A stretch of 42,761 nt of DNA. Source: Verrucomicrobiales bacterium. GTDB taxonomy: Bacteria; Verrucomicrobiota; Verrucomicrobiia; Limisphaerales; UBA11320. The position numbers were made by a program, and so were the translations under genes. A model generated the notes under the pieces. The model had not been told where the DNA came from. It ran no database searches and saw nothing but the letters and a program-made list of their open reading frames with translations. The stretch lies in assembly GCA_016793885.1 (NCBI GenBank), contig JAEUHE010000037.1:1-42761 (forward strand). The letters are read 5' to 3'. Numbering within the stretch: the first letter of the stretch is position 1; each line of letters begins with the position of its first letter. Positions 1 to 42,761 of this stretch are shown piece after piece.

Positions 1-375
1 GGGTTGTGGATTCTATGGCGTTTTCCCCAGGGTAGCTCGTTCCTCCCAACCCTGGGCTTTGAGGCGCAATCCCGTTGGGATAGGGAGGAAGCCCTCCGAA
101 CTTGTGGGTAATGCTCAGGGCACGACACCGCTTTTCCTTCAACCTACAGAAAGCCACTTCGCCCCCCCTCGAACAGGACACCCCAGCCGAGTGATGTGCG
201 GCTCCCACAACTCTAGAGTGATGGCCTGTCCCCTTGGATATCCCCCCCGATGGGCCGAGACGGCCCACACTACAACTGTAGAGTCGTCTGTGTCGGACGA
301 TTCCCTACCCCCGCGGGCAACAGGCGTCTCCGTTTCCACTCGCCAGGCCTCGCTGAAAGTTGCTATCCATGCACC
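1..375. repeat. Intergenic repeat region at left window edge
   Basis: No convincing gene is seen here. Bases 1-118 are an imperfect inverted copy of 42632-42753 at the other window end: they share the 18-base string ending at 115 (gaacttgtgggtaatgct), the block at 46-66 around ccaaccctgggctttgag, and the terminal gggttgtg. Bases 121-144 (gcacgacaccgcttttcctt region) resemble an internal segment of the 550-bp elements at 17696 and 27413. A short perfect hairpin (gggccg/cggccc) lies near 255-270. Reading frames open through this stretch are low-complexity and look spurious. Confidence 0.6.
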
Positions 376-472
376 GGAGAGTGATGGGTGCCTGGTGGTC
401 CCCACGGTCTTCAAAACCGTCGTCGGCTCGCTTTGCGGGTCGAGGTGTGTTCGATTCGCACCCTCTCCGCCA
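376..472 (+). tRNA. selC: Selenocysteine tRNA (tRNA-Sec, anticodon UCA)
   Basis: Decodes UGA as selenocysteine after charging with serine and conversion to Sec. The anticodon stem ACGGT/ACCGT (404-408 with 416-420) closes the loop CTTCAAA, so the anticodon is TCA (411-413). The D-arm has the six-pair form of bacterial tRNA-Sec: GGG (386-388) pairs with CCC and GCC with GGT around a TGGT loop, with one bulged T. The long variable arm (424-443) folds into about eight pairs closed by a TTT loop. The T-arm is GTGTG/CGCAC around TTCGATT (445-461). The acceptor strand GGAGAG pairs with CTCTCC, the discriminator is G469, and CCA is encoded (470-472). Only 12 bases separate the T-loop from G469, against 13 in the usual 8+5 fold, and T382 faces a C. 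It lies 24 bases beyond the selD stop codon and converges with it. Confidence 0.93.
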
Positions 473-495
473 ATCCACCCGTTCTCGTTCTACGT

Positions 496-2742
496 TTAAC
501 CTCCCACAACCCGCACCGTGCGGCCTTCGCTTCCGCCATCGAAATCGCCGACAACACCGATATCCACCGCGTCACCATACCCCATGTCCCGAAGTGCGTT
601 CACGGCGTCCTTGGCCACTTCGGCCGGAACCACACCCAACAACCCCCCGGCGGTCTGGGGATCAAAGAGCAACTCATAGCGTCCGGCACCTGTGCTCTCC
701 GGATGATTCACAATCTCACGACCGATTGCCCGGTTCTGCGAAGCCAACGAACTGGTCACCCCCCGAGCCAGCAATTCCAGGGCTCCCGGGAGCGCTGGAA
801 TCGCGCCCAAGTCAATCGTGACTCCGAGCGCTGAGGGCCGGCGAAGCTCCAACAAATGCCGCACCAGGCCAAACCCGCTGATATCGGTCATGGCACGCAC
901 CCCATACTCCTGCAGGCAAGCCACAGCACGCTGATTCGACAGCAGGGCGTTGGCAATCGACCGCTCTATCCACTCGCCGGTGACTAAGCCGGCCTGCTGC
1001 CCCGCGAAAACGATGCCCGTACCCAACGGCTTGGTGAGAATCAGATGATCCCCCGGCTGCCAGGAAAGATGCGCCGCTGGCGACGAGCCATCCAAGGTCC
1101 CCTGAACCATCAGGCCGATCGAGGGCTCAGATCCTTCCGCCGAATGTCCACCTATCAGCACCGCACCCGCTTGCTCCAGCTCACGATGAGCTCCCGACAC
1201 CGTTTGAAACAAGGTCTCTTCCATCTCGACCTCGCCCTCGAAAGGCAGGCTGGCGATCACCAATCCGCTATGCGGCCGTGCGCCCATGGCATACAGATCA
1301 TTGAGCGCGTGGTTGGCCGCGATGCGGCCGCACAGATACGGATCATCGAACATGAATCGGAAGTAATCGACGCTCTGCACCAAGATCTGGCCGGCCGGGA
1401 TCGCCACCACCGAGGCATCTCGCCTCTCCGCCAAGCCCACCAACACCTTCGGATCTGGCTGGGATCCCACGCGTTTGAGAACACGAGCCAACACATCGCC
1501 TCCCACCTTCCCGCCACAGCCCGCACAGCGCATCGAAGCGCTGAGCGCGGACTCGGCCAGCGGCTTGGCCGGCATCGATCCAGGTTCCAGCTCCTGGTAT
1601 TGCCTCATCCAGTTGACATCGATCGAGTTTTTCCATCGCCAAACCCAATCGCCCTCCAGGGCCAGCGAGCCGCGTGAAGCGACCGCGTGGCGGTCGCCCG
1701 TTGAGACCAAGCTGAGAAACTGACGCTGAGGCCGAAATGGCCGCAGCGGACTTCCCTCCAAGGCGCGACGCAGATTCTCCGCCAGTGGCTTGCCCTGTCG
1801 AACCGCGAACACCCCCGCCTTGGGACGCGGATAGGGAAGCACCGCCGCCACATCGCCCGCCGCAAACACATTCGCATGCGAAGTGGACTGCAGGCATTCG
1901 TTCACCGCCACGAATCCACGGTCATCCGTGGCCAATCCGGAGTCTCGCAGCCACGACTGGGCGGAAGCGGTCGTGACCCAGAACAACGCATCGAATCCAA
2001 TCTCCATTCCCGAGGCCGACCGCAACCGATCGGCCGACACCTGCACAATCCGCTGGTTCAACTCCACCCGAACCCCTCGCTCCCGCAGAACCCGTTCAAA
2101 CCGGCGTCGGACATTGGCATTGTGCGACACCAGCAACTCGGGCGATTGCGTGACCAGGGTAAATTCACAAGGAACCGCCCTTCCCGGCTTTAGACCAGCG
2201 GTTTGCTTCAACCGATGTTGCATGGAGAGCAACAGCTCAACTCCCCCGGCCCCACCTCCGACCACGCAAATGCGAAACCGATCGCGGGTCCAGGATGCGG
2301 CCCGGCGCTGTACTTCTTCCCAACGCGGTAAGAATTTCTCGATCGGTTTGACGGGAATAGCGTGTTCAGCAGCGCCTGGAATTCCCTCGAGCTGGGGAGT
2401 GGATCCAATATTGATGGATAGGACGTCGTAAGGAATCGGCGGACGATCCGCGCAGATCACGCGACGGCCGTCCAAATCCAGGCCCAGAACCCGATCCAGC
2501 ACGCATCGGACCCCGGTGGCGCGAGCAATTCTCCACAGATCCAGGTGGGTTTGATCGAAAGTATAGTGACCCGAAATCAGGCCGGGCAGCATGCCGGAGT
2601 AGGGAGTGTTGACCTGGGAGGAGACCAGCGTCAGCCGTACTCGGGACATGGGATTCATGCCCCAGAACTTCAGAACGCCAACATGCGCATGACCGCCACC
2701 CACGAGAACAAGGTTTTGGAAAGCTGGAGGCGACCGGTGCAC
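496..2742 (-). CDS. selD: FAD/NAD(P)-dependent oxidoreductase fused to selenide, water dikinase (SelD)
   Basis: The C-terminal half makes selenophosphate from selenide and ATP, the selenium donor for Sec-tRNA and selenouridine. The N-terminal half (residues about 8-385) is a type II NADH dehydrogenase-like flavoprotein: FAD motif GGGHAH at 15-20, NAD(P) motif GGGAGGVE at 162-169 and the second FAD motif AAGDVA at 294-299. The SelD half begins near 400; C406-A-G-C409-G-G-K412 matches the SelD catalytic loop, C409 and K412 aligning with E. coli C17 and K20 by eye, so it is the Cys rather than the Sec form. The start is GTG at 2742, three bases after the stop of the upstream membrane protein gene, indicating co-transcription. 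Fusions of this type are known in bacteria and some algae; the oxidoreductase's role is unproven. Confidence 0.93.
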   Translation of the reverse strand: MHRSPPAFQNLVLVGGGHAHVGVLKFWGMNPMSRVRLTLVSSQVNTPYSGMLPGLISGHYTFDQTHLDLWRIARATGVRCVLDRVLGLDLDGRRVICADRPPIPYDVLSINIGSTPQLEGIPGAAEHAIPVKPIEKFLPRWEEVQRRAASWTRDRFRICVVGGGAGGVELLLSMQHRLKQTAGLKPGRAVPCEFTLVTQSPELLVSHNANVRRRFERVLRERGVRVELNQRIVQVSADRLRSASGMEIGFDALFWVTTASAQSWLRDSGLATDDRGFVAVNECLQSTSHANVFAAGDVAAVLPYPRPKAGVFAVRQGKPLAENLRRALEGSPLRPFRPQRQFLSLVSTGDRHAVASRGSLALEGDWVWRWKNSIDVNWMRQYQELEPGSMPAKPLAESALSASMRCAGCGGKVGGDVLARVLKRVGSQPDPKVLVGLAERRDASVVAIPAGQILVQSVDYFRFMFDDPYLCGRIAANHALNDLYAMGARPHSGLVIASLPFEGEVEMEETLFQTVSGAHRELEQAGAVLIGGHSAEGSEPSIGLMVQGTLDGSSPAAHLSWQPGDHLILTKPLGTGIVFAGQQAGLVTGEWIERSIANALLSNQRAVACLQEYGVRAMTDISGFGLVRHLLELRRPSALGVTIDLGAIPALPGALELLARGVTSSLASQNRAIGREIVNHPESTGAGRYELLFDPQTAGGLLGVVPAEVAKDAVNALRDMGYGDAVDIGVVGDFDGGSEGRTVRVVGG

Positions 2743-2745
2743 GGG

Positions 2746-4629
2746 CTAGGGCTTGGCGGCTTTTTCGGCGAGCTTTTTCTCGATCAGCTTCAGGTAGGTA
2801 ACGGACAGAGGGTTCTCCGTCCAATAGAGGCTCATCGATTTTTCGAACCATTTTTTGGCTTCGACGTAATTCTCCACCTGAAAATAGTGCCATCCCATGT
2901 GGCCAACGGTGTTAAAGCCGTTGGGGTCCAAGGCCAGTGCCTTCTCGAAAAAGGGCAGCGCCTCCGACTTGCGCTCCAGCCAGTCGAGACACATTCCGAT
3001 GCGGATCAAGGGCCCCGGATCCAAGGGATTGAGCTGCTGAGCCTTTTCAAACCAGCTCATGGCCTCCTTGGCTTTTTGCTCATAGCCGTCGCTGCCATCC
3101 GAGCTTTCTTTCCAAAAATGGTCACCGATCGCGTAAGCGGTCTTCGCATTGCGATCTTCAATCGCGAAGGCCCCCTTTAGATGCTCCAAGCGCTCCGGAC
3201 TCATCACTTTGATGGCCGCCGCGGCAGCCAAGTGATCCGACTCGTGATACAGCCTCAATCCGTGGGGCACCAGATAGGCCAACCCGGCAACGAATGGCAG
3301 GCTGACCAACACCCTCATCCAAGCCACTCCACTCAGCCAGTAACGCTCCGTCGAGTAGCGCAAAAAGCCACTCAAGATCGCCATCAGGGTGATGGCCGTA
3401 ATGGCATTGGCGGGGATGTGCATGTTGAAGTCGTAGACCGAATGCGCCAGGATCGCCACCAAACCGGAACAGGTCCCCAAGGCAATCGCGGCCCGGGTAC
3501 TCTGCCGCGCGGCTCCCAACTCGTTCGTGCTTCGCTGGAGGTACTTCCAGCTCCGAGCCACCCCCCAAATGAGGGAGATAAAGGTCAAGCCGATCAGGCT
3601 CACTCCCACGATGCCCCAATCCGCGAGGGCGTTCAGATAGTCATTGTGTGCCTTGCCTGGACGCCCCACCAACTGATCCGATGCGGCCCGGTACTTACGG
3701 TAGCGATCATCGAAGTGATCCGGCCCCCCGCCAAACCATAGGTTCTCGTGCCAGATGGAAACCGCCGCCGGCCAAATCCGATACCGCACGTCGTAAGCGC
3801 TACGCAACTCCGTGAGACGGTTCTGACCGGCGTCAGCTTTGCGGGCCACGAAGAACAGGGCGACAGCCAAGGCTCCCAGGCAACCGGCAGCCAGCAGCGC
3901 CGGCAGCCAGTTCTCACTGTAGGCGACCAAATAAAGGCCCAAGAGAAACAGAAGCCCCACGCCAGCCGCGCCCCAGCCGGCCCGCGAAATAGTCAAACCC
4001 AGTCCCACCAGGATGACCACCGAGGCATAGCCTATGAGCACCTTGGATAAAACGTTGAACCGCCCCGCCATCACAAACGCCACGCCGATGGGCAATATCA
4101 TTTCCAAGAAGCCGGCCAGGTGATTCGGGTTGATATAGGTTCCTGAAGCGCGACCTTCATAACCATGCGGGCGGGTAAACGTCCACACCTGCTCGGATCG
4201 GGTCAAAAACTGATACACCGCGTAGAACGAAATCAACATCGCCAGGACCAGGAACGCGACCGCCACTCTTTGCGTGACCTCCTGACGATGGAGATTGTTG
4301 AGAAAAACGAAGAAGATTCCGGCGTAGACCAAGATCCGGAGCAATTCCTGGCGGGCAATGTACTCGATGGGAGCCCGCGTATAACACCAGATGGCATAGC
4401 CAACGAACGCGAGCACAGCATAGCAGATGGGTGGGAAAAGCACGCGGTGCTCCGGCGATATCCAGATCCGCAAAACCCAGAGCCCCACCGCCAGGGCGGT
4501 GAGACCCAGTGCCCAAACGAAATCCTGCGGACGAACCAACCCCGTCGCCAATGGACCGATCATGAGAACCGCCAAGACCAGCAGCCCAATCACCCCTTCC
4601 AAAAGAACGTCGATCCGGGATCGTTCCAT
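2746..4629 (-). CDS. O-antigen ligase family (Wzy_C) membrane protein with C-terminal TPR
   Basis: Probable inner-membrane polysaccharide polymerase or ligase acting on lipid-linked glycans. The 627-residue protein has roughly ten to twelve hydrophobic segments over residues 10-465. The Wzy_C-type region includes an RASGTYINPNHLAGFLEM-like loop near 160-178 and a following GLTISRAGW motif. After the last membrane segment, residues about 470-620 form TPR-like helices with the repeat signature ALPFFEKALALDPNGF. That periplasmic tail is common in bacterial O-antigen ligase relatives. ATG at 4629 abuts the TGA of the upstream dehydratase gene with no gap, and its own TAG is three bases before the selD start, so the three genes form one operon. 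Substrate cannot be told from sequence; no glycosyltransferase genes lie nearby. Confidence 0.85.
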   Translation of the reverse strand: MERSRIDVLLEGVIGLLVLAVLMIGPLATGLVRPQDFVWALGLTALAVGLWVLRIWISPEHRVLFPPICYAVLAFVGYAIWCYTRAPIEYIARQELLRILVYAGIFFVFLNNLHRQEVTQRVAVAFLVLAMLISFYAVYQFLTRSEQVWTFTRPHGYEGRASGTYINPNHLAGFLEMILPIGVAFVMAGRFNVLSKVLIGYASVVILVGLGLTISRAGWGAAGVGLLFLLGLYLVAYSENWLPALLAAGCLGALAVALFFVARKADAGQNRLTELRSAYDVRYRIWPAAVSIWHENLWFGGGPDHFDDRYRKYRAASDQLVGRPGKAHNDYLNALADWGIVGVSLIGLTFISLIWGVARSWKYLQRSTNELGAARQSTRAAIALGTCSGLVAILAHSVYDFNMHIPANAITAITLMAILSGFLRYSTERYWLSGVAWMRVLVSLPFVAGLAYLVPHGLRLYHESDHLAAAAAIKVMSPERLEHLKGAFAIEDRNAKTAYAIGDHFWKESSDGSDGYEQKAKEAMSWFEKAQQLNPLDPGPLIRIGMCLDWLERKSEALPFFEKALALDPNGFNTVGHMGWHYFQVENYVEAKKWFEKSMSLYWTENPLSVTYLKLIEKKLAEKAAKP

Positions 4630-5997
4630 TCAGCTCAGGTATTCCCGGGGATCAGCGATCCGCCCCGCCAAGGCACTCGCGGCCACCGTGGCCGGAGAGG
4701 CGAGGAACACCTGAGACTCTTTATGACCCATGCGACCCGGGAAGTTCCGGTTGGTCGCGCTGATGCATTTCATCGGCGTGTTCATCCGTCCGAAGGTGTC
4801 GACTGGACCACCGAGGCAGGCCGAACATCCGGCATTCTCAGTCATCTGAACACCCGCGTTCACCAAAATGTCCCAAATCGTGGTATTGCCCCAGCGGGTC
4901 GATTGCAGATCATGGACGATCTCCGGAGTGGCAGGCACTCCAAAGGTGTCGATGACGACGTGCTTGCCCTGAAGGATGCGGGCGAACTCGACGAAGTCGC
5001 TGGTCTTTCCACCCGTGCACGAGCCAATGTAAGCGCGGTCGAGTTTCACATCCATCTCTTTGGCCTTCTTGCGTTGACCCGGATCCGGATGGCAGGCGAC
5101 CGTGGGCTCCAACTTGGACAGATCGACGGTCATCTCAAAGACGAACTTCTCGTTCTTGCTTCGCTCCACCGGTTCGTAGGTTGCCTTGGTGCCGTTTAGA
5201 CGCACGCGCGAATCCACATACTCCTGGGTGCGAGCATCGAACTCAAAGATCCCGTTCTTGCCACCCGCCTCGATGGCCATGTTGGCCACCGTCATGCGAT
5301 CGTCTATGGACAGGCTCTGAACACCCGGACCATCGAACTGCATGGCGCGATAAGTGGCCCCATCAAAACCGATCTCGCCGATGACATGCAAAATGATGTC
5401 TTTGGCCATCACCCCAGGCTGAAGCTTGCCTTCCAATCGGAAGTGCATGGATTCAGGGACTTTGATCAACAGCTTACCGGTTCCCATCACAAACCCGGCG
5501 TCAGTGTTGCCAATGCCAGTCGCGAATTGGTTGAAAGCCCCGGCCATGCAGGTGTGTGAATCGGTGCCGAAAAGGATTTCGCCCGGACGAGTGTGGCCCT
5601 TCTGGGGCAAGGCCGCATGGCAAACACCGGCATAATTGGATCCATATTGGCGCTTCAGCAGCCCTTTGGAGGCATCGAACTTCCAGGCACCATTCGGATC
5701 GTCGATGACGTCGTAAAAATACGGAAGATCCTGCTCACGAACGAATTCGCGCAGAATGTCGACATTGCGGTTCGACTTGGAATCGGAGGTAAAGATGTAA
5801 TGGTCAGGGATGATCACGACCTTCTTGCGGTCCCAAACCTTGGCGGTCTTTCCAAACTCGCGTTTGAACACGCCGATAGTCCCCGGGCCGCACACGTCGT
5901 GGGTCATGAGCACATCCGCATTGACCCAGATGTTGTCGCCTGCCGACACCGAGCTTTTGCCGGCAGCACGGGCCAAAATTGTTTCGGTCAACGTCAT
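4630..5997 (-). CDS. leuC: 3-isopropylmalate dehydratase large subunit (LeuC-type, aconitase family)
   Basis: Aconitase-superfamily enzyme; LeuC isomerises 2- to 3-isopropylmalate in leucine synthesis using a [4Fe-4S] cluster. The 455-residue length fits LeuC. The cluster ligands are visible as C327 in GSCTGG and C391 and C394 in GCSACLGG; substrate-loop motifs FGTDSHTC (about 143-150) and GATYRAMQF (213-221) are intact. A homoaconitase-type specificity is possible and cannot be excluded by eye. The ATG at 5997 is the first good start. No leuD small subunit is next to it, unusual for a LeuC that needs one; instead the O-antigen-ligase-like gene and selD follow directly, so the operon partners are metabolically unrelated. 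Confidence 0.87.
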   Translation of the reverse strand: MTLTETILARAAGKSSVSAGDNIWVNADVLMTHDVCGPGTIGVFKREFGKTAKVWDRKKVVIIPDHYIFTSDSKSNRNVDILREFVREQDLPYFYDVIDDPNGAWKFDASKGLLKRQYGSNYAGVCHAALPQKGHTRPGEILFGTDSHTCMAGAFNQFATGIGNTDAGFVMGTGKLLIKVPESMHFRLEGKLQPGVMAKDIILHVIGEIGFDGATYRAMQFDGPGVQSLSIDDRMTVANMAIEAGGKNGIFEFDARTQEYVDSRVRLNGTKATYEPVERSKNEKFVFEMTVDLSKLEPTVACHPDPGQRKKAKEMDVKLDRAYIGSCTGGKTSDFVEFARILQGKHVVIDTFGVPATPEIVHDLQSTRWGNTTIWDILVNAGVQMTENAGCSACLGGPVDTFGRMNTPMKCISATNRNFPGRMGHKESQVFLASPATVAASALAGRIADPREYLS

Positions 5998-6215
5998 AGA
6001 GGGGACAGACTACTGGAGACCTGGCCGGGGCGCAATACTTGGAAATAGGGCGGATGCAAGGCGGTCGATCTGCCTCAGCACATGGAGTGCGGCAGACCTC
6101 TCTCACACCTTGGGCATTCATGGGCTCGACAGAGTCGCTCCCTACCCTTCGAAAACGCCTACTTTAACTCAAACCCATCGCCCCCTCTCTTACCCTTTCT
6201 GCTGTCCCTTTCTGC

Positions 6216-6244
6216 TTGAGAAGCGAATGGACCCAGCTTAAATG
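6216..6244 (+). promoter_or_regulatory. Candidate sigma70-type promoter for the DUF853 gene
   Basis: TTGAGA (6216-6221) is separated by 17 bases from TAAATG (6239-6244). The -35 box is a good match and the -10 box is weak. Transcription would begin about seven bases downstream, at or next to the ATG at 6252, so the message may be leaderless. The rest of the divergent gap (5998-6215) shows no gene; it would also hold the promoter of the leuC-wzy-selD operon. Confidence 0.35.
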
Positions 6245-6251
6245 GCTCTTT

Positions 6252-7811
6252 ATGAGTCTCACCGACCCGATTCTGATTGCTCGTGGAAAGAACGACTGCT
6301 TTCTGCTGCCCTCCATGGCCAATCGGCACGGCCTGATCGCCGGTGCCACCGGGACCGGAAAAACCGTGACCCTGCAGTTGTTGGCGGAACAGTTCAGCCG
6401 CATCGGAGTTCCGGTCTTCATGGCGGACATCAAAGGCGACCTGGCCGGGATCACCCAACCCGGCGGCAACCATCCCAAAATCCTGGAGCGGGTTCGCCAG
6501 CTCAATCTCGACAACTTCGCGCCGGCCGGGTGTCCAGCCACGCTCTGGGACGTGTTCGCCGAACAGGGGCATCCCGTTCGCTCCACGATCTCGGAAATGG
6601 GACCTCTCTTGCTGTCGCGGCTCCTGCAGCTCAACGAAACTCAGGAAGGTGTACTGAACCTGGTGTTCAAAATCGCTGATTCGAACGGGCTATTGCTCCT
6701 GGACCTCAAGGATCTGCAATCGATGCTCCAATACGTCGGGGACAATGCCGCCGAGTTCACCACCCAATACGGACGGGTATCCGCAGCGAGCATCGGAACG
6801 ATCCAGCGAAGCCTCCTGATGCTGGAGCAGCAGGGAGCTCAAAAATTCTTCGCCGAACCCGCGCTCAACCTCGACGATCTTATCCAGACCGATTCCCAAG
6901 GACGTGGCATCGTCAACATCGTCGCCGCCGACAAACTGCTCCAATCCCCCAGAATCTACGCGACCTTCTTGCTCTGGATGCTCTCCGAACTCTTCGAGAA
7001 CCTCCCCGAAGCGGGCGACCTGCCCAAACCGAAATTGGTCTTCTTCTTCGATGAAGCGCATCTGCTGTTCAATGAGATCCCCCCGGCGCTGCTCGAGAAG
7101 ATTGAACAAGTGGTCCGGCTGGTGCGCTCCAAGGGCGTGGGCGTCTACTTCGTGACCCAAAATCCCCGCGATATTCCTGACCGCGTTCTCGGTCAGCTCG
7201 GAAATCGAGTCCAACACGCGTTGCGCGCTTTCACCCCTCAAGACCAAAAAGCCGTGCGAGCAGCCGCCGAAACCTTTCGGACCAACCCGGCATTGAACAC
7301 TGAAACGGTGCTGACCGAACTGGGTGTCGGCGAAGCCCTGGTGTCCTTCCTCGACGAACGAGGACAGCCTACCATGGTCGAGCGGGCGTTCATCTGCCCT
7401 CCCCGCAGCCAAGTCGGGCCGATCACTCCCCAGCAACGCCAAACCATCCTCCAGAACTCAGTCGTTGCCGGAGTTTACGAGAAGGTGGTTGATCGCGAGT
7501 CCGCTTACGAGCGGCTCACGGCCGCCCATGGCCACAGCCCAGCAACACCGGCGTCGCCCGCAGCCGGCACCTCTCCGGCCGCGCCGTCCGGAGGAGGCTT
7601 CTTTGGCAGTTTGTTCGGCGGGGGGGCCACCTCCGCCCCGACAGCGGCCCCGCTGCCCGGCCTCGGTGGCAATCGGCGACCCGCGGGCCGGCAGCCGGAA
7701 AGCCTCGTCACCACCATGACCAAAAGCGCCGTGCGAACCATCGGCAGTTCCCTCGGCCGGGAGATCATCCGCGGGGTCCTGGGCAGCATGTTCGGAGGCC
7801 GCAGAAAGTGA
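6252..7811 (+). CDS. yjgR: HerA-like helicase domain protein, DUF853 (YjgR family)
   Basis: Cytoplasmic FtsK/HerA-superfamily P-loop ATPase of unknown physiological role. The Walker A motif is GATGTGKT (residues 31-38); Walker B is FFFDEAHLLF near 265; an arginine-finger type region follows. The N-terminus (PILIARGKND, then FLLPSMANRHGLIAGATG) matches the family start, so ATG at 6252 is chosen over an in-frame TTG at 6216 that would add 12 residues overlapping the likely promoter. Residues about 430-490 are low-complexity Pro/Ala/Gly-rich, followed by a conserved tail ending GVLGSMFGGRRK, typical of DUF853. At 519 residues it is of family length. The TGA overlaps the GTG start of fdhD (GTGA), implying translational coupling. 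Confidence 0.9.
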   Translation: MSLTDPILIARGKNDCFLLPSMANRHGLIAGATGTGKTVTLQLLAEQFSRIGVPVFMADIKGDLAGITQPGGNHPKILERVRQLNLDNFAPAGCPATLWDVFAEQGHPVRSTISEMGPLLLSRLLQLNETQEGVLNLVFKIADSNGLLLLDLKDLQSMLQYVGDNAAEFTTQYGRVSAASIGTIQRSLLMLEQQGAQKFFAEPALNLDDLIQTDSQGRGIVNIVAADKLLQSPRIYATFLLWMLSELFENLPEAGDLPKPKLVFFFDEAHLLFNEIPPALLEKIEQVVRLVRSKGVGVYFVTQNPRDIPDRVLGQLGNRVQHALRAFTPQDQKAVRAAAETFRTNPALNTETVLTELGVGEALVSFLDERGQPTMVERAFICPPRSQVGPITPQQRQTILQNSVVAGVYEKVVDRESAYERLTAAHGHSPATPASPAAGTSPAAPSGGGFFGSLFGGGATSAPTAAPLPGLGGNRRPAGRQPESLVTTMTKSAVRTIGSSLGREIIRGVLGSMFGGRRK

Positions 7812-8626
7812 GCCTCACTGCCGGTCGATCTGCCTCACCGAAGGGCCGGCTTCGAATCCGAAAATGGTCGGCTGGAAAAGGCTTCCGGCAGGCACTGGAT
7901 GACCTGGCGGAGGAGGAACCGCTGGAAATCCAGGTGGAAACGCGCTCCGTCAGTGTCACCATGCGAACCCCAGGACACGACGACGAGTTGGCGGCCGGAT
8001 TTCTCCTGACCGAAGGCATCATCCGGGGGGCGAACGAAATCGCCGCCATCCGGGCCTACCCGCGAAACGCCCAAGGAAACGTCATCAACGTCTTTCTTAA
8101 GCCGGAGGTCTCGGTCGACTTCGCCACCCTCACTCGCCATGTTTTTGTCTCCTCCAGCTGCGGGCTGTGTGGCAAAGCCTCCATCGACGCAGTGTTCGGT
8201 CACTTTCCACGCATTCGAGGACGCACTCGGGTGACGCCGGAGATTTGGCTTTCCCTGCCAAAAACCATGGCCGCTCAGCAAGAAACCTTCGCACGGACAG
8301 GCGGACTCCACGCCGCCGCCCTCTTCGACCTCAAAGGTCAGCTCCAGGTGCTCCGGGAAGATGTGGGACGGCACAATGCGGTCGATAAAGTCATCGGCTA
8401 TGCCCTTCACCAAGGCTGGCTCCCCCTGAAAGAGTCGATTTTACTGGTGAGCGGTCGAGCGTCCTTCGAGATCATGCAAAAGGCTCTGGCGGCAGGCATC
8501 CCCGCGGTCGCCGCCGTGTCGGCCCCTTCCAGCCTGGCGGTCCAGTTCGCGCGTCGGAGCGGTCAACTGCTGGTCGGATTTCTTCGCGAGGATCGGTTTA
8601 ATCTGTACTCCGGCCAAAAACCGTAA
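7808..8626 (+). CDS. fdhD: Formate dehydrogenase accessory sulfurtransferase FdhD
   Basis: FdhD passes sulfur from a cysteine desulfurase to the Mo/W-bisMGD cofactor, needed for formate dehydrogenase activity. The 272-residue protein carries the conserved SSSCGLCGK loop (near 117-125) with the two functional cysteines, the VGRHNAVDKVIG motif in the cofactor-binding part, and the VSGRASFEIMQKAL segment. The GTG start at 7808 overlaps the stop of the upstream ATPase by four bases. No fdh structural gene is adjacent. Together with selC and selD in the same 8 kb, it suggests a selenocysteine-containing formate dehydrogenase elsewhere in the genome; this is inference. Confidence 0.94.
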   Translation: MSLTAGRSASPKGRLRIRKWSAGKGFRQALDDLAEEEPLEIQVETRSVSVTMRTPGHDDELAAGFLLTEGIIRGANEIAAIRAYPRNAQGNVINVFLKPEVSVDFATLTRHVFVSSSCGLCGKASIDAVFGHFPRIRGRTRVTPEIWLSLPKTMAAQQETFARTGGLHAAALFDLKGQLQVLREDVGRHNAVDKVIGYALHQGWLPLKESILLVSGRASFEIMQKALAAGIPAVAAVSAPSSLAVQFARRSGQLLVGFLREDRFNLYSGQKP

Positions 8627-8683
8627 GTCCTTGCTCAATCCCTGCGAAGCGGAAGTGTAGCGCAGATAGGATGTTACCGAGCC

Positions 8684-8995
8684 ATGAGCGCACATTTTTC
8701 CCGCAGCGAGATCCTGGGAACGGTTACCCAAAACAGACTGGAATACGAGGTTTGTGCCTCCCTGGAAGGCTCTTTCGATCAAGAACATCAGCAGCTGAAG
8801 CTGCGACTTGAAAGCTTCTTGCGGGCCACCGACATTCGGGTCAAAGAGCAGCACCTCAAGCCAAGCTGGCTGCCTCAGGACGAGCAACTCAAGGAAGGGG
8901 TGGGCGAAGAGGACGCCCCGGACCTCGTCCGGGAGGTCTTCCACGGGTGGGTTTCCAAAGTCAGAAAAGCCGTTCCCACGATTCTGCATACCTGA
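8684..8995 (+). CDS. Small protein of unknown function (103 aa)
   Basis: I do not recognise this family. The protein is soluble, acidic in its second half and without a signal peptide or membrane segment. It opens at ATG 8684, 57 bases after fdhD, on the same strand, and ends at TGA 8995. Composition is protein-like rather than low-complexity, with patterns such as LEGSFDQEHQQLKLRLESFLRA that would form an amphipathic helix and a tail EVFHGWVSKVRKAVPTIL. It may be co-transcribed with fdhD. The TGA stop was considered as a selenocysteine codon; the ten codons beyond it do not look like coding sequence. Confidence 0.5.
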   Translation: MSAHFSRSEILGTVTQNRLEYEVCASLEGSFDQEHQQLKLRLESFLRATDIRVKEQHLKPSWLPQDEQLKEGVGEEDAPDLVREVFHGWVSKVRKAVPTILHT

Positions 8996-9169
8996 GGGCC
9001 GACCTCCCTCTCTCCAAAACGACTTTGAATCAACCCTCTAGAAAGCCCGTCTGAGTGGGACGGTCCGTCGTACTCTGTAGTTCAATATGGCCCCATCGCC
9101 TTACCTTCGAAAGAGGGCGCTGGTATCGCAACCGTATTTGAGAGTAGTCTGGCCTCCAAACAACGATTC

Positions 9170-10426
9170 ATGAAACCGGTGGTTATTCTATTGGTGCTGG
9201 CGAGCCTGGGTTTTGGCGGCTGGTATTGGTACTCCCAAGGCCAAGGCAAGTTCCCAGCCCAGACCGAAGCTCAAGGCTCCGATGAGCGGTCCACGACCGC
9301 AGTCGCGGAGACTCGCGACATTCGGTTCACCGTCAGCGCCGCAGGCGAGATCACACCGGCCGAACAGGTGAGCGTCCGCCCCGAAATCAACGGCCGGATC
9401 GAGACCCTCACCGTGGATATCGGCGATACCATCAAAAAGGGGGATGTTTTCTTCACCTTGGATGATCGCGATCTTCAGATCGAGAAGGAGACCCGCCAGA
9501 AGGATATCGAGCGTGCTAAAGTGGAGATGGACCAAGCGGAACGTACCTACCTGCGCAACAAGCAGCTCTACGAAGAAAGGCTGGTCTCGCTCGAGGTGTT
9601 CGAAAAGGAGCGCACCAACTACGAGCTGAAGAAGAACTTTCTCTCCACAGCCGAGAAGGCCATGGAGCAGGCCGTCGACAAGCTCGGAAAAACCCGGATC
9701 GTGGCCCCCTTCGATTGCACCATTCTCACGCGTCCCGTCTCCGTGGGACAAGCAGTCTCCGGCTCCGCTGGATTCAACAGTGGCACCGAGGTGCTCACCG
9801 TGGCCGATCTGAGCCAACTGATCATCAACGCCCACATCAACCAAGCCGACATCACGCGCCTCAGGGTGAATCAGGAAGTTGAAGTCGCCGTGGAGGCGAT
9901 TCAAGGGCTGAAAGTGACAGGGGTGGTGGAGCGCATCGCTCCCCAGGCGACGATCAAGAACAACATCAAGGGATTCTCCGCGCGCATCCTGCTCAAGGAC
10001 GTCGATCCCCGAATCCGGCCCAGCATGACGGCCAATATCAAGATCCCCGTCAGCTCAGCCGATCAGGTGCTCGCTGTGCCGCTCGCGGCAGTCTTCACGG
10101 AACTCAATCCGGATACGCAACAGATGGAGCGCTTCGTTTACGTGAAGAACGACTCCGGGTATGAACGCCGCACCATCCAAGTCGGGGTCTCGGACTACTT
10201 TTTTGCGGAGATCCAGAAGGGTCTGAGTGCCGGGGAAGTGGTGACCCTCGAAGAACCGAAGGAGGAAGCGGAGAAGCGAACCAAGGGCCGCACCGCCTCA
10301 ACGTCCCCCGCGCCCACATCCACACCAGCCGTCAAGGCAGCGCCCGCGGTTGCGCCGTCGACCACCAAAACGAACGCAGCCCGGACCGTTTCTGAACTGC
10401 AACGCCGAGTGGGGGCGGGCTCTTAA
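9170..10426 (+). CDS. macA: MacA/HlyD-type periplasmic adaptor subunit
   Basis: Membrane fusion protein of a tripartite exporter, linking an inner-membrane ABC transporter to an outer-membrane channel. The 418-residue protein has an N-terminal membrane anchor (residues 4-20), a biotinyl-lipoyl-like half (GRIETLTVDIGDTIKKGDVFF, about 75-95), a coiled-coil hairpin (about 100-165, rich in E/K/R with DQAERTYLRNKQLYEE), the second lipoyl half (IVAPFDCTI), then beta-barrel and membrane-proximal domains. The tail after about 365 is a Lys/Glu then Thr/Ala/Pro-rich linker. The ATPase gene starts 44 bases downstream. No TolC-like gene is in the window. Confidence 0.9.
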   Translation: MKPVVILLVLASLGFGGWYWYSQGQGKFPAQTEAQGSDERSTTAVAETRDIRFTVSAAGEITPAEQVSVRPEINGRIETLTVDIGDTIKKGDVFFTLDDRDLQIEKETRQKDIERAKVEMDQAERTYLRNKQLYEERLVSLEVFEKERTNYELKKNFLSTAEKAMEQAVDKLGKTRIVAPFDCTILTRPVSVGQAVSGSAGFNSGTEVLTVADLSQLIINAHINQADITRLRVNQEVEVAVEAIQGLKVTGVVERIAPQATIKNNIKGFSARILLKDVDPRIRPSMTANIKIPVSSADQVLAVPLAAVFTELNPDTQQMERFVYVKNDSGYERRTIQVGVSDYFFAEIQKGLSAGEVVTLEEPKEEAEKRTKGRTASTSPAPTSTPAVKAAPAVAPSTTKTNAARTVSELQRRVGAGS

Positions 10427-10470
10427 GCAAGCACCGGCGACGACCAAAACTTAAGTTCCCCTCACCTACC

Positions 10471-11205
10471 ATGGCGCTTGTCGAGCTTCGTAACGTCAGC
10501 AAGATCTACCAGCTCGGAGGCGAAACCATCCGAGCGCTGGACGATGTCTCGCTGGATATCGATGGAGGTGAGTTTGTTTCGGTGATCGGGCCGTCCGGCA
10601 GCGGCAAATCGACCCTGATGCACATCCTCGGATGCTTGGATTCCCCGACCCACGGGACGATCCAGCTGGATGGCCAGATGATCCAAACCGCCACCTCCCG
10701 CGAACTGGCTTACATTCGCAACCGCAAAATCGGGTTCGTATTTCAGTTCTTCAACCTGCTGCCGAAACTCAGCGTTCTCCAGAACGTCGAGCTTCCCATG
10801 ATCTACAGCGGAGTCTCAGGCAAGGAGCGACGGGAGCGGTCCATGGACACCCTCAAGCTGGTGGGACTCGAGAACCGTTCCAAGCACCGGCCCAGCCAGC
10901 TCTCCGGCGGACAGCAACAGCGCGTCGCGATCGCCCGCGCCCTGGTCAACCATCCCCGAATCCTGTTCGCCGATGAACCCACCGGCAACCTCGACAGCCA
11001 TACCGGCGAGGCCATTCTCGAACTGTTCCGCAAGTTGAGCACGGAAGGGCACACCATTATCCTGGTCACTCATGATCCCGAGATCGCGGCGGTAACGCCG
11101 CGTCGCATCGAGATCCGGGATGGAAAGATCGCCAAGAACGTCGACGCACGGCTGGCCGGCCTGGATCGTCGTCCGCTGCTCTCCTCAACCCAACCCCCGG
11201 GCTGA
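10471..11205 (+). CDS. ABC transporter ATP-binding protein (MacB/LolD type)
   Basis: Cytoplasmic ATPase powering the adjacent permeases. The 244-residue sequence has Walker A GPSGSGKST (40-48), the Q-loop in VFQFFNLLPKL, the signature LSGGQQQRVAIARAL (about 145-159), Walker B ILFADEPTGNLDS and the switch histidine in VTHDPEIA. All catalytic residues are present. In E. coli MacB this domain is fused to the permease; here it is separate, as in many PVC and other genomes. Its TGA (11203-11205) is two bases before the permease ATG at 11207. Confidence 0.94.
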   Translation: MALVELRNVSKIYQLGGETIRALDDVSLDIDGGEFVSVIGPSGSGKSTLMHILGCLDSPTHGTIQLDGQMIQTATSRELAYIRNRKIGFVFQFFNLLPKLSVLQNVELPMIYSGVSGKERRERSMDTLKLVGLENRSKHRPSQLSGGQQQRVAIARALVNHPRILFADEPTGNLDSHTGEAILELFRKLSTEGHTIILVTHDPEIAAVTPRRIEIRDGKIAKNVDARLAGLDRRPLLSSTQPPG

Positions 11206-11206
11206 G

Positions 11207-12589
11207 ATGAACCTCTTCAACACCATCGCCTCCGGGATCAAGGAGATCTGGGCCCACAAATTTCGATCCCTGCTCACCATGCTCGGCATCATCCTTGGCG
11301 TTTCGGCCCTGGTGGCCATGTCCGCCCTGGTGAAAGGGATGGAGAACGGAACCCGGGAGGCGCTGGTCGCAGCAGGCGGCTTGGAGAAGATTCGAATCGA
11401 GCCCCAGTACGAGCTACCGGTCTACCAGCGACACCTCGCCGACCAGGCGCAGGGGCTGACCATGGATGACGTGGAGGCGCTGAAAAAGGGAGCCCCGCTG
11501 GTGACCATGGTGACTCCCGCCGTGGAGCAATACCGCTATCGCGAAGCGATGGTCGCGACCTATCGGGGGAAGACCGCCGAGCCCTTCCTGGTTTCCGGAA
11601 CCTGGCCCGATGCCATGATCATCAACGAGCACAAACTGGCTCACGGTCGAATGTTCAATGAACTGGACGACGAGATCGCCAGCAGCGTTTGCGTGATCGG
11701 CACCGGAATCCGCGATGACCTGTTTGGATCGCCGGAGGAGCTCGGAGAGGAAATCATACCCCTGGGCGAGTCTATCAATATCAACGGCCTCCCCTTCACC
11801 ATCATCGGAATGTTCGACCAGTATGAAAGCGAGAGCGCCCGCAAGGAGCGCGAACTCCGCAAGCTGCTTCCAAAGGAGGCTCTCAAATCCGGTCCCACCC
11901 GAAGCCGCGGCTGGGGTGGAGGCAAAGGCGGACATTTTATCTTCCGCATGAAGAACAACACCATCTTCATCCCACTGAATACCATGATGGTGAAGTTCCG
12001 CGGTCTTTCCGGAGGCAGCACCGATACCGGACAGGTCAAGCTCTCGAACCTGAACATGAAGATCCCCAGCATCGACCTGCTCGAGCCCGCCATTCAACAA
12101 GTTCGCAACGTCCTCATGGTCACTCACAAGGGGATCGAAGATTTCACTTTTCGAACGCAAGAAGACTGGGCTCAAGAGATCACCACGGTGATTCGGAACG
12201 CGCGGCTGAGCGGTGGCGTCATTTCCGGAATCTGCCTGCTGGTCGGAGGCATCGGGATCATGAATATTATGCTAGCCAGCATCTCGGAGCGGGTCCGGGA
12301 GATCGGGATACGCAAGGCTGTCGGCGCGTCGACGATGGATGTGTTCATCCAAATCCTGGTGGAAAGCACGGTCATCTCGGTCATCGGCGGAATCGCCGGA
12401 ATCGGAGCATCGTACGCCCTGGTCCACCTGATCGCTTCGTTCACCCCCACCGACAACACGCCAGTCATCACTCTGAGCGCCCTGCTCGTGGCTTTCGCCT
12501 TCAGCGTGGGAGTAGGCATGCTGGCGGGGCTATATCCCGCCATTCGCGCGTCGCGCCTCCACCCCATCCAAGCGTTGCGTTACGACTGA
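11207..12589 (+). CDS. MacB-like ABC transporter permease (first of tandem pair)
   Basis: Inner-membrane permease of the exporter. The 460-residue protein has an N-terminal membrane segment after the HKFRSLLTMLGIILGV motif (about 15-35), a large periplasmic MacB core domain (about 55-320), and three C-terminal membrane segments with the FtsX-type sequence GGIGIMNIMLASISERVREIG and the terminal ARASRLHPIQALRYD-like motif. The ATG at 11207 is chosen because it immediately follows the ATPase stop and begins with the typical NLFNTIASGIKEIW helix; an open extension upstream only overlaps the ATPase gene. The downstream gene at 12605 is a clear paralogue, 15 bases away. Confidence 0.92.
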   Translation: MNLFNTIASGIKEIWAHKFRSLLTMLGIILGVSALVAMSALVKGMENGTREALVAAGGLEKIRIEPQYELPVYQRHLADQAQGLTMDDVEALKKGAPLVTMVTPAVEQYRYREAMVATYRGKTAEPFLVSGTWPDAMIINEHKLAHGRMFNELDDEIASSVCVIGTGIRDDLFGSPEELGEEIIPLGESININGLPFTIIGMFDQYESESARKERELRKLLPKEALKSGPTRSRGWGGGKGGHFIFRMKNNTIFIPLNTMMVKFRGLSGGSTDTGQVKLSNLNMKIPSIDLLEPAIQQVRNVLMVTHKGIEDFTFRTQEDWAQEITTVIRNARLSGGVISGICLLVGGIGIMNIMLASISERVREIGIRKAVGASTMDVFIQILVESTVISVIGGIAGIGASYALVHLIASFTPTDNTPVITLSALLVAFAFSVGVGMLAGLYPAIRASRLHPIQALRYD

Positions 12590-12604
12590 CGCGAGTTCGC
12601 CGCC

Positions 12605-13957
12605 ATGATTTTTATCAACACGATCCTCATCGGCCTCAAGGAAATCTGGACTCACAAGTTCAGATCGATCCTTACCATGCTGGGCATCGTGCTGGGGGTG
12701 GCCAGCTTGGTGGCGATGGCCGCCATCGTGAAAGGCATGGAAAACGGGATGAAGGAGGCCATGATTGCCATGGGGGGGCTCGACAAGGTTCTCATCGAAC
12801 AACAGAAAGTCCCAGTACATCAGAACCACCTGCGCGACATGGCGCCGGGCAAGACGATCCACGATGTCCGGGCACTGCAGGAGAGCGCCCCACTCCTGCG
12901 GGTCATTTCCCCAGAGATGGGACTTGACCGCGTCATGGTATCGAGAGGAGGAAAGTCGATGCGCCCATCCGAGGTGGTTGGCGTTTGGCCGGCGGTGATG
13001 GAGATGAACCTTTACGAACTGGCTCACGGTCGCTTCTTCAACGCAATTGATGAGGAAAATGCGCGCAGTGTCTGCGTGATCGGCACTGGGGTGCGAGATG
13101 AGCTATTCGGTTCTCCGCAGGAAACCGGGCGCGAGATCATCCCGCTGGGAGAGGAGATCCGCATTAACGATCAACCCTTCACCATCGTCGGCATGTTTAA
13201 ACATTACGAAAGCGAGATGGATCGGAAAATTCGCGAAGAGGGGATCAAGACTGAAGTCCAAGCGGGGGGGCCAAACCGCCAACGCGGTTGGGGCAGGCGC
13301 AACTGGAATGCGTTTTGGAGGAAGAACAACGTGGTTTACACGCCGCTCAACACCATGTGGGTCCGCTTCCGCTCTTGCACCGGCACCAACAATGTTCCGG
13401 ATCCCACGCTGACCGACATCGACATCAAAGTTGCCAGCCTCGACAGACTGGAACCGGCCCTACAACAGGCTCGCAACGTTCTCATGGTCACTCACCGGGG
13501 AATCGAGGACTTCAATTTTAGAACCCAAGAAAATCAGATTGAGGACATCAACAAACGCATCAAGAACGCACGTTTGAGCGGCGGCATCATTGCCGGCCTG
13601 AGCCTGCTGGTCGGCGGTATCGGGATCATGAACATCATGCTCGCCAGCATCAACGAACGCATCCGGGAGATCGGGATCTGCAAAGCTATAGGGGCGACCG
13701 GATTCTCGATCTTCGTGCAGATCCTTATCGAGAGCATGGTGATCTCAGTACTGGGCGCCCTTGTCGGACTCGGGGCCTCGAAGCTCCTGGTTCTAATATT
13801 GAGCGAAATGTCACCCACTCAGAATTCCCCCGTGATCCAGACCGAGGTCATGGTGATCGCCGTCGCTTTCAGCGCCGCCGTCGGAGTGGTGGCCGGCCTC
13901 TTCCCCGCCTGGAAAGCCGCCCGCCTCAACCCCATCGCCGCCCTCAGATACGAGTAA
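12605..13957 (+). CDS. MacB-like ABC transporter permease (second of tandem pair)
   Basis: Paralogue of the preceding permease: same length class (450 residues), same N-terminal helix (GLKEIWTHKFRSILTML), same MacB core with matching blocks such as CVIGTGVRDELFGSP and VRNVLMVTH-like AQQ/ARNVLMVTHRGIEDF, and the same FtsX-type C-terminus ending LNPIAALRYE. The pair may form a heterodimer around one ATPase, which would replace the usual MacB homodimer; that is inference. The gene ends 12 bases before the heptanucleotide array at 13970. Confidence 0.92.
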   Translation: MIFINTILIGLKEIWTHKFRSILTMLGIVLGVASLVAMAAIVKGMENGMKEAMIAMGGLDKVLIEQQKVPVHQNHLRDMAPGKTIHDVRALQESAPLLRVISPEMGLDRVMVSRGGKSMRPSEVVGVWPAVMEMNLYELAHGRFFNAIDEENARSVCVIGTGVRDELFGSPQETGREIIPLGEEIRINDQPFTIVGMFKHYESEMDRKIREEGIKTEVQAGGPNRQRGWGRRNWNAFWRKNNVVYTPLNTMWVRFRSCTGTNNVPDPTLTDIDIKVASLDRLEPALQQARNVLMVTHRGIEDFNFRTQENQIEDINKRIKNARLSGGIIAGLSLLVGGIGIMNIMLASINERIREIGICKAIGATGFSIFVQILIESMVISVLGALVGLGASKLLVLILSEMSPTQNSPVIQTEVMVIAVAFSAAVGVVAGLFPAWKAARLNPIAALRYE

Positions 13958-13969
13958 ATGTGGGGAGTT

Positions 13970-14155
13970 AGGTGGTAGGTGGTAGGTGGTAGGTGGTAGG
14001 CGGTAGGTGGTAGGGTCACTCATCACTCATCACTCATCACTCATCCCTCGTCACTCGTCACTCATCCCTCGTCACTCATCCCTCGTCACTCGTCACTCGT
14101 CACTCATCACTCATCACTCATCACTCATCACTCCTCACTCCTCACTCCTCACTCC
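13970..14155. repeat. Solo heptanucleotide arrays (AGGTGGT)6 and (TCACTCR)20
   Basis: Six units of AGGTGGT (13970-14011, one variant AGGCGGT) are followed directly by twenty 7-base units (14016-14155). The units are TCACTCA, TCACTCG, TCCCTCG or TCACTCC in runs. The same two heptamers in the same order form the left end of the elements at 17696 and 27413, but here the ~350-base core and right end are missing. The array fills the 235-base gap between the second permease and purU. Because seven is not a multiple of three, all frames read as a seven-residue periodic peptide, so the open frame running into purU is not genuine coding sequence. Confidence 0.92.
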
Positions 14156-14192
14156 CCCTCAATTCCCCTTGTTCGTAAAGGCACTCGCTGAT

Positions 14193-15056
14193 ATGTCGAT
14201 GCACACATTGATGAAGCAACTAGCCACCATCACCGTGATTGGACGCGACCGCACTGGGGTCATTGCTCGCGTGACAAGTTTCCTATTTGACCAAGGGGCG
14301 AATATCGAAGCCCTGGATGAACAGGTCACTCGAGGTCAATTCAGCATGGTGCTGCAAGCCTCCTGGAATGTCGGGGACTGGGACCGGAACCGGCTCCGCG
14401 CCGGACTCGAGCGACTGGGAAAAAACCTCGGAATGGAGATCAAACTACGCTCCAGCTCCGCCGGGGGAAAACAACGGTTCGCCATTCTGGTCACTCGCGA
14501 ACCCCATTGCCTCGAAGCGCTGCTCGCGGAGGTGAAAGCCAAGCGACTTGGCGCTGAACCCGCCCTCATCCTGGGCAATCACCCTGACTTGAAGCCCATC
14601 GCCAAAGCCCATGGAATCCCTTTCCACCTGGTTCCTTGGGAGGATCGCGCTCGAGCTGAAACCGCGGCGCTGAAGATCATCGACGAGGCGGAAGCCGACT
14701 TTCTGGTGCTGGCTCGTTTCATGAAAATCCTCTCGCCCAATTTTGTGTGGCGGCACAAGAACAAGATCATCAACATCCACCCCTCCCTGCTCCCCAGCTT
14801 TCCCGGGCCGCAGGCTTACCGCCAAGCCTACGAGCGCGGGGTCAAGATCGCCGGCGTCACCGCCCACTTCGTAACCATGCATCTCGATGAGGGGCCCATC
14901 ATCGCGCAAGGCAGCTTCCCCGTGCGCCCCAACATGAGCCTGCCCGAAATCATCAAGGCCGGCCAAAAACTCGAATCGAAGGTCCTGGTCAAGGCAGTGA
15001 AGCTCTTTCTGAAGCGGCGATTGGACGTCTATTGGGGAGTCGTGAAAGAAGTCTAA
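14193..15056 (+). CDS. purU: Formyltetrahydrofolate deformylase
   Basis: Hydrolyses 10-formyl-THF to formate and THF, supplying formate for one-carbon balance and purine synthesis. Residues about 10-85 form an ACT domain (TVIGRDRTGVIARVTSFL); the formyltransferase-like catalytic domain follows. The catalytic Asn-His-Asp set is visible in INIHPSLLPSF, GVTAHFV and LDEGPIIAQ. At 287 residues it matches the family (about 280). ATG at 14193 is chosen; ATG at 14211 is an equally plausible start close to the ACT domain. The longer open frame to 14007 lies entirely in heptamer repeats. It produces formate, a possible link to the fdhD context. Confidence 0.93.
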   Translation: MSMHTLMKQLATITVIGRDRTGVIARVTSFLFDQGANIEALDEQVTRGQFSMVLQASWNVGDWDRNRLRAGLERLGKNLGMEIKLRSSSAGGKQRFAILVTREPHCLEALLAEVKAKRLGAEPALILGNHPDLKPIAKAHGIPFHLVPWEDRARAETAALKIIDEAEADFLVLARFMKILSPNFVWRHKNKIINIHPSLLPSFPGPQAYRQAYERGVKIAGVTAHFVTMHLDEGPIIAQGSFPVRPNMSLPEIIKAGQKLESKVLVKAVKLFLKRRLDVYWGVVKEV

Positions 15057-15072
15057 CCAGCTTTTCTCGTTG

Positions 15073-15104
15073 ATCCGACCTCTGGGTAACACGCAGAGTC
15101 GGAT
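15073..15104 (+). other. Hairpin just upstream of yraN
   Basis: The segment ATCCGAC-C-TCTG pairs with CAGA-GTCGGAT around a nine-base loop, giving about eleven pairs with one bulge. It ends four bases before the yraN GTG and has no T-run, so it is more likely to hinder translation initiation than to terminate transcription. Function is inferred only. Confidence 0.35.
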
Positions 15105-15107
15105 GCA

Positions 15108-15563
15108 GTGAAAGGGAGGAACTGGATCTCATCGTTGTTTCGAAGGCTGTGGCCTGGACGCATCCACGCGTCTCGATCCCTGCCTGCCCATCTTCGACGG
15201 GGAGCTGCGGGAGAAGCCGCTGCGCGCGAATATCTGGAGCAGCGAGGCTTCCGTTGCCTCACCACCAACTATCGATCGCGACGAGGAGAGATCGATCTCA
15301 TCTGTCGGGAAGGAATCTGCCTGGTGTTCGTAGAGGTCAAGACACGATCCTCGGAAGACTGGAACCGGCCGGCGGCGGCGGTGAATTGGGCTAAACAACG
15401 ACGCATCTCCCGGGCGGCCCTTGACTATCTCAAAGACCTAGGCCAACCGCGGATCGTGTTCCGGTTCGACATTGTCGAGGTGCTGATGTCGGGAGACCAG
15501 GTGCGGACCATCCGACATCTCCCCAATGCCTTTCTGCTGGCCAAGCCTTATCGATATGGCTGA
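15108..15563 (+). CDS. yraN: YraN family protein (UPF0102), endonuclease-like fold
   Basis: Member of the UPF0102 family, which has a restriction-endonuclease-like fold and no firmly established role. The 151-residue protein shows the family motifs GAAGEAAAREYLEQRGF (about 32-48), GEIDLICREG (about 60-69) and FVEVKTRSS (about 74-82); Glu/Asp/Glu/Lys of these motifs form the PD-(D/E)XK-like centre. GTG at 15108 is used as start; the extra 30 N-terminal residues before GAAGE are basic. The 3' end overlaps the convergent terC-family gene by 16 bases. Confidence 0.9.
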   Translation: MKGRNWISSLFRRLWPGRIHASRSLPAHLRRGAAGEAAAREYLEQRGFRCLTTNYRSRRGEIDLICREGICLVFVEVKTRSSEDWNRPAAAVNWAKQRRISRAALDYLKDLGQPRIVFRFDIVEVLMSGDQVRTIRHLPNAFLLAKPYRYG

Positions 15564-16294
15564 TGCAGCTCGACCTTTGACGTTTTGCGATTCATCCGGA
15601 TGTTCAACATCTCCACCGCGACGGAAAAAGCCATGGCGAAGTAGACATAGCCCTTGGAGATCTTCTGATGAAATCCTTCGGCAACCAGCAGAGCGCCAAT
15701 GAGGATCAGGAAACTCAGCGCCAGCATTTTGATGGACGGATGATTCTCCACGAACCGGCTGATGGAGTCCACAAACAACAGCATCACCACCACGGCGATC
15801 ACCACCGCGGCGATCATGATCCAAACCTGCTTCACCATGCCGACGGCGGTGATCACTGAGTCCAAAGAGAACACGATATCAAGAAGCAAGATTTGAACGA
15901 TGACCGAGCTGTAGGTGGCTGGCATCGATTTGGTCTTTTCGCCATCAACCCCCTCCAACTTCTCATGAATCTCATAGGTGCTCTTGGCCAGGAGGAAAAG
16001 TCCGCCGATGATCAGAATGAGATCCCTTCCGGAAATCGCCACATGCCAGGAATAAAAATCGCGTTCGAAAAACGGCTTTTCAAGCTTCACGATCCAGGCT
16101 AATCCGCAAAGCAGAAGAATACGGGTGATCATCGCCAGCGCCAAACCCACCTTCCTGGCTTTGGCTTGCTGCTCAGGCGGCAGCTTGCCGCTTAGAATCG
16201 AGATAAAGATGATATTGTCGATCCCCAACACCACCTCCAAGAGCGTCAAGGTGATGAGACTGATCCAGACTTCAGGCTGAGAGATCCATTCCAT
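15548..16294 (-). CDS. TerC family integral membrane protein
   Basis: TerC-family inner-membrane protein, a group linked to metal-ion (often manganese) export or tellurite resistance. About seven hydrophobic segments are present. The two conserved acidic membrane motifs are seen in LEVVLGIDNIIFIS (residues about 18-31) and DIVFSLDSVITAVGM (about 130-144). At 248 residues it fits the short YgdQ-like branch without extra domains. ATG at 16294 precedes a typical N-terminus. The gene converges with and overlaps yraN by 16 bases. Its substrate is not determinable here. Confidence 0.9.
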   Translation of the reverse strand: MEWISQPEVWISLITLTLLEVVLGIDNIIFISILSGKLPPEQQAKARKVGLALAMITRILLLCGLAWIVKLEKPFFERDFYSWHVAISGRDLILIIGGLFLLAKSTYEIHEKLEGVDGEKTKSMPATYSSVIVQILLLDIVFSLDSVITAVGMVKQVWIMIAAVVIAVVVMLLFVDSISRFVENHPSIKMLALSFLILIGALLVAEGFHQKISKGYVYFAMAFSVAVEMLNIRMNRKTSKVELHQPYR

Positions 16295-16318
16295 AGTAAT
16301 TTCTAGTTCCAGTCATTC

Positions 16319-16359
16319 CAACAAAACGAAACTTCCCGACAGCAAAAGCTGCCGGGAAG
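16319..16359 (-). terminator. Intrinsic terminator of the aldose epimerase gene
   Basis: On the minus strand, cttcccggcagc and gctgtcgggaag pair over twelve positions with one mismatch around a TTTT loop (16332-16359), followed by the T-rich tract tttcgttttgttg (16331-16319). It lies 21 bases after the stop codon at 16381 and upstream of the terC-family start at 16294, so it separates the two minus-strand genes. Confidence 0.8.
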
Positions 16360-16380
16360 GCATCAACGCTAGCGTCCCAA

Positions 16381-17559
16381 TTATTGGGCGGAAAATTTGT
16401 GAACCGTGCTCGTGCGATAAACCTCTCCCGGTCGCAACACGGTGCTGGGGAACTGTGGCTTGTTCGGCGAATCGGGAAAGTGCTGAGTCTCCAAACAAAA
16501 GCCAAAGTTCTTGAGGTATCGCTTTCCGCCCTTGCCCGTCAAGGTGCCGTCAAGGTAGTTGCCCGTGTAAAGCTGCACCCCCGGCTCAGTGGTGGAGATA
16601 ACCATCCGACGGCCGGTGGTCGGCTCATAAACCTCCGCAGCCAGGGTAAGAGTTCCTGCGGAGGTGCGATCGATCACATAGTTGTGGTCATATCCGCCCG
16701 GGGTTCCCTTCAGCTGGTTCCATCGGGCGCCGATCGCAATCGGCGCCGTGAAGTCCATGGCAGTCCCGCGAGAGCTCACGACGTCCCCGATGGGAATGCT
16801 GGTTTCATCGACCGGAGTGTACCGCTCCGCATTCAGACGCAGGACGTGGCCGAGAATGTCCCCCTCGCCCGCACCCGCCAGGTTAAAGTAGGAGTGGTTG
16901 GTCAAATTGATGACCGTGTCTTTGTCAGTGGTGGCTTCGTAGTCGATCCGCAGCTCATCTTGATGGTTCAGGGTATAGGTCACCTTGATGCTCAGGGTGC
17001 CCGGAAAGCCTTCCTCCCCATCTGGACTGATATAGGTAAGCTCAAGGGCAGCACCGAGGGGCGTGCTGACATCCCGTGCTTTCCAGACCCGCTTGTCTAA
17101 ACCCTTAATGCCCCCATGGAGGCTGTTCGGTCCGTTGTTGGCGGCAAGCTTGTAGACGGTTCCATTCAGCAAGAATTGGGCTTTGGCGATGCGATTAGCG
17201 TAACGTCCGGTGGTCGCTCCAAAATAAGGATGCCCCTTGAGATAGCCGTCCAGATCATCAAAGCCCAGAACGACGTCCGCCAGCCGTCCCGCGCGATCAG
17301 GAACATGCAGTTCGGTGAGCAACGCGCCGTAGGTCATGATCTTGGCCTTGAGGCCACCCCGGTTCAAAAGGGTGTAGATCTCAACCGATTCTCCTTCAGG
17401 AGTTTTTCCAAAATCTTGCTTTTCAATCATGGGAGTAGGATTCGCACTCAGATCGTGCTCGTAGCGCCACGACTCGCCCTGATAGGAGCCGCAACCGGTC
17501 AATAGAACAAGGCTGGCGAGTACGCCGCCGAAGCTCACGAATGAGAAGATGGCTTTCAT
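16381..17559 (-). CDS. galM: Aldose 1-epimerase, lipoprotein
   Basis: Interconverts alpha and beta anomers of galactose or glucose. The N-terminus (MKAIFSFVSFGG, then VLLTGCGS) is a lipoprotein signal with the lipobox LTGC, so it should be membrane-anchored in the periplasm, unlike cytoplasmic GalM. Conserved residues: Arg and Asn in GRYANRIAKAQF, His in NSLHGG, the catalytic base/acid His in NLTNHSYFNLAG and Glu in TTEPGVQLYTGNYLDG. At 392 residues the mature part is of normal size. ATG at 17559 is chosen because the signal peptide begins there; an in-frame TTG at 17589 would add ten polar residues. A strong terminator follows. Confidence 0.92.
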   Translation of the reverse strand: MKAIFSFVSFGGVLASLVLLTGCGSYQGESWRYEHDLSANPTPMIEKQDFGKTPEGESVEIYTLLNRGGLKAKIMTYGALLTELHVPDRAGRLADVVLGFDDLDGYLKGHPYFGATTGRYANRIAKAQFLLNGTVYKLAANNGPNSLHGGIKGLDKRVWKARDVSTPLGAALELTYISPDGEEGFPGTLSIKVTYTLNHQDELRIDYEATTDKDTVINLTNHSYFNLAGAGEGDILGHVLRLNAERYTPVDETSIPIGDVVSSRGTAMDFTAPIAIGARWNQLKGTPGGYDHNYVIDRTSAGTLTLAAEVYEPTTGRRMVISTTEPGVQLYTGNYLDGTLTGKGGKRYLKNFGFCLETQHFPDSPNKPQFPSTVLRPGEVYRTSTVHKFSAQ

Positions 17560-17695
17560 GTTTGGCTTTGTCTGGCGTACGAAACCCAACGAGGAACAGT
17601 CGATGTCGATCGATGCTTACTCCCAGGGGATCGGAATGCCAGTTGCTTATAGGTCGGCGTCGTTTCGAGTGTCAAACCGATAAGTTCGGCGAGGT

Positions 17696-18243
17696 TGAGC
17701 GGAGGTGGTAGGTGGTAGGTGGCAGGTGACCCACTCGTCACTCGTCACTCGTCACTCGTCACTCGTCACTCTTCACTCGATTGCCAGGTGAGGCCCCGAC
17801 AAAGAAAGTTCACGCATACGCAACGCTTCCCCCACTATGGACCGCGGTGGCACGACACCGCTGTTCCTTCACGCCACCTCCCCCCCCGGCGACGCACACC
17901 CCCACAGGGGACGCCTCTAAGCCACCCCGTCACGTGCAGGAAAAGCGGAGACGTGTCTCCGCAGTCCATAAGCGCCCCCTTCCACCTTCCTGAGCTTCGT
18001 GCCTTAGTGAGAAACATTCAGGCGCTTCTCCGCCCAGGCCTTCTCTGTGACCTCGGCGGACTCTGTGTGAAAAACCCGGGAATCGGAGCGGATGGCGAGG
18101 AATCGATTACGATTACGAATACGATTACGACAGCCGAGTGACGAGTGAGGAGACCCTGCCAACGGTCAACTGACCACTGCCAACGGTCAACGGACACTAC
18201 CACGGTCAACGGATCCACCTACCTACCACCCAACACCTCCGCT
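17696..18243. mobile_element. Heptamer-bounded intergenic element, copy A (~550 bp)
   Basis: The left end reads tgagcggaggtggtagg, further AGGTGGT units, then seven TCACTCG-type units (17731-17779). A ~355-base core (17780-18134) follows, then two CGAGTGA units (18135-18148), a caacggtcaac-rich stretch, and ends in ctaccaccc...cacctccgct. Read on the other strand the right end repeats the left end (agcggaggtg, GGTAGGT units, TCACTCG units), so the whole is flanked by long inverted terminal arrays. The core contains the perfect inverted repeat gcggaga-cgtg-tctccgc (17945-17962). Copy B at 27413 matches closely, with about three differences over the 160 bases from 17960. No transposase is encoded; it resembles a non-autonomous element or interspersed palindromic unit. 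This is an inference from structure. Confidence 0.7.
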
Positions 18244-18305
18244 TCCCTCTCATTTGTCCTTCCCTTGACTTCCAGAAAGCCCTGAACCATTCTGTTACAC
18301 ACTCA

Positions 18306-18311
18306 TATAGT
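18306..18311 (+). promoter_or_regulatory. Possible -10 box upstream of the beta-helix gene
   Basis: TATAGT at 18306-18311 is a good -10 hexamer in the AT-richer stretch between copy A of the element and the large gene. The matching -35 position (tgaacc, 18283-18288, spacer 17) is poor. Low-confidence call; the rest of 18244-18357 shows no other feature. Confidence 0.25.
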
Positions 18312-18357
18312 AGGACGAACATTATGAGAAGGAACTGTTCACTCCCGCTTATTCGCG

Positions 18358-21300
18358 ATGCTCAACCTCGTATTTACCTTTTCCACACCTTCCTCCTTGT
18401 TGAGATGGTGCCGGGGTGGGATTGATCTGGCCTGCCTCGTGGCACTGTCGTGCATCTTAGGTTGCCCGGGGATCACCAGCGCCGGAGATCTCGCGATATG
18501 CCATGAGGTGGCTCTTCGAGACGCGGTCGCCACGGGCGGCACGTTCAGCATCACTGCAAGTTGTGGCAGCATTCAGCTGACGCAACCATTGATTGTCGAA
18601 AAGGACACCACCTTCACGACGACCACTAGCTTCACGTTAACTGCAGCGACGCTCTTTCCGCTCTTCATCATCAAGCCGGGCGTGACACTTTCGATCACGC
18701 GACTCAACCTCGGTGGCTACAAACCCTTTAGTCAAAACGAGCCCTATAATCCAATCTATGTCGGAAGGGCGATCTACAATGACGGCGGCACCTTCCTGGC
18801 CGAGTCTTGCTCGTTCCGAGGTGCCCTCGGCACCGGCGGCCCAGATGCTGGAATGGGAGGAGCCATTTTCTCTCGCAACGGTTCGATCCGATTGCAAAAA
18901 TGCGCTCTGGAATATAATAGCGCCGCCGCCGCCGGAGGTTCCATCTATGCGACGAATTCCACCGTTACGCTGACCCAGTGTGCGTTAAGGACCAACTCCG
19001 CGGGGGGCAGTCCGAATTCTTCGGGTCTGGCATTAGGCGGCGCCCTCTGCCTCGATCGCAGCCTCTCGACACTGACGGGATGTGAGTTGACTGGCAATGC
19101 GGTCGCCTGTTCCGTAAGCAATGTCTTCCGGGCCTTCGGGGGATCCATCGCTCAGCTCCATGGAGAGCTTACACTCACAACCACAACACTCGCGCTCAAC
19201 AGGGCCGAGGGAGCAAATGACTTCAGGCAACCGTCAGCGGAGGAGGTCAAGGGAGGTGCCGTCTATAGCAGCGGGACCCTCGTGGTAAGCGGCTCCACAT
19301 TCACGAACAATTACTGTCGGGCGGGAATCGATGCGAACCTGACGGGCAGCGCCATCGGAGGCGCGATCTATTGCTCGGCCACTTTGCAACTCCTAAGCTC
19401 CAGACTTGCGTACAACACGAGTTCTGGCGCGAACGCTCGAGGTGGAGCATTGGCGAACGAAGGAAACGCCGCCTTAAACGGCAACCTCTTCGCATCCAAT
19501 ATCTGCAAAGAAGCTCGCCGGGAAAGCCAAGGGGGTGCGATCCACAATTCTGGAGTTCTGACCCTTTCCTCCGCAACATTCATTTCCAACGAAGCGGTGG
19601 TGAGCCAAGCTTCTCACCTGTTTCCGGCGGTGGAGGCCTCGGGCCCCATCCTCAACTCAGACTTGGGAGGAGCCATTGCCTCCGGTGGCGGCATCCACAA
19701 TTCGGGAACTTGCAGCGCGACCAACTCAACATTCAGGGACAACCGTGTCTATGCACGCACCACAGCCGATTCGTCGCTCGTGCCAGCCTCGGCCCGTGGC
19801 GGTGCCGTATTCAACGCGCGCGGAACTTTCACATTGGTCCACGCGACCATCGCGACCAACCGTTGTGAAAGAGATTACTTTGACGAGCGAACTTCCATTC
19901 AAGGAGCGGGGATTTTCCATGCCTCCGGCACCACCCTTCTGATCAACAGCGCGGTCGCCAACAATTCGCCGGGCGGCAACTGTTTCGGGACGCTTGCCGA
20001 CGGCGGCGGCAACGCCTGCTCTGATGAGAGCTGCCCTTTCGTCACCGGCTACGTAAACCAACCCATCGAGTTTCAGGCGGCGCCCGGTCCGAGTTCAACC
20101 CTAATTCCGATGCCCGGCAGCGTGCTGATCGACGGAGCCATCGGCAGCGCTTGCACGCCGCAGGATCAGCTTGGGCGCGCACGTCCAATCGGGTCCGCGT
20201 GCGATATCGGAGCCGTGGAGTCGCTGAGCACAGGAAACACCCAGTGGACACGATTCCGTAAGCCTAAGCCCAGAGTCTTGGAATCCTCAGAGGAGATCGT
20301 CATCACGGTCCAGCACGTCGGAAACGTGACGGGCACGTTCCGAGTCAACTATGAAACCCGAGATGGCACGGCCACTGCAGGAACAGACTATGCCGCCGCC
20401 CGTGGAGAACTCGTTTTTTCCTCCGGAATTACCCTCGCCAGTTTTTCGGTAAAGTTCCGGCCAGATGCGCTCCCCGAGCCCAATGAGACCATTCAGCTGA
20501 TTCTTACTGATCCAACCACGGGGGCAATTCTGGCGGAAGAAGAACTAACTATCGTGGAGGAGGAAACCAAATTCAGGTTTGCGCGAACTCAATTCGAGGG
20601 CTACGAGGGCAATTCGTTGTCGATCGAAGTGATTCGTGAAGGCTCAACAGGGGAGACTGCTGCCGTGAACTTTCACACCGTGGATGGCACCGCCCAGGCC
20701 GGCCATGACTATCTCCCGATTCAAGGGACACTCATTTTCGCTCCCGGTGAGACCCAACGCACCTTGAACATCCAAACGCTTGAAGATGACGAGCGAGAAA
20801 GCACCGAGACGGTAGGCATTGGATTGACCCTTCCCCTACGCGACCTCGAAATCGGAAGAACGGTCGCGGCCGTGCGGGACGTAACCGATTGTGACTTGAA
20901 ATGGCTTCAAGCCGCGGTGGAGCGAGGAGGACTCATTCGTTTCGAGTGCGACCACACGTATGTCCTTCCTAAGACCCTCGTGATCACCCGGGACACTATC
21001 TTTGATGCGACCGGACATGACGTCATTCTCGACGGCAATCGGGCGGTCCGACTCATTGAAGTCAGGCCGGGAGTGACCTTAAGCCTGACGAACCTGACCC
21101 TGATGCGAGGACGACAACTCGGTCGGCTGGGTGTTCAGGGAGGACAAGGGGGAGACGCCTATGGAGCAGCCATATTCAACGACCAGGGTACCGTTCATGC
21201 GTTTCAATGCCGCTTTGCCATGAACAGTGTTCAAGGCGGCGATGGAGGCGTCTCCACGCGCGACGATCAGCCCATTCCAGGAGGCGCTGCCTTCGGAGCC

Positions 21301-22893
21301 GCCCTCTTCAGCCAGTCGGGAACCTTGAGCCTCGTCCAATGCGAATTCTCCACCAATCGTGCGGCGGGCGGAGTAGGAGGTTATGGCCCGCTGATGCCCG
21401 AACCTGCCCCGGGCGGTTCGGCTCAGGGCGGAGGGCTTTATGGCACCAACACCACGCTGCAGCTGCAGGGCTGCCGTTTTGAGGGTAACACCTGTCTCGG
21501 TGGGAGAGGGGGGGAACGAAGCGGGACGTTCCTTCTCTCCAACTTCGGATCCTCTCGCGGAGGCGCTGTCTATACGATTGACGGGAACGCGGTCATCACC
21601 GAAGCGACGCTCGTGCAAAACCGAAGTCTATCCGGTGCACCGGCCACTGGCGGAGCCATCCATCAGGAGGGTGGCACCCTGATGCTCCGCAGGGCTTCGA
21701 TAGAGAAAAATTCCGCCGAAGGTGCTGACACGATTTCACGCTATGGATTGGGTTCAAGCAGCATTGGAGGAGGCATTTTTAGTCATGGCCAGTTGCTGCT
21801 CTCCGAATGTCAGTTCCTCGGTAACACGTCATTCTCCCGCGGTGTTGACAGCGCAGCAGGCGGCGTCTACAGCAGCGCTGGAGCTTCAATCGATGGGTGT
21901 TACTTCGAGTCGAATCGGTCGTTCACCATGTCGATGGGACGTATTTGCGGGACTGACTGCCGTGGAGCTCGCTATGGACTGACTTACGGAGGGGCACTCT
22001 TCAATACGAACACTCTTGTCCTCATCAATTCTTCGTTCGTCGGTAATATCGCCGAAGGAGGGGTATTCGAGCAAGCGTGGGATCTGCGCGCCTTTGGAAC
22101 GAATGCCTTTGGAGGCGGGCTTGCCAATTATGGCGTGTGTTACACGACGAACAACACTTTCGTGCTAAACGCGGCCAGGGGAGGACCGATGAATGGGGGC
22201 GATGGGTTCGGAGGCGGGATCTGCAACCTCTCCGGCGAACTCTTTCTCAATCACGCAACCTTTTTCCAAAACCAGGTCAGCGGGGCGGAAGCGAGCGAAC
22301 TCACGGGTGCCTTGCCGGGGAACGGGTTCGGCTCACAGCTGTTCAACGGTGCCGGGAGAGTCACTCTTGCCAATTCGATCCTGGCCGATACCAAACCCAG
22401 CACCAACTGCGTGGGAACGATTTTGGACGCCGGAGGCAACTTAAGTTCCGATCTCAGCTGCCAATTTACCAGTGGCTTCAACGGACTCAATCCACGCTTA
22501 GCTCCACTGGCCCGCTATGGCGGAACAGTTCCACTCCTAGCTCTCCTCCCCGGAAGCCCAGCAATCGATGCAGGGGATGGTCACCTTTGCGCCCCGGCTG
22601 ACCAACGCGGTTTTCCTCGTCCTTCAGGAGCGCAGTGTGATATCGGCGCTTTCGAGGCTCATGGCGAACTTGCCGCTGAGTCACTCTTTCAGGAATGGGC
22701 AGATGAATCCCACCTGCGCCTCATCTACGTCGGAGCCACCGGATCGACTCGAAGGCTCGAATCGTCGCCTGATCTCGATCTCTGGACCCCATGGGGTCCG
22801 GACTTCTCATTAGGGGATCAGGGCTGGTTTCAAACCGATGTGCCCGTGCAATCTCAGGACTCCCTGCGTGCCTTCCGGGTTCAGGTGCCGTAG
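18358..22893 (+). CDS. Giant secreted protein: two parallel beta-helix/choice-of-anchor-Q units joined by Calx-beta domains
   Basis: Likely exported surface or extracellular protein of 1511 residues. A signal peptide covers about 1-42 (hydrophobic core LACLVALSCILG, cleavage after TSA). Unit 1 (about 45-622) is a right-handed beta-helix of repeated GGAIxNxGxLxLxxxxFxxN-type rungs ending in a choice-of-anchor-Q motif (LIDGAIGSACTPQDQLGR then CDIGAVES). Two Calx-beta domains follow (about 630-850; DGTATAGTDYAA and DGTAQAGHDYLP signatures). Unit 2 (about 855-1436) repeats the plan, ending PAIDAGDGHLCAPADQRG and CDIGAFEA. The last 70 residues (RRLESSPDLDLWTP to FRVQVP) match a C-terminal tail common in verrucomicrobial secreted proteins. 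Function is unknown; polysaccharide binding or adhesion is plausible. No neighbour appears to be in its operon. Confidence 0.88.
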   Translation: MLNLVFTFSTPSSLLRWCRGGIDLACLVALSCILGCPGITSAGDLAICHEVALRDAVATGGTFSITASCGSIQLTQPLIVEKDTTFTTTTSFTLTAATLFPLFIIKPGVTLSITRLNLGGYKPFSQNEPYNPIYVGRAIYNDGGTFLAESCSFRGALGTGGPDAGMGGAIFSRNGSIRLQKCALEYNSAAAAGGSIYATNSTVTLTQCALRTNSAGGSPNSSGLALGGALCLDRSLSTLTGCELTGNAVACSVSNVFRAFGGSIAQLHGELTLTTTTLALNRAEGANDFRQPSAEEVKGGAVYSSGTLVVSGSTFTNNYCRAGIDANLTGSAIGGAIYCSATLQLLSSRLAYNTSSGANARGGALANEGNAALNGNLFASNICKEARRESQGGAIHNSGVLTLSSATFISNEAVVSQASHLFPAVEASGPILNSDLGGAIASGGGIHNSGTCSATNSTFRDNRVYARTTADSSLVPASARGGAVFNARGTFTLVHATIATNRCERDYFDERTSIQGAGIFHASGTTLLINSAVANNSPGGNCFGTLADGGGNACSDESCPFVTGYVNQPIEFQAAPGPSSTLIPMPGSVLIDGAIGSACTPQDQLGRARPIGSACDIGAVESLSTGNTQWTRFRKPKPRVLESSEEIVITVQHVGNVTGTFRVNYETRDGTATAGTDYAAARGELVFSSGITLASFSVKFRPDALPEPNETIQLILTDPTTGAILAEEELTIVEEETKFRFARTQFEGYEGNSLSIEVIREGSTGETAAVNFHTVDGTAQAGHDYLPIQGTLIFAPGETQRTLNIQTLEDDERESTETVGIGLTLPLRDLEIGRTVAAVRDVTDCDLKWLQAAVERGGLIRFECDHTYVLPKTLVITRDTIFDATGHDVILDGNRAVRLIEVRPGVTLSLTNLTLMRGRQLGRLGVQGGQGGDAYGAAIFNDQGTVHAFQCRFAMNSVQGGDGGVSTRDDQPIPGGAAFGAALFSQSGTLSLVQCEFSTNRAAGGVGGYGPLMPEPAPGGSAQGGGLYGTNTTLQLQGCRFEGNTCLGGRGGERSGTFLLSNFGSSRGGAVYTIDGNAVITEATLVQNRSLSGAPATGGAIHQEGGTLMLRRASIEKNSAEGADTISRYGLGSSSIGGGIFSHGQLLLSECQFLGNTSFSRGVDSAAGGVYSSAGASIDGCYFESNRSFTMSMGRICGTDCRGARYGLTYGGALFNTNTLVLINSSFVGNIAEGGVFEQAWDLRAFGTNAFGGGLANYGVCYTTNNTFVLNAARGGPMNGGDGFGGGICNLSGELFLNHATFFQNQVSGAEASELTGALPGNGFGSQLFNGAGRVTLANSILADTKPSTNCVGTILDAGGNLSSDLSCQFTSGFNGLNPRLAPLARYGGTVPLLALLPGSPAIDAGDGHLCAPADQRGFPRPSGAQCDIGAFEAHGELAAESLFQEWADESHLRLIYVGATGSTRRLESSPDLDLWTPWGPDFSLGDQGWFQTDVPVQSQDSLRAFRVQVP

Positions 22894-22988
22894 GTTCTGT
22901 CGGCAGATAGATTGAGTGCAGTTCGTAGCTCCGTCGGTCCGTACTTCTCGTCTTGTATCGAACCCCAAAACTCGGGAAGATTTCTCCC

Positions 22989-23537
22989 ATGACCGACGTC
23001 ACCTCTCGATTGGATCGCTTCCTTCGTCAAATACCCCAGCTGGGTCAGGGGGTCTACATCGCCAAAGGTGCGGTGGTCACCGGAGCCGTCAAGCTCGGAG
23101 ACCACTCCAGCATTTGGTACAACGCGGTGCTGCGCGGAGATATCGACCGCATCGAAGTCGGACATCACACCAATATCCAAGATAATGCAGTCCTCCATGT
23201 AGCCGATGACCTGCCCTGCCTGATTGCGGACTATGTGACGGTGGGCCACTCGGCCAACGTGCACGCCTGCACGATCGGGTCTCGCACCCTGGTCGGAATG
23301 GGAGCCATCGTGCTCGATGGCGCGGTGGTGGAGGAGGAATGCATCATCGGCGCTCATGCCTTGGTGCCTCCTGGAAAACGAATTCCGGCGGGTTCCATGG
23401 TGGTGGGCATCCCCGGCAAAATCTCGCGGGCGCTCAGCCCCGAAGAGCGGGCAGGACTTCGTTATTGGGCCGACAAGTATGTCGACAACGCCGCCTATTG
23501 CCTCCAGCACGGCATCAACCTAGGCAAGCCCCTTTAA
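22989..23537 (+). CDS. Gamma-class carbonic anhydrase family protein
   Basis: Left-handed beta-helix hexapeptide-repeat protein of the gamma-carbonic anhydrase/YrdA group, a homotrimeric zinc protein. The three metal-binding histidines are visible in DNAVLHVAD (about residue 70) and VGHSANVHACTIG (about 86-98). Hexapeptide-type rungs run from GAVVTGAVKLGDHSSI to GKRIPAGSMVVGIPGK, followed by a C-terminal helix. At 182 residues it is of family length. ATG at 22989 is chosen over an in-frame TTG at 22953. Many members show no carbonic anhydrase activity in vitro, so catalysis is not assured. Confidence 0.92.
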   Translation: MTDVTSRLDRFLRQIPQLGQGVYIAKGAVVTGAVKLGDHSSIWYNAVLRGDIDRIEVGHHTNIQDNAVLHVADDLPCLIADYVTVGHSANVHACTIGSRTLVGMGAIVLDGAVVEEECIIGAHALVPPGKRIPAGSMVVGIPGKISRALSPEERAGLRYWADKYVDNAAYCLQHGINLGKPL

Positions 23538-23622
23538 CCACGGATTTCGCCGATTCCACGGATCGGATCAGAACCGCCCAATTCCTCTTCCCATCCGTGC
23601 ATTCCGTGCAATCCGTGGTAAA
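23533..23622. repeat. Inverted repeat (CACGGAT type) between convergent genes
   Basis: The arm at about 23533-23566 (tttaaccacggatttcg...ccacggatcgg) and the arm at 23592-23622 (ccatccgtgcattccg...atccgtggtaaa) are inverted copies about 31 bases long with a few mismatches, separated by some 25 bases. The first arm contains the TAA stop of the carbonic anhydrase gene. The structure sits between convergent genes and could act as a bidirectional terminator. The 'ccacggat/atccgtgg' motif resembles a repeat I recall from many bacterial intergenic regions. Confidence 0.65.
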
Positions 23623-23658
23623 GCCATTCCCCGTTATAGGTTTGGCCCAGAGCCCAGC

Positions 23659-25017
23659 TCAACGGAACATGCCCGGAGGCAGGCCTTTCGGCATAGCCCC
23701 AGCACCCATCTTGCCGAACATTTTCTGGAACTTGCTGAACTTCTTCATCATCTGCTGCATCTGATTGAATCGATTCAGCAGGTTGTTCAGCTCCGCCACC
23801 GTCACGCCGCTGCCCTTCGCGATCCGTTTCCGGCGACTGGCGTTAAGAATGTTGGGGTTCTTCCGTTCCTCCAAAGTCATCCCGCAGATCATCGCCTCCA
23901 TGTGCGAGAATTCCTTCTCCTGTTTGGAAAGGTCGGCCCCCTTGAGCATCTCACTTCCCCCGGGCAGCATGCCGACGATCTTATCTAGAGGCCCGAGCTT
24001 CTTCATCTGGCGGAGCTGATCAAGAAAATCTTCGAGGCTGAAATGCCCCTTCTTCATCTTCTCTTCCAGCCGACGCGCATCCTCTTCGTCCACCGCCTCG
24101 GCCGCGCGCTCCACCAAGCTCACCACGTCGCCCATCCCCAGAATACGGGACGCCATCCGCTCCGGATGGAACGGTTCAAAATCCTCGAGCTTTTCACCCA
24201 CACCCATGAACTTAATGGGCTTCTGGGTGACCGACTTCATGCTCAGGGCCGCACCGCCGCGCGTATCGCCATCCAACTTGGTGAGAATCGACCCGGTAAT
24301 GCTGAGGGCCTGATCGAAATGGGTGGCCACATTGACAGCCTCCTGGCCGGTGGCGGCATCGAGCACGAGCAGAATTTCGTCGGGCTGAATCAGGTTCTTC
24401 AAGCGAACCAGCTCTTGAATCAAAGGCTCATCGATCTGCAGCCGACCGGCGGTGTCGAAGATGACCAGGTTGCAGCCGAGCGCCTGGGCCTGCTCCATCG
24501 CGAGTCGGGCGATGACCAGCACATCGGTCTCCCCCTTCTTGATGAAGACCGGAACGTTGAGCTGCTGCCCCAGCTTTTCCAGCTGGTCCATCGCGGCCGG
24601 ACGATAGACGTCCGCGCCGACGAGCAACGGCTTGCGATCCTGCTTCACCAGCCAGCGGGCGAGCTTGCCGGACGACGTGGTCTTGCCCGATCCATGCAAG
24701 CCCACCATCATCAACACGCCCGGGGTCTTCTTGAATTCGAGTCCCGAATTGGTCGCTCCCAGCAGACTGACCAGCTCATCGTGAATGATCTTAATGATCT
24801 GCTGGCCGGGATGAACGCTCTGAATGACCTCCTGGCCCAGGGACTTCTCCTTGATCTTATCGAGGAACTCCTTGACCACCTTGAAATTGACGTCGGCATC
24901 CAGCAGCGCCATCCGGACCTCGCGCAACGAGTCCGCCACGTTGTCTTCGGAAATCTTGCCTAACCCACGCAAATTCCGGAACACGTTCTGCAGCTTACCA
25001 GATAAGGATTCGAACAT
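23659..25017 (-). CDS. ffh: Signal recognition particle protein Ffh
   Basis: GTPase that binds signal peptides of nascent chains together with 4.5S RNA and docks with FtsY for membrane insertion. The 452-residue protein has the N domain (1-95), G1 motif GLHGSGKTT (106-114; GLHGS instead of the more usual GLQGA), DTAGR (G3), TKLDGDTRGG (G4 region), and the M domain (about 300-452) with RIAKGSGV, the methionine-rich NRFNQMQQMMKKFSKFQKMFGKM-type helix and the glycine/methionine tail ending GLPPGMFR. Start ATG at 25017. It converges on the carbonic anhydrase gene. Confidence 0.96.
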   Translation of the reverse strand: MFESLSGKLQNVFRNLRGLGKISEDNVADSLREVRMALLDADVNFKVVKEFLDKIKEKSLGQEVIQSVHPGQQIIKIIHDELVSLLGATNSGLEFKKTPGVLMMVGLHGSGKTTSSGKLARWLVKQDRKPLLVGADVYRPAAMDQLEKLGQQLNVPVFIKKGETDVLVIARLAMEQAQALGCNLVIFDTAGRLQIDEPLIQELVRLKNLIQPDEILLVLDAATGQEAVNVATHFDQALSITGSILTKLDGDTRGGAALSMKSVTQKPIKFMGVGEKLEDFEPFHPERMASRILGMGDVVSLVERAAEAVDEEDARRLEEKMKKGHFSLEDFLDQLRQMKKLGPLDKIVGMLPGGSEMLKGADLSKQEKEFSHMEAMICGMTLEERKNPNILNASRRKRIAKGSGVTVAELNNLLNRFNQMQQMMKKFSKFQKMFGKMGAGAMPKGLPPGMFR

Positions 25018-25039
25018 TCGGAAAGGTTAGAACAACCCA

Positions 25040-25320
25040 ATCCAGCCAGTCGAGTGCGAAGGAGGAAGGGATCCCCGCTCCGCCGTGGGGCCAAAAGCGG
25101 CACAGGGGTGCACGCACTCCACATGCTTCAAGCTCGTCGCGAAGCGTCTTGGAGTGCGGTAGCCCTCTACCGCTTTTCGGCACCCCCGGAGGGGGATCCC
25201 GGCTCCGCCGCGGGGGCCAAAGCGGCACAGGGGTGCCGCACTCCATAGCGTCCAGCGCACCGCGAAGCGGTCCGATGAGGTTTATAGTTCTGTAGTCCGG
25301 TAGCCCTCTACCTCTTTTCC
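25040..25320. repeat. Composite intergenic repeats (AGCGGCACAGGGGTG / GGTAGCCCTCTACCGC family)
   Basis: This 391-base gap between ffh and recG carries two tandem related blocks: gctccgccgtggggccaaaagcggcacaggggtg...cactcca near 25078-25119 and gctccgccgcgggggccaaagcggcacaggggtg...cactcca near 25202-25244. Between and after them are copies of ggagtgcggtagccctctaccgctttt (25149-25176) and ggtagccctctacctctttt (25300-25319). The same gtagccctctaccgcttt module recurs in the hairpin at 42557-42627. Open frames here are repeats, not genes. Confidence 0.75.
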
Positions 25321-25373
25321 TTGGCGCTGCTTAAGTCCGTCTATCCGCCAGCACAAAAATTCAGCTTGTCCAC

Positions 25374-25402
25374 CTGACAACCCCTCCCTCACCCGCTATA
25401 AC
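25374..25402 (+). promoter_or_regulatory. Sigma70-type promoter of recG, apparently leaderless
   Basis: CTGACA (25374-25379), a 17-base spacer and TATAAC (25397-25402) match the sigma70 consensus well. The GTG start codon at 25409 lies six bases after the -10 box, where transcription should begin, and there is no room for a ribosome binding site. A leaderless mRNA is inferred. Confidence 0.6.
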
Positions 25403-25408
25403 CCCGAC

Positions 25409-27415
25409 GTGCCGGCTGCACCCGAACCACTTTTGACGACTCGACTCGACGCTTTCCGCGGCGTCGGCCCCGACCGTTCAGCCCAGCTCGCCCGACTCGG
25501 CTTGGTCACGCTCCAGGACCTCTTCCTGCATCGCCCTCGCCGCCACGAAGACCGACGTCACTTCCTGGATATCAAGCAGCTCAAGCTCGACACCGCCGGC
25601 ACGGTGCGCGGCAAAGTGGTCGCCGCCGGACTCCACCGCTTCAAACGGAGCTCCAAAACCGTCTTTGAGCTCATCGTCGAGGATGGGACCGCTCGACTCC
25701 ACTGTCGCTGGTGGAACCTCCCCTACATGCAGAACTACTTCCGGGTGGGGGACGAGGTGTTCGTCTACGGCAAACCGGTGTCAATGAAACCGCGGACGAT
25801 CGACCACCCTGAAACCGAGGTGATCGACCAAGGGGTCGATAGCTATGTGCACGTCAATAGGATCGTGCCCATCTACCCCCTCACCGAAGGATTGCCACAA
25901 CGCTGGCTGCGTCATTTCATCTGGCAAAAGCTGGCGGAGTTCGCCGACCAGATCCCGGAGTTATGGCCCGATCTTCCCATGCCGAATCGACCGTCGCGCG
26001 CTCAGGCGATCCGGTGGATTCATTTCCCCGAGGAAATGGACCTGCTCAAGCGAGGACGCGAGCGGCTCGCCGTCGACGAGTTCATCGGCCTTCAGATCCT
26101 GCTGAAGACGCGTCGACGCAATCTGGAGTCGCATTCGAAAGGAATCCCCTGTTCCGGCGACAACCACCTGATCAAGCCCTTCCTGCATCGGTTGGGCTTT
26201 ACCCTCACTTCCGGTCAGACCGAAGTGCTCAAGGAGATTCGACGCGACCTTGGTGGCGCTCACCCCATGCGGCGACTTCTGCAGGGGGATGTCGGATGCG
26301 GCAAAACCGTTGTGGCCGCCTGCTCCGCGCTGATGACGCTGGAAAGCGGTCACAGCGTGGCACTCATGGCGCCGACCGAGATTTTAGCCGAGCAGCACCA
26401 TCGCAATTTTTCCAAGTGGCTCGCCGGAGCTGAAGTGGATCTAGCGCTCCAGACCGGAAGCCATAAGTCCGGGCGCAGCAAAGAGAGCCTGCTGTCGCCC
26501 CATTCAAAGCCCACCCTGTTCATTGGCACTCATGCGCTCATTGAGGACACCTTCCAGATGGACAAGCTGGGACTCGTCATCATCGACGAGCAGCACAAAT
26601 TTGGCGTTGTTCAGCGCGAAGCCTTACTGCGCAAAGGCCGTTACCCGCATCTATTGGTCATGACGGCGACTCCAATTCCTCGCACCCTGGGACTCACCCT
26701 CTATGGGGATTTAGACCTCTCCGTGATCCGACAATCGCCCGGGGGACGAGGAGAGGTTCGCACCTATGTGCGCTCGATCGACCGTCTACCCAAAGTCTGG
26801 GAGTTTGTGCGCAGCAAGCTGGAGGAAGGCCGACAGGCTTACGTCGTGTATCCCCGAGTTGAAGAAGCCGGCAAGCCCGGCATGAAAGCCGTCAAGGAGC
26901 AACACACCCAACTGCAAGCTCTCCTCGCCCCGTTTCAGGTAGAACTACTGCACGGAAAACTTCCGGCCGAGGAAAAGCAATGGATCGTCGAGTCGTTCCG
27001 GACCCAGAAGACCCATGTACTGGTAGCCACTAGTGTGATCGAGGTGGGAATCGATGTTCCCAACGCCAGCGTGATGGTGATCGAGAATGCCGAACAGTTC
27101 GGACTCGCGCAGCTCCATCAGTTGCGCGGTCGGATTGGCCGCGGTCCGCACGCTTCCTTCTGCATTCTGGTAGCCGATCTGAAGAAGGAAGATGCCCAGG
27201 AGCGGCTTAAAATCATGGAGGAAACCCATGATGGCTTTCGAGTAGCCGAGGCTGACCTCCTGTTGCGCGGCCCGGGCGAACTCGTCGGACGCGAACAGTC
27301 GGGCATCCCCGATTTCAAGTTCGCCGATCTGCGATACGATCTAGCCCTCGTGGAAGAAGCTCGTCCCCTGGCGGACCTGATCCTGGATCGGACGGCCGAA
27401 GGAAAAGGCAGGTGA
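25409..27415 (+). CDS. recG: ATP-dependent DNA helicase RecG
   Basis: Branch-migration helicase that remodels stalled forks and Holliday junctions. The 668-residue protein shows the N-terminal wedge/OB domain (HRPRRHEDRR and the GKVVAAGLHRFKRS region, about 40-170), Walker A GDVGCGKTVVAA (about 290), the DEQHKFGV box (about 390), TATPIPRTL, and helicase C-domain motifs ATSVIEVGIDVPNA and QLRGRIGRG. The GTG start follows a promoter by six bases. The C-terminus ends soon after RPLADLILDRT, about 25 residues shorter than E. coli RecG. The TGA stop lies inside the first bases of repeat element copy B, so the element may have clipped the native tail. Confidence 0.95.
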   Translation: MPAAPEPLLTTRLDAFRGVGPDRSAQLARLGLVTLQDLFLHRPRRHEDRRHFLDIKQLKLDTAGTVRGKVVAAGLHRFKRSSKTVFELIVEDGTARLHCRWWNLPYMQNYFRVGDEVFVYGKPVSMKPRTIDHPETEVIDQGVDSYVHVNRIVPIYPLTEGLPQRWLRHFIWQKLAEFADQIPELWPDLPMPNRPSRAQAIRWIHFPEEMDLLKRGRERLAVDEFIGLQILLKTRRRNLESHSKGIPCSGDNHLIKPFLHRLGFTLTSGQTEVLKEIRRDLGGAHPMRRLLQGDVGCGKTVVAACSALMTLESGHSVALMAPTEILAEQHHRNFSKWLAGAEVDLALQTGSHKSGRSKESLLSPHSKPTLFIGTHALIEDTFQMDKLGLVIIDEQHKFGVVQREALLRKGRYPHLLVMTATPIPRTLGLTLYGDLDLSVIRQSPGGRGEVRTYVRSIDRLPKVWEFVRSKLEEGRQAYVVYPRVEEAGKPGMKAVKEQHTQLQALLAPFQVELLHGKLPAEEKQWIVESFRTQKTHVLVATSVIEVGIDVPNASVMVIENAEQFGLAQLHQLRGRIGRGPHASFCILVADLKKEDAQERLKIMEETHDGFRVAEADLLLRGPGELVGREQSGIPDFKFADLRYDLALVEEARPLADLILDRTAEGKGR

Positions 27416-27970
27416 GCGGAGGTGGTAGGGTCTCGTCACTCGTCACTCGTCACTCGTCACTCGTCACTCGTCACTCGTCACTCGTCACTCGTCACTCGAT
27501 TGCCAAGTGTCAGGCCCTGACAAGGAAAGTTCACGCACACGCAACGCTTGCCCCACTATGGACCGCGGTGGCACGACACCGCTGTTCCTTCACGCCACCT
27601 CAACCCCAGCGACGCACCCCACCACAGAGAACGCCCCTCAGCCACCCCGTCGCGTGCAGGAAAAGCGGAGACGTGTCTCCGCAGTCCATAAGCGCCCCCC
27701 TCCACCTTCCTGAGCTTCGTGCCTTAGTGAGAAACATTCAGGCGCTTCTCCGCTCAAGCCTTCTCTGTGACCTCGGCGGACTCTGTGTGAAAAACCCGGG
27801 AATCGGAGCGGATGGCGAGGAATCGATTACGATTACGACAGCCGAGTGACGAGTGACGAGTGACGAGTGACGAGTGACGAGTGGCGAGTGAAGAGTGAGG
27901 AGACCCTGCCAACGGACAACTGACCACTGCCAACGGTCAACGGACACTACCACCTACCACCTACCCCGCC
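27413..27970. mobile_element. Heptamer-bounded intergenic element, copy B (~555 bp)
   Basis: Second copy of the element at 17696. The left end tgagcggaggtggtagg begins at the recG stop codon. Nine perfect TCACTCG units run from 27436 to 27498, the core from 27499 to 27842, then eight CGAGTGA-type units (27843-27898), a caacggtcaac stretch and CTACCAC units to about 27966. The internal inverted repeat gcggaga-cgtg-tctccgc is at 27665-27682. Unit counts differ from copy A (9 and 8 against 7 and 2) and a 12-base cgatta-type repeat unit present in A is absent. An open frame of about 145 codons crosses both copies but is repeat-derived. Bases 27971-28021 hold nothing recognisable and must contain the promoter of the next gene. 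Confidence 0.7.
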
Positions 27971-28021
27971 CCCCTTCCCCAAGCTTGCACCCGGACCGCC
28001 GGATGGAGTTAACTAGGGACA

Positions 28022-30733
28022 GTGCGATCCAGAAAATCCAGCCTCGTGGGAAAGCGCAGCCGATCCTCGGTCCATCGGCTTCTCTGGATGCTGATTTGCC
28101 TAGGCGGAATGCAGTCCCTCGCCGCTCCCCGCCAAGCCATCCTGAGCTTCGAAAAAGACGTCCGACCCATTCTCAAAGCCAACTGCTTTGATTGCCATGG
28201 CGAGAGCGAAGCCCCTAAAGCCGACCTGGATCTTCGCCTCCGACGCTGGATGATTCGCGGCGGCAAGTCGGGTGCAGCCATCACGCCCGGCCAACCCGAC
28301 CATAGCCTGCTGCTCAAACTCGTGCGCGAAGGCGAGATGCCCAAGCGGGAGAAAAAACTCACGCCCGCCGAGATTACCACCCTCGAACAGTGGATCGCCC
28401 AGGGCGCGCCCACCCTGCGGGACGAACCCACTGAACTGCCGAAGGGAATGGTCATCACCGAGGAGGAACGTGCCCACTGGGCCTATCAGCCAATTCGGCA
28501 AAGCGCGATACCCGCCTCCCGATCCAAAGATCGAGTGCGGAACCCGGTCGACGCCTTCCTTCTGGCCGCCATGAAGGCCAAGAGCAAGAGCCTGAGCTTC
28601 TCCCCGGACGCGGAGCCAATCACCCTGCTCCGTCGCATTTACCTCGACCTCATCGGACTCCCGCCCACCCCCGACGAGACAGCCCGCTTCCTGGCCGATC
28701 GTGAGCGCAATCCCCAAGCCTACGAGCATGAGGTCAACCGGCTGCTCGAGCGTCCCGAATACGGAGAACGCTGGGCCCGGCACTGGCTCGATGCCGCCGG
28801 GTATGCTGACAGCGACGGGGCATCAACCGACGACACCCCTCGCGAGTTCGCTTATAAGTTCCGCGACTACGTCATTCGCTCGCTCAACCAGGATAAGCCG
28901 TTCCACGAATTCGTCGTCGAACAGATCGCCGGAGACGAGTTGATCACGCCTCCGTTCAAGAACCTCAAACCCGAAGACCTTGAGAAGCTCGTGGCAACCG
29001 GCTTTCTACGCATGGGCCCCGACGGGACAGCATCGGCCGCCGACCCCGAGTCGGCCAAGAATCAGGTCATGGCCGATACCCTCAAAATCGTCACCAGCTC
29101 GCTAATGGGACTCACCGTCGGCTGCGCCCAATGTCACGATCACCGCTACGATCCCATTCCCCACACCGACTACTATCGTCTGCGGGCGGTGTTCGAGCCC
29201 GCCTACGACGCAAAAAAGTGGCTGACGCCTCAGCAGCGCCTGCTCTCCCTCTACACCGACGCCGATCGACAACGGGCGGCCGAGGTCGAAGCGGAGGCTC
29301 AGAAGGCCGCCGCCGAGCATGCAACCAAACAAAAGGCATTCCTCGAAGCGGCGTTCGACAAGGAACTCAGCAAGTTCGATGAAGCCCTCCGACCCAAGCT
29401 GCGTGAGGCTTATCAGACTCCAGGCGACAAGCGCTCTCCTGAGCAGCAAAAGCTCCTAGCCGAGAATCCCAGCGTCAACATCAGCCCGGGTACCTTGTAT
29501 CAGTACGACGCCAAGGCAGCGGAGGAACTCAAAGCGCTCGATGCCAAGGTCACGGAAATCCGCGGGCGCAAGCCGCCGGAGGATTTCGTCAGTCCCCTGA
29601 CCGAACCTTCAGGCACCACCTTACCGGTCACCTACCGCTTCCACCGGGGCGATCCGCGACAACCTCAAGAAGCGATCAAACCCGGCGGCCTCGCGATTCT
29701 CGAAACGGCGGCTCAGCGCATCGATTTCCCCGAAAAGACCACCGGGCTTCCGAGCAGCGGACGTCGGCTCGCCTTCGCGCGTTGGCTGGCGAGCACCAAC
29801 AATCCGCTGTTCACGCGCGTGATTGTGAATCGAGTTTGGATGCATCATTTCGGCCGAGGCCTGGTCCGCACCCCGGCCGACTTTGGCGCCATGGGCGAAA
29901 AGCCCACGCATCCCGAACTACTCGATTGGCTGGCGCTGGAATTCGCCTCCCAGAATTATAGCCTCAAGGCCCTGCATCGACTCATCCTCACGTCCACCGC
30001 CTTCCGCCAAGCCTCCGTGGAAACAGGGTCCTCCCCGCGTGGTGACCGTCGGCGAACCCCATCTGCGGAAGATCGGACCACCCTCGACCCTGATGCAGCT
30101 CTCTACTCGCGGAAACCCCTGCAACGTCTCGATGCCGAGGCCATTCGTGACTCAATTCTCGCCGTGAGCGGCAACCTAAACCTGAAGAAATTCGGGCCGC
30201 CCGTCCCCGTTCGAGCGGATGTCGCAGGACAAATCGTGGTGGGAGTCGACAAAACCAGCGGCGACAACAAGATGCCGGTCGATGTCCCCCTGAACGGGGA
30301 AGAGTTCCGCCGCAGCATTTACATCCAGGTCCGCCGGAGCAAGCCCCTGGCTCTGCTGAACACCTTCGATGCCCCGGTGATGGAGCTGAACTGCGAAAAA
30401 CGACAATATTCCACCGTTGCCCCCCAAGCCCTCATGCTGATGAACAGCCAGTTCATCCTGGACCAAGCTGAACAGCTGGCAACACGGCTCCGACGTGAGG
30501 CGGGAGCCAGTGCCGACCGCCAGATCGAGCGAGCCTGGCAGCTGACCTTCTCGCGTCAGCCCAGCCCCCAGGAGCGAAACGATGCGCTCGGCTTCTTGAA
30601 GCACCAAACGGACACCCTGACCGCGCTGGCCACCCAAGCTAAGGAGCTCCCCAAGATCAAGCCAGAAACCCAGGCACTGCGCAGCCTCTGTCAATCATTG
30701 CTCAGTGCGAACGAATTTTTGTATGTGGACTGA
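28022..30733 (+). CDS. PSD1 and planctomycete cytochrome c domain protein (DUF1549/DUF1553)
   Basis: Exported protein of 903 residues, family function unknown. A signal peptide (about 1-35) ends at QSLA. Then comes a planctomycete-type cytochrome c domain with one heme motif, CFDCH (55-59), and a probable distal Met in EGEMPKRE. DUF1549 spans about 170-400 with [17 protein letters not shown] and a second CAQCHDHRYDP motif near 367; DUF1553 occupies about 580-880 with RLAFARWLAS, VNRVWMHHFGRGLV and LLMNSQF. A Lys/Glu/Ala-rich helical stretch lies near 420-490. Start is GTG at 28022, the only start before the signal peptide. The DUF1501 gene begins 18 bases later; such pairs are characteristic of PVC bacteria and often sit near sulfatases. 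Confidence 0.9.
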   Translation: MRSRKSSLVGKRSRSSVHRLLWMLICLGGMQSLAAPRQAILSFEKDVRPILKANCFDCHGESEAPKADLDLRLRRWMIRGGKSGAAITPGQPDHSLLLKLVREGEMPKREKKLTPAEITTLEQWIAQGAPTLRDEPTELPKGMVITEEERAHWAYQPIRQSAIPASRSKDRVRNPVDAFLLAAMKAKSKSLSFSPDAEPITLLRRIYLDLIGLPPTPDETARFLADRERNPQAYEHEVNRLLERPEYGERWARHWLDAAGYADSDGASTDDTPREFAYKFRDYVIRSLNQDKPFHEFVVEQIAGDELITPPFKNLKPEDLEKLVATGFLRMGPDGTASAADPESAKNQVMADTLKIVTSSLMGLTVGCAQCHDHRYDPIPHTDYYRLRAVFEPAYDAKKWLTPQQRLLSLYTDADRQRAAEVEAEAQKAAAEHATKQKAFLEAAFDKELSKFDEALRPKLREAYQTPGDKRSPEQQKLLAENPSVNISPGTLYQYDAKAAEELKALDAKVTEIRGRKPPEDFVSPLTEPSGTTLPVTYRFHRGDPRQPQEAIKPGGLAILETAAQRIDFPEKTTGLPSSGRRLAFARWLASTNNPLFTRVIVNRVWMHHFGRGLVRTPADFGAMGEKPTHPELLDWLALEFASQNYSLKALHRLILTSTAFRQASVETGSSPRGDRRRTPSAEDRTTLDPDAALYSRKPLQRLDAEAIRDSILAVSGNLNLKKFGPPVPVRADVAGQIVVGVDKTSGDNKMPVDVPLNGEEFRRSIYIQVRRSKPLALLNTFDAPVMELNCEKRQYSTVAPQALMLMNSQFILDQAEQLATRLRREAGASADRQIERAWQLTFSRQPSPQERNDALGFLKHQTDTLTALATQAKELPKIKPETQALRSLCQSLLSANEFLYVD

Positions 30734-30751
30734 GCGTCCAACTGTCCTGTC

Positions 30752-32203
30752 ATGAATTTCAACCACTCTGCATCTCTAAACCGACGAGAGTTTCTCTCCC
30801 GGAATGCCATGGGCGTTGGCGGGGTGGCCTTGGCCTGGCTGCTGGGCGACAACAATTTGCTGGCGACCCCCGCGTCCGTGCCTCGCCGGCCGCAAAGCTT
30901 TGACCTGACTCCAAAACCACCGTCCTTCCAGCCCACCGCCCGAGCGATGATCTCGCTCTTCATGCACGGCGGACCGAGTCATGTCGACTTGCTCGATCCC
31001 AAGCCGGAGCTGACTCGAATGAGCGGCCAGGATTATAACGGCGAAGTCACTTTCAGCTTCGTCAATCGGGCCAGCAAGAAGCTCATGGGCAGTCCTTGGA
31101 AGTTCAAGCGATACGGCCAAAGCGGCATCGAGGTCAGCGAGCTTCTGCCTCACTTCTCCGAGATCGTCGACGATGTCTGCGTGATTCGGTCCATGCATAC
31201 GGACATCAACGGTCATGAGCCGTCAATCTGGTACATGCATACGGGCAAGTCGCAGCCCGGACGCCCCCACCTCGGCTCCTGGCTGACCTACGGTCTGGGC
31301 TCCGAGAACCGCAACTTGCCCGCCTACGTGGTCATGACCGACCCCGGTGGACATCCGGTCGACGGCGTGCGCAACTGGTCGAACGGTTGGATGCCTCCAC
31401 TCTTCCAAGGAACGGTCGTTCGCCCCACCGAACCACGCATTCTCAACCTGGAACCTCCCTCGCATCTAAAGGGTGAGCTCCAACGGCAGAACCTGGACTT
31501 CTTGCGCAGCCTCAATCGCGATCACCTGGCACGGCATCCCGGCGAGGCTGACCTGGAAGCACGCATCGCCAGCTATGAACTGGCTGCGGCCATGCAAACG
31601 ACCGCCAAGGAAGCCCTCGACCTAAGCGGCGAGAGCGAAGCTACCAAGAAACTCTACGGACTCGACAATCCCGCCTGTCGCGAATACGGCACCCGCTGCC
31701 TGATCGCCCGCCGACTCGTGGAGCGCGGCGTGCGCTTCGTGCAGCTCTTCATCAACGGACAGATCTGGGACAACCACGAAAACATAGGCAAGTCCCTGCC
31801 CGATTGCTGCCGCAAAACCGACCAACCCTCTGCCGCCCTGGTCAAGGATCTGAAAGCCCGCGGTCTTTTGGATACCACCCTGGTTCACTGGGGCGGCGAG
31901 ATCGGACGCCTGCCCGTCACCGAGAACCATGGGGCGGCCGAGAAAGCGGGACGCGATCACAATGGCCAGGGGTTCAGCTCCTGGCTGGCCGGGGGAGGAA
32001 TCAAGGGCGGGATGACCTACGGTGAGACCGATGAGTTTGGCCACAAGGCCGTGGTCAATCCCGTGAGCCCCGTCGATTATCATGCCACCCTCACCCACCT
32101 TTTCGGCATCGATCATCAGAAACTGATTTACCATCACAACGGCACCGAACAGCGCCTCACCGATGGAAAGGCCGCGCGAGTCGTCCGAGAAATCTTGAGG
32201 TAG
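30752..32203 (+). CDS. DUF1501 domain-containing protein (Tat-exported)
   Basis: Periplasmic protein of a family with an alkaline phosphatase/sulfatase-like fold and no known substrate. The N-terminus has a Tat signal: twin arginine in NRREFLSR (residues 10-17), then hydrophobic GVGGVALAWLLG. Family landmarks: SLFMHGGPSHVDLLDPKPEL (about 70-88), GQSGIEVSELLPHFSEI, VRSMHTD, HPDYW-like [38 protein letters not shown], and LVHWGGEIGRLP with the late histidine motif DHNGQGFSSWLAGGGIKGG. It is 483 residues, normal for the family, and translationally close to the upstream DUF1549/1553 gene (18-base gap). Confidence 0.92.
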   Translation: MNFNHSASLNRREFLSRNAMGVGGVALAWLLGDNNLLATPASVPRRPQSFDLTPKPPSFQPTARAMISLFMHGGPSHVDLLDPKPELTRMSGQDYNGEVTFSFVNRASKKLMGSPWKFKRYGQSGIEVSELLPHFSEIVDDVCVIRSMHTDINGHEPSIWYMHTGKSQPGRPHLGSWLTYGLGSENRNLPAYVVMTDPGGHPVDGVRNWSNGWMPPLFQGTVVRPTEPRILNLEPPSHLKGELQRQNLDFLRSLNRDHLARHPGEADLEARIASYELAAAMQTTAKEALDLSGESEATKKLYGLDNPACREYGTRCLIARRLVERGVRFVQLFINGQIWDNHENIGKSLPDCCRKTDQPSAALVKDLKARGLLDTTLVHWGGEIGRLPVTENHGAAEKAGRDHNGQGFSSWLAGGGIKGGMTYGETDEFGHKAVVNPVSPVDYHATLTHLFGIDHQKLIYHHNGTEQRLTDGKAARVVREILR

Positions 32204-32233
32204 TCGGGATCATGGGTGTGATTGGAGGTGGGT

Positions 32234-32310
32234 GAGTCCTGTTTCTTTGGCGGGCAGGACTCCTGAAGCTCGAAAGCAGAATGGAGCAGCCACTGAGAAT
32301 TTCAGGAGTC
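32234..32310 (+). other. Pair of mutually exclusive hairpins downstream of the DUF1501 gene
   Basis: Segment gagtcctg (32234-32241) is a perfect complement of caggactc (32255-32262). Segment gactcctgaa (32258-32267) is a perfect complement of ttcaggagtc (32301-32310). The two pairings compete for 32258-32262, so only one hairpin can form at a time. Neither has a T-run. Could be a decayed repeat or a regulatory switch; no other feature is seen in 32204-32374. Confidence 0.35.
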
Positions 32311-32374
32311 TCCCCGGCACTCCAACGGATGCGGCACCCCATTCTCCCCCGAGACGCCGTTCAACAGCCACCTC

Positions 32375-32403
32375 TTGATTGATCGAAAAAACCTGGGTAG
32401 GCT
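32375..32403 (+). promoter_or_regulatory. Candidate promoter for the nucleotidyltransferase remnant
   Basis: TTGATT (32375-32380), 17-base spacer, TAGGCT (32398-32403), with ATG at 32412, eight bases after the -10 box. The -10 box is weak; the spacing resembles the leaderless arrangement at recG. Confidence 0.3.
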
Positions 32404-32411
32404 CAAGACAC

Positions 32412-32525
32412 ATGGAATTGGCCGACTTCGTCGAACTCGCGCACCAGCAACCGCGTTTGCGATTTCTGATCATTGGCGGTTACGCGGTGGCCGCACATGG
32501 ACACACGCGCGCAGTTGTTCCTTAA
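32412..32525 (+). pseudogene. Nucleotidyltransferase fragment (N-terminus only)
   Basis: Thirty-seven codons, starting MELADFVELA and containing FLIIGGYAVAAHGHTRA, match the start of MNT/AbiEii-type nucleotidyltransferases, whose G-G-Y-A-V-A-H motif is followed by a catalytic D-x-D. Here TAA at 32523 comes right after HTRAVVP, where the family would continue toward that D-x-D motif, so the catalytic part is missing. Such proteins often act as toxin or antitoxin partners. It is best read as a remnant. It sits between the DUF1501 and dehydrogenase genes of an otherwise continuous plus-strand module. Confidence 0.6.
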
Positions 32526-32527
32526 AT

Positions 32528-32764
32528 ATGGCAGCCGAGAAATATACGAAACCTTCCTCCGACTCCTGCGAAATCCATGACGCGCCTTCACTGGATCTAA
32601 GGCTCGAGTTACCAGAAGGCGAGGAGTTCTCCTCCCTCTCGCCTTTGGTTTCAATCGCTGAATTGATCCACCGCAGCCGCCAGCTTCGCCAGTGGTTTCC
32701 CGCTGGGCTGCGTCGCCCCGAGGAGCGGTGGCAGGCCAAGACAACGGTCGAATTCCACCTCTAG
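32528..32764 (+). CDS. Small protein of unknown function (78 aa)
   Basis: Opens with ATG two bases after the stop of the nucleotidyltransferase remnant. The second half (EFSSLSPLVSIAELIHRSRQ, then LRQWFPAGL, RPEERWQAKT, VEFHL) is protein-like, with a likely helix and a basic, Trp-containing tail, and I have an impression of similar short proteins in Verrucomicrobiota. I cannot name a function. It ends 12 bases before the PVC-type dehydrogenase ATG. A role as partner of the nucleotidyltransferase is possible but unsupported. Confidence 0.5.
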   Translation: MAAEKYTKPSSDSCEIHDAPSLDLRLELPEGEEFSSLSPLVSIAELIHRSRQLRQWFPAGLRRPEERWQAKTTVEFHL

Positions 32765-32776
32765 CCCCAAGATCTC

Positions 32777-35700
32777 ATGAAACGCGTCCTATCCCTTGCC
32801 GCCATCGTCTCGCTCACCGTTCCCACCTGGGCCGAAGTGCCGCGGCATCCCAAATTCGGGTTCCCTGTCTACACCAATGCCGCGTCGGGACGCCAGCTGT
32901 CAGGCCAGCACAAGCCCGCCGACAACCCGGCGATGTCCCCATCCGACGCTCAAAAAGCCTTCAAGGTCCCACCCGGATTTGAGGTGCGGTTGTTCGCCAG
33001 CGAACCTGAGGTGGTCAACCCCGTGGCCATGACTTGGGACGATCGCGGTCGCCTCTGGGTTCTTGAGCTGTATGAGTATCCACTGGGCACCAAGCCAGGT
33101 GAAAAGGGACGCGACCGCATCAAGGTGCTCGAGGACACCGATGCCGATGGCGTCGCCGACAAGGTCACTGTATTCGCCGACGGCATGACGCTCGCCACCG
33201 GCCTTCTGCTCGGGAATGGAGGAGTCTACGTCGGAGAAGCGCCGCATCTCTGGTTCCTCCAGGACACGGATGGCGACGGACGCGCAGATCGAAAAACCGA
33301 ACTACTCACCGGCTTCGGGTTAGAAGACCGCCACGAACTGTTGAACGGCTTCACCTGGGGCCCCGACGGTCAGATGTACATGACCCACGGGGTCTTCACC
33401 ATCAGCCGCGCCAAGGATCCGAGCAATCCCTCAGCCGAGCCGGTGCTCCTCACCGCCGGGGTTGCCCGACTCGATCCCAAAACCAAGCGCTTCGAGGTGT
33501 ATGCCGAAGGCACCAGCAACCCGTGGGGTGTCGACTTCGACGCCAAAGGCAACGCCTTCGTGAGCGCGTGCGTTATTGACCATCTCTTTCATCTGACTCC
33601 CGGCGGACTCTACCAACGCCAAGCCGGCCAGGCTCCCTTTCCCTACGCCTATGGGGATCTGCCCAGCATCGTGGATCACAAACATCACATGGCAGCCTAC
33701 GCCGGAATCAACATCTACCAGGGCAACCAATGGCCAGCGGAATGGAAAGGGGCCGCACTTCATGGCAATATCCATCAAAATGCGCTCAATATAGATCGAC
33801 TGACCCCCAAGGGCTCCACCTTCACCGCCACCAAATGGACCGACTCGGGTGATTTCCTCACCACCAAGGACGGTTGGTTCATGCCCGTGAGCATGCAAAC
33901 GGGTCCCGACGGAGCGGTTTGGGTCATGGACTGGTATGACAAGTATCCGTGTTACCAGAACGCCAACGCCGATCCAGCAGGAGTCGATCGCGAACGAGGT
34001 CGCATTTGGCGGGTGGTCTGGACCGGAGATCAGCCCGGCAAGGCGGTTCCCTCGCGGCCCGAGGCGACCATGGACCTCGCCAAGCTATCCTCTCCGGAGC
34101 TTGCGAACTTGCTCGCACATCCCAACGTTTGGCAACGCCGTACGGCCCAGCGGATTCTCAACGAACGTGGGATCACCGCCTTCGGCCCGCGTGAATTGCA
34201 CGTTACCACCCCGATTCACACGCTCCTCCAAAAAGGAGAAACCCTCGACGCGCGTCTGGCCGCGCTCTGGACGCTCCACGGCACCGGGTTGCTCGATGAC
34301 GGCTGGCTCGATGAAATCGTCAAGGACGACGAGCCGGCCATCCGCGCCTGGGCAGCGCGCCTGACGGGAGAGCGCGGATTTCCACTCGGAGATTCGATGA
34401 AGCGACTCGCTCAGCTCGCGGAAGACCCGGATCCCACCGTTCGATTGGCTGTGGCGGTCGCGGCCAGGCAATTCGTATCCGGCTCCCTCACCATTGACAC
34501 GCCACCGAAGGTTCCCATCCAGGAAGTCATCACCGGCCCGATCTTGAGCACCTTGTTTGTGGGCTATCGCGAACGGACCAAGAACGAAAACGATCCAACT
34601 CTGGAGTTCCTCTATTGGATGGCAGCGGAGCCCATCGTCGCCTTCGATCCCGTACACGCCATTGGCTTCTACAAGGAGGACGGTGCTCAGAGGGAAATGC
34701 CATTCTCTGGACGACTCCTCCGGAAGATCATGCGGCGCGCCTGCGACCTTCGCGACGAAACCATGCTTACCCGCGCCGTACTTGAGTTCGGCAAGATTCC
34801 CGAGTCCGCCACCTCCGCCTTAACCGCGGGATTGCAAGGTCTGATCGAAGGCCAGCGCGGCAAAGCCCTATTACCGAGCAGCGACGCTGTCGCCGTCATC
34901 TCCCGACTCGTGAAATCTGCCACGCCCGAAGTCGCCAAGGCTGCCCAGCAACTGGGAACCTTGTGGGGAGATGCCTCCTCACTGAAGGCGGTTCTCGCTC
35001 GGATCAACGACAGCTCGGTCAGCGCCGCCGATCGCATCGCCGCCATCAAGTCATCGGTGCAGCAGAAGAGCGATGATTCACGATTCGCTCTACTCAAGGC
35101 GGTGAACAGCCCCCACCCCGATCCCGTACGAGTCGAGGCGGTGCGTGCGCTGCAACAGGTCGGCAAGGACGACACCGGCCCCTCTCTCCTGGAACAGTGG
35201 AACAACCACACGCCGGCGGTCAGGGCCGCTGTGGCCGAGCTTTCCACCACCCGATGGCAATGGCGTCACGCCCTGCTCCGTGCCCTGCAGGATGGGAAAC
35301 TCAAGCGAGGGGACATTCCCCCCACCGTGGTCCGGACCCTGGCGACCGCCAAGGACGATGGCGAGCGAACCGTGGCCCAGTCCATCTTCGGAAAGGTCCA
35401 AGCGTCGAGCGCGGAGAAACTCAAGCTCATCGCCGAGAAGCGGAAGATCGTCACGAGTGGGCCGGTCGACCTTGCCGCCGGACACGAAGTCGCGAAGAAG
35501 ACGTGTTTCATCTGCCACAAGCTCTATGGCGAAGGTGCCGAGGTGGGACCGGATCTGACCGGGGTGGGACGAAGTTCGTTGGATGCCCTGCTGCATAATG
35601 TCATCAACCCCAACGAAATCATCGGGCAGGGGTACGAGAACGTGGAGATCGAAACCAAGGACGATCGCCAGCTCAGCGGCCGCATGGTCGAGAACACCGA

Positions 35701-36388
35701 CAGCGTCGTCAAACTGCTCCTGCCCGGGCCGTCGGAGATCGTGGTCGCCAAATCTGACATTAAATCGCTCCGCATCACCGAGAACTCCGCGATGCCTGAA
35801 GGACTGGAAGGATTGCCTGACGCCGATTTCCGTAACCTGATCTGGTACCTTCTCGCGCCTCCGGGAGACAATCGTCCCCTCACCGAGGAACGCCGCAAAG
35901 AGCTGACTGGATCCAACCCCGATCAGGCTGCAACCCCCTTGCCCGCTCGGGATGGAGAGAGCATCGCGCTGTGGGCACCCGGCTGGCAGATCGACGCCCC
36001 GGATTTCGAGGGTTCACCCGTGAAACTGCCGGAGTTCGCAGGTCAGCGAAACGTTCTCATGACCCATCCATTCGATGAGAACAAACCCGCAGCCATCGTT
36101 CGCGTACTGACCATCCCGCCCGCTACGAAAGCGAGCCTGCGCTTCTCGGTTGCCGCCCATGAGAAGGGAGATTGGGAACTTCGTGTGAAAGCCGATGGGG
36201 AATTACTGCATCGACAGACCGTCACGCATGACGGTTCTCGCTGGCAGAATGTGAAGCTCGATCTGAGCCGGTTCGCTGGACGTCGAGTGGTGTTGCGCCT
36301 CGAGAACATGGCAAACAACTGGCAATGGGAATTCGCCTACTGGTCTGGGCTGATCTTAACCGAAGGCGAAGAACTGAGCCTGAGGTAA
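32777..36388 (+). CDS. PVC-type heme-binding CxxCH dehydrogenase with HEAT-like repeats
   Basis: Exported protein of 1203 residues. A signal peptide (1-19) ends at TWA. Residues about 60-430 form a PQQ/sugar-dehydrogenase-like beta-propeller (FEVRLFASEPEVVNPVAMTWD, GNGGVYVGEAPHLWFLQDTDGDG, FTWGPDGQMYMTHG, GPDGAVWVMDWYDKYP). Residues about 440-890 are alpha-helical HEAT-like repeats. A C-terminal cytochrome c domain has the heme motif CFICH near 911-915 and VGPDLTGVGRS, ending in ALPDADFRNLIWYLL-type sequence near 1030. The last 170 residues are beta-rich and resemble a carbohydrate-binding-like module. Probably oxidises a periplasmic substrate and passes electrons to its heme; the substrate is unknown. 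Likely in the same module as the DUF1549/1553 and DUF1501 genes upstream. Confidence 0.9.
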   Translation: MKRVLSLAAIVSLTVPTWAEVPRHPKFGFPVYTNAASGRQLSGQHKPADNPAMSPSDAQKAFKVPPGFEVRLFASEPEVVNPVAMTWDDRGRLWVLELYEYPLGTKPGEKGRDRIKVLEDTDADGVADKVTVFADGMTLATGLLLGNGGVYVGEAPHLWFLQDTDGDGRADRKTELLTGFGLEDRHELLNGFTWGPDGQMYMTHGVFTISRAKDPSNPSAEPVLLTAGVARLDPKTKRFEVYAEGTSNPWGVDFDAKGNAFVSACVIDHLFHLTPGGLYQRQAGQAPFPYAYGDLPSIVDHKHHMAAYAGINIYQGNQWPAEWKGAALHGNIHQNALNIDRLTPKGSTFTATKWTDSGDFLTTKDGWFMPVSMQTGPDGAVWVMDWYDKYPCYQNANADPAGVDRERGRIWRVVWTGDQPGKAVPSRPEATMDLAKLSSPELANLLAHPNVWQRRTAQRILNERGITAFGPRELHVTTPIHTLLQKGETLDARLAALWTLHGTGLLDDGWLDEIVKDDEPAIRAWAARLTGERGFPLGDSMKRLAQLAEDPDPTVRLAVAVAARQFVSGSLTIDTPPKVPIQEVITGPILSTLFVGYRERTKNENDPTLEFLYWMAAEPIVAFDPVHAIGFYKEDGAQREMPFSGRLLRKIMRRACDLRDETMLTRAVLEFGKIPESATSALTAGLQGLIEGQRGKALLPSSDAVAVISRLVKSATPEVAKAAQQLGTLWGDASSLKAVLARINDSSVSAADRIAAIKSSVQQKSDDSRFALLKAVNSPHPDPVRVEAVRALQQVGKDDTGPSLLEQWNNHTPAVRAAVAELSTTRWQWRHALLRALQDGKLKRGDIPPTVVRTLATAKDDGERTVAQSIFGKVQASSAEKLKLIAEKRKIVTSGPVDLAAGHEVAKKTCFICHKLYGEGAEVGPDLTGVGRSSLDALLHNVINPNEIIGQGYENVEIETKDDRQLSGRMVENTDSVVKLLLPGPSEIVVAKSDIKSLRITENSAMPEGLEGLPDADFRNLIWYLLAPPGDNRPLTEERRKELTGSNPDQAATPLPARDGESIALWAPGWQIDAPDFEGSPVKLPEFAGQRNVLMTHPFDENKPAAIVRVLTIPPATKASLRFSVAAHEKGDWELRVKADGELLHRQTVTHDGSRWQNVKLDLSRFAGRRVVLRLENMANNWQWEFAYWSGLILTEGEELSLR

Positions 36389-36488
36389 CCCGTGCAGCGT
36401 TCATCATCATGGGACAACTGCACTCGGGTGGATGATCAAGCCTGGCTGGCGGGAAGGAACAGCCATCTCAGGTGTCCGGTCCGAGATT

Positions 36489-36753
36489 CCGAACCCGTAG
36501 GGTTCACAGATTTTAGCCGGGGCGTGGAGCGCAGCGACACCCCCGGAGCTGTAAAAAGTAACGAGCATCGCGCAGCGATGCCACGGCCTGTTCGCACCTC
36601 CCTTAGCGATCAGGAATGGAACCTGAACCATCGGCAAGTCAAGAGGCGCCGGTGGCACGCCTTTCAGGGTGCTGTAAAATGGAGGGACGAGCTACCGGGG
36701 GTGCGCTGCGCTGTCCGCCCCGGCTAATCTCTTTGAACCCTGCGGGTTCTCGG
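36489..36753. repeat. ~265-bp inverted-repeat element (MITE-like) between convergent operons
   Basis: The left arm (36489-36546: gaacccgtagggttcacag, ttttagccggggcg, gcgcagcgacacccccgg) and the right arm (36694-36753) are inverted copies about 58-60 bases long with few mismatches. The best block is ttagccggggcg...cacccccgg (36513-36545) against 36695-36727. The 150-base interior has a perfect small hairpin, gcatcgc-gca-gcgatgc (36565-36581). No protein is encoded. It sits in the 447-base gap between the convergent dehydrogenase and PQQ-protein genes; the flanks 36389-36488 and 36754-36835 show nothing else. Confidence 0.75.
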
Positions 36754-36835
36754 GAGCGGATTCAGGACCGCGTTCATTTTCATGCGAGGAGGCACGTCGG
36801 GCCCCGAAATCACCAACAGTTGGCCTCACTCCCGC

Positions 36836-38092
36836 TCAACGCTCCCGAATAGAGAACAGGCTCTTCTCGGTCCGAATGAACAGCGCTCCTTGGGAGACTG
36901 CTGGCGAAGCTTGCACCTTCTCCCCGAGCGCATTCTTCGCCAACACTCGGAATTCGGCAGCCGCGGCAATCACCGTGGTCTCTCCGCTGTCTCCTACAAA
37001 ATAGAGACGCCCCTCCGCAGCAACGGGCGACGCCGAAAAGTTCCCACCCACTCGTTCTTGCCAAACCAACTCACCTGTTCCGGCCTGGAGACACGTCGCG
37101 ATTCCCCCATCCGTGATGGTGAAAAGAAACGGTTTCGCGTAAATCATGGACGGCACCTTGGGCATGCCCTTCTTCTGCTCCCATAACAGATTGGTCTCCT
37201 TCAAGTCGCCGGCACCTCCCAGCTTGAAAGCCTTAATGGATTCCCGCCCGCCCCATCCGCCCGAGGTGAATACCATCCCGTCCCCAATCAGAGTGGAAGG
37301 AACCTTTCCCTCGCCCAGCACCTGACTAGTCCATAGTCGTTGTCCTGTCAGGACATCGAACCCCTGAACAACATCGCCGGATTCACTGATCACCTGAGAC
37401 TTGCCCTGCGAAGTCCAGATCACCGGGGCGCCGTGCGCGATGCGTGATAACCCTCGTTGTCCCTTCCATCGCTCCTTGCCAGTCTTGGTATCCAACGCGA
37501 CGAGAAACGAACGATCCCAAGGAGTTTGCCAGCCGAGCTTTTTGTCCTCCCCATCGCTGCTTCCATCTCGCGCCATGATGAGCAAGCCTTGATGCAGGAT
37601 CGGCGAGGAACCCAGCCCATGCTGTCCATAAAATGGATAGCCTCGGTTCACCCAAACGATGTCGCCGGTAAAGGTAAGGGCGGCGAACGTGCCATCCCCA
37701 TAGCAGACATACACCCGCTCGCCGTCCGTCGCTGGAGTCGGCGTCGCGTAGGAATTCCTACCCTCCTTCCGTCGCGGCACCTGCTGCACGACTTCCTTAT
37801 CCCAGAGCAAACGTCCGCTGGATCGATCGAGCGCCAGCAGCCGGCAACTGGTGCCGTCACCGGTCGCTGTGGTCAAAAACACATAATCTCCCCAAACGAT
37901 AGGGGAAGACCAGGACTCGCCTGGAATGCTAGCCTTCCACGCCACGTTCTCAGTGTTGCTCCATTTGAGGGGAATGCCAGTCTCGCCCGAGTGACCCTGA
38001 GCATCCGGACCCCGGAACTGAGGCCAGTTTTCAGCGAACCCAGAAACCACAGCACCCATCCACAGCGAAACCCAAAACACAGACCTATTCAT
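36836..38092 (-). CDS. PQQ-binding-like beta-propeller repeat protein
   Basis: Exported beta-propeller protein of 418 residues, family function unknown. A signal peptide (1-20) ends at GFA. The start of the mature part, [15 protein letters not shown], is the hallmark of PVC PQQ-like propeller proteins. Blades are visible as repeated W-x-(S/P)-xxx-G-D-x-VF...[16 protein letters not shown] and [19 protein letters not shown] patterns. No other catalytic domain is present, so it may bind a substrate or scaffold the module. ATG at 38092 overlaps the TGA of the DUF1501 gene (ATGA), indicating translational coupling. Confidence 0.9.
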
Positions 38093-39522
38093 ACGATAAG
38101 TTTATCCACCACCTCACCGTGTACATCCGTCAAACGGAAATCCCGCCCCTGGAAGCGATAGCTGAGCTTGGTATGATCAAAACCGAGCAGATGAAGAAGG
38201 GTCGCATTCAGGTCATGGACATGTACCTTGTCGCGGGTGGCGTTGAATCCGAAATCATCCGACTCGCCGAGGGTTAACCCCGGCTTGATCCCACCGCCGG
38301 CAAACCACATGGAGAAGCAGTTCGGATGATGATCGCGCCCATCGTTCCCTCCTTGAACCATCGGGGTTCGGCCGAACTCGCCGCCCCAGATAACCAGGGT
38401 GTCGTCCAGCATCCCCCGCTGCTTCAAGTCCTGGATCAGCGCAGCGCAGGCCTGGTCGGTGTTCCGACAGTTGGTCTTCAACCCATTCACCAGATCGCCG
38501 TGTTGATCCCATGCCTCATGGAAGATCTGCACAAAGCGCACCCCGCGTTCCACCAGCCGGCGGGCCAGCAGGCACGAACTCGCGAAGGTTGTCTTCCCGG
38601 GCTCCGCACCATAGAGGTCCAGCGTGGCTTTGGATTCCTTGGAAATATCCATCAACTCAGGGGCGCTGGACTGCATGCGATACGCCATTTCGAAGGCGCT
38701 GATGCGGGTGTTAATCTCAGGGTCACCCACCCAATCCAGCCGCCGCCGATTCATCTTCTGCAAGGTATCCAACGAATCGCGCTGAACTCGATCGTCCACT
38801 CCCCGGGGATTGGACAGATACAGCACTGGATCACCTCCGCTACGGAACATCACGCCCTGATGCAGCGAGGGTAGAAACCCATTGCCCCAGTTGGAAGCCC
38901 CACCGCTGGAGCCCTTGCTTCCGGTATTGAACACCACATAGGACGGCAGATCGGTCGACTCGCAACCCAGGCCATAGGTCGTCCAAGCCCCCAGGCTGGG
39001 ACGCCCGAACTGTTGCGACCCGGTGTTCATGAAGATCTGGGCCGGAGCGTGATTGAAGGCGTCGGTGTGCATCGACTTCACCACCGCGATGTCATCGGCG
39101 ACTTTCGCCAGATGCGGGAGCAGCTCGGACAGCTCAGTCCCGGATTGGCCGTATCGGGAGAATTTGAACTTCGGCCCGAGCAACGTGGCATTGGGGTTGA
39201 TGAACGCCGCACGGTAGCCCTTCAGCAATTCGGCCGGCGGCAGTTTCCCGTCCCATTTGGTGAGTTCCGGCTTGTTGTCGAACAGCTCCAGATGGCTCGG
39301 CGCCCCCGCCATGAACAGGAAGATCACCCGCTTGGCCTTGGGCGCGAAGTGCGGCTGCTTGGGGGCCATAGGGTTCACGGAGCCGGAGGCGGCATAACCC
39401 TGCTCCCGGAGCAGTTGCCCCAAGGCCACCGCACCCAAACCCACCCCGCATTGTTTAAAGAACCAACGCCGAGCCACGCGATGAGGATCCAATTCCGGGA
39501 AATGTGAGGTTATGCCGTTCAT
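38089..39522 (-). CDS. DUF1501 domain-containing protein (second copy)
   Basis: Same family as the gene at 30752 but clearly diverged. The N-terminus has a Tat-like signal ([22 protein letters not shown], residues about 17-38). Landmarks are [109 protein letters not shown]. Unlike the first copy it has the DHH-type motif intact (GRDHHPN), typical of the larger subgroup. ATG at 39522 is chosen because it gives the signal; an open extension to 39633 overlaps the upstream gene and is unlikely. The upstream gene's stop is four bases away. Confidence 0.92.
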
Positions 39523-39526
39523 AAGT

Positions 39527-42388
39527 TCATTCTTTGCTGATCGCTTCATCCAGGTTGAGCAGCACACGCGAGACGACCGTATAGGCCGCCAGCTGCGTCG
39601 GAGTGGTGCCCGGAGGCAAGGAGGGGAGCTCATGCTTGCCCGTGCCCAACTCCTGAGCGTTGACCCAGCCTTCCGCGATGCGCTGCTGCTGGCGTCCCAA
39701 CAACTCCAGAAGATCCGATCGTTCGTCGTCCGTAGGAACGCGACTCAGCACCCGACGAAACGCGTAGATCAAACGGCTCGAGTCGTTATTCCCGCCCTTC
39801 TCCAACGTACGCATCGCGAGCGCTCGAGCCGATTCCATGAACAGCGTCTCGTTCAAGGTGGTCAGCGCCTGCAGCGGGGTATTGGATCGGGCACGACGAA
39901 CGCAGGAGAAGTCTCCGTTCGGAGCATCGAAATTCTGCAGCACCGGATACGGGATGGAGCGAAACCGGAAGGTGTAGAGCGCCCGACGATAACGCTCCGG
40001 CCCGGTCTCCTCATTCCACGTCTTGGGACCGTAGCTGGTCGGTGGCTTGAACAGGAAATCCGGAGCAGGCGCATACACGCTCCGGCCTCCCAACGCCGGA
40101 TTCAGCAAGCCACTCGACGCGAGAGAAATATCGCGAACCAGCTCCGCATCCACTCTGAGCCGGGCGCCACGGGCCAGCAACCGGTTGTACGGATCCTTGG
40201 CATAGAGCTCAGGAGACACCCGGCTCGACTGGCGATAGGTCGCGGAAGTCACGATCAGCCGGTGAATGGCCTTCATATCCCATCCGCGATCCATCAGCTC
40301 ACACGACAGCCAATCCAGGGCCTCCGGATGCGACGGCGCCGGGCTCTGAAATCCCAGGTCCTCGCTCGTCTCAACAATGCCGGTGCCGAAGTAGGCCTGC
40401 CAAAACCGATTCACCAGCACGCGTGCGGTGGTGGGAGATTTGCGATCCACCAGCCAGCGAGCGAAGGTCAAACGTGACCGATCGGAGCCCGCGGGCAAGG
40501 GATGAAAGAAGGAGGGAACGCCAACGGACACCTCAGCTTCGGGCTTCAGCCAGTCTCCCCGTTTCAGCATGCGAGTCGAACGTGGCTCGTCGCCGGGAGC
40601 CCGCCCCGAGCGCTCCGCCATGCTCAAGGTGGGACTGCCCTCGGGCCACTGCTGCCACAAAGACTCGAGCTCGTCGTTCACCGCCTTGAACTCCGGGACG
40701 GTGGTGCGCCAGTAGCTAAAGACCGTTGCGACCTGCGCAGGCGACCTTTGTTCACGAGGCACCGCGAAGATCTCTCGCACCGCAGCCGGAAGGGGATCTG
40801 CCACGGCGTTGGTCGCGGATGTGACCGAAATACGGAAGCGGCCGAGGTTGTGATTCTGATTGTCATCCGAGTTGGAGCCGCCGTGATTCTGCTGAAGATA
40901 GAAATGCAATACCGTGCCGCCCGCGAAGGCGACAGGCTTCTCCGGCACGACCACCGCCTTGCGCGGGACGTTTCGCCGTCCCGGGCCAGCATCGATTCCC
41001 CAAGCGGTGTCGTCCTTGCCATCGATCGCGAACGCCACGGGGCCATAAGGACGTCGCTTTCCCGACCCATCATCGAATTCCTTCTCCAAGTCCTTCTCCG
41101 GATTGGAATAGTCGGCGGTCGCTCGAACAAACTTCACCTTCACCTTGTTCGTCGGGTTGGCCAGGTCAACCGCTTCCACCTTGAAATCCGTCAGCGCCGC
41201 CATGCCTTTGATCGATCGTCCAGGGCCGTTGCAGGGCAAGTTCGGGTCGTTGAGATGCTCGAAGCGAAACGCCCCGATGGATGCCAGCGTGTTGGTCCCT
41301 TGAAAATGTGCAGTCCACATGGTGGGGGCGTAGCTGGACGCCCGAATCGATCCATCCGAATAGTGATAGTAGCGCTCTCCGTTGTCTCCCGCATGGTGAA
41401 CCACTACCGGCGTCCATTCCGGCTGATCTTTCTTGACGCTATCCTCCCAGCGCGCCATCCGCTCCTCCCAGCCCGCGGTTCGATGCCGCAGACCTTCCTC
41501 CACATCGCGCATGCGACGGAGCAACTCGGCCCGGGTCTGCTCTTCCGCGGGGGTATAGGCCACCATGGAGGCCTCGTGACTGTTGTTAAGGAAGGCGAAC
41601 ATCCGGTAGTACTCCTCCATCGAAATGGGGTCGTATTTGTGGGAGTGACACTGCGCACACTGAATGGTCAGCCCTAGAACGCTTTTACCAACGCAGTCCA
41701 TGCGATCGAACATCGCATCCATCCGAAACTGCTCGGGGTCGACACCCCCCTCCTCGTTGAGCATGGAGTTCCGGAGAAACCCGGTAGCCACCAGCTGAGC
41801 CTGAGTGGGGTTCGGAAGCAGGTCACCCGCGATCTGCTCGATGATGAAACGGTCGTAGGGAAGGTTCTGGTTCAGCGCATTCACCACCCAGTCCCGATAG
41901 TGCCAAACAAAGCGTGGCTTATCCTTTTCGAATCCGTCCGAGTCGGCATACCGGGCGGCGTCGAGCCAAAGGCGCCCCCAACGCTCTCCAAAATGAGGGG
42001 AGATTAACAGACGTTCGACCTGTTTCTCGTAAGCATTGTCCGAGGAATCAGCCACGAAAGCGTCCACTTCCTCCGGCGTAGGGGGGAGTCCGATGAGATC
42101 CAAGGAAAGGCGGCGAAGCAGGGTCGTCCGATCCGCCTCCGGGGAGGGCTTGAGCCCCTCCTTCTCCAAACGCGCTAGAATGAAGGGATCCAGCGCGTTC
42201 CGAGCCCATTTGGGGTCAGCGACCTCCGGGGTGGCGGGCCGCACCGGAGCCCGGAAAGCCCAGTGAGTGCGAGGGTCACGAGGAGCCGGGCTGGCGGCAG
42301 CCTGGGCCGGACCCGACGACACCCAGATCCAACAGAGAGGCAGGAGCCCCCGGCATAACCGAGGAATGCTAGTCAACAAGCGCTTCAT
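39527..42388 (-). CDS. DUF1549/DUF1553 domain-containing protein without N-terminal cytochrome c domain
   Basis: Exported protein of 953 residues. A signal peptide (about 1-30) ends at AQA. DUF1549 lies about residues 75-290 ([55 protein letters not shown]); DUF1553 about 660-930 ([43 protein letters not shown]). The ~370-residue insert between is beta-rich and looks like a carbohydrate-binding-type domain. Unlike the gene at 28022 there is no CxxCH cytochrome domain before DUF1549. ATG at 42388 is selected from the signal peptide; a longer frame to 42511 adds an unlikely leader. It heads the minus-strand operon DUF1549/1553, DUF1501, PQQ propeller. A weak promoter (TTGAAT, 17, TGTCAT on the minus strand) ends about 12 bases upstream. 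Confidence 0.9.
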
Positions 42389-42556
42389 GGTCTTAGAGGA
42401 ATGACAGCACAGGGGCATTGTGGATTCAATGAAGTTTGAAATATGCCGTGCGGCTGGGAGATGCCCTCCCAGGCCGTTTCCAAACTCTGAACGTGCAGGA
42501 GACGAGGCCACGAGTCTTGGGGGGGCCGATCTCGCGAAGCGTCGTGGAGTGCGGTA

Positions 42557-42627
42557 GCCCTCTACCGCTTTCTCCCCCCGGCGTAGCCGGGATCCCCCTC
42601 CGGGAGGGCCGAAAAGCGGTAGAGGGC
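42557..42627. repeat. Long hairpin repeat (GCCCTCTACCGCTTT inverted)
   Basis: gccctctaccgcttt (42557-42571) and aaagcggtagagggc (42613-42627) are perfect inverted copies. The loop is itself GC-rich and partly self-complementary (ccggcgtagccgg; gggatcccc). The left arm with its flank ggagtgcggta matches the module at 25149-25176 upstream of recG. Nothing that looks like a gene is present in 42389-42761. Confidence 0.75.
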
Positions 42628-42631
42628 TCTA

Positions 42632-42753
42632 AGCATTACCCACAAGTTCTTCGACCAAATGTTAGAATCCCAAAGGGATTCCGCCTCAAAGCCCAGGGTT
42701 GGCGCGACGCAGGAGCGCCTACCCTGGGTTAGTCGTTGTTTTCTCACAACCCC
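42632..42753. repeat. Dispersed repeat, inverted copy of window start
   Basis: Read on the minus strand this segment repeats bases 1-118. Matching blocks are agcattacccacaagttc (42632-42649), cgcctcaaagcccagggttgg (42682-42702) and cacaaccc (42746-42753), with a divergent middle. It also has an internal near-palindrome, cccagggttggcgcgacgc...ctaccctggg (about 42691-42728). It ends 8 bases before the window edge and may continue. Confidence 0.65.
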
Positions 42754-42761
42754 ATCGCGGG

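Follow-up and report, generated by a model that had tools for sequence, protein, structure and literature searches.

Close to the start of the analysed window, i.e., the whole stretch of 42,761 nucleotides from a Verrucomicrobiales bacterium, lies selC, a gene for selenocysteine tRNA (Table 1). A check with tRNA-Sec models, proposed in the initial annotation, was made with ARAGORN, which calls a tRNA-SeC with the anticodon TCA at 376-472, and with the Rfam covariance model RF01852, which aligns to 375-469 with 67.4 bits (gathering score 47); both match selC. In the whole source genome (8.7 Mb, 95.7% complete) this gene is the single match of RF01852 above the cut-off, the seven weaker ones being ordinary tRNAs. 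The hallmarks of tRNA-Sec are present, i.e., UCA, G73, a long variable arm and a six-pair D-stem (one bulge) with a four-base loop. Read as RNA, positions 376-385 are GGAGAG UGAU, ahead of the D-arm, and at the 3′ end, read directly, the T-loop TTCGATT (450-456) is followed by CGCACCCTCTCC at 457-468, by G469 and by CCA. A scan of window positions 200-700 for a promoter or terminator found none. The gene converging on selC is also the neighbour of selC in a same-genus relative (L028). The host tRNA-Ser(GCU) and tRNA-Ser(GGA) (L003, L007) have the same six acceptor pairs GGAGAG/CTCTCC and the same arm length as tRNA-Sec, and along acceptor positions 1-7 the sole difference is position 7, where U faces C in tRNA-Sec and an A-U pair stands in tRNA-Ser.

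Table 1. The selC locus in the window: features, coordinates and basis of assignment.
Feature	Position	Strand	Basis
selC, tRNA-Sec(UCA), encoded CCA 470-472, G73 = G469	376..472	+	ARAGORN, Rfam, direct reading
Acceptor 5′ strand GGAGAG, six pairs with 463-468	376..381	+	109/109, count imposed by search and filter
U7 G8 A9 U10, position 7 unpaired	382..385	+	109 relatives compared
D-arm 386-388/400-402 and 390-392/397-399, loop UGGU 393-396, bulged U389	386..402	+	relatives
Anticodon arm 404-408/416-420 and C403-G422, bulged C421 (like 43a), UCA 411-413	403..422	+	relatives
Long variable arm, nine pairs, no unpaired base ahead of G444	423..443	+	free fold
T-arm 444-449/457-462 (six pairs in the 6+6 register), loop 450-456	444..462	+	109 relatives compared
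Acceptor 3′ strand CTCTCC	463..468	+	direct reading, relatives
NADH-dehydrogenase-like/SelD fusion, 748 aa, Cys form (MRCAGCGGK), converging on selC	496..2742	-	Pfam Pyr_redox_2, AIRS, AIRS_C

Elsewhere in the window, tandem arrays of 7-base units occupy 13969-14154, 17732-17779, 27432-27498 and 27843-27902, and one of these arrays falls within the start called for a formyl-transferase ORF (14007), whose real start is probably further in. ARAGORN also calls a tRNA-Pro(TGG) at 31364-31441 of the minus strand, antisense within a long ORF (30752-32203); since Rfam did not report it, it is probably a false positive.

The canonical 13-pair acceptor plus T arm (8+5) is not found in selC. The initial annotation counted 12 bases, not 13, between the T-loop and the discriminator base G469, which direct reading confirms, and the gene thus has the 12 bases from T-loop to G73 that define tRNA-Sec with a 12 bp AT-stem. 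Is this a real lineage variant or a one-base deletion, as the initial annotation asked? A search of the own order (146 genomes, source and relatives) gave 67 matches at E 1e-9 in 65 genomes, from which 50 were examined (45 tRNA-Sec by script, L024 by eye and four tRNA-Ser by eye) and 17 low-scoring ones left out. Four of the 50 are tRNA-Ser(UGA), and the 46 tRNA-Sec, source included, divide into 34 with a 12-base arm starting with GGAGAG and 12 with a 13-base arm (one by eye). In the phylum-wide sample 31 of 387 genomes had a match; 29 loci (L186-L214) were fetched for it, with one of the 31 matches left out, and the 24 tRNA-Sec examined comprise eight of this 12-base type, three of a different 12-base type (L210 recognised by eye, the others by script) and 13 whose arm has 13 bases (one of them by eye), five further loci being tRNA-Ser. 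The 12-base arm in 34 of 46 own-order and 8 of 24 phylum-wide tRNA-Sec genes bears out a real lineage variant, and its conservation across relatives excludes chance or error.

Public genomes were also scanned with a selC pattern that is limited to the 5′ portion, as far as the anticodon loop, and ignores the 3′ strand, which gave at least 119 stretches and at least 121 sites. Among the matches listed, 119 sites have a readable T-loop, with 12 bases in 115 and 13 in none; in two of 121 (L072, L075) no T-loop was found. The four sites not scored as 12 (two of L105, L107, L168) lie at a contig end or have a changed acceptor base, and L107 has 12 by eye. The labels of the stretches listed are Verrucomicrobiota in 107 of 119 (by eye), including Roseibacillus persicicus KCTC 12988, and Acidobacteriota, Spirochaetaceae, Phycisphaerales, Mycobacterium or "bacterium" in the others, some of which may be mis-binned. 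Two 12-base selC copies stand on one contig in L153, and likewise in L105, where the 3.8-kb contig may represent an assembly repeat.

Two phyla, labelled Spirochaetota and Acidobacteriota, were added, the centre genomes being those of L142 and L157. In Acidobacteriota 13 bases were counted in 70 of 70 matches taken from the higher-scoring portion of a list ordered and cut by score, a selection that favours 13-base genes, and the tRNA-Sec of the centre genome is itself of the 12-base type. In Spirochaetota 50 of 85 matches were fetched and 46 parsed, with 12 bases in 44 by script and 45 by eye; L356 was scored 13 and has 12 by eye, and L352 is a plain 7+5 tRNA. The one-base deletion is thus refuted by the relatives as an artefact, yet it is plausible as an old fixed deletion of the 3′ strand, since the 5′ strand keeps the same ten bases to the D-stem as in 13-base relatives (by eye).

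The pairing of the 12 bases was followed through 109 distinct 12-base sequences, selected for GGAGAG and for an acceptor that pairs at the 12-base place, with one L105 site skipped; the complete acceptor pairing in this set is therefore imposed, GGAGAG by the search and the pairing by the filter. In the initial annotation the fold had to be 7+5 or 8+4, with T382 facing a C in either. The latter part holds, as C462 stands opposite T382 in both, while the choice itself was too narrow, since 8+4 is contradicted and a third register, 6+6, scores best. Position 7 pairs with C462 in none of 109 sequences (U-C 108, A-C 1), and the pair 383:461, which 8+4 needs as well, is possible in 100, while the competing fifth T pair 445:461 is kept in 108 (G-C 74, G-U 26, A-U 7, C-G 1; one T-C). 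These counts at 382:462 and 445:461 rule out 8+4. The seven regular acceptor pairs and shortened linker of the Cloacimonetes-type 7+5 are likewise absent, position 7 being paired in 0 of 109. The weakest pairs of the T-stem are 446:460 (90 of 109) and 447:459 (99 of 109), with failures that are mostly U-U. Two adjacent U-U mismatches (GGUUGG/CCUUCC) occur in L068, L094, L106, L116 and others, i.e., in some Akkermansiaceae and other Verrucomicrobiales.

Because the 3′ strand is one base shorter, U382 would be left unpaired at the acceptor/T junction, and the partner of C462 would be G444 in a 6+6 fold and G383 in a 7+5 fold with bulged U382. Nearest-neighbour energies are lowest for 6+6 in 108 of 109 sequences, and the free minimum-energy fold of the window selC is 6+6, with T382 unpaired without a mismatch. 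The pair 444:462 is G-C in 109 of 109, but this does not prove it, since the 13-base tRNAs have the same constant G444 (all 69 distinct sequences from Acidobacteriota), although in most of them the sixth base of the 3′ strand is something other than C. The same invariance, at a place where G444 is mostly unable to pair, speaks for the bulged 7+5, which is drawn for other 12-bp tRNA-Sec with acceptor bulges elsewhere, as do the possible G383-C462 pair in 101 of 109 sequences and a G-C to A-U exchange beside a bulge in some Spirochaetota (by eye). However, the other eight sequences are without G383 and keep C462 unchanged, so that 6+6 is the sole possible register of the two in them, and the energies also count against the bulge. 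The bulged 7+5 may accordingly be given somewhat less than even odds, and 6+6 appears favoured, mainly by energy, though covariation does not settle between them. A 13th pair could also be restored by C375-G469, as the 9+4 model of Rfam aligns it, but in the 109 sequences any of the four bases can precede the tRNA (C 51, T 23, A 18, G 17), hence this is not a conserved extra pair, and GCCA follows in this gene; such a restoration is very improbable.

The initial annotation described the rest of the molecule as standard, and this is right for the six-pair D-stem, the long variable arm and UCA, but not for the bulged U389 and C421. The D-stem pairs are each kept in 108 or 109 of 109 relatives, with T (108) or C (1) at bulge 389 and with G-C, C-G and A-U exchanging at 387:401. 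When the window selC is folded freely and alone, the D-stem shifts to the adjacent register, in which U389 and C400 are mismatched; the outer four positions of this register pair in 102, 91, 95 and 0 of 109 (0 at 389:400). In the anticodon arm 403:422 pairs in 109 of 109 and 403:421 in 1 of 109, and the C421 bulge is absent from the free fold. The D-stem and anticodon-stem bulges, a common but not universal trait of 12 bp tRNA-Sec, are thus seen through the 109 relatives and not in the single free fold. The D-stem bulge is found in some 13-base relatives as well, e.g., L012 (by eye).

The source genome encodes SelA, SelB and SelD, with selA and selB on a contig separate from that of selC. In many relatives sel genes stand directly downstream. 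Among 119 named 12-base loci selC is followed on the same strand by selD, selA and selB in 37; selD and selA are present in 57 (20 beyond the 37) and selD in 70 (13 alone), and in 49 no same-strand sel gene occurs downstream within the available stretch. With source proteins as queries, 178 loci of 1.6 to 8 kb (both arm classes, a few tRNA-Ser loci, some contigs twice) gave SelD in 92, SelA in 82 and SelB in 38, the SelB of L211 being doubtful. The SelD downstream of selC has in many relatives an in-frame TGA, which falls at what we take to be the Sec/Cys position of this protein (CAG-U-ASK). The SelD motif was matched 59 times in its U form and 32 times in its Cys form (two Cys matches being in 13-base loci), counted over the 178 loci and 20 short ones, with duplicates kept and with motifs written after inspection of the sequences. 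In the source genome SelD is the Cys form, a narrow search found no selenoprotein, and the matches to formate dehydrogenase have no internal stop. A read-through scan of the window and the selAB contig gave no selenoprotein candidate among the 14 matches shown: those gene-like on both sides are gene-gene junctions and the remainder looked antisense to genes. In L111, L169, L173 and L182 selA and selB are separated by a gene that codes for about 330 aa, begins like a signal peptide (by eye) and has TGA at its ends only.

Do the partner proteins follow the arm length? In a SelA tree of 68 rows 42 12-base rows are on one side (SH-aLRT 99), opposite to 23 13-base and three plain 7+5 rows, and in a SelB tree of 53 rows 30 12-base rows are separated from 20 13-base and three plain 7+5 rows (SH-aLRT 100). 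When the two phyla were added, a quick SelB tree of 67 rows kept 33 of 33 12-base rows together (SH-aLRT 98), and in a careful tree of 55 rows 28 of 28 stay together (bootstrap/SH-aLRT 100/98; 100% of 200 bootstrap trees), with genomes from three phyla on the 12-base side of SelB. Four plain 7+5 genomes of two phyla have their own branch there (100/100), and since the plain 7+5 rows fall among the 13-base SelB rows, the latter do not make one branch. The careful SelA tree, with 53 rows, holds 31 of 31 12-base rows together (96/93; 94% of 200 bootstrap trees). The trees of both proteins, rooted at midpoint, separate the arm-length classes with two changes, the fewest possible. An AU test rejected holding the 27 Verrucomicrobiota SelB of 12- and 13-base classes together (p 1e-4, cost 245 log-likelihood units); the test left three plain 7+5 rows outside, and the group was defined only once the tree was known. 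Families are not cleanly split, as family f16 has both 12-base (G074, G141) and 13-base (G019, G103, G123) members, and the SelA fragment L185, taken as that of G141, is on the 12-base side.

The short L251 was left out of the SelB trees; the 55-row tree is without L242, L227, L241, L230, L236, L250, L431, L437, L439 and 17 of 24 named 12-base rows, and the 67-row tree keeps those rows except 14 named ones and gives the same split. The 53-row SelA tree is without L255, L266, L254, L267, L258, L260 and 29 of 38 named rows, with further SelA pieces unused. Outside the trees stand the SelB of G359 and G390, the second SelB of G313, and the SelA of G390, G382 and G493; a strong SelB match is missing in 2 of 34 and 2 of 30 genomes, a strong SelA match in 1 of 34. 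The split of SelA and SelB by arm length implies that in these samples the tRNA arm and both partners are inherited as a set. The suggestion of the initial annotation that the short arm affects recognition by SelA, SelB or EF-Tu gains indirect support, as the SelA and SelB of 12-base genomes are on their own branch; such co-segregation shows co-inheritance, not recognition. Four columns that separate 12-base from 13-base SelB were picked post hoc from a scan of all columns. At one of them, position 103, every 12-base row (44 of 44) has W, and 27 of the 29 13-base rows have I or V; the solved chains 5lzb (E. coli) and 4zu9 have V and I there, respectively. W103 is a possible trace of adaptation to the 12-base tRNA, to be taken as a lead only.

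The reading that best joins these data, to which a probability of about 0.88 may be given, is that selC encodes a functional tRNA-Sec with a 12-pair coaxial acceptor-T arm and with co-adapted SelA and SelB. Compared with 8+5, such tRNA has ten bases ahead of the D-stem, as usual, and one base fewer in the 3′ strand; it would be charged with serine by SerRS through G73 and the long variable arm, converted to Sec-tRNA by SelA of the matching lineage and brought to UGA by SelB of the matching lineage, with recognition adjusted to the shorter arm, while EF-Tu would be expected to reject it. Counting against a functional tRNA are the lack of a found selenoprotein in the source genome, the 49 of 119 loci without a downstream sel gene, and the 8-bp acceptor reported as the main E. 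coli SelB determinant in a passage of a review (PMC7609411). A base lost near 461-463 by sequencing or assembly error, with a true gene of 8+5, is scarcely credible: there is a single contig only, but 33 other own-order tRNA-Sec genes of 46 share the 12-base arm, as do 115 of 119 readable public-genome sites among the matches listed. Many relatives share the arm, and it goes with a separate lineage of partner proteins, so that the most likely explanation is a working variant rather than such an error. It is highly improbable, too, that selC is an allo-tRNA or a selC*-type suppressor (serine or cysteine) instead of a Sec tRNA; a 12-pair arm occurs among allo-tRNAs and a UCA anticodon among some selC*, yet G73 stands here in place of the U73 of selC*, the 8+4 register is contradicted, and many relatives have selD, selA and selB downstream and UGA in SelD.

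More weight is due to the rival that arm length and SelA/SelB clade match through shared ancestry and transfer of the whole cassette, with no functional matching. The 37 of 119 named 12-base loci with selC, selD, selA and selB in a row are in keeping with it, whereas the source selC and selAB are on separate contigs and still match, and no mismatch occurs among the tree rows, from which three SelB (those of G359 and G390 and a further one of G313) are absent; transfer without matching is therefore possible, though clearly short of an even chance. The functional reading may be extended to at least two co-inherited, mutually adapted Sec-decoding modules, with SelA and SelB for a 13-pair and for a 12-pair bulged (perhaps 6+6) tRNA-Sec, in which the modules, and not host phylogeny, would set the tRNA type and the second-lineage SelB would work without a 13-pair length ruler; the chances of this extended proposal are about evenly balanced.

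The extra acceptor pair is, according to the review, the usual reason why SelB takes tRNA-Sec and EF-Tu does not, with the longer acceptor stem weakening EF-Tu binding about 100-fold (PMC7609411, in the passages on these factors). Here is a widespread family without this pair, the SelA and SelB of which form, in the rows examined, a separate lineage across three phyla. Its natural tRNA/SelB pairs make the question of SelB discrimination testable, and they may yield naturally orthogonal tRNA-Sec/SelB sets for selenoprotein engineering. Gene finding is affected as well, since 13-pair models misplace G73 in 12-base genes, as stated in PMC5330540 and as seen in the Rfam alignment of selC here.

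How does this gene compare with known systems? With the canonical 8+5 tRNA-Sec it has in common G73, UCA, the six-pair D-stem with a four-base loop and the long variable arm, and it differs by one 3′-strand base fewer and by the D-stem and anticodon-stem bulges. The initial annotation had likened it to allo-tRNAs, a comparison that does not stand beyond the 12-pair arm, as the literature presents allo-tRNAs as serine isoacceptors with an 8/4 or 9/3 arm (PMC7609411, passage on allo-tRNAs) and the selC family is often in a Sec operon. The 7/5 tRNA-Sec of Epsilonproteobacteria, argued from covariation in the relevant passages of PMC4607533, also has a 12-pair arm and belongs to a different lineage. 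The Cloacimonetes type, as described in part of PMC5330540, has 12 pairs as here, but a shorter linker and a clean seventh pair. A third class, clean 7+5 and similar to the Cloacimonetes type, is found in L203, L208, L352 (by eye) and probably L210, i.e., in Verrucomicrobiota and Spirochaetota, and its SelB (genomes of L203, L208 and L352, and G200 of L210) forms one third branch across the two phyla.

The closest match is the bacterial tRNA-Sec with a 12 bp AT-stem, already known from Santesmasses et al. (2017; PMC5330540), where Spirochaetes are named among the carriers. As in selC here, 12 bases precede G73 and there is linkage to sel genes; bulges are described there, in the passages on structure, in the acceptor stem, the D-stem (13a, Clostridiales) and the anticodon stem (43a), the latter two being present here, while the acceptor bulges at 3a, 4a, 5a and 7a compare with an unpaired base after pair six in selC. 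The main text of PMC5330540 has 0 occurrences of Verrucomicrobiota, and its main-text passages hold no split of SelA and SelB by arm length; in the open-licence PMC literature (including PMC13188914), as far as its retrievable passages extend, neither a Verrucomicrobiota 12-base tRNA-Sec nor such a split is reported. Since 12-pair bacterial tRNA-Sec is already described in PMC5330540 and PMC4607533, selC is a further example, in a phylum new relative to the main text of PMC5330540, and what raises its interest is the observed co-segregation of the 12-base arm with SelA and SelB lineages.
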